Shown here: positions 1 through 64,000 of the stretch, piece after piece
How the letters are laid out: every line of letters starts with the position of its first letter
Numbering within the stretch: the stretch's first letter is position 1
Program-made: the position numbers and the translations under genes
The notes under the pieces: generated by a model
Seen by the model: the letters and a program-made list of their open reading frames with translations, nothing else
Database searches by the model: none
What the model was told of the DNA's origin: nothing
DNA from: Natrarchaeobius oligotrophus
GTDB taxonomy: Archaea > Halobacteriota > Halobacteria > Halobacteriales > Natrialbaceae
Reading direction: 5' to 3'
Length of the DNA stretch: 64,000 nt
Assembly: GCF_003841465.1 (NCBI RefSeq)
Contig: NZ_REFZ01000008.1
Coordinates: 124,001-188,000, forward strand

Positions 1-2141
1 AACGAATCGTCCGCATCGTCGACGAGGTCGAGCGGATCGACGTCCGCGTCCGCCGATCCGTCGACTTCGCTCGCATCGTCGGCGTCGTCGAAACCGCCGA
101 AATCTGGCTCCGACGTCGGTTCGAACGCAGACTCCTGACCGTCCTCAGCGTCGAACCCGTCGTCGGCGTCGTCGATCGGCGAAACGGTGGTCTCGTCGTC
201 GTCGAACGCGATGTCGGAGTCCTCGACCGACGCGTCGAACGCGCCGTCGGCGTCGGAGAACGCCCCCTCGAACTCGGCGCTCGAGGAGTCCGCGGACGCG
301 AATCCGCCGAACTCGTCCGTCGACGAGGCCTCGGAATCCGGCGTCGCGGATTCGTCGAACTCCTGGAAACGCTGCTCGTCGGCGTCCTCGAGTTCGCCGG
401 TCGCATCTTCTGCGTCCTCGGCCTCTTCGTCCGAATCGTCGAATTGATCGCGTTCGCCGTCCGCGCTCTCGACGTCGTCGACCGGTTCGTCGGATTCGAT
501 CGACGACTCCGAATCGACGACCGATTTCCACTCGCTTTCGGCCGCCGTCTCGAGGTCGCGATCGGTCACCGATTCGTCGGCTTCGGAGGTCGATTCGTCG
601 GCTCCGGTGGTCGATTCGACGTCGTCGATCTCGTCCGATTCCGCGTCGTCAGCCTCGCCCGATTCTGCGTCGACTGACGCGTTCGCTTTCGCGCCGACGG
701 AACCGGCGACGTCCGCAGCAGGCTCGGAGTCGGCTTCCGCAGTCGTTTCGCCGACGTCCCCGCCGTCGTCGGACGAACCGAGCAGGAACTCGTCTAACTC
801 GTCGTCGGAAACCGGATCGTCCGCCGTGGCGTCGTCGCCGCTTCCGGCGTCGTCGTCCGACGCCGCGTCGACTTCGACGTCTTCTTCGAATTCCGCGCCG
901 GAACCGACGTTCTCGACGCTCTCCTCGAGTTCAGCCTCGGAATCGTCGTCCGCGAAGTCGTCGCCGAGGAGCTCGTCCATGCTGACCTCCTCTTCGTCGT
1001 CGAACTCGTCGAACTCGAGTTCCTCGAGTTCCTCCTGGAGTTCGTCAAAACCAACGGTGTCGACTTCGGCTTTGAGTTCGGCGAAGACCGCTTCGGCGTC
1101 CTCGACCTCATCGTCTTCGGCGTCGGTAGCGACGGATTCCTCGGGTGCGACGTCCGAACTCGAGTCCTCCGCATCGGCGAACAGATCGTCGAACGAGCCG
1201 GCGTCACCCATCTCGTCGAAGACGTCCAGATCGTCGTCCGCCTCGACTTCCTTTACCTTCTCGTCGAGGTCGTCGAACTCGTCGAACTCCGAGAGTAAGT
1301 CGTCGACCCCGAGCGATTTGGCCTCGTCCGAAGAGATCGTCGCACCGCTTACGTCGTCGTCGAGTCGCCCGGTCTCGACGGACGGCGTCGGGCCCGCGTC
1401 GGCCGCAATCGACGTGAGCCGATCCGTCACCGCCACGATCTCGAAGTCCGCCACCTCCTCGACGGACTCGAGCCCGGAGGTGATCGCGGCTTCGCCGACG
1501 GCACAGCCGAAGACGGCGTCGAACCGTCCGCCGTAGGAGCCGTCTTCGATGCGGCCGCGTGCCGGAACCGTTCCGATCAGATCGAACGCGTCGATCAGCG
1601 CGTCGACGACGAGCGCGCCGTTGTCGCGGCTGCGCGTCTCGGCGTCCGATGCCGCGATCGCGATCCGGGCCAGGTAGGCGTCGTGGCCGTCGTCTCTGGG
1701 CGGCTCGAACCGCGAGAGAACCGATTCGATCTCGTCGTCGCCGGGCGGATCGACCGACGAGATCGGCGCAGTATCGAGGTGGTCGCGAAGCGTTCGGATC
1801 GTCGGCGACGGATCGGTCTCGATCGATCCGCTCGCCTCGAGTTCGTCGACCATCCGCTCGAGTTCGTCGACGGCCGTGAAGACGTCGTCCATCACGTCGG
1901 CCGTGACCGCGAGATCGCCCGCCCGAACCGCGTCGAGTAGGTCTTCGATCGCGTGTGCGAGGTCGCTCGCCGACTCGAGGCCCGCCGCACCGCAGTTGCC
2001 CTTGAGCGTGTGAGCGATCCGAAAGATGTTGTCGGTCGCCGCTTCGTCGTCGGGCGAGCGCTCGAGGGCCAACAGTGCGTTGTTCAGCTCCGTGATACGT
2101 TCTCTGCTCTCGCCGACGAAATCGGACCAGTACTCAGTCAT
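1..2141 (-). CDS. cheA: Chemotaxis histidine kinase CheA (N-terminal part; runs off the left edge)
   Basis: CheA phosphorylates CheY and CheB in response to receptor signals. The first 105 residues are an Hpt (P1) domain with the phospho-accepting motif HTLKGN at His44. Residues about 150-250 fit a P2-like ferredoxin fold (runs such as VVDALIDAFDLIGTVP). From about residue 285 to the window edge (residue 713) the chain is almost entirely Asp, Glu, Ser and Ala, a disordered linker of over 400 residues. The dimerisation, kinase and CheW-like domains are not reached, so the full protein should exceed 1,000 residues, longer than usual. The ATG overlaps the end of cheB by 8 bp, which indicates coupled translation in a cheY-cheB-cheA operon. 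The family call rests on Hpt motif and context. Confidence 0.93.
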   Translation of the reverse strand, partial: MTEYWSDFVGESRERITELNNALLALERSPDDEAATDNIFRIAHTLKGNCGAAGLESASDLAHAIEDLLDAVRAGDLAVTADVMDDVFTAVDELERMVDELEASGSIETDPSPTIRTLRDHLDTAPISSVDPPGDDEIESVLSRFEPPRDDGHDAYLARIAIAASDAETRSRDNGALVVDALIDAFDLIGTVPARGRIEDGSYGGRFDAVFGCAVGEAAITSGLESVEEVADFEIVAVTDRLTSIAADAGPTPSVETGRLDDDVSGATISSDEAKSLGVDDLLSEFDEFDDLDEKVKEVEADDDLDVFDEMGDAGSFDDLFADAEDSSSDVAPEESVATDAEDDEVEDAEAVFAELKAEVDTVGFDELQEELEELEFDEFDDEEEVSMDELLGDDFADDDSEAELEESVENVGSGAEFEEDVEVDAASDDDAGSGDDATADDPVSDDELDEFLLGSSDDGGDVGETTAEADSEPAADVAGSVGAKANASVDAESGEADDAESDEIDDVESTTGADESTSEADESVTDRDLETAAESEWKSVVDSESSIESDEPVDDVESADGERDQFDDSDEEAEDAEDATGELEDADEQRFQEFDESATPDSEASSTDEFGGFASADSSSAEFEGAFSDADGAFDASVEDSDIAFDDDETTVSPIDDADDGFDAEDGQESAFEPTSEPDFGGFDDADDASEVDGSADADVDPLDLVDDADDS

Positions 2142-3330
2142 CGCTCTCACCCGTGAACGCGTCGACGACGGCGTCGGCGACGTCGGCTCCGGAGACGACG
2201 TCGTCGACGCAGCCGGTGCGGATTGCTTGACAGGGGATTCCGAAGACCGGACTCGTCACCTCGTCCTGGGCGATCGTCCGTCCGCCGGCCGCCTTGATCG
2301 CCTCGATTCCGGCCGCGCCGTCGCGACCCATACCGGTGAGGGCGACGCCACAGATCGGATTCGAAACCCGGCGTGCAACGCTTTTCATCGTGACGTCGAT
2401 CGAGGGACGAACGCCGTGGACGCGATCCCCGTCGTCGAGTCGAAGCCGAAGCTTCCCGGCGACGTTCGTCGCGATCTCGAGGTGGAAACCGCCGGGTGCG
2501 ACGACCGCGTCTCCGCCGCCGATCCGGTCGCCGTCGTCGGCCTCGCTGACGTCGTAGTCGCTGATCGCATCGAGGCGGTCGCCGAACCGCGCCGTGAACT
2601 CCGGGGGCATGTGCTGGACGACGATCACCGTGGCTCCGAGGCTCGTCGGCAACCGCTCCAACAGTCGTTCGACGACCCTGGGGCCGCCCGTCGACGCGCC
2701 GACGACGACGACCGGCTCGATATCGAGGTCGTCCGCGAGCGCCTCCAGATCGGCCTCTCGATCGGACCGCGAGTCGGACGGCACGGCACTCGCGCCGGCG
2801 CGGACCGGCGCGTCGGCGACCGAGTCCACGGTCGTTTCCGTCCCGACCGACGCCGTCGATCCGGTCGACGCTTGCCGCGCGCGAATCGATCGAACGGACG
2901 CGGCAGCCGACGCGGTCTGTGCGACCGCGAGCGACGAGACGTCCGCGTCGGCGAGGGCGTCGACTTTCTCGACGACGTCGTCGGCCAGGTGCGCGACGTT
3001 TCGCGCACCGGAGCCGTCGGGTTTCGAGAGGAAGTCGACCGCGCCCCGGGCGAGCGCCTCGAGGGTCGCTTCGGTTCCGGCGTCCGTGTACGCGCTGAGC
3101 ATGAGGATCGGCGTCGGATCGGTCGCCATGATTCGTTCGACCGCTTCGATCCCGTCCATTTCGGGCATTTCCACGTCCATCGTCACGACGGCCGGGTCGA
3201 ACGTCGAGACGGCGTCGACCGCTTCCAGCCCGTTTTCGGCCGTCTCGACCTCGTAGCCGGCGCTGGTGAGTGCGTTGTCGATGATCGTCCGCATGAACCG
3301 GGAGTCGTCGACAACGAGTACTCGCGTCAT
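2134..3330 (-). CDS. cheB: Protein-glutamate methylesterase/glutamine deamidase CheB
   Basis: CheB removes methyl groups from chemoreceptors and is the adaptation enzyme opposing CheR. The 398-residue protein has an N-terminal receiver domain (VVDDSRFMRT at the start, phospho-Asp in TMDVEMPEMDG) joined by a variable Ser/Ala/Asp linker to a C-terminal esterase domain. The catalytic triad is visible: Ser in GASTGGP, His in VVQHMPPEFT and Asp in TGMGRDGA. The start at 3330 is chosen because the receiver fold begins there and because its ATGA overlaps the cheY stop by 4 bp; the open frame extends further upstream but reads through cheY out of frame. The 3' end overlaps cheA by 8 bp. Confidence 0.97.
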   Translation of the reverse strand: MTRVLVVDDSRFMRTIIDNALTSAGYEVETAENGLEAVDAVSTFDPAVVTMDVEMPEMDGIEAVERIMATDPTPILMLSAYTDAGTEATLEALARGAVDFLSKPDGSGARNVAHLADDVVEKVDALADADVSSLAVAQTASAAASVRSIRARQASTGSTASVGTETTVDSVADAPVRAGASAVPSDSRSDREADLEALADDLDIEPVVVVGASTGGPRVVERLLERLPTSLGATVIVVQHMPPEFTARFGDRLDAISDYDVSEADDGDRIGGGDAVVAPGGFHLEIATNVAGKLRLRLDDGDRVHGVRPSIDVTMKSVARRVSNPICGVALTGMGRDGAAGIEAIKAAGGRTIAQDEVTSPVFGIPCQAIRTGCVDDVVSGADVADAVVDAFTGESDD

Positions 3331-3689
3331 GCCGCGGCGACGTCCGTGAGAGCCTTTCTGACGCTCGGTTCTTCGAACGGTTTCGTCACGTAGCCGTCGG
3401 CGCCGGCCTTGACGGCGAGTTTCATCTTTTCGCGCTGTCCGACGCTCGTACACATGATGACGCGAGCGGTCGGGTCGATCTTCTTGATCGCGGCGGTGGC
3501 TTTGATCCCGTTGCACTTCGGCATGACGATGTCCATCATGACGATGTCGGGATCGTGTTCTTTGTACAGCTTGACTGCCTCGGCACCGTTTGTCGCCTCT
3601 CCGATGATGCGGTAATCCTGCTCTAAAATTTGTCGCAGCAGATTCCGCATAAAATGAGAGTCGTCCACGATGAGAACCCCTGTCGACAT
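3327..3689 (-). CDS. cheY: Chemotaxis response regulator CheY
   Basis: This is a stand-alone 120-residue receiver domain that carries the phosphoryl signal from CheA to the archaellum motor (in archaea through CheF). It has the acidic pocket (LIVDDSHFMR), the phospho-Asp in IVMMDIVMPKCNG, the conserved Thr/Ser region (MCTSVGQ) and Lys in VTKPFEEP. It is the first gene of the cheY-cheB-cheA operon and overlaps cheB by 4 bp. A TATA-like TTTATGG on the minus strand lies about 40 bp upstream (near 3725-3733), which would give a short leader. Confidence 0.97.
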   Translation of the reverse strand: MSTGVLIVDDSHFMRNLLRQILEQDYRIIGEATNGAEAVKLYKEHDPDIVMMDIVMPKCNGIKATAAIKKIDPTARVIMCTSVGQREKMKLAVKAGADGYVTKPFEEPSVRKALTDVAAA

Positions 3690-3851
3690 TTAGTAGTACA
3701 CCAAATGAAAGTAGAAATAGAACTACCATAAATGCTGTCTCTCGATTATCAACCGTGATAACAGTTGGATATGAACGAACGCTGTTAGTTTTCGAAAGTC
3801 GGCCCCGTGCGAATGGCCGCCGGCGGACGGGCGAGACGCCAACGCTTTGGG

Positions 3852-4625
3852 CTACGGCCTCGAGGCGGGACGACCCGAGGCGAGCAAGAGCTTCTCGACG
3901 TCGACCAGCGGGATTAGTTCGACGACGATCCGTCGCGGTGTCGACCGATCGGCATCCGCCGGCTGATCGCCGGACTCGACCGTTTCGTCGGCGGGCTCGA
4001 ACGCCGTTTCGCTCGCATCGCCGCTGTCGAACGCGACCGTCGACGTTCCGGTATCGTCGGAACGATCGGTACCGTCCGGCCCCTCGAGCGCGACGCTGGT
4101 CGAGGGCAGGTCGTCGACTCGTCGACCAGACCGACGCTCTCGCTCCACGAGGGCGTCGACGAGCGGATGCTCGAGTGCGTTCCCGTCGTACCCCCGTTCG
4201 GCGACGGCCTCCGCGTCGAGGACGTCTTCCTCGGGGACGGACTCGACGCCGTAGACGACGTCGATCGGTGCTGCTGCGGACTGTTCGTCGTCGGGAGAGT
4301 CGAAGACGAGCAACTGATCACGGTCGGCGTCGTCCTCAGCGACGGGAAAGTGCGACGTCACGTCGATGATCGCGGTGACGTCGCCGCGGAGATCGGTTAG
4401 CCCGTCGATCGCCGACGGCGTGCGCGGAACTCGGGTGTGGTCCTCCGGAACGTCCGTCACCGTCCTGACGTCGTCGACCGGAACGGCGAGCGCGTGTTCG
4501 CCGACGCCGAATCGGACGATCCGAACGAGTTCGGCGGATTCGCGCGCGTCGACCGGTTCGCGCCGGTCGTCGGACGAGCCGTCGATGTCGATTCCGAGGA
4601 GCTTTTCTGGGAGATCCGAGGCCAT
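3852..4625 (-). CDS. cheW: CheW-type chemotaxis coupling protein with a long acidic insertion
   Basis: CheW links CheA to chemoreceptors. The 257-residue protein has a CheW fold in two pieces: residues about 30-150 (VRFGVGEHALAVPVDDVRTV, the LTDLRGDVTAIIDV signature, VVYGVESV) and the last 20 or so residues (VVELIPLVDVEKLL), which matches the terminal strand and helix of CheW. Between them, from about residue 155 to 230, is an Asp/Glu/Ser/Thr-rich insertion absent from an ordinary CheW of about 150 residues. It stands alone, upstream of the cheY-cheB-cheA operon and on the same strand, and diverges from the second cheW. Confidence 0.9.
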   Translation of the reverse strand: MASDLPEKLLGIDIDGSSDDRREPVDARESAELVRIVRFGVGEHALAVPVDDVRTVTDVPEDHTRVPRTPSAIDGLTDLRGDVTAIIDVTSHFPVAEDDADRDQLLVFDSPDDEQSAAAPIDVVYGVESVPEEDVLDAEAVAERGYDGNALEHPLVDALVERERRSGRRVDDLPSTSVALEGPDGTDRSDDTGTSTVAFDSGDASETAFEPADETVESGDQPADADRSTPRRIVVELIPLVDVEKLLLASGRPASRP

Positions 4626-4654
4626 CTGTTTCTAGTCGTCGATGACATTCCACC

Positions 4655-4662
4655 AATAAAAC
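4655..4662 (-). promoter_or_regulatory. TATA-like box of the minus-strand cheW
   Basis: The minus strand reads GTTTTATTGG here, about 33 bp upstream of the ATG at 4625. Archaeal transcription starts about 25-27 bp downstream of the TATA centre, so the mRNA would have a leader of only a few nucleotides. Read by eye, not mapped. Confidence 0.5.
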
Positions 4663-4726
4663 GTTACCCCTCAGAATACCGCGTCGGCAGCCCCGGACGG
4701 GCGCGTGGGGAAACCCGCATCACAAC

Positions 4727-4734
4727 GCTTATGG
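4727..4734 (+). promoter_or_regulatory. TATA-like box of the plus-strand cheW
   Basis: The sequence GCTTATGG is centred 24-25 bp before the ATG at 4755, so the transcript should begin at or next to that codon. This supports the first of two nearby ATGs as the start of a leaderless cheW mRNA. Confidence 0.5.
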
Positions 4735-4754
4735 CTTCCCTCGAGCCGCCCTAG

Positions 4755-5213
4755 ATGACGATGGCGTCGTTCTCAACCCGCGACGGACGCGACACCGAAT
4801 CAGACCGTCTCACAGTGCTCACGTTTTCGCTCGCGGGGAAGCGCTACTGCGTTCGAGTCGACGCGGTCGCCTCCGTCGTCAGCGTGACGCAGACGGGGTC
4901 GCTCGAGAGCGCGGACGATCCCTGGAACGCCGGCTCGACCAGAGTCGACGACGAGCAGGTTCGCGTGGTCGACCTCCTTCGCGTGTTCGAACCGGACCGA
5001 TCGCGGGTCGACGATCCCGAACTGCTCGTGCTCTCCGAAACCGACGAGCGCGGCGTCCGGTACGGCTGGCTCGTCGACGAGATCGACGTCACCGAGACGG
5101 TTCGAAGAACGAACCTCGAGCCGGCGAAGGCGAGCGCCCAGTTCGTCGAGGGGCGATTCGATCTCGGGGAGGGCGGAGCGATCTGGCTCGACGAGCGCGA
5201 GATTCACGGCTGA
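4755..5213 (+). CDS. cheW: CheW-type chemotaxis coupling protein (short form)
   Basis: This 152-residue protein has the ordinary length of a CheW adaptor. Features are TVLTFSLAGKRYCVRVDAVASVVSV near the N terminus, a central VVDLLRVFEPD strand in place of the usual RG..P..DL, and the YGWLVDEIDVTETV segment. The classical LRG(E/K)I motif is weakened, so it may dock receptors or CheA differently from the other CheW. It is divergent from that cheW across a 129-bp intergenic region holding both TATA-like boxes. It is a single-gene transcript convergent with the DUF5803 gene. Confidence 0.85.
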   Translation: MTMASFSTRDGRDTESDRLTVLTFSLAGKRYCVRVDAVASVVSVTQTGSLESADDPWNAGSTRVDDEQVRVVDLLRVFEPDRSRVDDPELLVLSETDERGVRYGWLVDEIDVTETVRRTNLEPAKASAQFVEGRFDLGEGGAIWLDEREIHG

Positions 5214-5258
5214 CAATCCAACCGTTCGGGCGATCGGTCGTCGACCGTCCCGGAGAGA

Positions 5259-6029
5259 TCAGAATCCGGGTGGCGGCCCGTCGTCCGAATCGTCCTCGAT
5301 TTCGACGTCGAGGCCCATCTCCTCGCGTCGTTCCTGGAGGCGTTTGACCTGTCGGTAGTAGTAGGCGATTCCCGCCCCGCCGAAGACGACGACGACGGCC
5401 ACCAGTCCGGCGAACAGCGGCACGTCCCGCGTCTGGTAGAACCGCAGCGAGATCGTGCCGTCGACGTGCTCCCACGTCAGGTGCTCGCGGTCGTCGACGA
5501 CCTCGCGTTCGTAGCCGCCGGGGTTGACGTTGCCGAACAGGAAGTTCGACGTCCGGTGACCCTCCGGAAGGATCACCTCGTGCGATTCGTGGACGTACGC
5601 CGGCAGCTGGAACGTGTTGCTCCCTCCGCTGCCCGAGAACGCGATCGTTCCGTTGCCGTCCGGCACCCTGACCTCGGTGCTCGAGCGACTCTGATCGACG
5701 AACAGTTCCGAGCCGGTCAGTTCGGTTCCGTTGGGATACCAGTAGCGAACGCTGTGGATGTCGAGCGCTTCGTCGCGGTAGAAATTCGAGCGATACAGCG
5801 TCAGCTCGTCGGTTTCGTTCAGATCGTACACCGCGCGGAAATCGCTGTTGCTGATCAGACTCCCGCCCTCGATGTCGACGACGACGTCGGCGTCTCGATC
5901 CCGCAGATCGTCGTACTCCTGCTCGCGGTCCAGTTCCTCGTCGGAGATGCCGCCGAAGATCATCGAACAGCCCGCGAGCCCGGCGAGCAACGCGACCGCG
6001 ACCGCAGCGAGAACGAGCCGTCGGTTCAT
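5259..6029 (-). CDS. DUF5803-type membrane-anchored lipoprotein
   Basis: The 256-residue protein starts with a lipoprotein signal peptide (Arg-Arg, hydrophobic core, lipobox LAGC at about residue 21). A long extracellular beta-rich region follows, and a C-terminal membrane segment (LFAGLVAVVVVFGGAGIAYYY) is followed by a basic-acidic cytosolic tail ending in PPPGF. This layout matches the haloarchaeal DUF5803 family, whose function is unknown. The start at 6029 was preferred over the one 15 bp upstream because it begins 1 bp after the DUF2110 stop and gives a clean signal peptide. It is the third gene of the tfe operon. Confidence 0.8.
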   Translation of the reverse strand: MNRRLVLAAVAVALLAGLAGCSMIFGGISDEELDREQEYDDLRDRDADVVVDIEGGSLISNSDFRAVYDLNETDELTLYRSNFYRDEALDIHSVRYWYPNGTELTGSELFVDQSRSSTEVRVPDGNGTIAFSGSGGSNTFQLPAYVHESHEVILPEGHRTSNFLFGNVNPGGYEREVVDDREHLTWEHVDGTISLRFYQTRDVPLFAGLVAVVVVFGGAGIAYYYRQVKRLQERREEMGLDVEIEDDSDDGPPPGF

Positions 6030-6030
6030 A

Positions 6031-6702
6031 TTACGGAACGACACAGCGCAGTTCCGATGGGAGGTACTCGCCGACGCTCGAGAGCAGTCCCGGCGGATCG
6101 GTTCCTTCGGTACAGAGGACGCTCTGTTCGAGCAGCCCGAGCCGTTCGACGGTAACGTAATCTCGCGCGTGGCCGGCGCGGTTGAGCGTGGCCCGAACCT
6201 CCGCCCGCGTCGCGCTGTTGACGTTGAGCCGACCGGTCCCGCGGGTCCACTCGTAGAGGCGATCGCGCTCCTCGTCCGCGAGTCGGGACGGGGCGTCGCC
6301 GCCGTAGACGAAGCGAAGCGGGACGTGCTGTACCAGTCCGAATCGTTCGCGCACCTGCTCGGCGGAGCCGGGTCCGAGGTCGAGTTCGTCGGTCGGAATC
6401 CGTACCGGCTGGCCGGCGTCGAGAACGAACCCGCCGTCGTCCCAGGACTCGAGCGTGCCGACGTACGTCTCGCCGGCGGTGAGGTCCGGAACGATCTCGC
6501 CGAACTCCTCGCGGAGGACGTTCCGTGCGACCGTCGCGTCCTCGCCCTCGATGGTTACCGAGGGAAAGTCGTCGTGGCGGACCCCGAGGTCGAACTCGAC
6601 TTCGAGTTCGCCGATCTCGTTGTCGACCAGCGACCGAAGCGAGTCCAGCGCGCGGTCCCGGGCGTCGCCCTCGACGTAGAGTTTGGTTGCGAGTACGACC
6701 AT
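6031..6702 (-). CDS. DUF2110 family protein, tfe operon
   Basis: The 223-residue protein (start MVVLATKLYVEGDARDRAL) matches the euryarchaeal DUF2110 family as I know it, which has no established function and is regularly found beside the transcription factor TFE. There is no signal peptide or membrane segment, so it is cytosolic. The ATG lies directly against the tfe stop codon (zero spacing) and the stop is 1 bp before the chosen DUF5803 start, so all three genes are probably one transcript. The link to transcription is by context only. Confidence 0.85.
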   Translation of the reverse strand: MVVLATKLYVEGDARDRALDSLRSLVDNEIGELEVEFDLGVRHDDFPSVTIEGEDATVARNVLREEFGEIVPDLTAGETYVGTLESWDDGGFVLDAGQPVRIPTDELDLGPGSAEQVRERFGLVQHVPLRFVYGGDAPSRLADEERDRLYEWTRGTGRLNVNSATRAEVRATLNRAGHARDYVTVERLGLLEQSVLCTEGTDPPGLLSSVGEYLPSELRCVVP

Positions 6703-7227
6703 TTAGGCGTCCGCGTCGATGTTGAGTTCGTCCTCGAGCGCCTGGAGTCGCCCCTCCATCGCGTCGACGAGTCGATCGTTGTCCATCGATTCCAGCGGCG
6801 AGCCACACTCGGGACACTCGAATCCGAAGTCCATCGCCTCGCCGAACTCGAAGCGGATCGAACAGATTTCACAGAGGTAGAACTCGTGATTTCGCTCGTA
6901 CTCCTGGCGCCGTTCCAGCGCGTCGTGGAGCCGGTACATCTCCTCTTCGAGATTCTCCGGGATGTTGTCGTACTCGAACGTCCAGAGGTAGGTGAGCCAC
7001 CCCGAATCCTCGTCGCGAAGTCGGCGATAGCTGGCGAGATCGTTCTCGTACAGGATAAACAGCGCCCGCCGTACGTCGTTCAACTCGAGGTCGAGTTCCT
7101 CCGCGAGCTCCTCGTCGGTCACTTCGCCGTCCGGCGGTGCCGCCGCGACGGGCATCCCCTTCGGACCGACCAGCTCGTGCAAGTACTTCTGGATGACCGG
7201 ATCCTCGAGCAGGTCCTCAAAAGCCAT
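6703..7227 (-). CDS. tfe: Transcription factor E (TFIIE-alpha homologue)
   Basis: TFE helps RNA polymerase open promoters and stabilises the open complex. The 174-residue protein has the family's two parts: an N-terminal winged helix (residues about 1-90, with DEELAEELDLELNDVRRALF and the wing LTYLWTF) and a C-terminal zinc ribbon (CEIC at about 119-122 and CPEC at about 139-142). Length is typical. It heads a tightly packed operon with DUF2110 and DUF5803. A TATA-like box about 28 bp upstream of the ATG suggests a leaderless mRNA. Confidence 0.96.
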   Translation of the reverse strand: MAFEDLLEDPVIQKYLHELVGPKGMPVAAAPPDGEVTDEELAEELDLELNDVRRALFILYENDLASYRRLRDEDSGWLTYLWTFEYDNIPENLEEEMYRLHDALERRQEYERNHEFYLCEICSIRFEFGEAMDFGFECPECGSPLESMDNDRLVDAMEGRLQALEDELNIDADA

Positions 7228-7248
7228 TACCTATCCGTAACGCCATGC

Positions 7249-7260
7249 AGCCATTAAGTC
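7249..7260 (-). promoter_or_regulatory. TATA-like box of the tfe operon
   Basis: The minus strand reads GACTTAATGGC, centred about 28 bp before the tfe ATG, the spacing expected for a leaderless archaeal mRNA. Read by eye. Confidence 0.5.
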
Positions 7261-7329
7261 TTTTGAGGCGGGGCTCGCGATGCGGTCGCACGGACGTGGG
7301 TGCGTAAGCGGGGGCGAACCCGCCGCGGA

Positions 7330-7581
7330 TCAGCTCTCCTCGTCCTGGACGGACCACTCGAGCGAGACGGTGACCTCCTCGTGGTCGGTGCCGAGCATCG
7401 GCGACCGCTCGTCGACTTTGATCTCGTACTCGAGCACCGAGTCGGGACTGAGCGTGAGCATCTTGTTGCCGACTCGGATCTCGGCGGCGCCGCCGTCGCG
7501 AAGTTCGCGGGCCAGTTCCTGAAGGAGGTCCGCCGCCTCGTCTCGCGAGATCTCGTCCGCGTGTTTCGTCGTTTCGCTCAC
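7330..7581 (-). CDS. Amphi-Trp domain-containing protein
   Basis: This small acidic protein (83 residues from a GTG start) matches the amphi-Trp domain found in haloarchaea and some bacteria: a helical N terminus (DEAADLLQELARELRDGG) followed by beta strands (AEIRVGNKMLTL and VTVSLEWSVQ), the last holding the conserved Trp. Function is unknown. The longer open frame reaches 7713, but its first 44 residues are Arg/Ser/Pro-rich and unlike a haloarchaeal protein, so the GTG at 7581 is preferred. It lies 115 bp downstream of trm56 on the same strand. Confidence 0.8.
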   Translation of the reverse strand: MSETTKHADEISRDEAADLLQELARELRDGGAAEIRVGNKMLTLSPDSVLEYEIKVDERSPMLGTDHEEVTVSLEWSVQDEES

Positions 7582-7696
7582 GTTCGGATTGCCTCCGATC
7601 GGACACAAATAACTTGGCTGCGAACTGGCAGGCTCGAGGGAACGTCGAACGCACGAAAACGGGCGTCCGTTCGGTCGATCCGTCGCGCCTGGTCGG

Positions 7697-8257
7697 CTAC
7701 TCCTCCGATTCACTCCCGCCGTCTGCGGGTTCGACCCGCTTTCCCGTCTCCGTCGGGACGACCCGCCGATCGGCGTCGCGCCACTCGCGCTCGAGTTCCC
7801 GGCCTTCGAACAGCCGGTCGAGAAAGACGGCGAGGCCGGCCACCTCGGAGTGGGGCTGGTTGGTGACGGCGACGTTCCAGTCGGCCGCCTCGTAGACGTC
7901 GAACGAAACCTTCTCGGAGCCGACGACGAGCAACAGCGGCCGACCGTCGCGGTAGACCCGTTTGACGTCGTCCTCGACGTCCTGGACGCGCTCGCCGTAC
8001 ATCGTCAGGTGGACCACCAGCCCCGGCCACCCGGAGATGACCGCCTTCGGGGCGTCGGTTAGCTCGACCGCGAAGGGGCCGCCGAAGCGTTCCGTGATGT
8101 CCGACACCGTCTCGAGCGACTGACCCGCGTTGTCGGGAAAGAGGACGCGGTCGGCACCGAGCGCTCGGGCCGTCAGCCCGACGTGGGTCGTCATCCGCTC
8201 GTCCCGGCCGGGACGATGACCGAGCCTGAGGACGGCGACCTCGGGTTCGTCTTCCAT
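7697..8257 (-). CDS. trm56: tRNA (cytidine(56)-2'-O)-methyltransferase
   Basis: This SPOUT-superfamily enzyme methylates the ribose of C56 in the T-loop of archaeal tRNAs using S-adenosylmethionine. The 186-residue protein starts EVAVLRLGHRPGRDERMTTH, the characteristic aTrm56 N terminus, followed by LTARALGADRVLF. The knot region includes LLLVVGSEKV and NQPHSEVAGLAVFLDRL, the usual SPOUT cofactor-binding loops. A start 12 bp upstream (8269) is possible. It is an archaeal housekeeping gene with no clear operon partner. Confidence 0.92.
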   Translation of the reverse strand: MEDEPEVAVLRLGHRPGRDERMTTHVGLTARALGADRVLFPDNAGQSLETVSDITERFGGPFAVELTDAPKAVISGWPGLVVHLTMYGERVQDVEDDVKRVYRDGRPLLLVVGSEKVSFDVYEAADWNVAVTNQPHSEVAGLAVFLDRLFEGRELEREWRDADRRVVPTETGKRVEPADGGSESEE

Positions 8258-8312
8258 GGCGAGGTTCACTCGCGGACGGGGTTAGGGGGTTTCGCTTTCG
8301 CGGTGACGCCGG

Positions 8313-8777
8313 TCAGTCGGTCGCTTCGGCTTCGACCGAATCCAGCGCCTCGAACGCCTCCTCGGTGAGGTCGCCGGTCGTGTCGACGATATCGGCCCAC
8401 GCCTCGTTGTCGGGCGCGACGCCGATCAGGCGGGCCAGTTTCATGATCGAAACGTGGTAGACGCGCTGTCTGCCGGGCTCTTCCTGCCAGACGATCACGT
8501 TGCACGGGAAGAGACCGCCGATGCGCATCGTCTCGTCGAGGGCCTCGTCCGCGATCGCGGGATTGCAGGCACCCAGGACGTAGTACGGGTCGCGATCGGC
8601 GTCGACCTTCTCGTTGAGCAGTTCCGACGGCGAGAACTCGACGGGGATGCCGAAGCCGACCGTCTCGCAGACCTCGCGGACGTGCTCGATCGCTTCCTCG
8701 TGGTCCATCTCGAGGATCGCCTGCTTCTCGCCGAAGTCGTCGGGGTCGATCGTCTCGGGGTCGATCGGGAGACTCAT
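8313..8777 (-). CDS. DUF302 domain-containing protein
   Basis: The 154-residue acidic cytosolic protein has the DUF302 pattern: an N-terminal helix carrying an Asp/Glu-rich run (AIEHVREVCETVGFGIPVEFSPSELL), then YYVLGACNPAIADEAL and GGLFPCNVIVWQE. DUF302 proteins are small alpha/beta folds of unresolved function. The Cys residues at ACNP and PCNV are typical of the family. The start is chosen where acidic coding sequence begins; the longer open frame upstream is Arg/Pro-rich antisense of the next gene. Confidence 0.88.
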   Translation of the reverse strand: MSLPIDPETIDPDDFGEKQAILEMDHEEAIEHVREVCETVGFGIPVEFSPSELLNEKVDADRDPYYVLGACNPAIADEALDETMRIGGLFPCNVIVWQEEPGRQRVYHVSIMKLARLIGVAPDNEAWADIVDTTGDLTEEAFEALDSVEAEATD

Positions 8778-8857
8778 AGACACGAGTTCGTCGTCACGGA
8801 CCTTAGTCTGTGGCCTCGCTACCGAGGGCGGCCGGCGTCGGCGTCGCGTCGACGCGA

Positions 8858-9556
8858 TCAGAGCGGTACGGGCAGCCACTCGAGCGAGCGGAGAAACGGC
8901 GTCGGGTCGAACAGCGGCTCGCGGAGGACGAGCCAGTCGAGCAACACGAGCCCGACGCCGTGGGCGATCACGGACGGGAGGATGGAGTTCGACTTGTAGT
9001 CGACCGCGCCGAAGAGGACGTCCGTGGGCCCCGAGAGCAGGAACTCGATCGGCGGCTTCGAGGAGTGGTGGATCATGTAGACGACGGGACTGATGAAGAC
9101 CGCCTTGAATCCGATCTCCCTGACGCCGACGCAGAGCAGTCCCCGGTAGTAGGTTTCGGTCGCGAGCGCGAGCACGAAGAGTTGAACGGCGTGCGGAACG
9201 AACTCGGTCGGTGCGAGCGAGACCGTCCACATCGGGTAGAACTCGCGGATCGTCGGCAGCGTCGAGCCCACGAGGTAAAACGGAAGGACGAACAGCGAGA
9301 GCAAGACGGCGTTTCGGATCGCGACCCGGTTGATCGTCCAGCCGATGTGACGGCCGTGAGAGAGTCCGAGCGCGAGCGGTCCGCCGATCAGGAGCACGCT
9401 GTCGACGACGATCCGTCGCTCGAGTTCGCCCGGAACGAGGGACATCCACAGAATCGTCACGACCGCGCCGGTCAGCAACGACTTCTGGACCCAGGAGAGT
9501 CGGTCGAACTGATGGCGGATCCACCCGACGGCGTGCCTCTCGTCCTCGGTCGCCAC
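8858..9556 (-). CDS. CPBP family intramembrane metalloprotease-like protein
   Basis: The 232-residue membrane protein has about six to seven hydrophobic segments. A glutamate-containing motif (LATETYYRGLLCVG) and a later helix with conserved His (VIAHGVGLVLLDWL) resemble the CPBP/CAAX-protease (Abi) family, whose active site uses EExxxR, then FxxxH, then HxxxN/D. The first motif here is ETxxxR instead of EExxxR, so activity is uncertain. It is 6 bp downstream of the DUF5789 gene on the same strand, so the two are probably co-transcribed. Confidence 0.75.
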   Translation of the reverse strand: MATEDERHAVGWIRHQFDRLSWVQKSLLTGAVVTILWMSLVPGELERRIVVDSVLLIGGPLALGLSHGRHIGWTINRVAIRNAVLLSLFVLPFYLVGSTLPTIREFYPMWTVSLAPTEFVPHAVQLFVLALATETYYRGLLCVGVREIGFKAVFISPVVYMIHHSSKPPIEFLLSGPTDVLFGAVDYKSNSILPSVIAHGVGLVLLDWLVLREPLFDPTPFLRSLEWLPVPL

Positions 9557-9562
9557 GATCGG

Positions 9563-9847
9563 TTACTCGTCGGCGACGGGTATCGGGCCGGTTCCGACGG
9601 CGTCGCGAACGCAGGCTTCGAACTCCTGGCGGCGCTGGAAGTACGTCTCGTCGACCGACTCGAGGATCGACGAGAGCGATCTCGGACCGTCGGGCGTGCG
9701 GACGACGCTCTCGCCCTCGAGGCGATCGATCTCGCTTTTCTCTTTGGGCCAGGTCAGACGCGAGGCCACGCGGGCGAGCGGCGCGCCCTCGACTGGCGTG
9801 TGGTCACCGAGTGAGACGGCGGGTTCCTCGTCCTCGTCGTCGCTCAT
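9563..9847 (-). CDS. DUF5789 family protein
   Basis: The 94-residue acidic protein (MSDDEDEEPAVSLGDHTPVE at the start, then LARVASRLTWPKEKSEI and RTPDGPRSLSSILESV) matches the haloarchaeal DUF5789 family from memory. Function is unknown. It lacks membrane segments and cysteines except one. The start at 9847 gives the acidic N terminus; the upstream extension to 9877 adds basic residues only. It is the first gene of a pair with the CPBP membrane protein. Confidence 0.75.
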   Translation of the reverse strand: MSDDEDEEPAVSLGDHTPVEGAPLARVASRLTWPKEKSEIDRLEGESVVRTPDGPRSLSSILESVDETYFQRRQEFEACVRDAVGTGPIPVADE

Positions 9848-10042
9848 GTGCCCCGGTTCGCGAGCCCGTCGATTCAAGGTTTCGCTTATCGGTGGCCAAC
9901 GCGGGTAAACCCCGTCGCCCGACCCACCCAGTCAGGAACGGGCGAGAGAGGCACGTCCCACAGAGCCGCCGAACGCGTTCATCTCTGTGAATTGACCTGT
10001 GTCTGACGTACCGTTTTGTGAGAGGAGCCCCAATGCCCCCGC

Positions 10043-11050
10043 ATGACAAGCCTGACGGACGTCTACGAGGGGAACGCTGGAGAGACGCGCGACCCTCGAC
10101 GGCTGTACGCGGGGACGTCGCTCGTCCTAGTCGGCGCGATCCTCGCCGTCGTCGCCGTCCTCTTCGCGGCGACTACCCTCTTCGGCGGGTTCGTCTCCTC
10201 GCTCTCGTGGGAGATGGGCGACCAGTACGCGTCCGTTCGCATCGCCGGATTGCTCGCGGGACTCGGCGTCCCGGCCGCCCTCGTCGGCGTCTTCATCGTG
10301 TTGCCGGCGAGCAGACGGGTCAAAGCCGCCGCCGCGATCAGCGCGAGTCTCTGTCTGTTCGGCGTCGCGCTCTTCTGGCACGCGTATCCGTACCACTGGA
10401 ACGGCGTCGGCGACGATCTGACGTTCCAGGTGTCCGCGGTCTACTTGCTCGGACTGTTCACGGCCGTCTGGTGTCTGTTCACCGCCGTCGTCAACTTCAA
10501 AACGCGCAACGATCCCGGAGGAATGCTCGAGATGAACGTCACCCGCCACACCCAGACCGTCGTCGAGACGCCCGACGAGACGCCGGCCTCGAGCGGGTTC
10601 GGCGGCATCGGCTTCCTCGGCGGAACGCCCGACGGCGAGGTCGAAACGCAGACGAACTCGGCGGGCGACGACGCGAGTTCGGAGTCCGAACGGCAGGGTC
10701 AACGCGGCGGTGACGACGGAACGATTCTGTCGAGCGCCGGTTCAAGCGGCCGCTCGCACTCGAGGGGTGGGTCCGGCTCCGTCGCGGCGGCCCGAACGCC
10801 GACGAGCGACGGCGGGTCGGCCGCCGCTGACGTCACGTCACCGCTCGACGGCGACGGCGGAACCGACGCGGAGATCGTCGACTCCCCGCCGTCCCCGGCC
10901 GAGACCGATCGGTCGACGGACCGGTACTGCGGCAACTGTCGCCACTTCGAGTACGTCCGGTCGTCCGGAATGGTTCCCTACTGTCGCCACCACGAGCGAG
11001 CCATGGACGACATGGACGCCTGCGAGGAGTGGACGCCGAATCGGCGGTGA
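10043..11050 (+). CDS. Membrane protein with C-terminal Cys/His zinc-binding motif
   Basis: This 335-residue haloarchaeal protein of unknown function has four hydrophobic segments in residues about 22-150 (for example LVLVGAILAVVAVLFAATTL), a long low-complexity Gly/Ser/Asp region (about 175-290), and a C-terminal motif CGNCRHFEY ... PYCRHHERAMDDMDACEEW. The Cys/His spacing suggests a small zinc-binding domain on the cytosolic side. It is a single gene, divergent from the DUF5789 pair. I recall similar haloarchaeal membrane proteins but do not assign a function. Confidence 0.75.
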   Translation: MTSLTDVYEGNAGETRDPRRLYAGTSLVLVGAILAVVAVLFAATTLFGGFVSSLSWEMGDQYASVRIAGLLAGLGVPAALVGVFIVLPASRRVKAAAAISASLCLFGVALFWHAYPYHWNGVGDDLTFQVSAVYLLGLFTAVWCLFTAVVNFKTRNDPGGMLEMNVTRHTQTVVETPDETPASSGFGGIGFLGGTPDGEVETQTNSAGDDASSESERQGQRGGDDGTILSSAGSSGRSHSRGGSGSVAAARTPTSDGGSAAADVTSPLDGDGGTDAEIVDSPPSPAETDRSTDRYCGNCRHFEYVRSSGMVPYCRHHERAMDDMDACEEWTPNRR

Positions 11051-11219
11051 AAAACGGAGCCGAGAGGTCGAAAAGGCAGCTGAACCCCGTTCGTCGGTGT
11101 TTGTTTTCACACGCTCGTCCGTCGCGAGACGCCTCCCTCGTCCTCGAGAGCAGGTCCGACGCGTCTCGGGGCCAGTGCGTGACGGATCGAGACGACGCGG
11201 CTCGAGACGACGCGGGCGG

Positions 11220-11717
11220 CTACAGTCCCATCGCCTGCCGGCCGAGTTCGAATCCCCACTGTGGCAGTTCGAAGACGATGGCCGCAGCGAGTGTGAGTTC
11301 CGCGGCGGTGACGACCAGGGTCACGATCGTCGCGTACCGGCTGCTGACGGCGACGCCGGTCGGCAGTCCGTACTCTTTGGAAGAAAGCGGGTAAAACAGC
11401 GCGATTCCGCGTTTGCTCCCGGCGACGTCGAGCGCGTAGTGGGTCAAAATCCCGATCCAGACGAACTCGAGGTTTCCGAAGACGAACGGATACGCGACGA
11501 ACGCGCCCAGCACGGCCAGGTTGTGCAGCGTTTTTCGATGCTTGCCGAAGGCCGTGTCGACGTCCGGAAACAGCGCGCCCAGCGTCACCGGAACGGCGAT
11601 CATCACCATCGTCTCGAGCGTGGCCGGAACGTGTGACAGCTCCGTCGCCGGCTCAAGGAGATACCCCAGTCCGATGCTCAACAGCACGGCGTTGAGAACG
11701 TGTCCCTTCTTGTTCAT
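11220..11717 (-). CDS. YdjM/DUF457-like membrane-bound metal-dependent hydrolase
   Basis: The 165-residue protein has about four hydrophobic segments and the family's conserved metal-ligand positions: His at HVLNAVLL near the start, LGALFPDVDTAFGKHRKTLHNL (Asp and His cluster, residues about 46-66) and THYALDVAGSKRGIALFYPL. These match the membrane-bound metal-dependent hydrolase family related to E. coli YdjM. The substrate is unknown. It converges with the plus-strand gene before it and lies 52 bp downstream of cinA on the same strand. Confidence 0.8.
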   Translation of the reverse strand: MNKKGHVLNAVLLSIGLGYLLEPATELSHVPATLETMVMIAVPVTLGALFPDVDTAFGKHRKTLHNLAVLGAFVAYPFVFGNLEFVWIGILTHYALDVAGSKRGIALFYPLSSKEYGLPTGVAVSSRYATIVTLVVTAAELTLAAAIVFELPQWGFELGRQAMGL

Positions 11718-11770
11718 CTACCCCCAACTGGGGAATCGACCGTCGAATAGCTTTCTCTCGAGACTGTCAA

Positions 11771-12298
11771 CTACGCGGTCACGTCCTCGCGCGCGTCGAC
11801 CTCGGAGAGCAGATCCTCGAGCGCCTGTTCGACCGTCTTCGCCCGGATCGTCGCGCGATCGCCGTCGAACTCGTAGCGCGACGTCGTGGCGTACGACGAC
11901 TCGCTTCCCCAGGGACCGGCGTAGGCGACGCCGACGTAGACGGTGCCCACCGGATTCCCGTCCGTTCCGCCGGTCGGCCCGGCGATGCCGGTCGTCGAGA
12001 CGCCCCAGGTGACGTCGGTGACGTCCCGAACGCCCCGGGCCATCTCGCGTGCGACGGGCGCGGAGACCGCACCGTGCTCGTCGAGCGCCTCGCGGCTGAC
12101 GCCCAGTTGCCCGCGCTTTGCGTCGTACGCGTACGTCGTCAGCCCCGCCTCGAAGTAGTCGCTCGCGCCCGGCACGGCCGTCACGGCCGCGCCGATCAGG
12201 CCGCCCGTACACGACTCCGCGACCGCCAGCGTGTCGTCCGTCTCGCGAAGCGCGTCGGCCACCTTCATCGGCAACTCGCGGTCGATCTCGTCGTTCAT
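11771..12298 (-). CDS. CinA family (PncC-like) nicotinamide-nucleotide amidohydrolase
   Basis: The 175-residue protein corresponds to the CinA C-terminal domain: LAVAESCTGGLIGAAVTAVPGAS, TTYAYDAKRGQLGVSREALDEHGAVS and STTGIAGPTGGTDGNPVGTVYVG. Enzymes of this family deamidate nicotinamide mononucleotide in pyridine-nucleotide recycling; the ESCTGG and GIAGPTGG signatures hold the active site. There is no COG1058 domain, so it is a stand-alone amidase. The start at 12298 is chosen over longer frames because the sequence upstream is antisense-like. It diverges from the aminotransferase gene. Confidence 0.9.
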   Translation of the reverse strand: MNDEIDRELPMKVADALRETDDTLAVAESCTGGLIGAAVTAVPGASDYFEAGLTTYAYDAKRGQLGVSREALDEHGAVSAPVAREMARGVRDVTDVTWGVSTTGIAGPTGGTDGNPVGTVYVGVAYAGPWGSESSYATTSRYEFDGDRATIRAKTVEQALEDLLSEVDAREDVTA

Positions 12299-12410
12299 AC
12301 GCACACCGACGGGCGGGACCGACGTGAATCCGACGGAGACGCCCCCGGATCGGGGCGAAACCGATCGCTCGAACGGAAAGAACGACGTACCGGGAGGCCG
12401 ACTCTCCCCC

Positions 12411-13511
12411 ATGGAGTACGAGACGCCGCTGTTCTTTCGGGTCATGTCCTACGCCTCGGAGGCGGACCGCGACGTCATCGACATGGTGAGCGGAAATCCC
12501 GACTGGGAGCCGCCGGCGGCGCTCCGCTCGGGACTGCGCGAGTACGCCGACCGCGAGCCGTCGGCGTTTCAGTACCCGCCGAGCGAGGGACTGCGCGAGC
12601 TTCGCGAGGAGATCGCGGCGCGACGCGGGGTGGATGCGGATCAGGTCGTCGTCACGAACGGCGCGGGCGAGGCCAACTACCTCGCGATGGCGCGGGCGCT
12701 CGAGCGCGACCGCGGCGAGGAGGTGGTGCTCACGGACCCGGTCTACCCGTACTATCCCGGCAAGACGACGATGCTCGGGGGAACGCAGACGTTCGTCGCG
12801 GTCGACGACGAGGGACGCCTCGAGCCGTCCGACGTGCGCGCGGCCGCGAGCGAGGAGACGGCGGCGATCGTGGTCAACACGCCGAACAATCCGACCGGTG
12901 CGGTCTACGACGGCGAGACGATGCGGGAACTCGTCGCGATCGCCGAAGAGTGCGACGCGATCCTCGTCAGCGACGAGGTGTACGATCACTTCGACCTCTC
13001 GGGGCGGTTCGAAAGCGCGCTCTCGATCGAGTCGGACCATCGGATCGTCACCAACGCGTTCTCGAAGTCGATGGCGATCACGGGCTTTCGGGTCGGCTAC
13101 GCGATCTTTCCATCGGACCTCGTCGTGGACGCCAAGAGTCGGCACATGCTCGTCAACGTCGCCGGCAGCCGACCCGCACAGTACGCGGTGTTACGAGCGT
13201 TGCGCGAGACGGAACCCGACTACTACGAGCGAAACCGCGATCTGCTCCGCGGGCGGATCGAAACGTTCACCGGCGCGCTCGACGCCGCGGGCGCGGAGTA
13301 CACGACGCCGCGGGGCTCGTTCTACGTGATGGCTCGCTTCGACGGCTATCCGGGCACCCTCGAGAACGTCTACCGACTGATCGACGAGGCCGGCGTCGCG
13401 GGAATGCCCGGTGATGCGTTCGGCGAGTCCCGATCGGAGTGGTTCCGGTTCGCGCTCGTCACCCCGCGCGTCGAGACGGCGGCAGAGCGGCTTTCGACGC
13501 GGTTTGCCTGA
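12411..13511 (+). CDS. PLP-dependent class I/II aminotransferase
   Basis: The 366-residue protein has the fold-type I layout: a substrate-binding N terminus (DMVSGNPDWEPP), cofactor loop (TNGAGEANYLAM), NTPNNPTGAVYDG with the Asn/Pro motif, VSDEVYDHF holding the Asp that contacts the PLP nitrogen, the Schiff-base Lys in NAFSKSMAITGFRVGY, and the terminal Arg in WFRFAL that binds the substrate carboxylate. Aspartate or aromatic aminotransferase activity is likely but substrate is not resolved. The start at 12411 gives the usual length; the open frame upstream to 12231 is antisense of cinA. Its stop codon overlaps a palindromic repeat element. Confidence 0.93.
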   Translation: MEYETPLFFRVMSYASEADRDVIDMVSGNPDWEPPAALRSGLREYADREPSAFQYPPSEGLRELREEIAARRGVDADQVVVTNGAGEANYLAMARALERDRGEEVVLTDPVYPYYPGKTTMLGGTQTFVAVDDEGRLEPSDVRAAASEETAAIVVNTPNNPTGAVYDGETMRELVAIAEECDAILVSDEVYDHFDLSGRFESALSIESDHRIVTNAFSKSMAITGFRVGYAIFPSDLVVDAKSRHMLVNVAGSRPAQYAVLRALRETEPDYYERNRDLLRGRIETFTGALDAAGAEYTTPRGSFYVMARFDGYPGTLENVYRLIDEAGVAGMPGDAFGESRSEWFRFALVTPRVETAAERLSTRFA

Positions 13512-13573
13512 TACGGATTGCTGTAACTGTGCACCGGCGAAACCACGCTCCACACGAGCTTTGCCGGTACTGA
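13510..13573 (+). repeat. Palindromic repeat element, copy A (3' end of aminotransferase gene)
   Basis: GATACGGATTGCTGTAAC begins inside the stop codon, and an 8-bp-class stem ACCGGCGAA ... TTTGCCGGT closes about 50 bp later, ending GCCGGTACTGA. The first 18 bases and the ACCGGCG ... CGCCGGTACTGA stem are shared with the element at 53202-53283; the right terminal repeat is missing here. It is followed by a TTCTTC-GGC-GAAGAA hairpin at 13577-13591. Possible role: transcription end point for the gene. Confidence 0.65.
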
Positions 13574-13576
13574 ATA

Positions 13577-13591
13577 TTCTTCGGCGAAGAA
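13577..13591. terminator. Perfect 6-bp hairpin between convergent genes
   Basis: TTCTTC and GAAGAA flank a GGC loop in the gap between the aminotransferase (plus) and the ABC permease (minus). Both transcripts read into it. No long T-run follows on either side, so a terminator role is only suggested by position. Confidence 0.3.
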
Positions 13592-13684
13592 GATGATCCG
13601 TGAGCGATTGGTAATCCTGGGGGCAAAGGCGATGGTCATCACAACAGTGCCGTAAAACCGAACACGCGAATTTCCGTGACATCC

Positions 13685-14596
13685 TCAATTAACGAGAAGC
13701 TCGCGACGATTGTACCGCCACGTGCCCACAGCCAGCACCACCATCGGAATGAGCACCATTGTCATCGCTACACCGATGTCGGTGAGGTACAACGGAACGT
13801 CAGCGGACGATTCTAGCGTCACGATATCCGTTCCGTTCAGTTCGTCGAGATATGGTTCGATGTGGGGTCTGGCAATCAACCGCTCGTGTGCTCCGGAGAC
13901 GAGGATCTGATACGGCTGGACGAGCAACGCGGATCGGAACGCTCGCGACGCCAGAATATCACCACCAAAATAGATCGCCAGCACCATCGGCCCCAGCGTC
14001 AAAAAGAGTGCGCGGAGACGCGTTCGGACGAGCGCGGAGACGCCAACCGCCAGCACGGTCAACGACATCGCGTATCCGATCGTCACCGCACTGAAGTACA
14101 GATACGTGGCGAGATCGATAGTATCGAACCGAATCCAGATCGTCACTCCGCCGGCGGAAAGCCCGATCGCTGTGATGACACCAGCGGTCACCGCCCTCGT
14201 GCACGCGGTCCCGAACACGACCGTCCGACGAGAACACGGCAGCGTCTGGAGCGTTCGGCCGTATCCCGACTGAACCTGCCCGGCAATTGCTCCGCTCCCT
14301 ACCAACGCCGCCAGCACGCTCAAAAAGAGGAGCAACCAGCGTGCGAAAAAATGAACGACCAACGGCGTCGGCTCGGCGCTGAGATCACCGGAGAGATCGT
14401 AGGCGAGATTCCAGTTGTGATGGACTTGCTGTCCTGGAAAGAGTGGATACCAGGCGCTGAACGTACAGAGTCCAGCAAATAACACTCCGCCGAGGACGAC
14501 CGCCCGTGATCGGCGTATACGCAACCGGTCGGCGGAAACGACTGTCTTCATCGACCGAAGCTGACGAGTACCGAGCGTGGATACGTCTTCACTCAT
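13685..14596 (-). CDS. ABC-2 type transporter permease
   Basis: The 303-residue membrane protein has about six hydrophobic segments (for example AVVLGGVLFAGLCTF, LLLFLSVLAALVGSGAIAG, IGYAMSLTVLAVGVSALV). The segment SGYGRTLQTLPCSRRTVVFG after the second segment is the coupling region typical of ABC-2 permeases that work with an NatA-like ATPase. Its ATG overlaps the ATPase stop by 8 bp. Together with the upstream ATPase and second permease it forms a complete exporter of unknown substrate. Codon use is AT-richer than neighbouring operons. Confidence 0.88.
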   Translation of the reverse strand: MSEDVSTLGTRQLRSMKTVVSADRLRIRRSRAVVLGGVLFAGLCTFSAWYPLFPGQQVHHNWNLAYDLSGDLSAEPTPLVVHFFARWLLLFLSVLAALVGSGAIAGQVQSGYGRTLQTLPCSRRTVVFGTACTRAVTAGVITAIGLSAGGVTIWIRFDTIDLATYLYFSAVTIGYAMSLTVLAVGVSALVRTRLRALFLTLGPMVLAIYFGGDILASRAFRSALLVQPYQILVSGAHERLIARPHIEPYLDELNGTDIVTLESSADVPLYLTDIGVAMTMVLIPMVVLAVGTWRYNRRELLVN

Positions 14597-15515
14597 CGCC
14601 GTCGGTGTGCGTTTTGAAAATATCTTCGAGGGAGGGTTGTTCGACTTCGTACGTATCGATAGCGGCCTGTGACTCCTCGACAGCGGACACCACTGTCGCT
14701 GTTGCAGCCTGGGATCGACAGCGAGCGATCAGCGTCCGTCCCTCGATCCGTACGCTGTTGACCGTCTCGAGTGGGTCTATATTTGCCTGTAACTCGGGTA
14801 GCTGATCCGACGCTGGATCCTCGATCCTGATCTTGACCGTCGTCCCGTCTTCGAGTTCGGATTTCAGCGATTCGACACTGTCCTCGACGAGCAAGGACCC
14901 GTCGTTGATAATCGCGACGCGATCGGCGACAGCCTCGACTTGATCGAGCAGGTGCGAAGAGAAAAAGACCGTTGCGCCGCGGTCGACCTCGGTACGAATG
15001 AGTTCACGCATCGTCACGATGCCGTGTGGATCCAACCCTGTCGACGGTTCGTCGAGAATCAACAGGTCGGGATCACCGACGAGCGCCATCGCCAGTCCAA
15101 GTCGTTTCGTCATCCCTTTCGAGTATTCGCCTGCGGGTTGATCGACCGCATGCTCGAGTCCGACGCGAGCGAGGACGGTGGCCGGATCGGTCGAAACACC
15201 CCTCGCCGTCGCCGCCAGTTCGACGTGCTCGCGACCAGTAATTGCTGGATACGGTTTGAACCCATCGAGCAACACACCGATCTGTTCTCGAGCGGCGACC
15301 GGAGACGCCTGCGTGTCGTAGCCGAACACACGCGCAGTTCCGTCGCTCGGGCGGACGAGATCCAGCAGTATATCGATCGTTGTCGATTTGCCCGCCCCGT
15401 TCGGTCCGAGGTAGCCGTAAACCGTTCCGCTTGGGACCGACAGCGAGAGATCGTCTATTGCGGTAACCGATCCGAAGCGCTTCGTCAGCCGCTCTGTTTC
15501 GATAGCGAGTGTCAT
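14589..15515 (-). CDS. ABC-2 transporter ATP-binding protein
   Basis: The 308-residue ATPase contains Walker A (GPNGAGKST, about residue 38-46), Q-loop (IGVLLDGFKPYPAIT), ABC signature (YSKGMTKRL, replacing LSGGQ), Walker B (LLILDEPSTGLDP) and H-loop (FFSSHLLDQ). A C-terminal accessory region of about 80 residues ends in PSLEDIFKTHTDGDE, typical of CcmA/NatA-like export ATPases. The start at 15515 puts the usual N terminus (LAIETERLTKRFG) first; the open frame upstream overlaps the next gene. It overlaps the downstream permease by 8 bp and sits 2 bp after the upstream permease. Confidence 0.95.
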   Translation of the reverse strand: MTLAIETERLTKRFGSVTAIDDLSLSVPSGTVYGYLGPNGAGKSTTIDILLDLVRPSDGTARVFGYDTQASPVAAREQIGVLLDGFKPYPAITGREHVELAATARGVSTDPATVLARVGLEHAVDQPAGEYSKGMTKRLGLAMALVGDPDLLILDEPSTGLDPHGIVTMRELIRTEVDRGATVFFSSHLLDQVEAVADRVAIINDGSLLVEDSVESLKSELEDGTTVKIRIEDPASDQLPELQANIDPLETVNSVRIEGRTLIARCRSQAATATVVSAVEESQAAIDTYEVEQPSLEDIFKTHTDGDE

Positions 15516-15517
15516 GG

Positions 15518-16357
15518 TTATGATGTCGTAATGTCTATGCTTCGATACGAGTAGAGCCCGGCAGCCATTGCACATAACAACCAGGCACAAAGCGACAGCA
15601 CAGCAACCTCTGTATAGTGATACACCGAGTCCAACCGGTACTGACTCGGTTGTTCCTGGAAGGTCGTTGCCCAGTTTATATCGATGCCTGCGACCAGCGC
15701 GTAGTAGACTGCTCTGGGAGTGAGCAGTATCGCTTCCGGACGAAAGGCCTGAAGTGGGCCATACACGAACAGGATCAGCAATCCGAACAGAAGAGACGAC
15801 GTGTACGCGCGTCGCCGGCTGGTCGCGCGTGTCGAGATAGCTGCACCGATAACCACCAGTGTGGTTGTGACGGCGAGAAGGACTGCGGTATAGCCGGCGA
15901 AATGAACCGGTGAGAAGGGGACTCCCTGACGCCATGTCTCCAGAAGCGCCCCCATCATGAGCAGACAGACGATGGCACTTATCATCGCGACTCGAGCGGC
16001 CACGAGTCCGACGAAAACCGTCCATCGACTGTACGGAAGCGACTGTAGCAACCGTAACGCGCCAGTATCTCGGTGACCCGCAACTGTCGTCGCCCCGAAA
16101 AGAAGTGGGGTACAAACGACGAACAACAACAGCAATGGATCCCGTGCAAGGGTGAGGATTACCCGACCTTCGTAAAGCGAACGAGCCACAAAATAGGTCA
16201 TAGTAGTCATAGTGCCCTGTTCGAACGTCCTAATGCGTAGTGAGTGGCTTATCCAGAACAGATAAAACAGTACCAGTACGCACGCACCGACTACTGTTCG
16301 CCTCGAACGAAGGTGTCGGCGGATCTCAAACAAAAAGATGTGGATCTCGTTTTTCAT
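15518..16357 (-). CDS. ABC-2 type transporter permease (first gene of operon)
   Basis: The 279-residue protein has about six hydrophobic segments and the ABC-2 coupling stretch HRDTGALRLLQSLPYSRWTVFVG. It resembles the third gene of the operon in layout (SLPYSRWT here, TLPCSRRT there), so the two are probably the two halves of a heterodimeric channel served by the ATPase between them. The ATG at 16357 is preceded by a good TATA box. The gene and its upstream region are clearly AT-richer than the rest of the window. Confidence 0.88.
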   Translation of the reverse strand: MKNEIHIFLFEIRRHLRSRRTVVGACVLVLFYLFWISHSLRIRTFEQGTMTTMTYFVARSLYEGRVILTLARDPLLLLFVVCTPLLFGATTVAGHRDTGALRLLQSLPYSRWTVFVGLVAARVAMISAIVCLLMMGALLETWRQGVPFSPVHFAGYTAVLLAVTTTLVVIGAAISTRATSRRRAYTSSLLFGLLILFVYGPLQAFRPEAILLTPRAVYYALVAGIDINWATTFQEQPSQYRLDSVYHYTEVAVLSLCAWLLCAMAAGLYSYRSIDITTS

Positions 16358-16386
16358 CCAACAGCAGACGATCGAGGCAGCATTAG

Positions 16387-16394
16387 TATAAATA
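16387..16394 (-). promoter_or_regulatory. TATA box of the ABC-2 transporter operon
   Basis: The minus strand reads TATTTATA, centred 33 bp before the ATG at 16357. Transcription would start about 7 nt before the ATG. The sequence around it (16381-16445) is the most AT-rich stretch nearby. Confidence 0.6.
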
Positions 16395-16490
16395 CGTCTC
16401 CCACTTTCAGGTATAGAAAATAGTATTATAATCTGCTAGATTTGATCGAAAATTACGGCCGTGATGATCGCCGTACGGCGTTGAATTTGC

Positions 16491-16583
16491 CTAGCTCACG
16501 GCCCGTTTGATGGTGTAGACGACACACGTAAGGACGGCTCTACGGAACTCACAAAATGTAGTTTTCGAGCGCCCTCGAGTGGC
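16491..16583 (-). mobile_element. 3' remnant of an IS5-family transposase gene
   Basis: Reading the minus strand to a TAG at 16491 gives a peptide ending KTTFCEFRRAVLTCVVYTIK then RAVS. This matches the C terminus of haloarchaeal IS5-type transposases, which end in a TW(Y/F)xEFRExVLxCAVYNIKRAV-like pattern as I remember them. Upstream of about 16583 the frame becomes the antisense of the Get3 gene and loses similarity, so only the tail survives. No inverted repeats were found. It lies between the AT-rich ABC operon and get3, marking the edge of a likely insertion. Confidence 0.6.
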
Positions 16584-16663
16584 TACTGGGATGTCCCGGA
16601 GGTAGCCCTCGAGACCGACCCGGACCGACGAATACTCGTGTCGGCGCGCGAAACGCTTCGCAC

Positions 16664-17863
16664 ATGAGCGGGATCGACGTCGAGCCGGTCGAGCGGGACG
16701 AGGGAACCGAACCGACGGACGACGACCACACCATCGAGGTGACGCCGACGAGCGACGTCGGAACCGCAGGCGAACGCGAGACGATCGAGGTCGAACCCTC
16801 CGACGAGCCCATCGACGGGCCGGAGTACGTTCTCTACGGCGGCAAAGGCGGCGTCGGCAAGACGACGATGGCGGCCGCGACGGCGCTCGACAGCGCCCGC
16901 GGCGGAACGTCGACGCTCGTCGTCTCGACCGACCCGGCACACTCCCTTTCCGACACCTTCGAAACCGACGTTCCCTCCGAACCCGGCCGGATCCGCGAGG
17001 ACGTTCCGCTGTACGCGGTCGAAATCGATCCGGAAGCCGCGATCGAGAGCGGCCGCGCCGCCTTTCCGGGTGCGGGCAGCGGACCGGACGCCGACGACGT
17101 CGGCGGATTCGACGACGCCGGTGGCCACGGCGGTGCGGGCGGCGTCGACGGACTCGGGGGGATGGGCGAGCTTCTCGGTGGGGAGAACCCGATGGACGCG
17201 CTCTTCGGCGGAGCGATGCCGGGCGCGGACGAGGCCGCCGCAATGCAGTTGCTGCTCGAGTACATGGACGACCCGCGGTTCGACCGCGTCGTCGTCGACA
17301 CGGCACCCACCGGTCACACCCTTCGGCTCCTCCAGTTACCCGAGCTGATGGACTCGATGATGGGCCGAATCTTGCAGTTTCGCCAGCGTCTCGGCGGCAT
17401 GCTCGAGAACGTGAAAGGGATGTTCGGGGGCGAGATGCTCGAGGACGGGACCGACCTCGCCGACCTCGAAGAGCTTCGCGATCGGATCGAACGGCTTCGC
17501 GCCGCGCTGTGCGATCCCGGCCGAACCGACTTCCGGATCGTGATGGTCCCCGAGGAGATGAGCGTCCTCGAGTCGAAGCGGCTGCGCGAGCGCCTCCGGG
17601 AGTTCGACATTCCGGTGGGTACCCTCGTCGTCAACCGCATCATGGAGCCGCTGTCGGACGTCACCGACGACGTCTCGGGCGAGTTCCTCCAGCCGAACCT
17701 CGCGGACTGCGAGTTCTGTCAGCGGCGGTGGGACGTCCAGCAGGCGGCCCTCGCGGAGGCCCAGGAGCTGTTTCGCGGAACCGACGTGCGCCGCGTCCCG
17801 CTGTTCGCCGAGGAGGTCCGCGGCGAGGGGATGCTCGAGGTCGTCGCCGCCTGTCTCCGGTAA
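16664..17863 (+). CDS. Get3/ArsA family ATPase
   Basis: Get3/TRC40 ATPases deliver tail-anchored membrane proteins; ArsA relatives energise arsenite export. The 399-residue protein has an acidic N-terminal extension of about 50 residues, then the deviant Walker A (YGGKGGVGKTT at 58-68), the A-loop STDPAHSLSDTF, a Gly/Met/Asp-rich stretch at about 135-195, the VVDTAPTGHTLRLLQLPEL switch II region, and a zinc-type CEFC motif near residue 348 as in Get3 dimers. Arsenite-coordinating ArsA cysteines are not evident and no arsenic genes are nearby, so the Get3 role is favoured. It is a single gene. Confidence 0.9.
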   Translation: MSGIDVEPVERDEGTEPTDDDHTIEVTPTSDVGTAGERETIEVEPSDEPIDGPEYVLYGGKGGVGKTTMAAATALDSARGGTSTLVVSTDPAHSLSDTFETDVPSEPGRIREDVPLYAVEIDPEAAIESGRAAFPGAGSGPDADDVGGFDDAGGHGGAGGVDGLGGMGELLGGENPMDALFGGAMPGADEAAAMQLLLEYMDDPRFDRVVVDTAPTGHTLRLLQLPELMDSMMGRILQFRQRLGGMLENVKGMFGGEMLEDGTDLADLEELRDRIERLRAALCDPGRTDFRIVMVPEEMSVLESKRLRERLREFDIPVGTLVVNRIMEPLSDVTDDVSGEFLQPNLADCEFCQRRWDVQQAALAEAQELFRGTDVRRVPLFAEEVRGEGMLEVVAACLR

Positions 17864-17910
17864 CTCGAGCCGCCGGCACCGCGCGACGGCGGACCACCGG
17901 CGGAGGGACG

Positions 17911-18645
17911 CTACGGGAGCGAGAGCAACGCGAAGAGACCCAGCGGAACGCCCACCGCGACGGCGGCCCGTCCCCAGGGAATATTCGCCTCTCGGGTGAG
18001 GCCGCCGGTAAGGAGGTGCCACTGCCAGGCGAGGGTGAGCACGGACGCCGCGAGGAAGACGGGCTCGAGCGGTCCGATCGCAGCCGTCACGACGTCGGCG
18101 GCGCGTTCCGGATCGGTGATCGTCACGTCCGAAAGCGCAACGTGGATACCGACGAGACCGACGCCGAAGCGGAAGAATTCCGGCACTGCCGCCCAGCCGG
18201 CGAGCGCCAGGCTGCCGGCGAACGTCGGCGTTCCGCCGCTGAGACGGCCGGCACCGTACAGCACCACCGCGCCGACGCCCCACAGGAGAAACGGGCCGAT
18301 CAGCGCGAACGGGAGGTACTCGTGGACCGCCTCGCGGGCCAGTTCGCCCGCGTCGCGCTCGATCGTCGCCGGTTCGTCGCAGTTCCGACCGATGGGCGAG
18401 TCCGGATCGTCGGCGTGGGCGTCGCAGATCGGGTCGGGCGGCCGGTTCGGATTGTCCATCGTGACCGTCGCGTCGATCGCGTCGGCGAGCAGCGAACCCA
18501 GCAGCGAAACGCTCCCGACGAGCGCGAGCGCGAACAGGAAGACGATTCCCGCGGCGATCGGGAGCGTCGACGCCGGCGGGTGATCGTCGAAAAACGCCGC
18601 CGGCGACAGCAGCAACTGTCGGAGGGAGCGAACAGTGGGGACCAT
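17911..18645 (-). CDS. Yip1 domain membrane protein
   Basis: The 244-residue protein begins with the soluble lead typical of archaeal and bacterial Yip1-domain proteins (LRQLLLSPAAFFDDHPPA) and has five hydrophobic segments. Residues about 75-125 are a hydrophilic extracellular insert with a Cys pair (DPICDAHADD ... GRNCDEPA). Yip1 proteins in eukaryotes act in vesicle traffic; the archaeal role is unknown. It converges with get3. Confidence 0.82.
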   Translation of the reverse strand: MVPTVRSLRQLLLSPAAFFDDHPPASTLPIAAGIVFLFALALVGSVSLLGSLLADAIDATVTMDNPNRPPDPICDAHADDPDSPIGRNCDEPATIERDAGELAREAVHEYLPFALIGPFLLWGVGAVVLYGAGRLSGGTPTFAGSLALAGWAAVPEFFRFGVGLVGIHVALSDVTITDPERAADVVTAAIGPLEPVFLAASVLTLAWQWHLLTGGLTREANIPWGRAAVAVGVPLGLFALLSLP

Positions 18646-18819
18646 GTTCCATCGAGACTGGACAGTTTGGAAACAAATACGTTACCATTCGGGGTAACGG
18701 TTCGCACACGCTGATCGACGCGCGGTTACGGGGCGAGAGATCGCGAGAAAACGCGTTCGCGGGGATGCGCTCGAGTCGCGGCGGTTCGTCCGTCCCACAG
18801 TTCGAATCCCCGTCGTTGT

Positions 18820-19323
18820 TCACACCCGGTCGGCGGACGGCCTCGGACGGTCCCCGCGGGAGTCGGCGTACTCCGAACACGTGCGGCAGTACCGCTCGCG
18901 CGTCGTCGAGACGGTGTAGACTGGGACGCCAGCGATCGCGTACTCCTCGCGTCGGAGTCGAACCCGACCGCTTTCGATCGGCGACCGACAGCCGTCACAG
19001 CGCGAGAAACTGTCGTCTCCGTTATCGAAGGCTCGTCGCTCGAGGGTTCGAATTCGACCGAACCGCGAGATCGGCCGGCGTCGACGCAGCCGGCGTCGAA
19101 ACGGCGGGCTGACGAGCACGCCGAGGGAGACGAAGACGAACGCCGCGGCGAACATGAATCCCGCGAGCAACAGCGAATCGGCCGAGGTGCCGGCCGTCCG
19201 GAGCCCGACGACGGCACCACCGGCGACGACCGCACCGAACGCGATCGCGAGCCAGCCGGCGACGAGAAAGAGCACTCTCGAGACGCGTTCGGCGAGCGCG
19301 ACGGTCTCCGGCGTCCTGGACAC
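18820..19323 (-). CDS. Membrane protein with C-terminal zinc-finger-like domain
   Basis: From the GTG at 19323 this is a 167-residue protein with two adjacent membrane helices (VLFLVAGWLAIAFGAVVAGG and LLLAGFMFAAAFVFVSLGVL), a basic stretch, and a soluble C-terminal domain with CDGC and CRTC separated by about 33 residues, a likely zinc-binding module. A TTG at 19341 would add six residues, but a TATA-like GTATTTGC near 19355-19362 fits the GTG better. Function is unknown. The longer Ser/Arg-rich frame in this interval is an antisense-like shadow. Confidence 0.7.
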   Translation of the reverse strand: MSRTPETVALAERVSRVLFLVAGWLAIAFGAVVAGGAVVGLRTAGTSADSLLLAGFMFAAAFVFVSLGVLVSPPFRRRLRRRRPISRFGRIRTLERRAFDNGDDSFSRCDGCRSPIESGRVRLRREEYAIAGVPVYTVSTTRERYCRTCSEYADSRGDRPRPSADRV

Positions 19324-19407
19324 GATGGGTTGTGTCGACAACGGACGGCGAACGCAAATACGTTGTGCCGGTTCCGACTGGACCGCGTCGCCACACCGTC
19401 TCGTGGG

Positions 19408-20301
19408 TTACACGAGCTTTCGGAGAATCGCGTACCCCGCATCGCGCAGCCGGTCCGGAAGGAACCGTGCGTAGACGCCGAACTGACCGAGCGGTCCGAC
19501 CGGATACCGAGCGGGCGGTTCGGGGTGGGTTCCCGCCTCGAGAATGGCCTGTGCGACGTCTTCCGGCGTGGAGGCGAACGGCCCGCCGTTACCGCCCCCG
19601 ATGAGCTGCAGATCGCCGTAGATCTCGTAGAGCGCCTCGTAAGCGGGCGTTCGCTCGTTCTCGGGTAGCTCTTCGGCCGCCCGATCGTCGAAGTTCGACT
19701 CGACCGGGCCGGGTTCGATGACGACGACGTCGATTCCGAACTCCTCGAGTTCGCCCCTGAGCGAGTCGCTCATCGCCTCGAGCGCGTACTTCGAGCCGGA
19801 GTACGCCCCCGATCCCGGAACCGAAATTTGGCCCATCACGCTCGAGACGTTGATGATTCGACCGTCGCCCTGTGCGCGCATGTGCGGCACCGCGGCCCGG
19901 ACCAGGCGGTGTGGCCCGTAGACGTTCACGTCGAACTGTCGGTGGAGGTCGACCGTCGAGACGTCCTCGAGCGGGCCCAGTTGGGCGTAGCCCGCGTTGT
20001 TGACGAGACAGTCGATCGCGCCACAGCGCTCGACCGTCCGTTCGACGACCTCCGCGACCTGCCCCGAGTCGGTGACGTCGAGCGAGAACGTGGTACACCC
20101 CGCCTCCTCGAGGTCGACGACGTCCTCGACGTTTCGGGCGGTGGCGATCACCTGCCAGTCGCGCTCGAGAAACGCGAGCGCGGTCGCGCGACCGATCCCG
20201 GACGAGCAGCCGGTGATCAGTACGCACTTCTTTCGCGTGTAGCGGTCGTCGTCCGCGTCGACCCCCTCCTCGGATCCATCGGCGCGCTCGGCACTGGCCA
20301 T
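19408..20301 (-). CDS. Short-chain dehydrogenase/reductase
   Basis: The 297-residue SDR has the cofactor motif TGCSSGIGRA (about residues 30-39), NNAG in CLVNNAGYAQLG, the catalytic Ser (NVSSVMGQ), and the active-site Tyr/Lys in YSGSKYALEAMS. After the fold comes PGPVESNF and a C-terminal extension. The first 25 residues are acidic and extra. TGxxxGIG with Ala-Arg afterwards (ATARN) suggests NADPH preference. The substrate is unknown. It is a single gene upstream of the minus-strand zinc-finger membrane protein. Confidence 0.92.
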   Translation of the reverse strand: MASAERADGSEEGVDADDDRYTRKKCVLITGCSSGIGRATALAFLERDWQVIATARNVEDVVDLEEAGCTTFSLDVTDSGQVAEVVERTVERCGAIDCLVNNAGYAQLGPLEDVSTVDLHRQFDVNVYGPHRLVRAAVPHMRAQGDGRIINVSSVMGQISVPGSGAYSGSKYALEAMSDSLRGELEEFGIDVVVIEPGPVESNFDDRAAEELPENERTPAYEALYEIYGDLQLIGGGNGGPFASTPEDVAQAILEAGTHPEPPARYPVGPLGQFGVYARFLPDRLRDAGYAILRKLV

Positions 20302-20436
20302 GTGGGATGGGTTCGTGAGACGATACCTAAGTATCGACGGTTTGTCGCGCTCAGCTGAACGTCGGCCTCGAGCGAACGATCGCCGTCGACGGCGAATCGA
20401 AAATCGGATCGAACGGTATCCGACCGCGAAATCCCG

Positions 20437-21702
20437 CTACGCGCGCTGTCGGAGCCGCGTTGCAACCAGCGACTCGAGGTCCTCGCGCAGTTCGTCGACC
20501 GCGATCTCCTCGAGGACGGGGACGAAAAAGCCCTCGACGAGCATGTTCCGCGCGGCCCGCGGCGAGATGCCCCGGGAGGTCATGTAGAGGAGATCCTCCC
20601 GGTCGATCTGGCCGACGGTCGCGGAGTGGCTTGCCTCGGTGTCGTGGTTGTTGATGATCAGCTTGGGGGAGGCGTCGGCCTCGCTCTCGTCCGAGAGCAT
20701 CAGCGTGTTCTCGCGCTGGTAGGAACTGGTGTCCCAGGCATCGCGGCCGACGTCCTGGACGCCCTCGTACACCGATCGCGCGACGTCGTCGGTGACGCCG
20801 CGGGTGACGAGGTCGGCCGTCGTGTGCTCGGCGCGGTGCCAGACCTTCGCGTCGAGGTCGAAGTGCTGGTCCTCGTGGCCGTAGAACGCGCCGACGATCT
20901 GGGTCTCCGAGGAGTCGCCCTCGAGGGTCGTCGAGACTCCCGACTTCGTTAGCTGGGTGCCGAGGTTGACCTCGATCCAGTCGATCGTCGCGTACGTGCC
21001 TGCGGAGCCTCGCTTGAGCGAGAAGTTGTAGGCCTCCTCCGAGAGGTTCTGAAGGCTGCCGTACTGGACGTTGCTGTTCTCGCCGGCGACGACCTCGACG
21101 ATCCCGCTGTAGTACTGTTCATCGGCCCGTTCGGCGTCTCCCGACTCCGCCGCTCGACCGTTCGCGGAACGTGGTTCCGCGCTCCCCGTCGACTGGCGCT
21201 CGAGAATCGTCACCGAACTCGACTCCTCGGTGACGACGAGCGTGTAGTTGAACAGCGAGCGGGAGTTTTGCTCGGTGCGGATGGTGACGTCCTCGGCCTC
21301 GACGCCCTCGGGAACGTAGACGACCGTTCCGGTGCTGAACAGCGCCGTCGACAGCGCCGTGAGGTAGTTCTCCTGGGGATCGACGACGCTTCCGAAGTGC
21401 TCCCGAAGGAGCTCCTCGTGTTCCTGAACCGCCTCCGACCAGGGGAGGACGTCGACCTCGTCGGGGCCGACCTGATCTTTGTTCTCGGCCGCGTTCAGCG
21501 GATCGACGAGCGATTCGAAGTCCAGTTCGTGGAGGTTCGTCCAGTCCCGACCCGGCGTCCGGATGACGTCCGGCATGTCGAGTTCCGAAAGCGCCTCGAG
21601 CGCCTCGAGACGCGTCTCGAGGAGCCACTCGGGCTCGTCGAGGTTGCCCGAAATTTGGCGCACCTGTTCGTCCGTCAGATTGGCATGTACCTGCGTACTC
21701 AT
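20437..21702 (-). CDS. sufD: Fe-S cluster assembly protein SufD
   Basis: SufD forms the SufBC2D scaffold with SufB and SufC, on which iron-sulfur clusters are built. The 421-residue protein has a helical N terminus, the right-handed beta-helix core (VTILERQSTG, VNLGTQLTKSGVSTTLEGDSSE), and the conserved C-terminal part AKLIINN-like ASPKLIINNHDTEASHSATVGQIDREDLLYMTS, with His residues near the cluster assembly interface. It is the last gene of sufC-sufB-sufD, 14 bp after sufB. Confidence 0.95.
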   Translation of the reverse strand: MSTQVHANLTDEQVRQISGNLDEPEWLLETRLEALEALSELDMPDVIRTPGRDWTNLHELDFESLVDPLNAAENKDQVGPDEVDVLPWSEAVQEHEELLREHFGSVVDPQENYLTALSTALFSTGTVVYVPEGVEAEDVTIRTEQNSRSLFNYTLVVTEESSSVTILERQSTGSAEPRSANGRAAESGDAERADEQYYSGIVEVVAGENSNVQYGSLQNLSEEAYNFSLKRGSAGTYATIDWIEVNLGTQLTKSGVSTTLEGDSSETQIVGAFYGHEDQHFDLDAKVWHRAEHTTADLVTRGVTDDVARSVYEGVQDVGRDAWDTSSYQRENTLMLSDESEADASPKLIINNHDTEASHSATVGQIDREDLLYMTSRGISPRAARNMLVEGFFVPVLEEIAVDELREDLESLVATRLRQRA

Positions 21703-21716
21703 GTCTGATCTCGGTG

Positions 21717-23147
21717 TTACCCGAGGCTTCCCTCCATCTCGAGCTCGATGAGTCGGTTGAGCTCGACCGCGTACTCGATCGGCAGTTCCTCCGTGATCGG
21801 CTCGATGAAGCCGGCGACGATCATCTTCTTGGCGTCGTCGTCGTCCAGTCCCCGCGACTGGAGGTAGAAGATGTCCTCGTCGCCGATCTTGCCGACCGTG
21901 GCCTCGTGGGCGACGTCGACCTTCGACTCCTCGATCTCCATGTACGGCATGGTGTCGGAGGTCGACTCGTTGTCGAACATCAGCGCGTCACACTCGACGG
22001 CGGTGCTCGAGTTCTCCGCGCCGTCGGCGATGTGGACGAGACCGCGGTAGTTGGTGCGGCCGCCGTCCTTCGAGATCGATTTGGACTCGATCGTCGACTT
22101 CGTGTTCGGCGCGTTGTGGTAGACCTTCGCGCCGGTGTCGATGTCCTGGCCCTCGCCGGCGAAGGCGATGGTGATGTGGGTGTCGGTCGCGCCGCGACCC
22201 TTGAGGATCGAACACGGATAGAGCATGGTCGCCTTCGAGCCCATCGAGCCCGAGACCCACTCCATCGTGGCGTTCTCCTCGACGATGGCGCGCTTGGTGT
22301 TGAGGTTGAACGTGTTCTTCGACCAGTTCTGGACCGTGGAGTACTGGACGTGGGCGTCCTCCTTGACGAAGACCTCGACGCCGCCGGAGTGGAGGTTGTG
22401 CGTGCCGTACTTCGGCGCGGAACAGCCCTCGATGTAGTGGACCTCGCTGCCGGGTTCGGCGACGATGAGCGTGTGCTCGAACTGACCCATCCCCTCGGAG
22501 TTCATCCGGAAGTAGGCCTGAACGGGCATCTCGACGGTGACGTCCTCGGGGACGTAGACGAACGAACCGCCGGACCAGACCGCGCCGTGGAGCGCCGCGA
22601 ACTTGTTGTCGCTCGGCGGCACGCAGGTCGTCATGAAGTGTTCTTTGACGATCTCGGGGTGCTCTTTGACCGCCTGGTCCATGTTCATGAAGACGACCCC
22701 TTTCTCCTCCCACTGTTCCTGCATGTTCTGGTAGACGATCTCGGACTCGTACTGCGCGCCGACGCCCGAGAGCGCGTTCTTCTCGGCCTCCGGAATGCCG
22801 AGCTTGTCGAACGTGTCCTTGATCTCGTCGGGGAGCTCGGTCCAGTCGTCGACGCCTTCGCGTTTGTCGACGTCCGGACGGATGTAGGGGACGATCTCTT
22901 CGATGTCCAGTTCGGACAGGTCCGGCTGGCCGGGCCAGTCCGTCGGCATCGGCATGTTCTGGAACTGCTTGAGCGCGCGCAGGCGGCGCTCGAGCATCCA
23001 GTCGGGCTCGTCTTTGTCGTCGGAGATCATCCGGATGACCTCCTCGGTCAGTCCTTTCTCCGATTTGACCGCGGCATTCTGTTCTTTCTTGAACTCGAAC
23101 CGCGCTTCGGTGTCGGTCTCTTTGAGGTGATCTTGTTCGGAACTCAT
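21717..23147 (-). CDS. sufB: Fe-S cluster assembly protein SufB
   Basis: SufB is the scaffold subunit that receives sulfide and iron. The 476-residue protein shows the family signatures KGVVFMNMDQAVKEHPEIVK, VPPSDNKFAALHGAVWSGGSF, the VHYIEGCSAPKY motif with the conserved Cys, and MLYPCSILKGRGATD with another. The C-terminal core SKVDVAHEATVGKIGDEDIF matches SufB/SufD. It lies between sufC (61-bp gap) and sufD (14-bp gap). Confidence 0.97.
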   Translation of the reverse strand: MSSEQDHLKETDTEARFEFKKEQNAAVKSEKGLTEEVIRMISDDKDEPDWMLERRLRALKQFQNMPMPTDWPGQPDLSELDIEEIVPYIRPDVDKREGVDDWTELPDEIKDTFDKLGIPEAEKNALSGVGAQYESEIVYQNMQEQWEEKGVVFMNMDQAVKEHPEIVKEHFMTTCVPPSDNKFAALHGAVWSGGSFVYVPEDVTVEMPVQAYFRMNSEGMGQFEHTLIVAEPGSEVHYIEGCSAPKYGTHNLHSGGVEVFVKEDAHVQYSTVQNWSKNTFNLNTKRAIVEENATMEWVSGSMGSKATMLYPCSILKGRGATDTHITIAFAGEGQDIDTGAKVYHNAPNTKSTIESKSISKDGGRTNYRGLVHIADGAENSSTAVECDALMFDNESTSDTMPYMEIEESKVDVAHEATVGKIGDEDIFYLQSRGLDDDDAKKMIVAGFIEPITEELPIEYAVELNRLIELEMEGSLG

Positions 23148-23208
23148 AATGTGATTGTGGTAGTGTTTACGGCTGTAGGGTTATTACCGTTGTTCTAGCC
23201 GAATTCGG

Positions 23209-24114
23209 TTACGCCGTGCCGTAGACCTCTTCGCGAACCCAGTCGTAGCCCTTGTCCTCGAGCTCCTCGGCGAGTTCGGGGCCGCCGCTTTTGGCGATCT
23301 GGCCGTCGAGCATCACGTGGACGCGGTCGGGCTCGACGTAGTCGAGGATCCGCTGGTAGTGGGTGATCTGGAGGATGCCGGTCCCCTGCTCGTCGCGCAG
23401 GGCGTTGATGCCGTTCGAGACGTCCTGGAGCCGGTCGATGTCCAGCCCGGAGTCGATCTCGTCTAACACGGCGATCGACGGCTCGAGGATCGCCGCCTGC
23501 AGGACCTCGTTCTGTTTTTTCTCCCCGCCGGAGAAACCGGCGTTGAGGTATCGTCGTGCGAACGCCTCGTCCATGTCCAGCTGTTCCATCTTCTCTTGGA
23601 GGATCTCCTGGAACTCGGCGACGCCGACCTCGCCGTCGTCCGCGGGGCCTTCCATCGGCGAGGTTTCGAACCCGTCGTCCTCGGCGTCGTCTTCGCTCCC
23701 TTCCTCCTCGAACAGCTCTTCTCGCTCTTCGATCTTGGCGTTCAGCGCGGTCCGAAGGAAGTTGGTCATCGTGACGCCTTCGATCTCGGCCGGGTACTGG
23801 AAGCCGAGGAAGATTCCAAGCGCGGCGCGCTCGTTCGGTTCCAGATCCAGAATGTTCCAGGTGCGCTGGTCCTCGTCGATCTCGATTTCGTCGCCGAACT
23901 CGTCGTCCTCGAGGTGCAACAGGACCTCACCGCCGGTGACCTCGTAGGCGGGGTGACCGGCGATGACCTTCGCGGTCGTGGACTTACCGGAGCCGTTCGG
24001 TCCCATGAGAGCGTGGATCTCGCCCGATTCGACCTCGAGGTCGACGCCCTCGAGAATCTTCTCGTCGCCCTCCGATACCTCCGCGTGCAGGTCGCGTAGT
24101 TCGAGACGTGCCAT
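23209..24114 (-). CDS. sufC: Fe-S cluster assembly ATPase SufC
   Basis: SufC is the ABC-type ATPase of the SufBCD complex. The 301-residue protein has Walker A (GPNGSGKST), signature (FSGGEKKQNEVLQA), Walker B (SIAVLDEIDSGLD) and H-loop (ILQITHYQRIL). Between Q-loop and signature there is an acidic insert of about 40 residues (about 125-165), longer than in bacterial SufC and typical for salt-adapted proteins. The start at 24114 (MARLELRDLHAE) is chosen over one 33 bp upstream as it matches the family N terminus. It is the first gene of the operon. Confidence 0.95.
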   Translation of the reverse strand: MARLELRDLHAEVSEGDEKILEGVDLEVESGEIHALMGPNGSGKSTTAKVIAGHPAYEVTGGEVLLHLEDDEFGDEIEIDEDQRTWNILDLEPNERAALGIFLGFQYPAEIEGVTMTNFLRTALNAKIEEREELFEEEGSEDDAEDDGFETSPMEGPADDGEVGVAEFQEILQEKMEQLDMDEAFARRYLNAGFSGGEKKQNEVLQAAILEPSIAVLDEIDSGLDIDRLQDVSNGINALRDEQGTGILQITHYQRILDYVEPDRVHVMLDGQIAKSGGPELAEELEDKGYDWVREEVYGTA

Positions 24115-24330
24115 AGTACTCTGTCGTCTGAATGGTAGGGTGTCCACCTGATAACGGTTTCGTATCTGATTGAATACAATAACGATGACGGAAGATGATT
24201 TCTCGAAACGGAAAAAATCGGTCCCTATTGACGTAGTTTCCGACAGTACCGACGAACCGTCCCGTCGAATAACGGGTTCGCAAAATCGACGCGTCCGTCG
24301 CCCGCACCGATCGTGGTCGGGCCCGAACGG

Positions 24331-27300
24331 TTACATGAAGCTGTCCAATCCGGTCTGTTCCTGGCCGCTTTTCACTTCCTCCCAGGAGACGTCCAGTGCC
24401 TCGAGAATGCGCTCGATCGGTCCCTTGAGCGTCTTCTCGAGCATGATGTCGTAGTCGACCTCGAACTCGGGCGGGATCTGATCCTCGTACTCGAAACAGA
24501 TGACGTCCGGATCGCGCTTGAAGGCCCCGTAGAGCGGATCCGTCCGCGCGTCGAAGCCCTCCTCGGCCTCGAGTCGCTCGAAAAAGGAGGGATCGATCCG
24601 GTCGAGGTAGAGTCGCTTCGGCTTGCTTCCCCGCTGGAAGTTCGTCCCGAGCATGAGGTTCGCGTATTTCGCACCCCGGACCTGGGCCGTGTCGGTGTCG
24701 TAGTTGCCCAGGCGCTTGCCGATCCCGCCGGGAATGGCGATCTCCTCGAGCGAGACCTCGCCCGCGCGGACGTCCTCGATGATCTCTCCCACGTACTCTT
24801 TCGCTCCTTCGACGTCGCCTTCCTTGACGATCATCTCGATGACGCGGTGTTGGACCTCCTTGGTGATCGGCGCGATGTCCGACCGCTGGTACTCGAAGCC
24901 GACGATGTCGACGTCGTCGACGTCCTTGCCCTCCTTCCAGGTGATGTGTCCCGCGTAACGTTTTTTCTTTCCGGCCTGGAAGAACCGCCGGTAGAGCTTC
25001 TCGAACTCGATCTGGAAGCGATGCGAGTCGGCGTTCAGCTCCTCGCGGGCGAAGTCGTCGTACCGGCCGTTGATGTGCTCTTCGATCCCGAACGATTGCT
25101 CGAGGGCCTCGGCTTTCGAGACCTCCGGACCCAGCTCGAGCATAACGCTGTCCGTATCGCCGTACGTAACCTGATAATTCAGTTCGTTTGCGGCCGTTTC
25201 CGTGAATTCGATCACTTCACGGCCAGTGGCCGTGATCGCCGATGCCGCCTCCTTGTCATATAACCGAAATTGTTCCCATCCCGACACCCCGTAGAGCGAG
25301 TTCATGATGACCTTCACCGCCCCCTGCTGGCGGTCGTACTGCTCGTACTCGGCCGTCCCCGGTTCGTGCTCGTTTCGCAGCGCCTTCTTCTCCTCGCGCT
25401 CGGCGAGGAGTTCGGTGATCATCGTTCGGTTGACGCCGTCGGGCGCTTTCCGGAAGTGCGTTCCCGTGGGTGCCTCGTAGGTCTCCCCGTCGTACCGCTC
25501 GGGATCGACCTTCGTCTCCGGTGACGCGTTGATCGTCGTCATACACATCGGGTACAGCGATTTGAGGTCGAGCACCGTGACGTTCTCCTTGACGCCCGTG
25601 ATCGGCTCGAAGACGGCTCCGCCCTCGTACTCCTCGCCGGCCTCCTGTTGGCCCTTCGACGGCAGCGCGAACTCGCCGTGGGCCTGGTGGAGGACGTACA
25701 TGTCCACCGCGTCGCCGGGCGTGGGGGCGTCCTCGAGTTTGCAGCCGACGAACGAGCGCACTTCGTCCCAGAACGGGATGATGTTCTGCTGGCGGTCGAG
25801 TTCGACGCAGAGTTCCACGTCCCGGAGGTTGTACGCAAGCAACTGGTGTGGATCGTCCTCCCAGAGGTCACCGATGTCGCCGGCGTAGCGTTCCTTGCCG
25901 ACGCCGAGTTCGGACTCGCCGACGGCGTCGAGCCGGTAGGAGTCGAGTTCGGAGAAGACCATCCGCTGGTAGCCGTAGAGCAGGTCGAAGACGACCCGGC
26001 CCTTGATGTCCGGTCCGCCCCAGTTGCTCCGCCAGACCTCGTCGACCCGCGAGAGGCGATCGATCGAGAGGTCGTAGTCGTGATGGGATCCGTCCAGCTC
26101 CTCGAGGCGGTCTAAGAGATAAGGGGCGTCGAAATCATCACAGTTGTGTACCAGACACCCTTCAGCGACAAAGTTGTGCGTCGTCGTTTCGATGTCGTAG
26201 GTCGTCTCAGTTCCAGTTGCCGAAACGTCCGTTACCTCGACGAAGACGTACTCTTCCCACTCTTCAGAGTGTGTCTCGTGGCGCTTGAGGTTAATACCGC
26301 GCCGATGTTTGTCGTTCCCGATCCGCTTTGTGTCAGTCCCGACATCAGCTTCGAACAGTGCGTATGGAATGTTCTCAGTCTGGCCGCTTTTGCCGCCCTC
26401 GAATTCGGTTAGAGCAGCTTTCTTCTCGGAATGTTCCATATACGGGAGAACGCAGTCTTTCAGCCGATCGATATCGCGTTTCGCATCGGGGAGTCTGACG
26501 ACGTTCTCTCGCTGTTGGGCGTAGATTCCGAGTCGTTTGAATAGCTTTACGTACCACTCACCGATTGATCGGTTCTCGGCAGCAACTGTGATCCCGCTTT
26601 GAGCAATATTTCCGTCGCCATCGATAGCTCCTGCCAAGAAGCGACTGATGTATTCGGACGGCATTTCGTAAACCGCCGAGAGATCGACGATATCGTCGTT
26701 TTTGTTGCCAAACGGAATACCAAGCCCGTTGAACGCATACATCGTCGCATAGTCCAGGACGTTCTGTTTGTAACATCCCTTTCCGTCCGGTTCTAAGTGA
26801 TTCTCACCGGGGAATTGTCGATGGAGTTCCTCTCGAGTGTTGTAGAACCGAACGCCATCATCTGGCGACATCGTCCCGTCCGTGAGGATCAATCCAGCAT
26901 AATAGAGTTCGTCAGGCGTTATTTTTCGTTCGAGATCAACACCTGTTCCCCGATATTCGACGCCACCATCTGGAACGGGGACGTCGTACTGGGTCGCCGC
27001 ATCCTGACATCGTTTCGGCGTCCAGACGGTCGTGTGCGGATGGTGTAACGTTCCGGTTGAGATGTCGAATTCATCGGCTAACTCGGTGATGGCCCCATAC
27101 GGGAGATCCGTCTTGAATTCTGAGACGGTCTGTTTATCAGCGTACCGTTGGTTCTCTACTGGAATGAGATCTGAAAGGGTAGGGACGGTCGGCTCGTCGA
27201 CAAAGAGTCTTCTTGGCTTGAGTACGTAGTCACCACATTCGATTTCGCTTCCTTCCTTCCAGTCTACAGTATCGTCGTCCCCAACCATAATCCGATGATC

Positions 27301-28413
27301 GGCTGATGATCGGAGAGAGGTTCCATCGGCTAACGAGAATTCGCGAATCTCCTTCTCGCTTTTCCACTTGTCCGTTACTTCTGCAACGCTAGTTTGTTGT
27401 GATTCGGAACCGACCACTGAATCCCCGATTTCGATATCTTGTATCTCTTTTTCGGTTCCGTCCGCCATGAGAACGTCACTATCCGCTGGAAGACAGTTCC
27501 AGCCAGTGATGACGTCCGGATCGGCCTTATTTCGATCAGCAACGTACTCGACGAACGCCTCGAGCATCGCTTCTTCCTCGTCGAAGCTTCGAATCTCGTG
27601 GTCGATTGCCCCTTCGATCGGTTCGTAGTCGGTAATTTCGTCGGGAATGACGCCGTCGCCTTCGTCTGCCGCACAGACCCACATGATATACTCGTCGCGG
27701 TAGGAGTCGTGGCTCGTGAGACAGACGATCGCCTCCTCGCCGTCCTCTGGGAAGCCGTGACGGTCCTCGACCTCGATGTCGAAGGTGAGCACGCGCGGAT
27801 CGGCGTCGACGTCGACGGCCTCCACTTCGTCGTGGGGAACGACCAGCGAGTCGTCGTCCGCGCGTCGTTCCGGCACGCGAATCCCGCTTTGTACGTCCTT
27901 GTCGATGAGAAACCGGTTCGGAAAGAGGATGTCCGCCTCGTAGTGCTCGAAGTCGTCGCGTACCTGTCCGACGTCGCGGGGCGTCTGGCCGAAAATTTTC
28001 GTCAGCTTCTCCCCGCGGATGCTCTCGTAGGGATCGCCGTTCTCGTCGACCTCCCGACTCCCCGTCAGCCGGTCGTAGGCCTCCTCGGGTGGGCGCTCGA
28101 GCGAGTCCGTCGGCGCGTAGAAGTACGGCCGAAAGCCGACGACCTGCACGTGCTCGAGGTCGCCGTCGGGCGTCCTGCCGAAGACGTGAATAATGGGCCG
28201 TTCCTCGTCGCCGTAGCCAGCGACCGTGTAATCGACCTGCATCACCGCAAGCTCGAGTTCGCCCCGTGGCTCGGGGAGCGTCTCCGCGACGACGTCGATC
28301 ACGTCGGTGGCGTTCGATCCGCCGTTGCCCGCGACGGCGGCTGCCTCTTCGTCCGGCCGGTCTTCGGACTCCGCCGCGAACTCCCCGAGCCCGGTCTGGC
28401 CCGCCTCGGTCAT
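24331..28413 (-). CDS. polB: Family-B DNA polymerase containing an intein
   Basis: PolB is a replicative/repair DNA polymerase with 3'-5' proofreading. The 1,360-residue precursor contains a 451-residue intein (residues 307-757), leaving a 909-residue mature polymerase of normal haloarchaeal length. Exo I is visible as TFDIEVE; Exo II (TGWN-C-DDFDAPYL) is the site of interruption; Exo III is YNLRDVELC. Pol motifs are DLKSLYPMCM (A), KVIMNSLYGVSG (B) and YGDTDSVM (C). The C terminus TGLDSFM is a possible PCNA-interacting peptide. The start at 28413 is supported by a TATA-like box 28 bp upstream; the frame is open to 28554 but basic there. Confidence 0.97.
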   Translation of the reverse strand: MTEAGQTGLGEFAAESEDRPDEEAAAVAGNGGSNATDVIDVVAETLPEPRGELELAVMQVDYTVAGYGDEERPIIHVFGRTPDGDLEHVQVVGFRPYFYAPTDSLERPPEEAYDRLTGSREVDENGDPYESIRGEKLTKIFGQTPRDVGQVRDDFEHYEADILFPNRFLIDKDVQSGIRVPERRADDDSLVVPHDEVEAVDVDADPRVLTFDIEVEDRHGFPEDGEEAIVCLTSHDSYRDEYIMWVCAADEGDGVIPDEITDYEPIEGAIDHEIRSFDEEEAMLEAFVEYVADRNKADPDVITGWNCLPADSDVLMADGTEKEIQDIEIGDSVVGSESQQTSVAEVTDKWKSEKEIREFSLADGTSLRSSADHRIMVGDDDTVDWKEGSEIECGDYVLKPRRLFVDEPTVPTLSDLIPVENQRYADKQTVSEFKTDLPYGAITELADEFDISTGTLHHPHTTVWTPKRCQDAATQYDVPVPDGGVEYRGTGVDLERKITPDELYYAGLILTDGTMSPDDGVRFYNTREELHRQFPGENHLEPDGKGCYKQNVLDYATMYAFNGLGIPFGNKNDDIVDLSAVYEMPSEYISRFLAGAIDGDGNIAQSGITVAAENRSIGEWYVKLFKRLGIYAQQRENVVRLPDAKRDIDRLKDCVLPYMEHSEKKAALTEFEGGKSGQTENIPYALFEADVGTDTKRIGNDKHRRGINLKRHETHSEEWEEYVFVEVTDVSATGTETTYDIETTTHNFVAEGCLVHNCDDFDAPYLLDRLEELDGSHHDYDLSIDRLSRVDEVWRSNWGGPDIKGRVVFDLLYGYQRMVFSELDSYRLDAVGESELGVGKERYAGDIGDLWEDDPHQLLAYNLRDVELCVELDRQQNIIPFWDEVRSFVGCKLEDAPTPGDAVDMYVLHQAHGEFALPSKGQQEAGEEYEGGAVFEPITGVKENVTVLDLKSLYPMCMTTINASPETKVDPERYDGETYEAPTGTHFRKAPDGVNRTMITELLAEREEKKALRNEHEPGTAEYEQYDRQQGAVKVIMNSLYGVSGWEQFRLYDKEAASAITATGREVIEFTETAANELNYQVTYGDTDSVMLELGPEVSKAEALEQSFGIEEHINGRYDDFAREELNADSHRFQIEFEKLYRRFFQAGKKKRYAGHITWKEGKDVDDVDIVGFEYQRSDIAPITKEVQHRVIEMIVKEGDVEGAKEYVGEIIEDVRAGEVSLEEIAIPGGIGKRLGNYDTDTAQVRGAKYANLMLGTNFQRGSKPKRLYLDRIDPSFFERLEAEEGFDARTDPLYGAFKRDPDVICFEYEDQIPPEFEVDYDIMLEKTLKGPIERILEALDVSWEEVKSGQEQTGLDSFM
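26143..27495 (-). other. Intein with LAGLIDADG homing endonuclease, inserted in the Exo II motif of PolB
   Basis: The intein begins with Cys307 (CLPADSDVLMADG, block A), has block B (SSADHRIMV with the conserved His), and ends with block F/G residues (VEVTDVSATG, then HNFVAEGCLVHN followed by Cys+1). This is a complete class-1 splice set: N-terminal Cys, penultimate His, terminal Asn, Cys as first C-extein residue. Two dodecapeptides, YYAGLILTDGT and FLAGAIDGDGN, mark a LAGLIDADG endonuclease with both catalytic Asp. Base composition is AT-richer than the flanking exteins. The splice places WN next to CDDFD, restoring Exo II. Confidence 0.95.
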
Positions 28414-28435
28414 GATACCGGAGTTTGCAGCCGCC

Positions 28436-28446
28436 CAATAAAAACC
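28436..28446 (-). promoter_or_regulatory. TATA-like box of polB
   Basis: The minus strand reads GTTTTTATTGG, centred about 28 bp before the ATG at 28413. This indicates a leaderless mRNA and decides the start codon against the longer open frame. Confidence 0.55.
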
Positions 28447-28531
28447 CCTGCAATCCGCACGGACGCGGCCGGTTCGTCGCCGACACGCTCTCGAGCGAGC
28501 GGCGACTTGCCGGTGCAGGGGCAAAAAGACA

Positions 28532-28537
28532 TATAAT
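28532..28537 (+). promoter_or_regulatory. TATA box of the small divergent gene
   Basis: TATAAT (in ATATAATATGG) is centred about 27 bp before the GTG at 28563, so the transcript should start at or just before that codon. Confidence 0.55.
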
Positions 28538-28562
28538 ATGGTAACACATAACATGAAACCAG

Positions 28563-28748
28563 GTGACTGATGTGTCTACCCTGAACGACGACGACGTGAC
28601 GGATCGTAGCGAGAAGCCCAGCGTTCCCCGGGGAACGGCGACGATCGAGTCCTACGAGACCGACGAGGGCGTCGTCTTCTACGACGCGGAGAACCCGCTC
28701 GCGTGGGTCGAAACCTCCCAAACGATTCCCCTCGCGGAACTCGCGTGA
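28563..28748 (+). CDS. Small acidic haloarchaeal protein, divergent from polB
   Basis: The 61-residue protein (GTG start) is acidic and soluble. Its second half (GVVFYDAENPLAWVETSQTI) resembles a family of small haloarchaeal proteins sharing a VVxYDxENPxAWI-like motif, function unknown. A GTG at 28572 would remove the first three residues; the TATA spacing favours 28563. It may be co-transcribed with the next plus-strand gene, 53 bp downstream. Confidence 0.7.
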   Translation: MTDVSTLNDDDVTDRSEKPSVPRGTATIESYETDEGVVFYDAENPLAWVETSQTIPLAELA

Positions 28749-28801
28749 ACTGAGAACTGAAACGCGAACCCTTTTTCTCCCTGGTCGTCTTTCGCCCGAA
28801 C

Positions 28802-29272
28802 GTGGCCTCCGACCGCTCCGAACACGAACCGGAGGAGTACGATCCCGAAGCGGAGTTTCGAGATCCGGAGAGCGATTCGCTCACGATTCCTCGCGTTCCG
28901 ACGGAGGACGCCGGCTCGGGGCTGCGGACGGAGTTGAACGAAGACCTCGCGGCGGACGCGACCGAGCCGGCAGTGGTCTCGAACGACGTCTCGCCGGAGC
29001 TGCTCAAGGCGTTCTGGTCGATCGTTCTCATCGTCAACGGAGCCGTTCTCGCGACGTCGATCGGGATTCTGTTCGTGCTCTTCGACGGCGTTTCGACTCA
29101 CAGTATCGCGTTACTCGCCGGCGGAATCGTTCTGTTCGGCTCCGCAACTCGGCGGTACCGGACGTATCGATCGCGAATCGACTCGGAGTCCAGCGACGAT
29201 CCGGACAATCCCGAAACATCTTCAACGACCGTTGCCGAAGAACGATCACCGGACGATCACGACCGAACATGA
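28802..29272 (+). CDS. Haloarchaeal membrane protein of unknown function
   Basis: The 156-residue protein (GTG start) has an acidic N-terminal half, two membrane helices at about residues 70-115 (FWSIVLIVNGAVLATSIGIL and HSIALLAGGIVLFGSATR), and an acidic tail. No family motif is recognised. Its stop overlaps the start of the next gene by 4 bp (ATGA), so they are translationally coupled. Confidence 0.7.
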   Translation: MASDRSEHEPEEYDPEAEFRDPESDSLTIPRVPTEDAGSGLRTELNEDLAADATEPAVVSNDVSPELLKAFWSIVLIVNGAVLATSIGILFVLFDGVSTHSIALLAGGIVLFGSATRRYRTYRSRIDSESSDDPDNPETSSTTVAEERSPDDHDRT

Positions 29273-29748
29273 AAACCGTCCAGGACGACACCGGAAAGCG
29301 GTACCTCTTGCTCAAGCGATCCGAACACGCGAGCCTCGTTCGCGACCCACAGAGCGGAAACGAGTGTTACGTACAGAACGATCGACTCGAGTCCGTCGAC
29401 GAATCGAGCGCGCTCGAGACGGCCGCACGAACCGTCTCCAGCCCCCTCCGAACGCTGCTGACGACCGTTCACGACGAACGGACGCTCGGATTGCTCGTCG
29501 AACTGGACGAGCGCGGCCCCCTCAGCGTGCGCTCACTGCTCGACGCCTACGACTTCTGCGAGAGCGACCTCCACGGCCGGCTGACGGTGTTGACGAGCGC
29601 CGGGCTGCTCGAGGAGACCGACGTCGACGGCGAACGCGGCTACCGACTCGCCGAGCCCTGTCGGACCGCACTCGAAGCGATCCGAACGAGCGCCGTCCCC
29701 GACGAACCCCCGTCGGCGGAGACGACGTCGGACGTCGAAAGCCAGTAA
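29269..29748 (+). CDS. Winged-helix-type regulator, haloarchaeal
   Basis: The 159-residue acidic protein has an N-terminal beta-hairpin region (GKRYLLLKRSEHASLVRDPQ) followed by a winged-helix-like half (LGLLVELDERGPLSVRSLLDAYDFCESDLHGRLTVLTSAGLLEETD and RGYRLAEPCRTAL). The helix-turn-helix pattern is clear although no target is known. It overlaps the preceding membrane-protein gene by 4 bp, so the two may form a sensor/regulator pair. It converges with rad50. Confidence 0.75.
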   Translation: MKTVQDDTGKRYLLLKRSEHASLVRDPQSGNECYVQNDRLESVDESSALETAARTVSSPLRTLLTTVHDERTLGLLVELDERGPLSVRSLLDAYDFCESDLHGRLTVLTSAGLLEETDVDGERGYRLAEPCRTALEAIRTSAVPDEPPSAETTSDVESQ

Positions 29749-29814
29749 GCGAGCGAGTCGAACGGGCCGGCCACTCGAGTATTAACGCGTAGATCCGCCG
29801 GAATCGCGAACCGC

Positions 29815-32496
29815 TCACTCGAGCGCGAACGCCTCGATGGCCCGCAGGTCGCCGGTCTCGAGACTGGAGCGATTCGAGGTCGCGTCCTTTTCGACCCGAA
29901 CGATCGAGTCCGCCGCTCCGACCAGTTCTTCGTCGTGACTGACGACGACGATCTGTTCGACGCCGAGGTCGCGCATCGACTCGACCAGCGAGACCAGCCG
30001 GGTGACGTGGCCCGAGTCGAGAAACACCGTCGGCTCGTCGAGGATCAGCGGCGGCATCGGCGCGCTTCCCTCGACACCTTCTGCGAGCAGTTGATAGATC
30101 GCACACCGCAGACTCAGGTTGAACAGCGCCCGCTCGCCGCCCGAGAGCTGTTCTGGTTCGAGCGCCTCGCCGTCTTTCTGGTAGACCGTCAGCCGGTACT
30201 CGCCGTCGAGGTCGATCCCCGCGTACGAGTCGTTCCCGTAGACCAGGTCGAACGTCTCGTTGAGCAGCCGCTCCAGGGTTTCGACGTTGCGCTGGCGAAG
30301 CTCCGTCCGCAACTCACCGTAGGTCGTCTGTAGGGTTTCGGCCTCGTCGTACAGCGACTCCAGTCGCTCACAGCGGGTGTCGAGGTCCGCGAGGCGCTCG
30401 CGCAACCGCTCGAGTTCCTCGAGTTCGTTCTCGACCGCGCCGACGGCGCTCTGGATCTCGTCGCGCCGATCCCGCAGCTCCGCCAGCTTCTCGTCGACCT
30501 TCTCGAGGTACTCCTCGGCGCTTTCCCTGTCCTCGCGTGCGGTCTGCACCCGCTCTTCGTCGAACTCCGCGGTCAGCTCTCGCTTTCGCTCGCGCTTGTC
30601 CGAGAGCGTCTCCCGGCGTTCGTCGTTCATCGTTTGCCAGTCGCGTCGTCGCTCGCGGAGCGTCTCGATCTCCGTCGCGAGGTCCGCCCGCTCGTCGTCG
30701 ACGTCGACGACCCGCTCGAGCGTCTCGAGCGTCTCCCTGATTTCGCCCCGTTCGGCGTTGATCGCGCCGAGTTCGGCGCGCAGCTCGTCGACGTCGTCCG
30801 CGAGCTCGTCCGCAGTGGCTCGCTTTTCCTCGGCCGTTCGTTCGTACTCCGCGGCGTCGTCGCACAGACGCTCGCGCTGCTCGCGTCGATCCTCGAGCGC
30901 CCGGCGCTTCTCGGAGATGAGCTGTGTGACGTTCTCGCGGTTTTCCGTCAGCCGCTCGATCCGTCGCTCGGTCTCGCGCAGCTCGGTCGCCCGCTCGATC
31001 CGCTCGTCGAGGTCGTCTCGCTTTTCCTCGAGGTCGTCCAGGCGCGCGTCGAGCGTCTCGAGGTCGTCTCGCTTTTCCTCGAGCGCGTCGACGTGCGGGG
31101 AGTCCTCGACCGCCTGCCCGCACTCCGGACACTTTCCCTCAGCGAGGAGCGACTCGCCCTCCTCGATCGCGCTCTCGAGCGACCTGCGCTCGGCGGTAAC
31201 GTCGTTGATCTCCTCGGCGAGATCCTCCCGCTCGGACCGAAGCGACTCGAGGTGGGACTCGGCCTCGCCGGCGTCGACCGGCGCATCCGCGAACGTCTCC
31301 CGCGCCGACTCGATCTCCGCGTCCAGCTCCGCGACGTCGTCCTCGCGGTCGTCGATCGCCGCTTCGTCCTCCTCGAGTCGGGTCTCGAGATCAGCGGCTT
31401 CCTCGCGGGCGGTTTCCGCCCGGTCCTCGAGATCGGCGGCCTCCTCGCGAAGCCGCTCTACGTCGCCGGTCGTCTCCGTGACCGAGACGCGAACCTCCTC
31501 GAGGTCGTCACGCAGGGACTCGTCCCGTTCCTCGAGGTCGTCGATGCGCTCTCGGACGTCGTCGCCGTCGATCCCGTCGGGCAGGTCGGCGTCGGCCAAC
31601 AGCCCGGACCGATCGGCCGCGAGTTCGTCGCGACGCTCCTCGAGTTCGCGAACGCGAGACGCCGCGTCCTCGCGCTCGCGTTCGGTCTCCTCGATTTTCG
31701 ATCGCAGCGCGTCGATCTCTTCCTCGAGCGACTCGATCTCCCGGCGGGTCTCCTCGTGGCGCTCGAGGACGTCCTCGGCGGTCTCGAGGGTGCGCTGGGC
31801 CTCCTCGCGTTGGGTTTCGTAGTGGTCGATCTCTTCGGCGACGTCGGCCGCTCTGGACTCGAGTCCGTTCAGGCGCTCGTGGAGGTCTTTGTCCTCCTTG
31901 CGCTCGACCTGATTGCGGACGTCCTCGAGCACCTCGCGCTGGCCGTCGAGCACCGTCTTGACGCCGAGTCTGGCGTCGCTCGCGCGTTCGCGATACTCTT
32001 CGAGCGCGCCGAGCTGGAGGAGGTCGTCGATCATGTCCTGGCGCTCGCTCGGCGAGGCGTGGATGAGCTTGTTGACCTCCCCCTGGCGAACGTAGGCGCA
32101 GTTGACGAACGCGTCGGCGTCCATCCGCAGGAGGCTCGTCACCTCCCGGCGGACGTCGCGAGCCCCCTCGATCGTCTCCGTCGGCGTCTCGAGCACGCAC
32201 TTCGTCGTCGCGGCCCGATCGCCACGCAGCGTGAGCCGCCGTTCGACGTGGTAGGCGCGGCCGTCGTGGGTGAACCACAGCTCGACCTCGCACTCCTCCT
32301 CGCCGGTCGTGATCACGTCGTCGAGCGTCCGTTCGTCGAGCGCCTTCGAGCCGTAGAGCGCGAAGAAGACGGCCTCGAGCAGCGTCGACTTACCGCTGCC
32401 GTTGACCCCGTGGACGACCGTGACCCCGCGCTCGAGTTCGAGGTCGGCGTCGCCGTAGCACTTGAAGTTCCGGAGCCGGACGCGATCGACTCTCAC
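29815..32496 (-). CDS. rad50: DNA double-strand break repair ATPase Rad50
   Basis: Rad50 is the SMC-like ATPase of the Mre11-Rad50 complex, which tethers and processes DNA ends. The 893-residue protein has Walker A (HGVNGSGKSTLLEAVF, near residue 33), two long coiled-coil arms separated by the zinc hook (CPECGQ, about residue 450), the signature (LSGGERALFNLSLR), and Walker B (LILDEPTVFLD). The length and layout are standard. Its ATG overlaps the mre11 stop by 4 bp. Confidence 0.97.
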   Translation of the reverse strand: MRVDRVRLRNFKCYGDADLELERGVTVVHGVNGSGKSTLLEAVFFALYGSKALDERTLDDVITTGEEECEVELWFTHDGRAYHVERRLTLRGDRAATTKCVLETPTETIEGARDVRREVTSLLRMDADAFVNCAYVRQGEVNKLIHASPSERQDMIDDLLQLGALEEYRERASDARLGVKTVLDGQREVLEDVRNQVERKEDKDLHERLNGLESRAADVAEEIDHYETQREEAQRTLETAEDVLERHEETRREIESLEEEIDALRSKIEETEREREDAASRVRELEERRDELAADRSGLLADADLPDGIDGDDVRERIDDLEERDESLRDDLEEVRVSVTETTGDVERLREEAADLEDRAETAREEAADLETRLEEDEAAIDDREDDVAELDAEIESARETFADAPVDAGEAESHLESLRSEREDLAEEINDVTAERRSLESAIEEGESLLAEGKCPECGQAVEDSPHVDALEEKRDDLETLDARLDDLEEKRDDLDERIERATELRETERRIERLTENRENVTQLISEKRRALEDRREQRERLCDDAAEYERTAEEKRATADELADDVDELRAELGAINAERGEIRETLETLERVVDVDDERADLATEIETLRERRRDWQTMNDERRETLSDKRERKRELTAEFDEERVQTAREDRESAEEYLEKVDEKLAELRDRRDEIQSAVGAVENELEELERLRERLADLDTRCERLESLYDEAETLQTTYGELRTELRQRNVETLERLLNETFDLVYGNDSYAGIDLDGEYRLTVYQKDGEALEPEQLSGGERALFNLSLRCAIYQLLAEGVEGSAPMPPLILDEPTVFLDSGHVTRLVSLVESMRDLGVEQIVVVSHDEELVGAADSIVRVEKDATSNRSSLETGDLRAIEAFALE

Positions 32497-33902
32497 GCGA
32501 AATCACCCAGCGACGCGTCCGCCGGCTCCTCGCGCTCGTCTGCGTCTCCGCCGTCCGGTTCGTCCGTCGGACCCGCGTCAGTCGACCCGGCGTCCTGTTC
32601 GTCCGTCGGACTCGAGTCGGCATCCCCGCCGTTGGTCGCCACGCCGGTGGCGGCCGCCGCCGACGGGGATTCGGCCTCCTCGGTCGGTTCTGGATCCGCG
32701 TTCGTGGGCACCTCGTCCGTCTCCTCGTCGCTCGAGAGGCGATCCGCGACCGTCGTCGCGTCCGCCGGATCGCGGTCGGGTGCCGACTCGAAGACGTCGG
32801 CGTCGGCCTCGAGCAGGTCCCGAACTCGTCGCTCGACGGTTTCGCGCACGTTCGAGTCCGCGAGGTCGCCGTCCCTGACGGTTCGGTCGATGTCGAGGGC
32901 GGCGTCGCTGAGCCCGAGTTCGCGAACGCGCTCGCGGACGGCGTCGTCGGGATCCGCGAAGCTGACCGAGACCGCGTCGTCCTCGTCCGGGAGATCGCGT
33001 CTGTCGTTGACGCGGGCGACGAGGGCCCCGCGGTCGACGGCGAGTTCCTCGACCGCGGCCGGCGCGATCGGTTTCCCGTCGCCTTCGATCGTGACGACGA
33101 CCACCGCGTCCTCGAGGTCGTGCTGTCTGACCCGCTTCTGGACGCGGTCGACGCCCTCGTCGGCCGCGAGTTCGACGTCGACGAAGACGAACTCGCGCGT
33201 GTCGGCGACGCCGCGCCGGCTGATCGCGACGTCGTCGTCGAACGCGACGAGGTTGTAGCCGCGGTCGTCGCGCTCGCTGGCGCTCGCGCGCTCGGTCGAT
33301 CCGCAGTAGGTGACCCAGGTGTCGAGCACCTCGGCGGTGTCGGGCGCGTGGTTGTCCCCGAGCAGGACGGCGTCGAACTCGACCGTCGACTCCGCGAGCA
33401 GTCGTTCGGTGTCCCAGTCGGCGTGTGCGAACGGCTCGAACAGGCCGTGGCTCACGAGCGCGGCGTGGTCGGCGTCGTCGGGAACCGGCGCGAACTCGTA
33501 CTCGAGGTCCTCGCGCCGCGATCGCGGGACGAAGTCGAGACCGTAGAAGGCGACGTCGCCGACCACCGTCGGTTCGGCGTCGAGTCGGGTCGCGAGCCCG
33601 AGGTCGGCGAAGAGGTCGAGCCACTGGGCGTCGCGTTTCCCCTCGTGGTTTCCCACGACGGCCAGGAAGGGGATGTCGGCGTCCCGGAGGAGCCGCAACA
33701 CCGCGACCGTCCCCTGGAGGTCGATCAGCCCCGGCCGGCGGTCGTGAAAGAGGTCACCCGCGTGGACCACGGCGTCCACCCCGTCGTCGACCGCGTCTTC
33801 GACGACGCTCCGGAACGCCTCGAGGAAGTCCCGTCGTCGCTCGGGCGCGTTGTACTGTCGGTACCCGATGTGGGTGTCGCCCGTATGTATCACCCGCGTC
33901 AT
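32493..33902 (-). CDS. mre11: DNA double-strand break repair nuclease Mre11
   Basis: Mre11 is the metal-dependent exo/endonuclease partner of Rad50. The 469-residue protein has the phosphoesterase motifs HTGDTHIGYRQ, HAGDLFHDRRP, VVGNHEG, VSHGLFEPF and LLGDNHAPD, in order. After about residue 370 the sequence is a Ser/Asp/Glu/Pro-rich tail ending in EEPADASLGDFA, a disordered extension. It is the first gene of the mre11-rad50 operon. Confidence 0.96.
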   Translation of the reverse strand: MTRVIHTGDTHIGYRQYNAPERRRDFLEAFRSVVEDAVDDGVDAVVHAGDLFHDRRPGLIDLQGTVAVLRLLRDADIPFLAVVGNHEGKRDAQWLDLFADLGLATRLDAEPTVVGDVAFYGLDFVPRSRREDLEYEFAPVPDDADHAALVSHGLFEPFAHADWDTERLLAESTVEFDAVLLGDNHAPDTAEVLDTWVTYCGSTERASASERDDRGYNLVAFDDDVAISRRGVADTREFVFVDVELAADEGVDRVQKRVRQHDLEDAVVVVTIEGDGKPIAPAAVEELAVDRGALVARVNDRRDLPDEDDAVSVSFADPDDAVRERVRELGLSDAALDIDRTVRDGDLADSNVRETVERRVRDLLEADADVFESAPDRDPADATTVADRLSSDEETDEVPTNADPEPTEEAESPSAAAATGVATNGGDADSSPTDEQDAGSTDAGPTDEPDGGDADEREEPADASLGDFA

Positions 33903-34051
33903 CTATCCGGTCATTGGTGAGTCGCCCCTATAGGGATTCCGTGACCGAAGCGAAAGTGGAGGACGCCCCTCGTCGGATCGAACGGTTCGTCCGCTCGTCC
34001 AACGCCCAGAGCGTCCCGGAGCAAGAGTGAGAAAGGAGAACCGAACCGGAT

Positions 34052-34321
34052 CTACGAGTCGATGTCCAGGCTGTACAGCCGCTTGCGAGCGTCCGAGAAC
34101 GAAAACCGGGAGTCGATGACGTTCTCCTCGTCGAGTCGGTTTAGCGCGTACCGAACGGTGCGGGAGGGAAGCAGCGTCTCGTCGGCGATCTGCTGTTGAG
34201 TCATGGTGTCGTTGTACTCGAGCACCTTCGCGACGAGCTTCGCACTCGGGGGGAGATCCCGCACGTCTTCCCACGTCCCTCGTTGGTCGGCATCCTGTCG
34301 AAACGTCTCTGATGCACTCAT
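34052..34321 (-). CDS. Small MarR/TrmB-like winged-helix regulator
   Basis: The 89-residue protein has a single HTH: PSAKLVAKVLEYNDTMTQQQ, then IADETLLPSRTVRYALNRLD and a wing (ENVIDSRFSFSDARKRLYSL). It is a common haloarchaeal single-domain regulator type; the target is unknown. The start at 34321 (MSASETF) is supported by a TATA-like AAAATATTATC at 34347-34357, about 28 bp upstream. It diverges from pan, so it could regulate pan, itself, or both. Confidence 0.85.
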   Translation of the reverse strand: MSASETFRQDADQRGTWEDVRDLPPSAKLVAKVLEYNDTMTQQQIADETLLPSRTVRYALNRLDEENVIDSRFSFSDARKRLYSLDIDS

Positions 34322-34346
34322 CGTATACCCCTTTTCAATACGAGGT

Positions 34347-34357
34347 GATAATATTTT
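34347..34357 (-). promoter_or_regulatory. TATA-like box of the HTH regulator gene
   Basis: The minus strand reads AAAATATTATC, with its centre about 28-30 bp before the ATG at 34321, giving a leaderless mRNA. It supports the shorter of two possible starts. Confidence 0.5.
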
Positions 34358-34412
34358 CTGTTTCATCTAATGCCTCTCGGTAATATGCAGGGCGAAGATG
34401 GGCCGACCCGAA

Positions 34413-34420
34413 GCCTCTTA
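34413..34420 (+). promoter_or_regulatory. TATA-like box of pan
   Basis: CTCTTATGA lies about 28-30 bp before the ATG at 34446; a transcript starting 25-27 bp downstream would have a leader of under 10 nt. It supports the ATG at 34446 rather than the open-frame ATG at 34398, which precedes this box. Confidence 0.45.
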
Positions 34421-34445
34421 TGAACCAACACCTAAAGCACGGGTG

Positions 34446-35663
34446 ATGAGTGACACTGTGGACGACGTCGACCTCCCGTACGACGAGGACGAGGCGTCCC
34501 AACAGGAGAAGATCCAGGCGCTCGAGGAACGGCTGGAGATCCTCGAGACGCAAAACGAGGAGATGCGGGACAAACTCCTCGACGCGAACGCCGAGAACAA
34601 CAAATACCAGCAGAAGCTCGAACGGCTCACCCACGAAAACAAGAAACTGAAGCAGTCGCCGCTGTTCGTCGCCACGGTCCAGGAGATCACGGACGAGGGC
34701 GTCATCATCAAACAGCACGGCAACAATCAGGAGGCGCTCACCGAGGTCACCGAGGAGATGCGCGAGGACTTAGAACCCGACGCTCGCGTGGCCGTCAACA
34801 ACTCGCTGTCTATCGTCAAATCCCTCTCGAACGAGACCGACGTCCGCGCCCGGGTCATGGAGGTCACCGAGAGCCCGGACGTCAGCTACGAGGACATCGG
34901 CGGCCTCGAAGAGCAGATGCAGGAGGTCCGCGAGACCGTCGAGATGCCCCTCGAGAGCCCCGAAATGTTCGACGACGTGGGGATCGAACCGCCGAGCGGC
35001 GTCCTGCTGTACGGCCCGCCCGGCACGGGGAAGACGATGCTCGCGAAGGCCGTCGCAAACCAGACCGACGCCACGTTCATCAAGATGGCCGGCTCCGAAC
35101 TCGTCCACAAGTTCATCGGCGAGGGTGCCAAGCTAGTCAGGGACCTGTTCAAGGTCGCCCGCGAGCACGAACCGGCCGTCATCTTCATCGACGAGATCGA
35201 CGCCATCGCGGCCACGCGCACGGAGTCGAAAACGTCGGGAGACGCGGAGGTCCAGCGGACGATGATGCAGCTGCTCTCGGAGATGGACGGCTTCGAAGAA
35301 CGCGGCGAGATCCGCATCATCGCCGCCACCAACCGCTTCGACATGCTCGACCGCGCCATCCTCCGTCCCGGTCGGTTCGACCGCCTCATCGAGGTGCCCA
35401 AGCCGAACCACGAGGGTCGAGAGCTCATCTTCCAGATCCACACGCGCGGCATGAACGTCTCGGACGACGTCGACTTCGCCGCCCTCGCCGAGGAGGCCGA
35501 CGAAGCCTCCGGAGCAGACATCAAGGCGATCTGTACCGAAGCGGGGATGTTCGCCATCCGCGACGACCGCACCGAGATCCACATGGCCGACTTCCGCGAC
35601 GCCTGGGAGAAGATCCAGGCCGACGCCGAGGACGCCGACGAAATCTCGAAGACGTTCGCCTGA
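34446..35663 (+). CDS. pan: Proteasome-activating nucleotidase (PAN)
   Basis: PAN is the hexameric AAA+ unfoldase that feeds proteins into the 20S proteasome. The 405-residue protein has an N-terminal coiled coil (about 15-75), an OB-fold (about 75-140, with LFVATVQEITDEGVIIKQHG), and an AAA domain with Walker A (YGPPGTGKTMLAKAVA), pore loop (KMAGSELVHKFIGEG), Walker B (VIFIDEIDAI) and sensor/Arg-finger regions (AATNRFDMLD, LRPGRFDR). The last residues are SKTFA; the classic HbYX (Leu-Tyr-X) tail used for docking is not present in strict form. Length is typical. Confidence 0.95.
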   Translation: MSDTVDDVDLPYDEDEASQQEKIQALEERLEILETQNEEMRDKLLDANAENNKYQQKLERLTHENKKLKQSPLFVATVQEITDEGVIIKQHGNNQEALTEVTEEMREDLEPDARVAVNNSLSIVKSLSNETDVRARVMEVTESPDVSYEDIGGLEEQMQEVRETVEMPLESPEMFDDVGIEPPSGVLLYGPPGTGKTMLAKAVANQTDATFIKMAGSELVHKFIGEGAKLVRDLFKVAREHEPAVIFIDEIDAIAATRTESKTSGDAEVQRTMMQLLSEMDGFEERGEIRIIAATNRFDMLDRAILRPGRFDRLIEVPKPNHEGRELIFQIHTRGMNVSDDVDFAALAEEADEASGADIKAICTEAGMFAIRDDRTEIHMADFRDAWEKIQADAEDADEISKTFA

Positions 35664-35744
35664 ACCGGGGCTTTTCTGCGGTAATCGATTGTTTCTGACT
35701 CGAGCAACCGCGGGGTATTAACGGATCGACACGCTACCTAGCGT

Positions 35745-36911
35745 ATGAGCACCGTCCGTGTCGCAGGAACGGGATTGACCCCGTTCGGAAACGTCCCCGA
35801 ACGAACGGGCCGAGACCTCTTCGCGGAGGCGAGCATCGCGGCGTTCGACGACAGCGGCGTCCCCCGCGAGGACGTCGAGGCCGTCTTCTACGGGAACTTC
35901 ATGGGTGAACTCGCCGAACACCAGGGCCACCAGGGGCCGCTCATGGCCGAGGCGGCGGGCGTGCAGGCTCCCGCCACGCGCTACGAGTCCGCCTGCGCCT
36001 CGAGCGGCGCGGCGGTCAGAGACGCCGTCTTCCGGATCCGAAACGGCGACGCCGACGTGGTCCTCGTCGGCGGGGCCGAGCGCATGACCAACCTCGGCAC
36101 CGCGGGGGCGACGGAGGCGCTCGCGATCGCCGCCGACGACCTCTGGGAGGTGCGCGCCGGGATGACCTTCCCCGGCGCGTACGCGCTGATGGCCCAGGCG
36201 TACTTCGCGGAGTACGGCGGCGAGCGCGAGGACCTCGCTCACGTCGCCGTGAAAAACCACGAGAACGCCCTCCCCAACGAGAAAGCGCAGTACCAGAGCG
36301 CGATCACCGTCGAGGACGTCCTCGAAGCGCCGCCGGTGTCCGCTCCGATCGGCCTCTACGACTCCTGTCCGATCTCCGACGGCGCGGCCGCGCTCGTGCT
36401 GACGAGCGAGGCCTACGCCGAGGAGCACGACCTCGACGCGCCGGTCGCGATCACCGGGACCGGACAGGGCGGCGACCGCATGGCGCTTCACGACCGCGAG
36501 CACCTCGCGCGTTCGCCGGCGGCTCGCGAGGCCGGCGAGGAGGCCTACGCCGACGCCGGCGTCGACGCGAGCGACGTCGACCTCGCCGAGGTCCACGACT
36601 GTTTCACCATCGCCGAGGTGCTCGCCATCGAGGCGCTCGACCTCGAGCGAATCGGCGAGGGGATCTCGGCGGCCCGCGACGGTCGGACGACCGCCGACGG
36701 GGAGACGCCGGTCAACCTCTCGGGCGGGCTGAAAGCGAAGGGCCACCCGGTTGGCGCGACCGGCGCGTCCCAGATCGCCGAGATCGCTACCCTCCTGACG
36801 GGCGACCATCCCAACGACGGGTACGTCGAAGACGCGACGATCGGCGTCGCCCACAACGCGGGTGGAACGGTCGCCAGCGCGACCGTCCACGTCCTGGAGG
36901 TGATCGCATGA
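35745..36911 (+). CDS. Thiolase family protein (acetyl-CoA C-acetyltransferase type)
   Basis: Thiolases join or split acyl-CoAs. The 388-residue protein has the acyl-accepting Cys in YESACASSGAAV, NEKAQYQ and SDGAAALVL motifs, VHDCFTIAE, the active-site His in KAKGHPVGATGASQ, and GVAHNAGGT. It is of the archaeal SCP2-like type that works with a separate DUF35 protein encoded next to it; in methanogens such a thiolase and DUF35 protein form a complex with HMG-CoA synthase. It may serve the mevalonate pathway or acyl-CoA metabolism. Its stop codon starts a chain of two overlapping micro-ORFs. Confidence 0.92.
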   Translation: MSTVRVAGTGLTPFGNVPERTGRDLFAEASIAAFDDSGVPREDVEAVFYGNFMGELAEHQGHQGPLMAEAAGVQAPATRYESACASSGAAVRDAVFRIRNGDADVVLVGGAERMTNLGTAGATEALAIAADDLWEVRAGMTFPGAYALMAQAYFAEYGGEREDLAHVAVKNHENALPNEKAQYQSAITVEDVLEAPPVSAPIGLYDSCPISDGAAALVLTSEAYAEEHDLDAPVAITGTGQGGDRMALHDREHLARSPAAREAGEEAYADAGVDASDVDLAEVHDCFTIAEVLAIEALDLERIGEGISAARDGRTTADGETPVNLSGGLKAKGHPVGATGASQIAEIATLLTGDHPNDGYVEDATIGVAHNAGGTVASATVHVLEVIA

Positions 36912-37010
36912 GCGAAGCGAATGCGATGACGCCAGTGCTTGCCCTGGGGGTGGTCGCATGAGCAAAGCGAATGCGATGACGCCAGTGCTTGCTCTGGGGG
37001 TGGTCGCATG
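36901..37010 (+). repeat. 50-bp tandem repeat, 2.2 copies, spanning the thiolase-DUF35 junction
   Basis: Copies are 36901-36950, 36951-37000 and a 10-bp start of a third at 37001-37010. The first two differ at three of 50 positions (A/G at 3, G/A at 14, C/T at 43). Each copy begins with the thiolase 3' end sequence (TGRTCGCATG) and contains one ATG. Because the period is 50, the reading frame shifts by one each time, which produces the micro-ORF chain. Confidence 0.95.
36908..36961 (+). CDS. 17-residue micro-ORF 1, chained by ATGA overlaps
   Basis: ATG at 36908 overlaps the thiolase TGA (36909-36911) and the frame runs 17 codons (MSEANAMTPVLALGVVA) to a TGA at 36959-36961, which in turn overlaps the ATG of the second micro-ORF. 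Translation from coupled reinitiation is possible. It may equally be only a relay that keeps ribosomes moving to the DUF35 start. No homologue is recognised. Confidence 0.4.
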   Translation: MSEANAMTPVLALGVVA

Positions 37011-37011
37011 A
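36958..37011 (+). CDS. 17-residue micro-ORF 2, near-identical to micro-ORF 1
   Basis: The frame from ATG 36958 encodes MSKANAMTPVLALGVVA, differing from micro-ORF 1 by Glu to Lys at position 3 and one silent change. Its TGA (37009-37011) overlaps the DUF35 ATG at 37008. It therefore completes a chain of four ORFs joined by three successive ATGA overlaps. Confidence 0.4.
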   Translation: MSKANAMTPVLALGVVA

Positions 37012-37409
37012 CCGACGGAGCACGCGGCGCACAGAACGCCGGCTTCGACGACTGGCTCGACGCCGCCGAGGAGGCGTCGGGGTACTACCTCGAGTGTCCG
37101 AACGGTCACGGCTCGCTGCCGCCGCGGCGGGTCTGTCCCGACTGCGGCGCGACGGACCTCGCGGACGCGCCGCTTCCAGAGACCGGCGCGGTCGAGACGT
37201 TCACGATCACGCACGTCCCGACGCCCGCCTTCGAGGACGACGCGCCGTACGCGACGGCCATCGCGGAGTTCGGCCCGGTTCGACTCACCGGCCAGGTCGT
37301 CGGCGTCGACCCCGGCGACGTCCACTCCGGACTCGAGGTCGAACTCGAGATCGCGGTCTCGCAGACGACGGGCGACCGGGTGCTCGGGTTCGCGCCGGTT
37401 TCGGGCTGA
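37008..37409 (+). CDS. Zn-ribbon/OB-fold protein (DUF35), thiolase partner
   Basis: DUF35 proteins channel acyl-CoA or acyl intermediates between thiolase and HMG-CoA synthase in archaea. The 133-residue protein has an N-terminal helix (FDDWLDAAEEASGYYLECP), a zinc ribbon (CPNGHGSLPPRRVCPDCG) and an OB-fold (VETFTITHVP, YATAIAEFGPVRLTGQVVGVD). The start at 37008 is chosen since it directly precedes the DUF35 N terminus and overlaps micro-ORF 2's stop; the in-frame region further upstream lies in the tandem repeat. Confidence 0.9.
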   Translation: MTDGARGAQNAGFDDWLDAAEEASGYYLECPNGHGSLPPRRVCPDCGATDLADAPLPETGAVETFTITHVPTPAFEDDAPYATAIAEFGPVRLTGQVVGVDPGDVHSGLEVELEIAVSQTTGDRVLGFAPVSG

Positions 37410-38000
37410 CTCGGCCGGCGGTATTCGACGACGGCCGTCGCTGATTTTCGCGCTGCAACTGGATCGGAACGTGCGAGCGGACGCCCTCGAGTCCCGCGTA
37501 CGGGCCGACGGTCCGACCGGCGGGTGGTTCCGGGGGCAGGACTGTCGTCCGGCCGGGCCGTCGGCGCACCGCCGCGACTCGAGGGCGGGGCCTCGAGTCT
37601 AGGCGGCGAACCGGGACGCTGGTGGGCGTCCGATCGAACACCGAGAGACGAACGCGAACACGGGTTAGAGCGTCGCCTGACGGATCAGCGCGTGGTTCCG
37701 GTTCAGCCGGCGCTCGCGTTCGCGGAGCGCCCGCCGTCGCGCGGCCGGTCGTCCGTTCGTGGCCGTGGCTGACCGCGGCGTGCGATTCGTCCGATTTGCG
37801 AGACGTTTATATCTCGCGGGTAGGTATGCAATCATGGCTTCGAACGCAGCGATTGGAAGCCACGTCTCGGGTGCGCCAACACCCGGGGCATTTTCAGCCC
37901 CCTGGGAGCGTAGCTTCCAGATTAATTGTCTGGATAAAGTTACTTATATCTACTGATTTGGGGGAGAATACTACCGCGGAAAGGGAGGATCGCCTCGAGG
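37410..38000. other. Intergenic stretch between DUF35 and hydrolase genes
   Basis: This 591-bp stretch has no convincing protein gene apart from a possible 40-codon ORF. The first 390 bp are GC-rich with Arg/Pro-rich shadow frames only. From about 37800 it becomes AT-richer and holds a TATA-like box at 37805-37813 followed by a strongly structured sequence (next entry). Further TATA-like text (TTACTTATATC near 37940) precedes the 3' end of the hydrolase gene. Confidence 0.7.
37834..37920 (+). ncRNA. Candidate structured RNA (three-way junction)
   Basis: A TATA-like box (GTTTATATC, 37805-37813) predicts transcription from about 37834. An 8-bp outer stem pairs TTGGAAGC (37853-37860) with GCTTCCAG (37913-37920), one pair being a G-U wobble. 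Inside are two hairpins: CGGGTG/CACCCG (37868-37885, loop CGCCAA) and GGGC/GCCC (37886-37900). The same start could encode a 40-residue ORF (37834-37956), so a small protein or a transposon-end relic (IS200/IS605-type ends also fold) are alternatives. No family recognised. Confidence 0.35.
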
Positions 38001-38945
38001 TTACTCGTCGGAGTCTGCGTCGGCGTGGACGAGTTCGGCCGTCAGGTACTCGACGAACTTCGCCGGGTGTTCGGCGTGTGGGAGCTGGGTCGCGTAGTCG
38101 ACGACGACCAGCTCGAGGTCGGCGGCGTCGGCGAGGTCTCGGCCGTCGCGCAGCGGAACGAGGTCGGCGTCGCGACCCCAGACCAGCGTGACCGGAATCT
38201 CGAGCGAGGCGAGTTCGGTCGCCAGGTCGAACTCCGGATCGAGCGTCCCGGAGACGAACGACGCGGGCGCGAAGCGAGCGCCCGGCTGGTGGGCGCTGTC
38301 CCAGGCGAAGTTGACTTCCTCGGCGTCGAGGCGTTCGCGGTCGTAGTAGCCGTCCCGGTTGAAGTAGTACCGCAGGGAGGGCCTGCTGGCGATGGCGTTG
38401 TAGATCGTCGATCCGACGACCGGCGTCCGAAGGAGCGTCCGCAGCCACGGCCGCTCCGGACCGGTTTCGCCGGTCGGACAGACGAGGACGAGGGAGTCGA
38501 ACTCGGTCTCGCTGGCGGCGTCGACCGCGAACGCGCCCGTAAGCGACGAGGCGACGACGATCGGCTCGTCCAGTTCGTCGGCCGCGAAGTCGCGGACGAA
38601 CTCGGCGTACAGCGTCGGCGAGTAGACCAGCGGCGGGCGTTCGGATCGGGCGAAGCCGGGGAGGTCGACGGCGACGACGTGGTACTGCTCGGCCAGGCGT
38701 TCGAACGCCGGCTCGAACTCGTAGCTGCTCGCGCCGGCGTGGATGCCGTGGAGCAACAGCATGTCCGGGTCGTCGGGGTCCCCGGCGACGGTGTATCGCG
38801 TCTCGATGCCGCGCCAGCGGTAGGTCCGCTCGACGCCCGGGAGCGGGTTCTCGAGGTCGCCCGCGCGTTTCGCGAGCAGCCGGTTTCCGAGGACCGCCGC
38901 GCCGACCGCTCCCAGTGCCGTACCGAGGACTGTTCGGGCTTTCAT
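38001..38945 (-). CDS. Alpha/beta-hydrolase
   Basis: The 314-residue protein has an N-terminal hydrophobic stretch (TVLGTALGAVGAAVLGNRLL) that may anchor it in the membrane, the oxyanion region (DMLLLHGIHAGASSYEF), and VVAVDLPGFARSERP. The nucleophile elbow appears as VVASSLTGAFA (S-x-S-L-T-G in place of GxSxG). The acid is probably in VWGRDADLVPL and the His in PHAEHPAKF. Such enzymes hydrolyse esters, epoxides or dienelactones; the substrate is not predictable. Confidence 0.88.
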   Translation of the reverse strand: MKARTVLGTALGAVGAAVLGNRLLAKRAGDLENPLPGVERTYRWRGIETRYTVAGDPDDPDMLLLHGIHAGASSYEFEPAFERLAEQYHVVAVDLPGFARSERPPLVYSPTLYAEFVRDFAADELDEPIVVASSLTGAFAVDAASETEFDSLVLVCPTGETGPERPWLRTLLRTPVVGSTIYNAIASRPSLRYYFNRDGYYDRERLDAEEVNFAWDSAHQPGARFAPASFVSGTLDPEFDLATELASLEIPVTLVWGRDADLVPLRDGRDLADAADLELVVVDYATQLPHAEHPAKFVEYLTAELVHADADSDE

Positions 38946-39029
38946 GTCCGGGGGTACGCCGGCGACCGTCTTAGAACTGGGGTCGCGATTCAGTCGCTGT
39001 CGAGACCCACGAGCCGTCGGTCGCGAGCG

Positions 39030-40106
39030 TCACTCGAACTCGAGGTCGACGTCCGTCTCGAGCTCCTCGAGACAGCGTTCGACCGGATCGAGCAGTTCGT
39101 CCGCGACGGTGTAAGGATCGGCGTCGCCGATTCGGACGGCCTCCGCGAGGGCGTCGATCCCGCCGGCGCGCTCGAGTTCGGACTCGAGGATGGCGTTGAC
39201 GTCCTCGCGCAGCAGCGTCCGGATCTCCTCTGCGTGGCGCGTTCGCGCCTGCTCGGATCGTTCGCCGGACGCCTCGAGATAGCGACGGTGGGCCGCGAGT
39301 TCGTCGATGAACGCGTCGACGCCCTCGCCGGTCGTCGCGACCGTCTCGACGATCGGCGGGGTCCAGTCGGTGCTGCCGTCGTCCGATCGAGCGCCGCCGT
39401 CACCGTCCCGGTTCGTCCCGTCGGCGCCGTGGTGGCCGGCGTTCCCGAACCCGCTGCCCTTCCCGAGTTCGATCATCTCCCGGAGCTCCTGGACGGTCCG
39501 GTCGGCGCCGTCGCGGTCGGCTTTGTTGACGACGAAGACGTCGGCGATCTCGAGGATGCCGGCTTTCAGCGTCTGGACGGAGTCACCCGAGCCCGGCGGA
39601 ACAAGGACGGCGACGGTTTCGGCGGTCCGGACGACGTCGATCTCGTTCTGGCCCGCGCCGACGGTCTCGACGATGATCTTGTCCTTGCCGAAGGCGTCCA
39701 TCGCGGTGACGGCGTCGGTCGTGGCCGTCGAGAGGCCGCCGAGGGTGCCGCGGGCGCTCATCGAGCGCACGAAGACGTCCATGTCGCCGACCGTCGACGC
39801 CATCCGGATGCGATCGCCGAGGACGGCGCCGCCGGTAAACGGCGAGGAGGGGTCGATTGCGATGACGCCGACGGTCTCGCCGCGCTCGCGGTAGGTTTCG
39901 GCGAGTTTGTCGACCAGCGTCGACTTTCCCGCGCCGGGACTTCCCGTGATGCCGATCACGTCGGCGGTGCCGGCGTATGCGTACAGCGTCGAGACGAGGG
40001 GCCGGTAGCCCGGCGATCGATTCTCGATCTTCGAGATGACGCGAGCCAGCGCGCGGTGGCTTCCGTCGAGCAGGTCCTCGAGCAGCGATTCGTCGTCCGC
40101 GTTCAT
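39030..40106 (-). CDS. meaB: Methylmalonyl-CoA mutase-associated GTPase MeaB
   Basis: MeaB protects and reloads B12 in methylmalonyl-CoA mutase. The 358-residue G3E GTPase has Walker A (GSPGAGKSTLVDKL), DPSSPFTGGAVLGDRIRM, switch region VETVGAGQNEID and base-recognition VNKADRDGADRT. A Gly/Asp/Asn-rich linker (about 215-240) interrupts the C-terminal half. The ATG overlaps the stop of the B12-binding subunit gene by 4 bp, so the GTPase is coupled to its client. Confidence 0.95.
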   Translation of the reverse strand: MNADDESLLEDLLDGSHRALARVISKIENRSPGYRPLVSTLYAYAGTADVIGITGSPGAGKSTLVDKLAETYRERGETVGVIAIDPSSPFTGGAVLGDRIRMASTVGDMDVFVRSMSARGTLGGLSTATTDAVTAMDAFGKDKIIVETVGAGQNEIDVVRTAETVAVLVPPGSGDSVQTLKAGILEIADVFVVNKADRDGADRTVQELREMIELGKGSGFGNAGHHGADGTNRDGDGGARSDDGSTDWTPPIVETVATTGEGVDAFIDELAAHRRYLEASGERSEQARTRHAEEIRTLLREDVNAILESELERAGGIDALAEAVRIGDADPYTVADELLDPVERCLEELETDVDLEFE

Positions 40107-40519
40107 CGCTGGGGTGCGTTCTCGCGGACGAAGTCGATCGTTTCCTCGATCGACGTACCGGGTCCAAAGATCGCGGCGACGCCCTCCTCGCGGAGTTCGT
40201 CCCGATCCTCGTCGGGGATGACGCCGCCGACCAGCACCAGCGTGTCCTCTTTGGCGCCGTACTCCGCCAGGCCGTCCATGACCTTCGGAACCAGCGTGTC
40301 GTGGGCTCCCGACAGGATGGAGATGCCGAGGACGTCGACGTCCTCCTGTACCGTCGCCTGAACGATCTCGTCGGGCGCTTTGTGCAGCCCCGAGTAGATG
40401 ACCTCGAAGCCGGCGTCGCGGAAGGCGCGAGCGATGACGTGTGCCCCGCGGTCGTGACCGTCGAGTCCGACCTTCGCGACCAGACAGCGGATCGACTCCC
40501 CTTCCTGTTTGCTGCTCAT
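40103..40519 (-). CDS. Methylmalonyl-CoA mutase, cobalamin-binding (C-terminal) subunit
   Basis: The 138-residue protein is a stand-alone B12-binding domain with the DxHxxG...SxL...GG signature: GLDGHDRGAHVIA, GISILSGAHD and LVGGVIPDED. In haloarchaea the mutase is split, with the large catalytic subunit encoded elsewhere. The reaction interconverts (R)-methylmalonyl-CoA and succinyl-CoA. The start at 40519 (MSSKQEG) is chosen; a start 6 bp upstream is equally possible. It is the first gene of the pair with meaB. Confidence 0.93.
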   Translation of the reverse strand: MSSKQEGESIRCLVAKVGLDGHDRGAHVIARAFRDAGFEVIYSGLHKAPDEIVQATVQEDVDVLGISILSGAHDTLVPKVMDGLAEYGAKEDTLVLVGGVIPDEDRDELREEGVAAIFGPGTSIEETIDFVRENAPQR

Positions 40520-40732
40520 ACGCACACTTCCTCGGCTCTCGGTTTGACTTTAACGGATAGGGAGACGATCGCGAGCGGGTCGTCGCCGATCGGGGGTTTC
40601 GGCGGATCGGTCGGTCGTCGCCGAAGACGATCGTCAGTTCGTGACTGTCATCGAATTAGTCAGTAGGCCGAACCAAAGGCTAAAGAGCGAAACTATCGAA
40701 CATTCCCTCAATGACTATCGCTCGTCTATTGC

Positions 40733-40738
40733 GGAGGG
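40733..40738 (+). promoter_or_regulatory. Shine-Dalgarno sequence of the HD-domain gene
   Basis: GGAGGG lies 7 nt before a GTG at 40746. Shine-Dalgarno sequences are uncommon before first genes in this window, and this one selects the GTG over the upstream ATG at 40641. Confidence 0.55.
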
Positions 40739-40745
40739 ATCTCTC

Positions 40746-41417
40746 GTGGGCGTCGAAATAAAAGAAACCAGGGTGTCCGACGCGGAGTTCGAGGAGATGA
40801 AAGGCTTCGTCTTCGAGTACCTCGCGGCCAGCGTCGAGAAAGAGGAGGAAGGCGGCCGCATGCGCTGGTATCCGTGGCACTCCGCGGAGTACCGCCACAA
40901 CCACATCCTCAACGTGGTCGCGCTCGCCGAAGAGATCGCCCACAAAGAGGGTGCCGACGTCGACGTCACTCGCGTCGCGGCGCTCTTTCACGACGTGGCC
41001 AAACTCGAGACCGATCAGGAACTCCACGCCGAAGCCGGCGCTCGCGTCGCCCGCGAGTACCTCGAATCCCGCGCGAACTACCCCGAATCGTTCATCACGC
41101 AGGTGTGTCGCGCGATCGAACACCACTCCTACCAGGGCGACCTGGAGGACCTCTCGCTCGAGACGCAGTGTCTCATCGAAGCGGACCTGCTCGACAAGAT
41201 CGGCGCGAACGGGACGGCCCTGATGCTGTTACGCATGGGCTACGAGGCCAGAACGCACATGGACGCAGACGAGATGGTCGATCGCGTCCTCGAACGCGGC
41301 TACGACGCCGCCTCCCGCGTCAAAAGCGACACTGCCGAGAGCATCGCTCACCAGCGCTTGAAGCGCGTCAAGTGGTTCCGCGAGTGGCTCGAGGACGAGA
41401 TCGCCGCGATGGGGTGA
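40746..41417 (+). CDS. HD domain-containing phosphohydrolase
   Basis: HD domains hydrolyse phosphates, often from nucleotides. The 223-residue protein has a metal-binding set: His in YRHNHILNVVALA, the HD pair in AALFHDVAKLETD, a further His in AIEHHSYQGDLE and Asp in EADLLDKIGANGTA. It resembles the archaeal HD family of about 220 residues. The GTG at 40746 is chosen because the Shine-Dalgarno GGAGGG precedes it by 7 nt and the family-like N terminus (GVEIKETRVSDAEFEE) begins there. Substrate unknown. Confidence 0.88.
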   Translation: MGVEIKETRVSDAEFEEMKGFVFEYLAASVEKEEEGGRMRWYPWHSAEYRHNHILNVVALAEEIAHKEGADVDVTRVAALFHDVAKLETDQELHAEAGARVAREYLESRANYPESFITQVCRAIEHHSYQGDLEDLSLETQCLIEADLLDKIGANGTALMLLRMGYEARTHMDADEMVDRVLERGYDAASRVKSDTAESIAHQRLKRVKWFREWLEDEIAAMG

Positions 41418-41531
41418 CGGCGCGTCGACGCGTCCCTCGAGCGCTTCGGTGAGCGCCAGTCCGGCCCTGATGCGGGTTACTGTGCGTCAGTTCCGGAAGA
41501 TTTTTCACCGGAAGCTAGTTAGAATACTAAC

Positions 41532-42794
41532 ATGTACGCCGCCGATAACCTGAGCGACGCGATCACGGTGACCAGACGATATCTGAGTTCGCTCGGGATC
41601 CTCGGCTGGATGAAACTCGCGCTCGTCGTCCTCTTCATCGGCGGACTCGGAATCGGGAACCAGTTCATCGGACTCGATACCGAACCCGTGACGGAAGCGA
41701 TCGGAGAGCCCGCCGGACTCTCGATCGAACTCCTGTTGGCCGTCGGCGCGTTGGTCGTCTTTCTCGCGTTCCGGTATCTCGCTGCGGTGCTCGAGTTCGT
41801 CTTCGTCGAATCGCTCCGGTCGCACACCCTCTCGGTCCGCCGATACGCGAGGGCGAATCTCGGATCCGGTCTTCGATTGCTCGCCTTCCGTCTCTGCCTG
41901 TGGATCGCGTTACTCGCCGCCGTCGCGTCCGTCGGAGCGGGCGCGTACGTCGTCGACGGCGTCAGTTCGATCGACGAGCTGACCGCCGATCACCTCCTGC
42001 TCGGGGGGGCCGTCGCGTTCGTCGGCTACGTCGGGCTCTGGATCGTCTCGACGCTGACGACCGCGTTCGTCGTTCCCGTGATGGTGCTCGAGGACCGCGG
42101 GGTGATCGACGCCTGGCGGCGGTTCGGATCGACCCTCTCGTCGAACTGGCTCGGCTACCTGGGATTCCTCGTCGCCGCGTGGGTCATCGGTGTCGCCCTC
42201 TTTACGGCGTTTGTGCTGATGGGATTCGTACTCGGCTTTATCGGCCTGTTCGTCTTCATCATCTTCGCGGCCCTGCTGGCCGAAGCCGACGAGCGCCTCC
42301 TGTACGTGGCGTTCGCGCTGGGATTGGTCGTCTACCTCTGTTATCAGTACGCCCTCTCGGTGGTCGAGACGCCGGTCCGAAGTTACGTCCGGAACTACGC
42401 CCTGTTGCTTCTGGGCGACACCGACGAGGCGCTCAATCTCGTTCCCGAACAGCGGGCGGCCGTTCGATCCGATCGGGACGCGTCGTCCGCCGCGACGGAT
42501 TCGAACGGACGGCGCGAGCCGTCCACCGCGACGGTCGACGCGGGCGGCTCGAAACGCACTTCGGGGACGGGCGCGACCGGGTGGTCCGAGCCGGACGATT
42601 CCGCATCGACCACCTGGAACGGCCCGTCGTCCTGGGACGAGATCGCGGACGACGACTCGAGCGAAGCCGGCGGCTCGAACGAGCAAGCGGACGTCACGGG
42701 CGAAACCGACGGTGAGACGCTCGACCGAACCGACCCCGAGTTCTGGACCGAGTCGACCGACGAGCCGACGGAGTCGGAGGACCGATCTGGCTGA
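41532..42794 (+). CDS. Haloarchaeal multi-pass membrane protein
   Basis: The 420-residue protein has about seven hydrophobic segments in residues 25-280 (for example GWMKLALVVLFIGGLGIG, LLLAVGALVVFLAFRYLAAV, FLVAAWVIGVALFTAFVLMG) and a conserved-looking cytosolic loop (LRSHTLSVRRYARANLGSGLR). The last 130 residues are Ser/Thr/Asp/Glu-rich and disordered. It resembles a haloarchaeal family of glycerophosphoryl-diester-phosphodiesterase-like membrane domains in layout only, so no function is assigned. It is a single gene. Confidence 0.72.
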   Translation: MYAADNLSDAITVTRRYLSSLGILGWMKLALVVLFIGGLGIGNQFIGLDTEPVTEAIGEPAGLSIELLLAVGALVVFLAFRYLAAVLEFVFVESLRSHTLSVRRYARANLGSGLRLLAFRLCLWIALLAAVASVGAGAYVVDGVSSIDELTADHLLLGGAVAFVGYVGLWIVSTLTTAFVVPVMVLEDRGVIDAWRRFGSTLSSNWLGYLGFLVAAWVIGVALFTAFVLMGFVLGFIGLFVFIIFAALLAEADERLLYVAFALGLVVYLCYQYALSVVETPVRSYVRNYALLLLGDTDEALNLVPEQRAAVRSDRDASSAATDSNGRREPSTATVDAGGSKRTSGTGATGWSEPDDSASTTWNGPSSWDEIADDDSSEAGGSNEQADVTGETDGETLDRTDPEFWTESTDEPTESEDRSG

Positions 42795-42929
42795 GTGATT
42801 CGAGGCCGTCGACCAGGCTGGACCACTCGAGGGCGTCGACCGCCTCGAGCGAGGTGGCTGAGAGTCCGTTGAACGGCCGGTGGACGACGAACCGATCGCG
42901 AAGACGGTCGCGTTCCGTCACGGGACCCG

Positions 42930-43009
42930 ATACGGCCTGTCGCAGGTCGTTGTCGACGCAACCGCGACCGTCCCGCGATTGCACCGGTAAACCGGTACGG
43001 CAATCCGTT
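42930..43009 (-). repeat. Palindromic repeat element, copy C (degenerate)
   Basis: Read on the minus strand it starts ACGGATTGCCGTACCGGTT then TACCGGTGCA and ends with ACAGGCCGTAT. Copy B (53202-53283) has ACGGATTGCTGTAACGATT then TACCGGCGCA and ends ACAGTAAACCGTAT. Size (80 vs 82 bp) and end sequences agree, though the inner palindrome has decayed. It lies 28 bp after the lysE-like stop, on the same strand as that gene. Confidence 0.5.
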
Positions 43010-43037
43010 CGAGCCGTCACTTTGCGTTCGCGTTTCG

Positions 43038-43715
43038 TCACAGCATCCGTGCCGTACCCATCGCAAGAAAGAACAGACCGAACCCGAACAGCACGACCGC
43101 ACTCAGGGCGGCGGCGGCGGGGGCGAACGCGTCGACGCGACGGCCGGCCGAAACGAGCGCCGCCGGAAAGGTAACGATCCACAGGGCGATCCCGGCGAAA
43201 AAACCCACGAGAAGCGTCGCGGACCCCGTCTGGACGATCAACACCCCCGAGAGCGTCTCGCCGACGGCGGGGAGGGACGCCAGAACGTCGAGGGTGCCCG
43301 ACTCGAGCAGACCGACGCCGACGGTGAGCCAGAACCCGATCTGGTAGGGGTTGGTCAGCGAGAGCGCGAACGTCTTGCGAAACCCCGTCGACTCCTGGCG
43401 GTGCCCGTCGGTGAACGACGCGGCGTCGCTGGCTTCCGAGAGCGCGCCGACGGCGAAATACAGCATCAGCAGTCCGCCGGCGAGATAGAGGATCGGCCGG
43501 ACTACCGGATAGCGATCGATCACCGCGACGACGCCGGCCAGCGCGAGCGCGAAAAAGAGAACGTCCGCGACCATCGCACCCAGCCCGGCTCGAAACCCGG
43601 CCGTCCATCCTCTGACGACGCTTTCTTCGGCGATGATCGCGTTCATCGGACCCGGAGGTGCCGCGAGAGCGAGTCCGAACACGACGCCGGCGAGCGTCGT
43701 CGTAACGAGGGCCAT
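43038..43715 (-). CDS. LysE family exporter
   Basis: The 225-residue membrane protein has six hydrophobic segments and the family's N-terminal motif GLALAAPPGPMNAIIAEESVVRG, plus LSLTNPYQIGFWLTVG around the fourth helix. LysE/RhtB proteins export amino acids or small solutes; the substrate is unknown. The start at 43715 gives a normal length. A 9-bp upstream start (43724) is possible. Confidence 0.88.
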   Translation of the reverse strand: MALVTTTLAGVVFGLALAAPPGPMNAIIAEESVVRGWTAGFRAGLGAMVADVLFFALALAGVVAVIDRYPVVRPILYLAGGLLMLYFAVGALSEASDAASFTDGHRQESTGFRKTFALSLTNPYQIGFWLTVGVGLLESGTLDVLASLPAVGETLSGVLIVQTGSATLLVGFFAGIALWIVTFPAALVSAGRRVDAFAPAAAALSAVVLFGFGLFFLAMGTARML

Positions 43716-44028
43716 CACTCGCACTCGAGTCGACGGCGGGCGGTGAAAAAGACAGCGACCGAACGGTGTGCGGGCGACACGTGATCCGACACATTCGAAC
43801 GCTGTCAGTATCTGGCACGCGGACGCGAGTCGACGTACCGTTTACAGCGTCCGAGAACGGAAGATGCACTTTTACCGCTCGAGAACCTATCCGTTTTCGG
43901 AGTCGTGGATACCCGTCGCACGCTCCATGGCTCCTCCCCTGTTTCGACGGACGATCGACGGTCGGGTATCTTCGAACCGGGAGGTCCGTCGATTCTTTGG
44001 TGTTCGATTCCCTACCCGTCGGTGAGAC
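43716..44028. other. Intergenic region between divergent lysE-like and thioredoxin-fold genes
   Basis: This 313-bp stretch must hold both promoters. A TTTTTACCGC-type AT-richer patch near 43868 is the only TATA-like candidate seen toward the plus-strand gene, but its distance is too great for a leaderless mRNA. No gene is seen. Confidence 0.5.
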
Positions 44029-44805
44029 GTGGAGCCGAACGATTCCGAACGCGAACGTGGCGGAGCGGGGGTCCGGGTCGACGAGCGACCGCCCCCCGAA
44101 CGAGCAACGCCGAGCAGACGCGCGATTCTCGCCGGTGCAGCGGGAGTCGCGGTCGCGGGCTGTCTCGACGACGGAACCGGCGAACCCGACGCCGACGGGG
44201 CCGACGGAACGGACGAGTTGACCGACGACGGATCGGCTGGGCCGCCGTTCGAGATCGCGACGATCGACGCGCCCGGAAGCGAGGCCGGAACCACGACGGT
44301 TCCCCGGGAGGGGACCGTCTTCCTCGTCAACTTCACCAGAACGGCGTGTCCGACCAGCGAAGGGATGGTCTCGACGATTCGAGACGCGAGGGACCGCCTC
44401 GCGGAAACGGACGAACTCGACGACGGGGCAGTCAGCGTCGAGTTCCTGTCGGTCACGGATCCGACTCGAGGGTTAGACCCCACCGACGAGGAACTGGCGT
44501 CCTGGTGGGACGAACACGATGGGGACTGGCCGATCGGCGTCGACGGCGACGGCGTGATGAATCGTCACTACGACGTCTCGGGGTTTCCGACGACCGTGGC
44601 GATCGACGGAGCGGGAACGGTACACTGGCGCAGCAGCCGCGGAACGGCCGCGAGCAACGTCGTCACCGGCGTCAGGGAGGCGGTCGAGGCCGAAACCGCC
44701 GGAGGGGCGGACGACGAGTCGAACGGGGGACCTGACGAGCCGAATACGGGCGACGTGGAGGACGACGGCTCAGCCGACGCGGACTCCGGCGGAGACACGA
44801 CCTAA
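44029..44805 (+). CDS. Tat-exported thioredoxin-fold lipoprotein lacking the CxxC pair
   Basis: The 258-residue protein (GTG start) has a twin-arginine lipoprotein signal (SRRAILAGAAGVAVAGC at about 28-44), then an acidic linker and a thioredoxin/TlpA-like fold (EIATIDAPGSEAGTTTV, VFLVNFTRTACPTSEGM, GFPTTVAIDGAGTV with cis-Pro). At the usual active-site position it reads ACPTS, so only one Cys remains. It resembles Sco/TlpA-type extracytoplasmic thiol proteins. It is a paralogue of the 45573 protein on the other side of a methyltransferase gene. Confidence 0.82.
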   Translation: MEPNDSERERGGAGVRVDERPPPERATPSRRAILAGAAGVAVAGCLDDGTGEPDADGADGTDELTDDGSAGPPFEIATIDAPGSEAGTTTVPREGTVFLVNFTRTACPTSEGMVSTIRDARDRLAETDELDDGAVSVEFLSVTDPTRGLDPTDEELASWWDEHDGDWPIGVDGDGVMNRHYDVSGFPTTVAIDGAGTVHWRSSRGTAASNVVTGVREAVEAETAGGADDESNGGPDEPNTGDVEDDGSADADSGGDTT

Positions 44806-44810
44806 CGCTA

Positions 44811-45413
44811 TTACGGCGACGGGTACGACTGCGCGCCGCCGCTCGAGTTGCGCGCGACGAGCGTCGCCACGGCGGCCGTTCCGTCGACGATGGTCCGCCG
44901 GCGCTCCTCGTACGAGAGGACGGTGAGATCGAGCGCCGCCCTGAGGAGATCGTTCGACCGATAGCGGTACCGATCGCCCGACGGACCGACGTCGATCGGG
45001 TCGCTCGAGCGGAGGTGGTGTTCGACGACGAGCACGCCGTCCGGCGCGAGCGCCTCCTTCAGGTCGGGGAGGTACTCGAGCGCGGCGAAGAAACTGATCG
45101 CGATCAGGTCGTACGCCTCCGGTTCGAGTTCGAACTCCTCGAGATCGGACCGGATCCAGTCGACGTCGACGCCACGGTCCGCCGCCCGTTCCCGCGCGAT
45201 CTCGAGTGCGGCGTCGGAGACGTCGACCGCGTCGACGTCGTACCCCCGCTCGGCGAGAAACAGCGCGTTTCGTCCGGTGCCGGTCGCCACGTCGAGGGCG
45301 CGTCCGTCCGGAAACTCGTCGACGTAACGCTCGAGCTCGGGAATCGGCTCCTCGGGGAGTCGGAACTCGTCGTCGCCGTACTTCTCGTTCCATCGCTCGC
45401 GGTCGTCGCTCAC
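44811..45413 (-). CDS. Class I SAM-dependent methyltransferase
   Basis: The 200-residue protein has the Rossmann methyltransferase motifs: I (ALDVATGTGRNALFLAERGYDVDAVD), II/III (DWIRSDLEEFELEPEAYDLI), and a post-core ALAPDGVLVVEHHL. It resembles tellurite-resistance-type (TehB-like) thiol or thiopurine-like methyltransferases in its compact size, but substrate is unknown. It ends 6 bp from the 3' end of the upstream thioredoxin-fold gene (convergent). Confidence 0.88.
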   Translation of the reverse strand: MSDDRERWNEKYGDDEFRLPEEPIPELERYVDEFPDGRALDVATGTGRNALFLAERGYDVDAVDVSDAALEIARERAADRGVDVDWIRSDLEEFELEPEAYDLIAISFFAALEYLPDLKEALAPDGVLVVEHHLRSSDPIDVGPSGDRYRYRSNDLLRAALDLTVLSYEERRRTIVDGTAAVATLVARNSSGGAQSYPSP

Positions 45414-45572
45414 GTCCGACGTTCGCCGCGCGAGGTTCTATAATCGTTCGCTCTCCACCGATGCGAGTCAGGCCGTTTCGGGGTCGACGGTCGCGGCCGG
45501 GCCCGACAACGAGGTCCTCGTTCGTCGTCCGAACCAGTACGTCCATGTGCGAGCGGGGCGTACGTCGCGAGC

Positions 45573-46262
45573 ATGAAACGGCGCGAGCTCGTCGCCGGCG
45601 TCGCCAGCCTGGGAGTGCTCGCCGGGGCCGGCGGAATCCTGTCCCGCGGTCTGCCGACGTTCGAAGCGAGCGACGATGGTGGCTCCGACGACGACTCCTC
45701 GAGCGCGCCGGCGGAGATCCGGACGATCGACGCACCCGGAAGCGCGGCCGGGACGATCACCGTTCCGACCGACGGCGTCAGCGTGGTGACGTTCTTCGTC
45801 ACCGGCTGCGGCCAGTGTCAGGCCCAGGTTTCCGGGGTCGGTCGGGCACGGTCGACGCTGGTCGACCGGTACGGCGACGCGGTGACCGCGCTGTGGCTCA
45901 CCTACCAGACCCCGGAGACGATGCCCGAAGACGAGCTTCGAGAGTGGTGGGCGGAGCTTGGCGGAAACTGGCTCGTCGGCTACGATCCGACGCCCAGCAT
46001 CGCGGCGACCTACGGCGCGGTCGGCTACCCCGTTACGATCGTTATCGACGAGGACGGCGAGAAACGCTGGCACGAAAACGGCGTACAGGCGGCCGACAGA
46101 ATCGTCCGGGCGGTCGAGTCGGTACTCGAGGAAGAAACCGGTGGCTCCGACGAGTCTGACGGTTCCGACGGAATCGACGAGGCTGACGGCTCCGACGGAA
46201 CCAACGAGGCTGACGGCTCCGACGAGAATGCCGGAACCAATGAGACTGTCGGAGCCGTCTGA
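45573..46262 (+). CDS. Tat-exported TlpA-like thiol-disulfide protein
   Basis: The 229-residue protein starts with a twin-arginine-like signal (KRRELVAGVASLGVLAGAGG), followed by a thioredoxin fold with an intact CxxC (TGCGQCQAQ) and cis-Pro region (GAVGYPVTIVIDEDG). The segment EIRTIDAPGSAAGTITV is nearly the same as in the 44029 paralogue (EIATIDAPGSEAGTTTV). The last 35 residues are a DGSDG/NEADGSD repeat. It probably reduces or transfers disulfides outside the cell, perhaps in cytochrome maturation. Confidence 0.85.
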   Translation: MKRRELVAGVASLGVLAGAGGILSRGLPTFEASDDGGSDDDSSSAPAEIRTIDAPGSAAGTITVPTDGVSVVTFFVTGCGQCQAQVSGVGRARSTLVDRYGDAVTALWLTYQTPETMPEDELREWWAELGGNWLVGYDPTPSIAATYGAVGYPVTIVIDEDGEKRWHENGVQAADRIVRAVESVLEEETGGSDESDGSDGIDEADGSDGTNEADGSDENAGTNETVGAV

Positions 46263-46288
46263 TCGAGTCGACGAACGGCGTCGCGGCG

Positions 46289-48826
46289 TCAGGCTTCGGC
46301 CTGCCAGTTGCGCACTCGATCCGCGCTGATGCCGTCGACGGACGCGGCGACGTCGTCCGGATCGGCGTCGGTCAGATCGTCGATGCTCTCGATCCCGGCG
46401 CTCGCGAGTTTTTCGACCGTCTTCGCGCCGATACCGTCGAGCGCCTCGAGATCGGAGCCGGAGTCGCTCTCGCGGGCCTGGAACTCCTGGTAGTTGCAGA
46501 TGGGACAGCCGAGCTCCCAGGGCTCGTCGCCGCTGTGGATGACGAGTTCCGGCAGCTCGTGTTCGTCGCAGTGGTCGTCGGTCACCTCGATGTCGCCGCG
46601 ACGCGGCAGCGGGAGGGAGTACTCGCAGTCGGGATACCGAGTACAGCCGACGAGCCGGGAGCCGCTCTGGAGGGTTTTGACGGCGAGTTCGCCGCCGTGT
46701 TCGTCGGCGGTTTCAGCGCCTTCGTCTCGCGACGTCTCCGACGTCGCGCTGTCACCGCACTCCGGACAGTCGCCCAGGATCGGTCCCTCGCCGGCCTCCT
46801 CAGCCTTGCAGAGCGGACAGCCGTGGACGAACGTCTGGCGGCCGGCCAGCATCTTCACCTCGTTCAGTCCGTGATCGTCACACTCGCTCTCGAGGATCAG
46901 GGGTTTGCCGGTCGAGGGCAGCGGGAGCGTGTACTCGCAATCGGGGTAGCCGTCGCAGCCGACGAAGTACGAGCCGTGGCGGCTTCGGCGGACGAGCAGG
47001 TCCTCGCCGCACTCGGGACACGGACCGAGGCGCTTGTCGTCTTTGAGCGACTTCCGGAGGTGGTCGCCGATCTCGTCGCGCGAGTCGACGAGGCTCTCGA
47101 AGATCGCCTCGAGCATCTCGCGCGACTCGTCGGTGACGTCCTCGAGTCCGGCGTCGCCCGACGCGATCGCGTCCATGTCGGCCTCGAGCTGGGCGGTCAT
47201 CTCCTCGCTGACGACCCGATCGGCGTAGTTCTCGGCCGCGTCGACGACGGCCATCGCGAGCTTCGTGGGTCGCGGCGGGTCGCTCTCGATGTATCCCCGG
47301 TCGTAGAGCTTCTCTAAGGTGTTGTGGCGGGTAGACTTGGTACCAATCCCCATATCCTCCATGGTCTCGATGAGCCGGGACTGGCCGTACCGTCGGGGCG
47401 GCTGCGTCTCTTTTTCCTCGAGTTCGACGTCCGACACCGACAGCTCCTCGCCTTCGTCGACGTCCGGAACGTAGTTCTCCGTGGTGCTGAAGTACGGGTA
47501 GACGTCGTGGTAGCCGGGTTCGACGAGGCGCTTTCCGTTAGCCTTGAGCCGACAGTCGCCGACTTCGGCGACGACCTTGAGGTGTTCCCAGACGGCCGCC
47601 TCGGCGACCGTCGCGTAGAACCGCCGCACCACGAGTTCGAAGATCTCCCACTCGTCGTCGGAGACGTCGCCGCGGCTCGGAATCTCGCCGGTCGGATGGA
47701 TCGGCGGGTGGTCGGTCGTCTCCTCGTCGCCCTCGGTCGGGACGACCTCGTCGGCCTCGAGCAGCGACTCCGCGGACTCGCCGAGCGTCGGGTGGCCGAC
47801 GAACTCGTCGAGCAATGCCTCCGGATCGAGGTCGTCGGGGTAGACGGTGTTGTCGGTCCGCGGGTAGGTGATGTAGCCGGCGGTGTAGAGGTCCTCGGCG
47901 ATCGACATCGCCCGCTGGGCGGAGTAGCCGAGCGAGCCCGCAGCGCGGATGAACTGCGTCGTGTTGAACGGCGTCGGCGGCGCGTCGGTCCGGGTGCGCC
48001 GGTTGACGTCGACGACGGTCGCCGCGGACGCACTCGAGAGCGTTTCGTAGACCTCCTCGGCGACGGCTTCGTCCCAGACGCGTTCGGCCTCGTTGTCGTC
48101 CTCGTCGCGGTAGAAGTACTGGGCCTCGAACGACTCCGCCTCTTCGTCGGTCTTGCCCAGGTCCGCGAACAGCTCCCAGTACTCTTCGGGGTCGAACGCC
48201 TGAATCTCGCGCTCGCGGTCGACGATCAGCTTCAGCGTCGGAGACTGGACGCGGCCGACCGAGATGAAGTCGTTGCCGAGCTGGCCGGCCGACAGCGAGA
48301 GAAATCGCGTGAGCGCGGCACCCCAGACGAGGTCGATGATCTGGCGCGCTTCGCCCGCGGCGGCGAGGTCGAAATCGAGGTCGTCGGGCTCGTCGAAGGC
48401 GTTCTGAACCTCGTTTTCCGTGATCGAGGAGAACCGAACGCGTCGGATTGGAACGTCCTCGTTGACGTCCCGGACGATCTCGTACGCTTCCTTGCCGATG
48501 AGTTCGCCCTCGCGGTCGTAGTCGGTCGCGATCGTGACGCGCGTCGCCTTCCGTGCGAGGATGCGAAGCGTGGCGACGATGTTCTCTTTCGTCGGCGTCT
48601 TTTCGATCTCTGCGCCGATCAGTTCGACCGGCTCGACGTCGCGCCAGTCCGAGTACTCCGGGGGGAAGTCAACGCCGACGACGTGGCCCGACAGCCCGAC
48701 GCAGCGTTTGCCGCCCCACTCGTAGACGTTCACCCCGTTCTCGCGGCTCGAGTCGTAGCTTCCGCCGCTCAGGATGTCGGCGATTCGTCTCGCGGCGTTG
48801 TCCTTCTCGGTGACGATCAGTTCCAC
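46289..48826 (-). CDS. topA: DNA topoisomerase I (type IA)
   Basis: TopA relaxes negatively supercoiled DNA by single-strand passage. The 845-residue protein has the Toprim domain (ELIVTEKDNAARRIADIL, ATDYDREGELIG), the SVGRVQSPTL region, the catalytic Tyr in TAGYITYPRTDNT, and a C-terminal series of zinc-ribbon repeats (CPECGEDLLVRRSRHG, GCDGYPDCEY, GCPLC, CPECGD, GCTRYPDCEY, GCPICNYQ). It ends in a helix-hairpin-helix domain (ALDGIGAKTVEKLASAGIES) for extra DNA contacts. The GTG start is set by a perfect Shine-Dalgarno 6 nt upstream. Confidence 0.97.
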   Translation of the reverse strand: MELIVTEKDNAARRIADILSGGSYDSSRENGVNVYEWGGKRCVGLSGHVVGVDFPPEYSDWRDVEPVELIGAEIEKTPTKENIVATLRILARKATRVTIATDYDREGELIGKEAYEIVRDVNEDVPIRRVRFSSITENEVQNAFDEPDDLDFDLAAAGEARQIIDLVWGAALTRFLSLSAGQLGNDFISVGRVQSPTLKLIVDREREIQAFDPEEYWELFADLGKTDEEAESFEAQYFYRDEDDNEAERVWDEAVAEEVYETLSSASAATVVDVNRRTRTDAPPTPFNTTQFIRAAGSLGYSAQRAMSIAEDLYTAGYITYPRTDNTVYPDDLDPEALLDEFVGHPTLGESAESLLEADEVVPTEGDEETTDHPPIHPTGEIPSRGDVSDDEWEIFELVVRRFYATVAEAAVWEHLKVVAEVGDCRLKANGKRLVEPGYHDVYPYFSTTENYVPDVDEGEELSVSDVELEEKETQPPRRYGQSRLIETMEDMGIGTKSTRHNTLEKLYDRGYIESDPPRPTKLAMAVVDAAENYADRVVSEEMTAQLEADMDAIASGDAGLEDVTDESREMLEAIFESLVDSRDEIGDHLRKSLKDDKRLGPCPECGEDLLVRRSRHGSYFVGCDGYPDCEYTLPLPSTGKPLILESECDDHGLNEVKMLAGRQTFVHGCPLCKAEEAGEGPILGDCPECGDSATSETSRDEGAETADEHGGELAVKTLQSGSRLVGCTRYPDCEYSLPLPRRGDIEVTDDHCDEHELPELVIHSGDEPWELGCPICNYQEFQARESDSGSDLEALDGIGAKTVEKLASAGIESIDDLTDADPDDVAASVDGISADRVRNWQAEA

Positions 48827-49130
48827 CGACTCTCACCTCCGCGGCCTCGAGCGTTCGGCGTAGCCGAGCGAGTGTCCTGCATCAGTCGCCCGCTACGACT
48901 GACGCTCTGATAACGCTTTCGCCAAAATCGACCGACTGCGCGGGTGTGCGTGCGTTACGCGGGCGCACGAGTCGGCGTACGGCCGGCCCGCGTTCGACCG
49001 ACGATCGGCTTCGACACCTACGGTCGACACACTCGACGACCGACCCGCGCTCGACTCGACCCGGTCGACGAGCCGAAACGGTTCGCGAACTGCTCGAAGG
49101 GCCGATCGGTGGAGTGGCGGGAACGGCCGC
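48827..49130. other. Upstream region of topA
   Basis: This 304-bp stretch carries the topA Shine-Dalgarno at its left end and a TATA-like minus-strand GCGTTATCAG near 48909-48918, which would give a leader of about 60 nt. The remainder is GC-rich with antisense-like frames; no gene is seen. Confidence 0.45.
48833..48840 (-). promoter_or_regulatory. Perfect Shine-Dalgarno sequence of topA
   Basis: The minus strand reads GGAGGTGA, fully complementary to the archaeal 16S anti-Shine-Dalgarno, 6 nt before the GTG at 48826. It fixes the start and implies a leadered mRNA, unlike most genes here. Confidence 0.7.
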
Positions 49131-49370
49131 TCACAGACGGACGAGCTGAATCTCGTCGTCGGTGATCGACTCGACGTTCTCCTCGTCGAGTCGGTACGTC
49201 TCTTCGTCGGCGTCACCCCAGCCGAGTCGCGATTTGATCGTATCCGTCATGCCCGGATCGGGATCGACGTGGACGGTTCCGCCTTCGACGCTCTGGACGA
49301 TACCGACCTCGTCGCCGTCGGCGTTGACGATTCGTTTTCCTTCGTCGTCTTCCGTGAACTGGGCGCACAT
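49131..49370 (-). CDS. Small PRC-barrel-like haloarchaeal protein
   Basis: The 79-residue acidic protein begins MCAQFTEDDEGKRIVNADGD, followed by EVGIVQSVEGGTVHVDPDPG and VESITDDEIQLVRL. The beta-rich pattern (GxxVxxxDGxxVGxV) matches small PRC-barrel-type proteins, common in haloarchaea and of uncertain function. The start at 49370 gives the family-like N terminus. Confidence 0.75.
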   Translation of the reverse strand: MCAQFTEDDEGKRIVNADGDEVGIVQSVEGGTVHVDPDPGMTDTIKSRLGWGDADEETYRLDEENVESITDDEIQLVRL

Positions 49371-49500
49371 CAACTCATCCGAGCACCGTCTGCGACGTAG
49401 TCTTCTCACCTACACGTGCAGGCAAGCGACCGGTCGATCGAAGCGACACTCGACGGCCGGCGGGAGTGCTCCGTCGAACGTCGGCGTGTACCTCGAACCG

Positions 49501-51519
49501 CTAGTCGCCGCGCCCGGCCCGAGCCGCCGACTCGGCCGCCGGTGGACTCGCACGCGGGAGCCGAATCGTCACCACGGTTCCGCGCTCTGGGTCCGTCTCG
49601 AGGCCGAGTTCGCCGCCGACGCTCGAGACGATCCAGTTGACGATCCAGAGGCCGACGCCGTTCGAGTGCTCGAGTTGCGACCGGTTCCGTGCGCCGGTGA
49701 ACAGGTCCCGCTCGGACTCCGAAATTCCCGGGCCGTTGTCCGCGATCCGAACGTCGACCGCGTCGACGTCCGGTCGGTCGTCGGCGGTGATCCGAACGCG
49801 AGGGATCCGCGAGTCGTTGTGTTCGATCGCGTTCTCGACGACGTTCTCGAGGGCGGTCCGCAGTTCACGCGTTCCGCAAACCCACTGTCCGTCCGACACC
49901 GACTGTTCGTACTCGAACTCGTCGTACTCCTCGCGGACGGTCGCGAGCGCGTCGTCGACGAGCTCGGCGACGCTGAGGGGGTGGCGATCGACCTCCTCAG
50001 CGGCGAGTCGGTTGGCCGTCCGAAGCCGCTCGCTGATGGCCAACAGATCGTCCGCGGCGGTCCGGATCCGACTCGCGATCGCGTCGTCAGCGTCGAGGCG
50101 GTCCTCGAGGAGCGAGGCGTAGCCGTCGACGACGTTCATCTGGTTGCGCAGGTCGTGTCGGATGATCCGGTTCAACACGTCGAGCTGTTCGTTCTGGGTC
50201 TCGAGCCTCCGTTCGTACTCCTTGCGGTCGGTGATGTCCTGAACGACGCCGATCGCCCGAACCGGCTCGCCGTCGCCGTCGTAAGAGATCTCGGCTTTCT
50301 CGCGGACCCACCTGGTTTCTCCGTCGGCGACGATCCGGTGTTCGATGTCGTAGGGCGCGCCCTCGAGTGCGGCCTCCCACTTGCGGCTCACGTACGCCTC
50401 GTCGTCGGGGTGAACGAACTGGAAAAAGCGATCGGACGTGGCGGGCAACTGGTCGGCGTCGGAGACGCCGAAGATCCGGTACACCTCGTCGGACCACTCG
50501 AGCTCGTTCGTTCGGAGGTCTTCGTACCAGCTTCCGAAGTTGGCGACGGCCTGGGCCTGCGTGAGGTGTGCTTCCCGCGTTCGCAGTTCGGCCTCCGTTT
50601 CCTTGTGGTCGGTCACGTCGCGAGCGACCAGCGTGACCGCACGGGAGCCGGCGAGACGCTCCTCGATCGGTGCGATGCGTCCCTCGAACCACCGCGTTCC
50701 CGCGGGAACCTCGAGCTGGTACTCGACCGTCTGCACGTCGCCGCTTTCGAGCGCGCGGTCGACGCAATCGCGAATGCGACTCGCTTGCGCGGGTGGAATC
50801 GAGTTGCCGAGTCGCTGGCCGACGAGTTCGTTCGGCGGGTCGATCAACAACGATTCGGAGCTGGTTCCCGCGTACACCTCGAGGTACCGACCGTCTTCGT
50901 CGAGCACCAGCGCGACGTCCGGAAACGCGGTCAACAGCGCGCGGATTTTCGCGTCGTGAATCGGCAGTGGTTCCCGCCGACGCACCCCGCGTTCCGGTTT
51001 CGCCGCGGCGCGGCCGACGCCGTCATCGGACGATCGACCGTCGCCCGATCGGTGCCGCACCGCTCGTCGCCTGGACTTGCACCACTCCCCGTAACTCCGA
51101 AGCCTGCGGGCGACGAGACGAGATCCGCCCGATTCGACCGAGCGAACGTAGTCGGTCGCTCCCCACTCGAGCGCCGCCGTCGGCTCGACGTCCGTCCGTT
51201 CGCCCCAGCAGACGACGGGAATCTCGGTCGCGCGACGGTGGCTCGCGGAACGCACTGCCCCGAGGTCGAGTTCCGACGATCGACAGGCGTAGACGACGCA
51301 GTCGATCCGGCGCTCCGCCAGCGTTCGGAGGGCGACGTCAGGGGAGTCGACGAGCACCTCCAGCGGCTCCGGGCTCGTCTCGAGCGTCGCCTTCGTCGAG
51401 CGACCCCACTCGTGGTCGGCGGTTACCACGAGTACGGTTATCCGAGCTGGCGATCCGCTCGATTCACCGGAAGCCGCGCCGACGAAATCGTCAGACATTC
51501 TCGTGCTCGTGTGAGTCAA
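49501..51519 (-). CDS. PAS-domain sensor histidine kinase with degenerate receiver domain
   Basis: The 672-residue protein has, in order: a receiver-like domain (about 30-145; VLVVTADHEWG ... CVVYACRSSE), a linker, PAS 1 (about 195-310), PAS 2 with PAC (about 330-430; WSDEVYRIFGVSDAD, RAIGVVQDITDRKEYE), DHp with phospho-His (IIRHDLRNQMNVV) and HATPase_c (VENAIEHND, IADNGPGISESE, NGVGLWIVNWIV). No membrane segment, so it senses cytosolic signals. The receiver lacks the phospho-Asp (Ala in YAC). A start 21 bp in (51498) is possible. Confidence 0.88.
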   Translation of the reverse strand: MTHTSTRMSDDFVGAASGESSGSPARITVLVVTADHEWGRSTKATLETSPEPLEVLVDSPDVALRTLAERRIDCVVYACRSSELDLGAVRSASHRRATEIPVVCWGERTDVEPTAALEWGATDYVRSVESGGSRLVARRLRSYGEWCKSRRRAVRHRSGDGRSSDDGVGRAAAKPERGVRRREPLPIHDAKIRALLTAFPDVALVLDEDGRYLEVYAGTSSESLLIDPPNELVGQRLGNSIPPAQASRIRDCVDRALESGDVQTVEYQLEVPAGTRWFEGRIAPIEERLAGSRAVTLVARDVTDHKETEAELRTREAHLTQAQAVANFGSWYEDLRTNELEWSDEVYRIFGVSDADQLPATSDRFFQFVHPDDEAYVSRKWEAALEGAPYDIEHRIVADGETRWVREKAEISYDGDGEPVRAIGVVQDITDRKEYERRLETQNEQLDVLNRIIRHDLRNQMNVVDGYASLLEDRLDADDAIASRIRTAADDLLAISERLRTANRLAAEEVDRHPLSVAELVDDALATVREEYDEFEYEQSVSDGQWVCGTRELRTALENVVENAIEHNDSRIPRVRITADDRPDVDAVDVRIADNGPGISESERDLFTGARNRSQLEHSNGVGLWIVNWIVSSVGGELGLETDPERGTVVTIRLPRASPPAAESAARAGRGD

Positions 51520-51690
51520 CCTGCGCTGACTCGGGATTGAATCTTACGGCCGACTCACCGGGATTCGGATCGGAAAACGCCGGCAATCGGCCGTATTTCG
51601 ACGGACGACGCCGACTCCCGAAGCCGGCAATCTACAGGCCGGAGCCGAGTTCTTTTCAGGCGGCCGAACCGAGGATCGACGGGAGCAACA

Positions 51691-53202
51691 GTGGCGGAAA
51701 CCGAACGGGGACCGAAGCCGGAGCGAAAGCGCGTCGACGTGACGACGGGGGCGATCCCCCCGAAGCTGTTGCAACTGGCGTGGCCGCTCGTGCTCGGCAA
51801 CCTCCTCCAGACGTTTTACAACCTCGCGGATATGTTCTGGGTCGGCCGCGTCAGTAGCGAGGCCGTCGCCGCCGTCTCGCTCATGTTCCCGCTCTCGTGG
51901 CTGTTCGTCTCGACGGCGATGGGACTGACGGCCGCGACCATCGCGCTCGTCTCCCAGTACGTCGGTGCCGGCGACGACAGGATGGCCGACCGCGTCGTCG
52001 CCCAGACGATCCTGCTCGCGCTCGCCGTCTCGAGCGTACTCGCCGCAGTCGGCCTCTACTTCCGGCGGCCGCTGCTGTGGCTGATCGGCGCGCGCGAGCA
52101 GGTGTTCGTCGAGGCGCTCGCGTACATCGAGGTGATCTTTCTCGCGTTGCCGCTGACGTTTCTCTTTTTCGCCTTTCGGTCCTCGCTACAGGGGGCCGGG
52201 GACACGAAGACGGCGATGTGGCTCGTGCTGATCTCGGCGGGGATCAACGTCGTGCTCGATCCGTTTTTCATCCTCGGCTGGGGGCCGTTCCCGGAGATGG
52301 GGACACGTGGGGCGGCGGTGGCGACGCTCATCGCGCGAGCGATCGCAGCCGTCGCCGGCGTGATCATCCTGCTCGACGGTCGATTCGGCGTCCGGCTTCG
52401 AGTGGTCGATCTCACACCGGATCTCGCCGTCCAGCGGCGTCTGATCGACATCGGCTATCCGGCGACCATCGACGGCTGGGCGCGCAGTTTCGCCTCGGTC
52501 GCGATGGCGGGCTTCGTCGCCCGATTCGGCGCGGCACCCACGGCCGCGTACGGAATCGGCGTCCGGCTGATGTCCGTCACCTGGGCGGTCTCGGGGGCCG
52601 TCGGCGACGCGACCGCGACCGGCGTCGGCCAGAACCTGGGCGCGAAGACGCCGGATCGAGCCGCGACCGTCGCGCGGACGGCGACCGCCGCGACGATGCT
52701 GTTCATCTTCGCCGTCGCCGCCGTCCTGCTCGCGTTTCCGGCCCAGGCCATGCGGATCTTCGTTGCCGATCCGGACGTGATCGCGGAGGGCGTCGTGTTC
52801 CTCCGGATCATGGCACCCTTCTGGGCGCTGTTCGCCGGCGTCATGGTGATCCAGGGAGCCTTCCGCGGAGCCGGCAACACCCGGGAGGCGATGGTGCTCT
52901 CGTTTCTCTCGCGGTGGATCTTCCGGATTCCCGTCGCGCTCGTGCTGGCGTTCGCCTGGACGATCACCGTTCCCGGTCTCGGGCTCACGATCGCCGCGCT
53001 CGACTGGGGAATCGAGGGAATCTGGTGGGCGTACTCGTTCGGCATGGTCGCCTCGTTCGTCGTCGCAGTCGCCTGGTTCCGACTCGGGACGTGGCGATCC
53101 GACGTCATCGACGAGGGCGCGAACGCTCCGGACGGGGGCGACGGGGCGACTGACGAGCGCTCGAGACCGGCCGACGGCGATTCGGAGTCGGTCGACGACT
53201 GA
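51691..53202 (+). CDS. MATE family multidrug/solute exporter
   Basis: The 503-residue protein (GTG start) has 12 hydrophobic segments in two halves, with the MATE N-terminal signature (LAWPLVLGNLLQTFYNLADMFWVG) and the second-half start (IDIGYPATIDGWARSFASVA). MATE proteins export cationic compounds coupled to Na+ or H+. The C-terminal 40 residues are an acidic tail. The stop codon overlaps repeat copy B. Confidence 0.92.
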   Translation: MAETERGPKPERKRVDVTTGAIPPKLLQLAWPLVLGNLLQTFYNLADMFWVGRVSSEAVAAVSLMFPLSWLFVSTAMGLTAATIALVSQYVGAGDDRMADRVVAQTILLALAVSSVLAAVGLYFRRPLLWLIGAREQVFVEALAYIEVIFLALPLTFLFFAFRSSLQGAGDTKTAMWLVLISAGINVVLDPFFILGWGPFPEMGTRGAAVATLIARAIAAVAGVIILLDGRFGVRLRVVDLTPDLAVQRRLIDIGYPATIDGWARSFASVAMAGFVARFGAAPTAAYGIGVRLMSVTWAVSGAVGDATATGVGQNLGAKTPDRAATVARTATAATMLFIFAVAAVLLAFPAQAMRIFVADPDVIAEGVVFLRIMAPFWALFAGVMVIQGAFRGAGNTREAMVLSFLSRWIFRIPVALVLAFAWTITVPGLGLTIAALDWGIEGIWWAYSFGMVASFVVAVAWFRLGTWRSDVIDEGANAPDGGDGATDERSRPADGDSESVDD

Positions 53203-53283
53203 TACGGATTGCTGTAACGATTTACCGGCGCACCTGCGACCCGGGCTGCGGGTGCGCCGGTACTGACTTACAGTAAACCGTAT
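53202..53283. repeat. Palindromic repeat element, copy B (complete)
   Basis: Ends are an imperfect inverted repeat: ATACGGATTGCTGTAA at 53202-53217 and the complement of ATACGGTTTACTGTAA at 53268-53283 (14 of 16 match). The centre is a perfect 10-bp stem CCGGCGCACC/GGTGCGCCGG around a GC-rich 15-nt loop. The first base is the last base of the MATE stop codon. Copies A and C share its ends. Confidence 0.85.
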
Positions 53284-53369
53284 GAGACGGTTGCCGCACC
53301 GACGCACCGGAGCGACCGACGGACGGCTCGCTGTCGCTCCGGAAACGACGGACTGCGGATCGTCCGAGC

Positions 53370-54890
53370 TCACCGATCGAACGGTCCGACGGGGAGCCAC
53401 TTCTGCAGCGTCGGGCTGAACTCGGCGGCCATCTGCGCGTCGGCGTCGGTAAACGCGTCCGTCGCAACGAGCGTGAGCAGGTACGTTCCGACCACGGCGA
53501 CGGGAAGCGCGACGACGACGAGCAGATCGGACTCGAGGAAGTAGACGATCGGCGCGCCGGTGGCGATCGCGGGGACGCCGGCGACGACGATCTTCGCGAA
53601 ATCGCGGGTGAACGGGTGAATGCGATCGAGGTAGTAGATTTCGGCTAGCGTCAGCCCGCCGACCAGAAAGAGCGCCGTCGCGGAGCCGATGGCGGCCCCT
53701 TCGATACCGATCATCGGAACCAACACCAGGGAGACGACGAAGTTCACTCCGAACAGCGCGAGCGTGTTCGCGAAGACGATCCGGGAGTAGCCGAGTCCCT
53801 GCAACAGCGAGCCGTCGGGACCGCCGAACGTGACGTTGAACAGGAACGCGCCGGCCAGCAACGCGACGACGGCGTTCGCCTCCGCGTACTGCGGCGTGTA
53901 CAACACCGCCAGATACGAACTCGCGCCGAGTGAGAGAACGATGGCGATGGGGAGCGTGATCGCGGCGATCCAGCGAGCCATAATCCGAAACCGCTGTTGG
54001 ACCAGTTCGACGTCGTCTCTGGTCTCGGCGATCAGCGGTTTGAACACCGGCGACAGCGAGTTGAAGATGATCATCAGTCCGGAGCCGAGCATGTAGCCGA
54101 CCCGGTAGATGCCGACGTCGTCGGACTCGAGGAAGAAACCGAGCACGAAGTAGTCGACGTGTCCCATCAGGACGAAGACGACGCTGGTCATCGCCAGCGG
54201 CACCGAGTAGGTCACGAGCGGTGCCGGCGCGACGAGCTCGAGTTCGGTCGAGAGCAGATCCCAGGCTTTGTACGTGAAGACGGCCGCGCCGATCGTGATG
54301 GCGACGAACAGGCCAACGACGTAGCCGATGATGAGCCCGAGCAGTCCGTACCCGATCAACAACAGGACGGCGGTGACGACGAACCGGACGATCGGTCGGA
54401 CCAGATCCCGCATGATGACCCGGTACTGCAGCTTCTTGATGCTGTAGTAGGAGGTGAGCAACACGTTGTAAATCGCAAGCATGGGGATCGTCACCGAGAG
54501 AAAGAGGAGCGCGATCCGCATCGCCGGCTCCTGAAAGAAGTCGCCGACGAACTCGGAGCTGATCGCGAGTGCGAACGCGACGAGCGAGGACGTCACGAGG
54601 ACGGTCGCGGTCACCTGGACGATCACGCCCTTTGCTTTCCCGCGTTCGCCCTCGTCGAGGTACTGAGGGACGAAGTAGTCGATCGCGAGCGGCAGCCCCA
54701 GGTTCGCGAACACCTGCATGAACAGGATGACCGAGGTCGCGAGGACGAACAGGCCGTAAACCGAGGGGCTGACGAATCGCGTCATCAGCATGACGATCGC
54801 GAAGCCGAAGACGCCGTTGACGACGTTCCCGACGAACGTGATACTGCCTTGCTTCGCGAGCGTCGAGATGCCCTCGTCCTTATCGGTCAT
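53370..54890 (-). CDS. Lipopolysaccharide/oligosaccharide flippase-type membrane protein
   Basis: The 506-residue protein has about 14 hydrophobic segments and the MOP-superfamily start (LAKQGSITFVGNVVNGVFGFAIVMLMTRF), with YGLFVLATSVILFMQVFANLGLPLAIDYF, as in polysaccharide-biosynthesis (RfbX/Wzx-like) flippases. These move lipid-linked sugars across the membrane, for example for N-glycans or exopolysaccharide. No glycosyltransferases are adjacent, so the role is inferred from family only. Confidence 0.88.
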   Translation of the reverse strand: MTDKDEGISTLAKQGSITFVGNVVNGVFGFAIVMLMTRFVSPSVYGLFVLATSVILFMQVFANLGLPLAIDYFVPQYLDEGERGKAKGVIVQVTATVLVTSSLVAFALAISSEFVGDFFQEPAMRIALLFLSVTIPMLAIYNVLLTSYYSIKKLQYRVIMRDLVRPIVRFVVTAVLLLIGYGLLGLIIGYVVGLFVAITIGAAVFTYKAWDLLSTELELVAPAPLVTYSVPLAMTSVVFVLMGHVDYFVLGFFLESDDVGIYRVGYMLGSGLMIIFNSLSPVFKPLIAETRDDVELVQQRFRIMARWIAAITLPIAIVLSLGASSYLAVLYTPQYAEANAVVALLAGAFLFNVTFGGPDGSLLQGLGYSRIVFANTLALFGVNFVVSLVLVPMIGIEGAAIGSATALFLVGGLTLAEIYYLDRIHPFTRDFAKIVVAGVPAIATGAPIVYFLESDLLVVVALPVAVVGTYLLTLVATDAFTDADAQMAAEFSPTLQKWLPVGPFDR

Positions 54891-55002
54891 AGCCCCCTAC
54901 GTGTCGTGCCCAGGATCGATTGCACCGTCCGTTCATCCGAGCGCCGGCAGACCGGCGTCGAACCCGCGCGACGAGCCGTCCTACGGCCCGCAGTCGCGGC
55001 CA

Positions 55003-55386
55003 TCAAACACCCGTCGCCGGCTCGAGTTCGTACGCGTCGACCGCCGATGCGCGCTCGCCGAAGTGCGGAAACTCGATCTCGAAGGGCCACTCCTGACCGG
55101 AAGTGACGTCCTCGTCGACGTTCTCGATGACGCTCTCGAGCGGTTCGCCCTCGGCGTCGAAGAACGTCGCCCGGATCTCGATGTAGTTCAGCGTCCTGTC
55201 ACCGACGTTTCGGACGACGCCCCAGACGTAGACGCGTTCGTCTTCGGTCCCCGGGTCGTCCCGGCCGAGGTCGTCCCAGACGATCTCGACGTCGCCGGGT
55301 TCGGTGATCTCCTCGCCGTTTTCCTCGACGTAGTCGAGACAGCCCGGGAACAAAATCGCGAGCGAGAGGAACGCGCGACGATGCAT
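55003..55386 (-). CDS. FxLYD-domain lipoprotein
   Basis: The 127-residue protein has a short lipoprotein signal (RRAFLSLAILFPGC, lipid-bearing Cys at about 16) and a beta-sandwich-like domain (VWGVVRNVGDRTLNYIEIRATFFDAEGEPLESVIENV) matching the FxLYD fold of small extracellular haloarchaeal proteins. Function is unknown. The start at 55386 is chosen since sequence upstream reads as Arg/Pro-rich. Confidence 0.8.
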   Translation of the reverse strand: MHRRAFLSLAILFPGCLDYVEENGEEITEPGDVEIVWDDLGRDDPGTEDERVYVWGVVRNVGDRTLNYIEIRATFFDAEGEPLESVIENVDEDVTSGQEWPFEIEFPHFGERASAVDAYELEPATGV

Positions 55387-55513
55387 CTGCCGGGTATTCG
55401 AGGGGACGAGCCTTGAGGGTTCTGGGAAAGGACGGGTTCTGGAGCGGCGACGGGACGCCGGAACCGCACGCCGAAAACGCGTCCGTTTTACAGCTTCGTC
55501 GGTAACGGCCGGT

Positions 55514-56278
55514 ATGGAGTGTCGCCACTGCGCTTCGCCGCTCGAGAAACCCGGCGACTTCTGTCTCGTCTGCCGGGAGGCGAACGCGGAGGCGATCGTG
55601 CTCGAGACGACGCGCGAGCGGGCGACGCTGACGATCCTGGCCGGCGAACCCGACGACGAGGACGGACGCGGACGCGGCCGCCGGGACGACGAGCGACCGG
55701 TACTCGGGGAGACGACGATCACGACGACGCCGGAGTCGGGCGAGAACGAAATCGTCGAACTTCGGAACTTCGCGGGACGAATCGGCGACGAGATCCGCCG
55801 AAAACGGCCGGATGAGGTGTACGCCGGCGGCGAGCGGGCGGTCGTTCGGGCCGTGCGCGAGGACGTCCACTATCCCGTCTACCGCGTCGACGACGCCGAC
55901 CCGGTCGCGGCCGCGCTCGAGCGGCGGGGGACCCGCGCGCTGGACGTGGTCGAAACCCCGCCCGCCGAGAAGATCGGCGGCAGTCACACGACGCTCATCG
56001 GCGGTCGAACCGGTATGCGGGCGATCCACGCGGTCGCCGACCACCCCCACGTCAAGAAGGTCATCCCCGGCCCGATCGACGCCGGCGGCAGCGGCTCGCA
56101 GTCCGGGCTCCGAGCGAAAGTCACCCGCGCCGACGACGGCGGCAACGTCCGAATGCTGATCCGAGACGGCTCGAGCGTCCAGGAGAACCGCGTCGTGACG
56201 ACCGCACGCGACCGGGAGATGGGCGAGCGCATTCGAGCGGATCTGAACGACGTCCTCGCCGACGCGGAGTTTCAGTGA
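55514..56278 (+). CDS. DUF2103 family protein with N-terminal zinc finger
   Basis: The 254-residue protein begins with a zinc-finger pattern (CRHCASPLEKPGDFCLVC) and ends with the DUF2103 core: TTLIGGRTGMRAIHAVADHPHVKKVIPGPIDAGGSG and RAKVTRADDGGNVRMLIRDGSSVQE. DUF2103 is an archaeal family annotated as predicted metal-binding, of unknown role, possibly nucleic-acid related given the basic surface segments (RKRPDEVYAGG). Confidence 0.85.
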   Translation: MECRHCASPLEKPGDFCLVCREANAEAIVLETTRERATLTILAGEPDDEDGRGRGRRDDERPVLGETTITTTPESGENEIVELRNFAGRIGDEIRRKRPDEVYAGGERAVVRAVREDVHYPVYRVDDADPVAAALERRGTRALDVVETPPAEKIGGSHTTLIGGRTGMRAIHAVADHPHVKKVIPGPIDAGGSGSQSGLRAKVTRADDGGNVRMLIRDGSSVQENRVVTTARDREMGERIRADLNDVLADAEFQ

Positions 56279-56408
56279 CGGGCCTCGACGCACCATCCCG
56301 GTAGGGTCGGCGCTCGAGCCGACGGCGACCGTCACGGATCGATGGAAGTGTCAGCACCTGCTGGTTGTCGGCCCCTTATCCGGACCGAGTAATTAGATGT
56401 AATTAGCC

Positions 56409-56612
56409 ATGTTCGAGCGAGCGGACGCCGTGCTGGCCGCGATACCGCTGCTCGCGATGAGCGGGCTCGCCCTGCGAACGCTGATCGGAGTGACCGGCGT
56501 CGCCACCGGCTTGCTTTCCGTTCCGCTTGCGCCGATCGGCTACGTCGCCGCGCTCTCGCTCGTCGTTGGGGAACTGTTCGCCGGGCCGGTTGCCGAGCGC
56601 TCGGCCGAGTAA
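56409..56612 (+). CDS. Small two-helix membrane protein
   Basis: The 67-residue protein has two hydrophobic helices (AVLAAIPLLAMSGLALRTLI and PLAPIGYVAALSLVVGELFA) with a Pro/Gly turn between them. Upstream, CCTTATCC about 30 bp before the ATG is a plausible TATA box. It precedes the rpl37ae cluster by 51 bp. Similar small membrane proteins occur in haloarchaea, function unknown. Confidence 0.65.
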   Translation: MFERADAVLAAIPLLAMSGLALRTLIGVTGVATGLLSVPLAPIGYVAALSLVVGELFAGPVAERSAE

Positions 56613-56663
56613 GCGCCGTGACTCAACAGCTTTAAGAATCCGCTGGGGTTAGGTAGCGCTACG

Positions 56664-56927
56664 ATGGCCGATAAAGGAAACGTCGGTAGCGCGGGACGCT
56701 TCGGCGCACGCTACGGTCGGGTCGCACGACGACGCGTCAGCGAGATCGAAGCGGACAGACAGAACGCGACGGTCGACGGCGACGACGTCACCCGCGTCGG
56801 TACCGGCATCTGGAAGAACGAAGAGACCGGCGAAGTGTTCACCGGCGGCGCATACCGCCCGGAGACGCCAGCCGGCCGAACCGTCCAGCGCTCGATCCGC
56901 GCCGCGCTGGCCGAGGACGACGAATAA
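56664..56927 (+). CDS. rpl37ae: Ribosomal protein L37Ae without zinc-binding cysteines
   Basis: The 87-residue protein has the L37Ae start ([20 protein letters not shown]) and end ([22 protein letters not shown]). The middle, which in other L37Ae proteins holds CPxC and CxxC around RxGTGIW, reads [28 protein letters not shown] in pieces: no Cys at all. So it keeps the fold residues but not the zinc finger. It heads the rpl37ae-rpoP-pcc1 cluster and has a TATA-like CTTTAAGAA about 30 bp upstream. Confidence 0.9.
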
Positions 56928-56947
56928 CAACACCAACTCGTTCACGC

Positions 56948-57082
56948 ATGAGCTACAAGTGCTCCCGCTGTAAACGCGACGTCCAGCTCGACGAGTACGG
57001 CGGCGTCCGCTGTCCGTACTGCGGCCACCGCGTCCTTTTGAAAGAGCGCAGCCGCGACGTCAAGGAAGTCGACGTCCAGTAA
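56948..57082 (+). CDS. rpoP: DNA-directed RNA polymerase subunit P (Rpb12-like)
   Basis: This 44-residue subunit of the archaeal RNA polymerase contains the zinc ribbon CSRC ... CPYC (residues 5-8 and 23-26) and the tail [18 protein letters not shown]. It lies 20 bp after rpl37ae and 5 bp before pcc1. It is below usual ORF-length cut-offs. Confidence 0.95.
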
Positions 57083-57087
57083 CGCAC

Positions 57088-57348
57088 GTGACGACCCACG
57101 GCGTCTCGCTCGAGTTCGAGTACGACCGCCCGTCGACCGCACGTATCGTCGCCGAGAGCATCGCCCGCGAGATTGGCGAGATCGACGACGACCGTTCCCG
57201 GACGATCATCGACCGCGACGGGACGCTCGTCCGTCTCGAAATCGACGCGAACGACCTCGTCGCGCTCCGGGCGGCGGCCAACACCTGGTTGTCGCTGGTC
57301 GACGTCGCGGAACGGACGGCCGACGTTGGCGCGGCCGCACTCGAGTGA
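57088..57348 (+). CDS. pcc1: KEOPS complex subunit Pcc1
   Basis: Pcc1 dimerises within the KEOPS complex that makes t6A at tRNA position 37 together with Kae1, Bud32 and Cgi121. The 86-residue protein (GTG start) shows LEFEYDRPSTARIVAESIAREI, then RSRTIIDRDGTLVRLEIDANDLVALRAAANTWLSLVDVAE in pieces. Length and context (rpoP upstream) are typical for haloarchaea. Confidence 0.92.
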   Translation: MTTHGVSLEFEYDRPSTARIVAESIAREIGEIDDDRSRTIIDRDGTLVRLEIDANDLVALRAAANTWLSLVDVAERTADVGAAALE

Positions 57349-57408
57349 GCCACCGCGGACTGCGACGGTCCGGCGTCACCGCGTACGGGATAACCACGGG
57401 CCGCTCGC

Positions 57409-57495
57409 GGTCCCACCGAAACTAACGGACAAGAGGCCGCGGTCTCACCGGAACTAACGGACAAGAGGCCGCGGTCTCACCGGAACTAACGGACG
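57409..57495 (+). repeat. 32-bp tandem repeat, 2.7 copies, between pcc1 and pfdB
   Basis: Units are 57409-57440, 57441-57472 and 57473-57495 (23 bp). The unit reads GGTCTCACCGGAACTAACGG followed by ACAAGAGGCCGC; unit 1 differs at two or three positions, units 2 and 3 agree. No spacers, so not CRISPR. It ends about 70 bp before the pfdB TATA box. Confidence 0.9.
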
Positions 57496-57563
57496 GCGGA
57501 CCGACGGCGAGCGGCCGCACGAACCGGGACCGGTCCGGCGGTCTATCGTTCGATCGAAAGCTT

Positions 57564-57574
57564 GGCTTTTTAAG
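57564..57574 (+). promoter_or_regulatory. TATA-like box of pfdB
   Basis: GGCTTTTTAAG lies about 28 bp before the ATG at 57597 and predicts a leaderless pfdB mRNA. Confidence 0.55.
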
Positions 57575-57596
57575 TCCGGAGGGCGACGGTCGAATC

Positions 57597-57989
57597 ATGC
57601 AAGGAAATCTGCCGCCGGAAGCACAGGAGAAAATCGAACAGCTTCAGGACCTTCAGGAGACCGCACAGACGGTCGCCGTCCAGAAACAGGAGGCCGAATC
57701 GACCCTCACCGAAGCGGAAAACGCCCTCGAGGAACTCGAGAACATCGACGACGACACCGCGATGTACCGCCAGGTCGGCGAACTCCTCGTCGAGACGGAG
57801 TACGACGAGGCCGAGTCGGAACTCGAGGACAAAGTGAACACTCTCGAGATTCGCCTCGAGACACTCGAGAAGCAAGAAGACCGCGTTCAACAGCAGTTCG
57901 AGGACCTCCAGGAGGACCTCGAGAGCCTGCTCGGCGGCATGGGTGGCGGCCCGGCGGGTCCCGGCGGTCCGGGCGCTGGCGGCGCGTAG
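57597..57989 (+). CDS. pfdB: Prefoldin subunit beta
   Basis: Prefoldin captures unfolded proteins and hands them to the thermosome. The 130-residue beta subunit has two coiled-coil helices ([20 protein letters not shown] and [20 protein letters not shown]) around the beta-hairpins ([15 protein letters not shown]). The C-terminal Gly/Pro tail ([18 protein letters not shown]) is a feature of haloarchaeal homologues. It is followed without spacing by the DUF3194 gene. Confidence 0.95.
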
Positions 57990-58244
57990 ATGACGCAGGC
58001 CGATCCGTCCGACGAGACGGTCGTCCAGACCGCCTCGGACGCCGCGGAGGGACTGATCTTCTCGCGATACAAGCAGTCGGACGTCCGCGACTGTGACGTC
58101 ACCGTCAGCTTCGAAGACGGCGTCCTCGAGGTCGACGTCTACCTCAACGTTCCCGACGAAGCGGTCGAACCCGACCCCGATGCGGTCGCCGACGAGGCGG
58201 CCCTCGCGGCCCGCGAGGCGGTCGACGAACTATTCGACGTCTGA
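57990..58244 (+). CDS. DUF3194 family protein
   Basis: The 84-residue acidic protein (FSRYKQSDVRDCDVTVSFED and VLEVDVYLNVPDEAVEPDPD) matches the archaeal DUF3194 family, regularly encoded right after prefoldin beta. Its ATG abuts the pfdB stop, so co-translation is likely. Function unknown. Confidence 0.88.
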   Translation: MTQADPSDETVVQTASDAAEGLIFSRYKQSDVRDCDVTVSFEDGVLEVDVYLNVPDEAVEPDPDAVADEAALAAREAVDELFDV

Positions 58245-58247
58245 CCG

Positions 58248-58784
58248 TCACAGCGCGCGGTCGTGTTCGTTCTCGAACTCCCGCTGGTTTCTGTACTGAT
58301 CGACGAACTCGCTCACGTCGAACTCGAGCATCTGCGATTCGAACTGTGCGATCGCGGCGTCGTCGTCGGCGTGGCTGATCGCGTGTTCCATCAGTTCGAC
58401 GACGAGTTCGACGACGATCTCGTGGAGCCGGCGGGCGTCGACGTCGGTGACCCACAGCATGGCGTAGCCGACCGCGCCGTCGTCGCTCGCGTCGTGGACG
58501 ACCACCTTCTCGGGGAACTCCTCGAGGACGACGCCCATGAGGTGGGGCGTGCCGAACCGGTCGAACTCGTCGGCCGGCTCGATCGACTCCTGGAGGACCG
58601 CGACGAGCGATTCGGGAAAAAACCGCGACGGCGGGTGAACGTCGGTGACGACGGCGTGGCGGGCACCACACGAACAGGTGTACTCGCGCATGCCGAGGTC
58701 GACGTCGCGTGGATCGATCGCCTCGCCGCAGGGCAACTCGAGACGACGGTCGCCGCCGGAACCCGGGACGCGGGGTTCTACCAT
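58248..58784 (-). CDS. DUF5815 family protein
   Basis: The 178-residue acidic protein has an N-terminal half with two CxC-type pairs (LPCGE and YTCSCGARHAVVTDVHPPSR) and a helical C-terminal part (RLHEIVVELVVELMEHAISH). It fits the haloarchaeal DUF5815 family from memory. The start at 58784 begins the acidic coding region. It converges with the DUF3194 gene, 3 bp apart. Confidence 0.8.
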   Translation of the reverse strand: MVEPRVPGSGGDRRLELPCGEAIDPRDVDLGMREYTCSCGARHAVVTDVHPPSRFFPESLVAVLQESIEPADEFDRFGTPHLMGVVLEEFPEKVVVHDASDDGAVGYAMLWVTDVDARRLHEIVVELVVELMEHAISHADDDAAIAQFESQMLEFDVSEFVDQYRNQREFENEHDRAL

Positions 58785-58853
58785 TGTTCGTCGTACGCCC
58801 GGCGAGGGCATAAGGGCGACGACTCGGACGCCGCGACACGCTCGAACTCCACG

Positions 58854-59381
58854 TCACGACGCAGGTCGGGCGACGCGGTTCGCCCTGGTCCGGTATCGAT
58901 CCGCGAGGAAGACCGCGAGCGCGAACGCGAGCGCGACGAGCGCCACCCACCGGTCGGCGGACACGTACCACCCCGGCGTCGGCGGCCGCCAGGTCGTCAG
59001 CGGGAAGAGATACAGGTTCGTGAGCATCGCGCCGTCGGCGTAGGCCTGCGGGAGGTCGACGACGAGATGCGAGAGGCCGCCGACGAACAGGACGACGAAC
59101 GCGCGACGTCGCTGTCGGGCGGTCGCGAACAGCAGCGCGCCGATGGCCGACAGCAGCGTCACGCCGCCGATCGTGTGCAGGCCGTCCCAGGAGAACGGGA
59201 CGCCGAGGAGCGCCGTCACCAGGTCGTCGGAGATCACGAGGTCGAGACGGTTCAGATCGGGGAGGATCGAGCCGACCACGCCGACCGCGACCCAGCGCTC
59301 GTCGAGCCAGTCGACGTACCAGCCACAGACGGTGAACAATCCGTAGGCGATCAGGACGTGGGTGAGCCACTCCGCCATCAC
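58854..59381 (-). CDS. YdjM-like membrane-bound metal-dependent hydrolase
   Basis: The 175-residue protein has four to five hydrophobic segments and the metal-ligand positions of the family: WLTHVLIAYG near the start, VVGSILPDLNRLD, DGLHTIGG and GGLSHLVVDLPQAYADG. It is the same general family as the 11220 gene. Its ATG overlaps the stop of the next upstream gene by 4 bp, so they are coupled. Confidence 0.82.
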   Translation of the reverse strand: MMAEWLTHVLIAYGLFTVCGWYVDWLDERWVAVGVVGSILPDLNRLDLVISDDLVTALLGVPFSWDGLHTIGGVTLLSAIGALLFATARQRRRAFVVLFVGGLSHLVVDLPQAYADGAMLTNLYLFPLTTWRPPTPGWYVSADRWVALVALAFALAVFLADRYRTRANRVARPAS

Positions 59382-59863
59382 CGCTCACCCCGGTCTCGCG
59401 GCTCGAATCGTAGGCGGCGCGCGTTTATTCGCCAGTGACGCAAGAACGCACCAGCCGCGAGCAGTCCGCCGAGAATCGACGTTCCGTAGACGAACAGCCG
59501 GTCCCCTGGGCCGCGGTAATCGACGACGGTGTTCGTCGCTGCGAGCGTGACTCCGCCGTCCTGGACGGTGCCGACCACCTGCAGGCTCCCGCCCGGTTCG
59601 AGCTGCGACAGGACGGCCCGATCGACGTCGGTAACGGCGATGGTGGCCGAATCGACCCGGACGGCGACGGTTCCCTCGTCGGCGTCGATCGATTCCACTT
59701 CGCCGAAGACGAACGCGCGCTCGCCGTCGTGGCCCGCAGGATCGCCAGCGACGTCCGCGGAGGACGGCGTCGACCACAGGTCCGCGCTCGCGTAGCCGAC
59801 GCAGAGGCCGACGGTCGCCAGAAGGAAAAGACAGAGTCCGAGCAGCCGATACCGATCGTTCAT
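59378..59863 (-). CDS. Membrane-anchored OB-fold-like protein of unknown function
   Basis: The 161-residue protein has an N-terminal membrane anchor or signal (LLGLCLFLLATVGLCVGYA), an extracellular beta-rich domain (AFVFGEVESIDADEGTVAVRV, GSLQVVGTVQDGGVTLAATN) resembling a small OB-fold, and a second helix near the C terminus (VYGTSILGGLLAAGAFLRHW). It is coupled by a 4-bp overlap to the hydrolase-like gene downstream. Confidence 0.75.
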   Translation of the reverse strand: MNDRYRLLGLCLFLLATVGLCVGYASADLWSTPSSADVAGDPAGHDGERAFVFGEVESIDADEGTVAVRVDSATIAVTDVDRAVLSQLEPGGSLQVVGTVQDGGVTLAATNTVVDYRGPGDRLFVYGTSILGGLLAAGAFLRHWRINARRLRFEPRDRGER

Positions 59864-59911
59864 ACGAAAGAGCGGGGGCTCCGACCGTAATAATCGTTGA
59901 GAAATCGATCG

Positions 59912-60322
59912 TTACGGCCAGTCGTCTCGAACCGGTTCGCCCTCCTCTTCGTCGGCTTCCACGCTGGTCGCCAGCACCCAGTCGGCGGCCTCGGCGGCGT
60001 CCTCGACGCCGAGATACTCCCAGCCGACCTCGTCCGCGAGCGACTCGTCTTCTTCGTCGACGCCGATGTAGACGTAGCGCTCCGTGTCGAACTGCTCTTT
60101 GACGCCCTCGAGACTCTCGGCTTTGCCGCGAGGACCGGAGAAGAAGTCCTGTCGGATTCGATTCTTCCGCGTGAAGTTCGTCACCACGTACGTCGGCTTC
60201 TCGGAGACGACCCCGATGTACTCCGTCCACCCTCTGGCGTCCTCGAAGACGGTCTCGGGCGAGGCGAGTTCCTTCAGCGCCTCGAGTTCGAACGCCAGGG
60301 TCATGTCGCTTTCGCCGTTCAT
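59912..60322 (-). CDS. Small acidic protein, DUF7124-like
   Basis: The 136-residue protein (MTLAFELEALKELASPETVF after six residues, then TYVVTNFTRKNRIRQDFF and ERYVYIGVDEEDESLADEVG) looks like a compact alpha/beta domain. Similar proteins are found in other haloarchaea without a known role. A start 18 bp in (60304) is possible. Confidence 0.75.
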   Translation of the reverse strand: MNGESDMTLAFELEALKELASPETVFEDARGWTEYIGVVSEKPTYVVTNFTRKNRIRQDFFSGPRGKAESLEGVKEQFDTERYVYIGVDEEDESLADEVGWEYLGVEDAAEAADWVLATSVEADEEEGEPVRDDWP

Positions 60323-60385
60323 ACCGGATCGGACGTCCGCACCGGGGAAAACGGCTTCGATACGTCCGATCGACGCGCTCCGCGA

Positions 60386-60622
60386 TCAGCCGCCTGCGAT
60401 CCGGTAGTAGTCGGTGAAAACGATGACGTCACCGCGTTCGAGCCCGCACGTCGCGGGAACCGTCGATCGGCCGCCGTCGAGTAACTCGAGAAACAGCTGC
60501 AACGTCTCGCCCTCGAGCTGATCGACGTGTCTGATCCGGTCTCCGTTCTCGATCGAATCGGCCCGGTGAAGCGACGTCGATCGGGCGAGCGACCCGGGGG
60601 AAGAGCGATCGGTAAAGGACAT
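60386..60622 (-). CDS. Small hypothetical protein
   Basis: The 78-residue frame (start MSFTDRSS) ends in a more conserved-looking half (QLFLELLDGGRSTVPATCGL, VIVFTDYYRIAGG). A TATA-like minus-strand GTTAAGTATC near 60648-60657 lies about 30 bp upstream of the chosen ATG. Not recognised; the Ser/Arg-rich N terminus leaves some doubt that it is a gene. Confidence 0.55.
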   Translation of the reverse strand: MSFTDRSSPGSLARSTSLHRADSIENGDRIRHVDQLEGETLQLFLELLDGGRSTVPATCGLERGDVIVFTDYYRIAGG

Positions 60623-60770
60623 GTGTGATGATACCATGTGCCATAGGATACTTAACTGTTTCGTGCCCTATTCACGGTGGCGAATTAATCGACGTGACGC
60701 TGCCAGACCGAAACTATCCCAATTATTGCAAATCATAATTACTATTGGTGTGGCGAGCTCTTATGCAGAT

Positions 60771-61160
60771 ATGACTATCGAACGGGTCCGCGATACGAAA
60801 CGAGCCGGCGAGCGGTGGGACGAGATCTTCGAGGCGCTCTCGGCCGAACCGCGACGGCAGCTGATCGCAACGCTGTCGAACGCGCCGGCCGGTCGACGCG
60901 TTCTGCTTCCGGACGCCGCGACGTCATCGATCGAATCCGTCGACCGCGACGAGCTTCGGCTACAACTGATGCACCGACACCTCCCGGTGCTGTCCGAGTT
61001 CGGATTCGTCGACTGGACTACGGATCCGTTCTGTGCTCAGCGTGGAATGCGCTTTGGCGAAGTTGCGACGGTTTTCGACGCGCTCTGTTCGCACGCCGAC
61101 GACGTACCGGATCACCTTCTCGCGGGGTCCGAGCGGTTCGAGAGCACGCGAGTGGAGTAA
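60771..61160 (+). CDS. Winged-helix regulator (DUF7344-like)
   Basis: The 129-residue protein has a helix-turn-helix layout: RWDEIFEALSAEPRRQLIAT, then a Leu-rich connecting part and MHRHLPVLSEFGFVDWTTD, common in single-domain haloarchaeal wHTH proteins of the DUF7344 type. The start at 60771 follows an AT-rich promoter region (60640-60765); the open frame before it (from 60621) lies in that AT-rich DNA and is unlikely coding. It diverges from the 60386 gene. Confidence 0.75.
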   Translation: MTIERVRDTKRAGERWDEIFEALSAEPRRQLIATLSNAPAGRRVLLPDAATSSIESVDRDELRLQLMHRHLPVLSEFGFVDWTTDPFCAQRGMRFGEVATVFDALCSHADDVPDHLLAGSERFESTRVE

Positions 61161-61239
61161 CGTCTCGTCGAGCGTGAGGGCGTCACCGGACTCGAGGTGC
61201 GAACTCGGAGCCACTCGTTCGCGTGGGTGTGAGACGCGG

Positions 61240-61386
61240 TCAGAGCAACAGCGAGATGACCGCGAGCGCGAGGAACAGTAACACGAGCCACTTGGCGATC
61301 GACATCGTGAGTCCGGCGACGCCTGTCGCACCGAGGGCGCCCGCGACGATCGCGATCACGAGGAACAACAGTGCAAGTTCGAGCAT
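61240..61386 (-). CDS. DUF1328 small membrane protein
   Basis: The 48-residue protein is almost wholly hydrophobic: LELALLFLVIAIVAGALGAT, a short turn, then AKWLVLLFLALAVISLLL. This is the DUF1328 pattern (IAGxLGFxxxAG ... AKILFxIFLVLFV) of small membrane proteins in bacteria and haloarchaea, role unknown. It is under typical ORF cut-offs. Confidence 0.85.
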   Translation of the reverse strand: MLELALLFLVIAIVAGALGATGVAGLTMSIAKWLVLLFLALAVISLLL

Positions 61387-61466
61387 ACACTGACCGAAGC
61401 CCGCGCGTAGGAAGTGGGTTCGGCAGTCATTTGCCAGCCGTTCGAACAGTCACTCCTCCGCGATAG

Positions 61467-61868
61467 CTACTCGTTCAGGTGCGATCGATACCCCTTCGGC
61501 TCGAATCCCCGTCGGCAGATGACGCGTTTTCGACCGACGGTGATCGCGCTGATCTGATCGTCGTCTTCCATTCGGTCGATTACCGACTCGAGTCGGTCAC
61601 TTGACCAGCCGGTCTCGTCGCGCACGGTCGATTCGTCGACGCGTCCGCCGCGTTTGACCAGCAATCGGAGTATCTTGTCTTCGTCCGGTAGCTCCTGTTC
61701 GTCGACGCCGTACTCGATCTCTTCGGCGTAGCTCAGCGTTTCGTCGCCGCGTTGGTCGTCGCTCGATTCGATCGTCGATACCGTCTCGGACTCGCTGGAC
61801 GAACTCTCCTCGGACGATGCGCGTGGCCAGAGAGACAACAGACGAGCCCAGAGCGTACTGAATACCAT
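61467..61868 (-). CDS. HTH regulator with acidic/serine-rich N terminus
   Basis: The 133-residue protein has a Ser/Glu-rich segment (SSEESSSSESETV) and a winged-helix C-terminal half (DKILRLLVKRGGRVDESTVR, DETGWSSDRLESVIDRMEDD, ISAITVGRKRVICRRGF). It is a MarR/DUF7343-like haloarchaeal regulator. The start has an upstream TATA-like box enclosed by an inverted repeat (61931-61957), suggestive of autoregulation. Confidence 0.78.
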   Translation of the reverse strand: MVFSTLWARLLSLWPRASSEESSSSESETVSTIESSDDQRGDETLSYAEEIEYGVDEQELPDEDKILRLLVKRGGRVDESTVRDETGWSSDRLESVIDRMEDDDQISAITVGRKRVICRRGFEPKGYRSHLNE

Positions 61869-62422
61869 TGTTGATCACGTTACCGGATTACTGACGACTG
61901 GAACGTCGTTAGTTGCACCTTCTGTACGATCGGTTATATTTTTGCCGCCGCTAACCGGTTCACGACGTCGATGACGGGTCCGGCGTGGAAGGGCGACCGC
62001 CTTGCAGGTCGCAAGGTAGTTATGTATAATAAACACGATCAGTCTCCGCGAACTGTATCCGGCGGTCACAGGTACTCCGGTCTCGTCGGCCGTCTTGCCG
62101 TCGGCTCGAGCGACGGCGTCGAACTGCCGACGCGTGCAGAGTCCAGCCAAAGGCCGCCGTTCCTCGGCGGTCGAGCGACCGTTTCGGACGCCGCCAGCGC
62201 GGGCCGTACCCGCCGAGCGGCCGTCCGAGACGTGGCGATTCGTTTCGACCGTCACCATAGCGATCCGTTCAACGGTCGGGTACAAATCACTCCGGGTCGC
62301 GGGAGCCATCGCCGCTGACGAGTAGCCGCCCTGGCCGAGCCCGTCCGCCGGAAACACCCCACTGCGCGGCTCCGAGGGGACGACGCGATCGACGACGTCG
62401 ACGCAGCGTCCGGCTCGAGTCG
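61869..62422. other. Intergenic stretch between surE and HTH gene
   Basis: A 554-bp stretch without a convincing gene. It holds the HTH-gene promoter with an inverted repeat at 61931-61957, two mutually exclusive hairpins at 61993-62016, and an AT-rich TATA-like patch at 62020-62034. A minus-strand open frame of 183 codons begins at 62426 with an ATGA overlap of the surE stop, but it is Arg-rich and unlike haloarchaeal proteins. Confidence 0.6.
61931..61957 (-). promoter_or_regulatory. TATA-like box within an inverted repeat, upstream of the HTH gene
   Basis: CGGTTA (61931-61936) and TAACCG (61952-61957) flank a loop; on the minus strand AAAAATATAA overlaps the left arm and forms the TATA box, giving a leader of about 44 nt before 61868. 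A repressor binding the repeat would block TBP. Confidence 0.4.
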
Positions 62423-63226
62423 TCATCCGTCTCGAGCGCCGACGATGTCCGCGTACGCGCTGGTTAGCTCTTCGAGAATTTCGTGGTGGTTCGTCGAGTG
62501 CGGTGCCGACAGCGGCGAGATGCTGATTCTCCCCTCGGCGATGGCACGTCGGTCGGTTCCGGCCGGATCCGGAATCTCCTCGGGATCCATCGTTTCCCAA
62601 ACCCGATCGGTGAGGTGGATCGAGTCGCCGTTTCGTTGTGCGCCCATCTCGTAGCGCTTCGAGGGCGACGTGACCTCGATCGGTGCGGGCTCGTCGCCCG
62701 CCGGCGGAACGTTGACGTTGAGGTAGTCCGCGTGCTCGAAGACGCCCCGGTCGAGGGCGTGCTCGACGAGAAACGTGGTCACGCGCGTCGCCTCTGCGTA
62801 GTCGTCGATCCCGAGGTCGGCCTCCGAAAGCGACGTCTCGATCGGAACGTACATCGACGTCGCGATCGCGGGAACGTCGAAGAACGCGGCCTCGACGGCG
62901 GCGCTTATCGTTCCGGACCGACCCAAGACGTACTCGCCGAGATTCGCCCCCTCGTTACAGCCGGCGACGACGAGGTCCGGATCGGGGCCCAGCTCCGCCA
63001 ATCCGGCGACGACGCAGTCCGCCGGCGTCCCCTCGACCGCGTAGCCGAGATCGTGTTCGACGACGTCGACCTCGTGGGAGATCGACCGGCCGCAGGCGCT
63101 CTGGTCGGTCGCCGGAGCCACCACCGTCACGTTCGCGCGTTCGGACAGCGCCTCCGAGAGCACGCGGATGCCGGTGCTGTCGATCCCGTCGTCGTTCGTC
63201 ACCAGGATCTCGAGGGGGTCGCCCAT
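62423..63226 (-). CDS. surE: 5'/3'-nucleotidase SurE
   Basis: SurE dephosphorylates nucleoside monophosphates and survival-related metabolites. The 267-residue protein has the metal site EILVTNDDGIDSTGIRVLSE, VVAPATDQSACG, VVAGCNEGANLG (Asn ligand) and SGTISAAVEAAFF. DYLNVNVPP and the C-terminal SPLSAPHSTNHHEILEE are also family-like. Length is typical. No close operon partner. Confidence 0.95.
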   Translation of the reverse strand: MGDPLEILVTNDDGIDSTGIRVLSEALSERANVTVVAPATDQSACGRSISHEVDVVEHDLGYAVEGTPADCVVAGLAELGPDPDLVVAGCNEGANLGEYVLGRSGTISAAVEAAFFDVPAIATSMYVPIETSLSEADLGIDDYAEATRVTTFLVEHALDRGVFEHADYLNVNVPPAGDEPAPIEVTSPSKRYEMGAQRNGDSIHLTDRVWETMDPEEIPDPAGTDRRAIAEGRISISPLSAPHSTNHHEILEELTSAYADIVGARDG

Positions 63227-63287
63227 ACGAATCGACTCGGAGTCGGCCGCGAAAAGCCCTCCGCTTCGGGTCGCGCGGTGGTCGGGT

Positions 63288-64000
63288 TCAGGCGATTCGG
63301 TCGACGACCGTCTCCTCGTCGACGACCAGATTGTACGCCCCCTCGTCGTCGTTCCAGAGCGCGAGCGCCCGTTCGAACGAACACACCTCGCCGTAGTCGG
63401 CCTCGAGCAGCGACCGATTGAGCGCGGTCTCGTTCGTGAGGACGGCGTAGTGTGCGACGTCCTCGCTTCCGTCGCTCACCTTGAACAGCGGGTTCGCGCC
63501 GGCGTCGCGTCGATCGGTCGCGTCACCGCTCAGCGATCGACTGAGCTTCGCCGCGACGAGATCGATCCGGTTCGTCACGTGACGGTCCATCTCGGCCATC
63601 TTCGCCCAGTCGCTCGTCTCGAGCGAGAGGTCGATCCGGCGCGCGCCGTCGAGGCGAAGCAACGAGTAGGAAAACTGGACGTCGACGTTGACGAACTCGC
63701 CGGGCGCGTGATCGGCGTCGTCGTCCGGCGTCGCCTCCTCGAGGCGCTGCTGGACCGTCGGCACCGCGAGGTCGGGTCTGACGTCGAACGACCAGCATCG
63801 ATCGGTCGGCCGGTCGTTGGGCCAGAGCCGAACCGCGGGCCCGTAGACGGTTACTCTGCCACACCGGTCGCCGGCGGATCCGGTTTCCGCACCGCCGTCG
63901 TCGGCCTCGCCGTCGCCGGTCGCAGCGTTCGCGTCGGACCGCCCGATCGCGTCGGCGTCGAAAATTCGTTCGTCCTCGAGTTCGCGTTCGACCTCCCGCA
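63288..64000 (-). CDS. Hypothetical haloarchaeal protein (C-terminal part; truncated by the right edge)
   Basis: The minus-strand frame is open from the window edge (codon boundary at 63998) to a stop at 63288, about 236 codons. It begins with an acidic stretch, then VTVYGPAVRLWPNDRPTDRC, a beta-rich domain (VDVQFSYSLLRLDGARRIDL) and an alpha region ending AYNLVVDEETVVDRIA. The ATG at 63764 is internal. No family recognised. Confidence 0.7.
   Translation of the reverse strand, partial: REVERELEDERIFDADAIGRSDANAATGDGEADDGGAETGSAGDRCGRVTVYGPAVRLWPNDRPTDRCWSFDVRPDLAVPTVQQRLEEATPDDDADHAPGEFVNVDVQFSYSLLRLDGARRIDLSLETSDWAKMAEMDRHVTNRIDLVAAKLSRSLSGDATDRRDAGANPLFKVSDGSEDVAHYAVLTNETALNRSLLEADYGEVCSFERALALWNDDEGAYNLVVDEETVVDRIA

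Follow-up and report, generated by a model that had tools for sequence, protein, structure and literature searches.

Why should two reading frames of only 17 codons stand between a thiolase gene and the DUF35 gene that follows it, and do they serve to pass ribosomes from one gene to the other? The junction lies in a 64,000-nt stretch of the Natrarchaeobius oligotrophus genome, called the window below, and all its features described here are on the forward strand. The upstream gene (35,745–36,911) codes for a thiolase domain protein of 388 aa ending in ...VLEVIA, identified by Pfam (PF00108, PF22691) and by ortholog alignments, and the downstream gene (37,008–37,409) for its DUF35/OB-fold partner of 133 aa (PF01796). 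Between the thiolase stop at 36,911 and the DUF35 start at 37,008, positions 36,908–37,007 are made up of two 50-nt units, which generate ORF 1 (36,908–36,961, MSEANAMTPVLALGVVA), starting on the thiolase stop and ending on the next start, and ORF 2 (36,958–37,011, MSKANAMTPVLALGVVA), overlapping the DUF35 start. The ATGs at 36,908, 36,958 and 37,008 each overlap a TGA as ATGA. The chain of three overlaps read by the initial annotation is thus present in the sequence, and its observation that a period of 50 keeps the frame relay intact also holds, 50 being 2 modulo 3, the value that chains one ATGA to the next. In the ATG-to-ATG register the two units show 2 differences in 50 (48/50 identical), namely the Glu3 to Lys change and the silent GCC/GCT change already recorded; the 50-bp repeat itself stands, but the count of three differences in 50 does not, since the third arises only when the left flank is included. 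Tandem Repeats Finder delimits the repeat as 36,893–37,011 (period 50, 2.4 copies, 94% matches) with a score of 210, the highest in the window. Elsewhere in the window, a 27-nt tandem repeat (46,148–46,229, 3 copies, 89%) has a period divisible by three, and a 32-nt one (57,406–57,494, 2.8 copies, 96%, units CACCGGAACTAACGGACAAGAGGCCGCGGTCT) lies a short way upstream of a 130-aa ORF (57,597) that is prefoldin beta-like by eye.

Each start of the chain is preceded by a Shine–Dalgarno (SD)-like sequence: GGAGGTG within the thiolase end (36,896–36,902), and GGGGGTG at the 3' ends of unit 1 (36,946–36,952) and unit 2 (36,996–37,002), the last being the putative SD of the DUF35 start. The pattern GGNGGTG-N5-RTGA occurs three times in the 64-kb window, against 0.08 occurrences expected, and all three are at this junction. 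Two annotated records were inspected: neither lists the relay ORFs, and both place the downstream start after the insert. The DUF35 ortholog of Natribaculum luteum is annotated as starting at the ATG that follows the insert.

Comparison of the junction across relatives, which had been proposed as a check, strongly supports a translational relay, for which the suggested setting of the thiolase:DUF35 ratio is a possible role. Among 153 distinct thiolase–DUF35 junctions, 114 are direct overlaps (ATGA or TGATG) and 39 carry inserts of 38–295 nt in total, with 1–5 ORFs of 13–41 codons each. The chain is closed in 39/39 inserts. Owing to shared ancestry these cannot be counted as 39 independent tests; both length types, 50 and 59 nt, are 2 modulo 3, and many of the inserts were detected by a model trained on closed examples. 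Relatives with broken frames, the outcome named beforehand as pointing away from a relay, were sought among the 153 loci and none was found. All 13 inserts found through thiolase homology alone, without the element search, are closed, among them the 13-codon relay at locus L298, which by its sequence does not belong to the hairpin family. When inserts are shuffled with jittered length, the probability of closure is 0.19. Real inserts given indels of 1 or 2 nt stay closed in 13–26% of cases, and those given 3-nt indels in 95–99%. These comparisons argue strongly that closure is maintained by selection.

Where a two-unit array contains a 51- or 60-nt unit (frame +1), both ORFs fuse into a relay of 37–40 codons that still closes on the downstream start; single 60-nt units lengthen the downstream gene in frame at its N-terminal end. 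At an Fe–S subunit junction with an 8-nt gene overlap, relays in several genomes recreate this 8-nt overlap at both of their ends; chains that seemed broken at this junction were only apparently so and disappeared when 8-nt overlaps were permitted. The longest array seen consists of five tandem 59-nt relay units at one thiolase–DUF35 junction (L170, G183:C3:2636435-2636745).

The distribution of the inserts is patchy. On the thiolase tree their presence and absence requires at least 25 changes, 16 of which are forced by well-supported branches. Within the genus of the window, the junction is a direct ATGA/GTGA overlap in two species and holds a single 59-nt unit in another, compared with two 50-nt units in the window; single or double inserts measuring 50, 53 or 59 nt occur in Haloterrigena, Natribaculum, Halorientalis and one Natrinema paralog. 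Because direct junctions are widespread, we infer insertion rather than repeated loss.

The unit is not confined to thiolase genes. A search of 292 Halobacteria genomes for two SD-RTGA sites 41–71 nt apart, with the frame left unconstrained, gave matches in 28, and the reversed control gave 0. Most of the matches belong to one sequence family, and in nearly all of them a micro-ORF terminates precisely at the second start. With a covariance model trained on such inserts, the element was detected in 163/292 Halobacteria genomes and 57/77 genera, the weakest of these matches being possibly false members. Within the phylum the matches are almost confined to Halobacteria, with two marginal ones in about 160 genomes outside this class. 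According to Pfam, the flanking pairs include ETF beta/alpha, aconitase large/small, glycine decarboxylase P1/P2, PTS EIIA/HPr and L18e/L13, as well as ABC ATPase/permease, COX1/small protein, HAD/aldolase, CofD/Dus-like and others. Aconitase and ETF relatives without the element have a direct overlap at every locus examined. No match to the element was obtained with the curated covariance models of Rfam.

Several loci fall at the margins of the family. Matches below about 50 bits, many of which lie between genes without a chain, were not accepted as the true element and may be separate GC-rich hairpins. Intergenic double hairpins of similar layout without a relay ORF were seen at L203, L213, L217, L224, L233, L235 and L225–L228 (e.g. 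GTCTGCACGAGCGAAGCGAGTGCAGGCTCGTCAGAGC..GCTCTGACGGTGG), and another (L232; G138:C1, 1666-1725) appears by eye to lie within a tRNA-like sequence, perhaps in an intron. At L116 (G078:C3:712002-712122) two genes are separated by three 35-nt relay ORFs in tandem, each of 12 codons (MRAERARLEVTA, MRTELPRLEVAA, MRADRASQEVAT) and differing in sequence from the hairpin family. On a Halorussus aquaticus plasmid (L385, NZ_CP100401.1) an unrelated 15-codon relay is followed by a 20-codon family element, both chained, between two ABC permease genes. An apparent relay insert at L117 (G211:C13:33485-33568) holds AGATGTGTATAAGAGACAG, which resembles a sequencing adapter, and is probably an assembly artefact.

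These data bear on two explanations that had been put forward for the repeat. The first holds that the native junction underwent a recent, neutral tandem duplication, with no family behind it and no selection on frame. The 48/50 identity of the window units speaks for it, and the second unit of the window has the appearance of a recent tandem copy of a single unit, so that neutral duplication stays plausible for that copy. As the origin of the unit it is refuted: units of this type are present in many genera and beside unrelated genes, which rules out a purely local duplication, and every insert keeps the chain. Taken as a whole, this explanation is very improbable. The second, a functional micropeptide family, we regard as the least probable of all. 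Conserved ...LEVVA ends and two near-identical ORFs might suggest it, but the 50- and 59-nt types translate their common core DNA in different frames (ANASTPVLALEVVA versus SERMRVRQSFALEVVA), fused versions of 37–57 codons are present, and the common C-terminus is accounted for by the SD, in which GAGGTG reads as EV.

The position of the element within the junction can be deduced from its flanks. Thiolase ends of the form EV[VI]A are found at 25/39 insert junctions versus 1/114 direct ones. The spacer preceding the upstream stop is uniform (3.2 bits), that preceding DUF35 is more varied (5.7 bits), and the direct junctions reach 7.7 bits. At the ETF and aconitase junctions the left flank up to the SD and the right flank from the start codon match the insert-free relatives. 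The element is accordingly placed between the SD and the start codon. The relay ORF would be using the native SD of the junction, which in the window, by comparison with insert-free relatives, is the GGAGGTG now serving ORF 1, and the 3' end of the element would give the downstream gene a new one.

Each unit holds two direct copies of the junction with an inversely copied arm between them, and it has two predicted hairpins. In stem 1 the SD–start spacer and the start codon pair with the inner arm; hairpin 2 reaches into the next SD. In unit 1 of the window, family-level covariation supports hairpin 1 (36,904–36,926), formed by TCGCAT (36,904–36,909) and ATGCGA (36,921–36,926) and taking in the first bases of the start codon, and hairpin 2 (36,932–36,947), formed by CCAG (36,932–36,935) and CTGG (36,944–36,947) and running into the next SD. 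The equivalent pairings of unit 2, likewise predicted from covariation, are TCGCAT (36,954–36,959) with ATGCGA (36,971–36,976) in hairpin 1 (36,954–36,976) and CCAG (36,982–36,985) with CTGG (36,994–36,997) in hairpin 2 (36,982–36,997). Across 33 sequences, 44 two-sided changes were counted versus 10.6 when shuffled. The corresponding figures are 67 versus 18.7 for 38 sequences outside the training set, which were aligned with the structure-blind program MAFFT but had been found by the model and are thus biased to some degree toward its structure. Shifting the partner by one column abolishes the covariation in the 38-sequence test. The start codon base itself covaries, ATG being paired with U (A-U, 19 cases) and GTG with C (G-C, 16 cases). 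H1 and H2 are also strong as DNA, so the double hairpin may reflect the DNA repeat itself; under the relay explanation given below, the hairpins would act in the mRNA.

An alternative helix, in which the inner arm pairs with the downstream SD and start, is likewise supported by covariation, including in the 38 out-of-training sequences, a support that is not independent given the resemblance of the two junction copies. It raises the possibility of a bistable mRNA switch, the inner arm pairing either with the upstream start or with the downstream SD/start, so that translation of the relay gates the second gene and tunes the ratio of the products. Folding calculations are compatible with such a switch: with standard-salt parameters, which are unsuited to molar KCl, opening the DUF35 start costs 11.9 kcal/mol with the insert versus 8.7 at direct junctions (p ~1e-4, a modest difference), and the cost falls from 11.9 to 8.8 kcal/mol when the relay region is held open. 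Many of the junctions also join subunits of one complex, and both alternative helices covary outside the training set. On the other side, the junction copies are near-repeats, so that covariation with one entails covariation with the other, many J2 arms have lost their match, and relatives lacking the insert manage without the element. We consider the switch possible but rather doubtful. Somewhat less likely still is the broader proposal of a mobile, class-wide family that inserts between SD and start, rebuilds a 4- or 8-nt overlap at each end and acts as a bistable mRNA switch gating and tuning the second subunit in enzyme complexes.

The explanation that we favour, and hold to be highly probable, is that a translational relay element of haloarchaea, a double hairpin of 50 or 59 nt that preserves the chain at coupled gene pairs, is present in the insert as two tandem copies. 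The ORF of the element would start on the ATG overlapping the upstream stop and end on the TGA overlapping the downstream start. Ribosomes ending the thiolase would pass through relay ORF 1 and then relay ORF 2 by successive rounds of termination and reinitiation and so reach DUF35, and the hairpins over the start sites would further restrict the entry of other ribosomes. The relay ORFs are probably translated. In Haloferax volcanii, 9/9 tested gene pairs, overlapping or a few nucleotides apart, were strictly coupled, and the SD failed to support de novo initiation (PMC6728339). Because overlapping haloarchaeal genes are strictly coupled and their SDs do not recruit ribosomes de novo, only chain-preserving inserts would be tolerated. 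Without a means of bringing ribosomes across, an insert at a coupled junction should shut off the second gene. A closed relay would provide that means; by analogy with these coupled pairs, its most likely effect is to maintain translation of the downstream gene.

We see about even chances that the relay element is a selfish or inert hairpin repeat of the MIRU or REP kind that spreads as DNA, the relay ORF being the minimum needed for harmlessness at a coupled junction, with no regulatory role. Its scatter over many unrelated junctions in 57 genera, its patchy occurrence with many gains or losses, the copy numbers of 2, 1, 0 and 0 inside one genus and the weaker, similar double hairpins outside coupled junctions are all consistent with this, and MIRUs have been described in such terms (PMC12548453). 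Yet no identical copies were seen at unrelated loci of one genome, and the compensatory changes preserve a start-site stem that a dead repeat would not need. The phage records and viral contigs searched gave no match to the element, which also counts against a selfish repeat, and an origin from a virus or phage was dropped on these zero matches.

The relay element points to an archaeal counterpart of the MIRUs and accounts for unannotated ORFs of 12–57 codons between operon genes. It also suggests that, across Halobacteria, real selection acts on the coupling of overlapping genes. The natural series of 0–5 relay ORFs at one junction across relatives is well suited to measuring the efficiency of reinitiation, and the units could serve as off-the-shelf parts with which to set expression ratios in haloarchaea.

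Among known systems, haloarchaeal termination–reinitiation at ATGA overlaps is the mechanism on which the relay would rest, and the junctions examined have the layout of a coupled pair, an overlapping stop and start (ATGA or TGATG) with an SD upstream. The part of PMC6728339 considered here treats direct gene–gene overlaps, and an inserted relay ORF is not described in it. Translational coupling through RNA unfolding (PMC12548453, PMC6728339) likewise involves a structure-masked start opened by upstream translation, whereas the masking arm of the element lies within an inserted repeat that has its own ORF. REP/REPIN sequences, palindromes of 20–40 bp with GTAG or CGTC as a tag at their foot, are also short dispersed hairpins near or overlapping gene ends, and GTAG REPs are able to provide a stop codon (PMC3733652). 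The element differs from them: two hairpins are paired in it, together with SD, start and stop signals, it has a single orientation at coupled junctions, and a GTAG tag seems to be absent; the foot of its hairpin 2 is GTACGCC, and weak intergenic cousins have CGTC inside the stem. The literature searched, mostly outside subscription journals, yielded no archaeal precedent. The likeness to the mycobacterial MIRUs is greater: like them, the element sits at an NTGA stop/start overlap, has an ORF that overlaps the gene on either side, is dispersed over several loci and varies in tandem copy number (1–5 units). MIRUs were reportedly found by Supply et al. in 1997 to be inserted at DTGA sites in operons, in tandem copies. 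The present element, in contrast, is archaeal, measures 50 or 59 nt, has two covarying hairpins, inserts between SD and start and forms chains of up to five ORFs. We do not file it as a MIRU; by likeness of layout, MIRUs are the closest known system.
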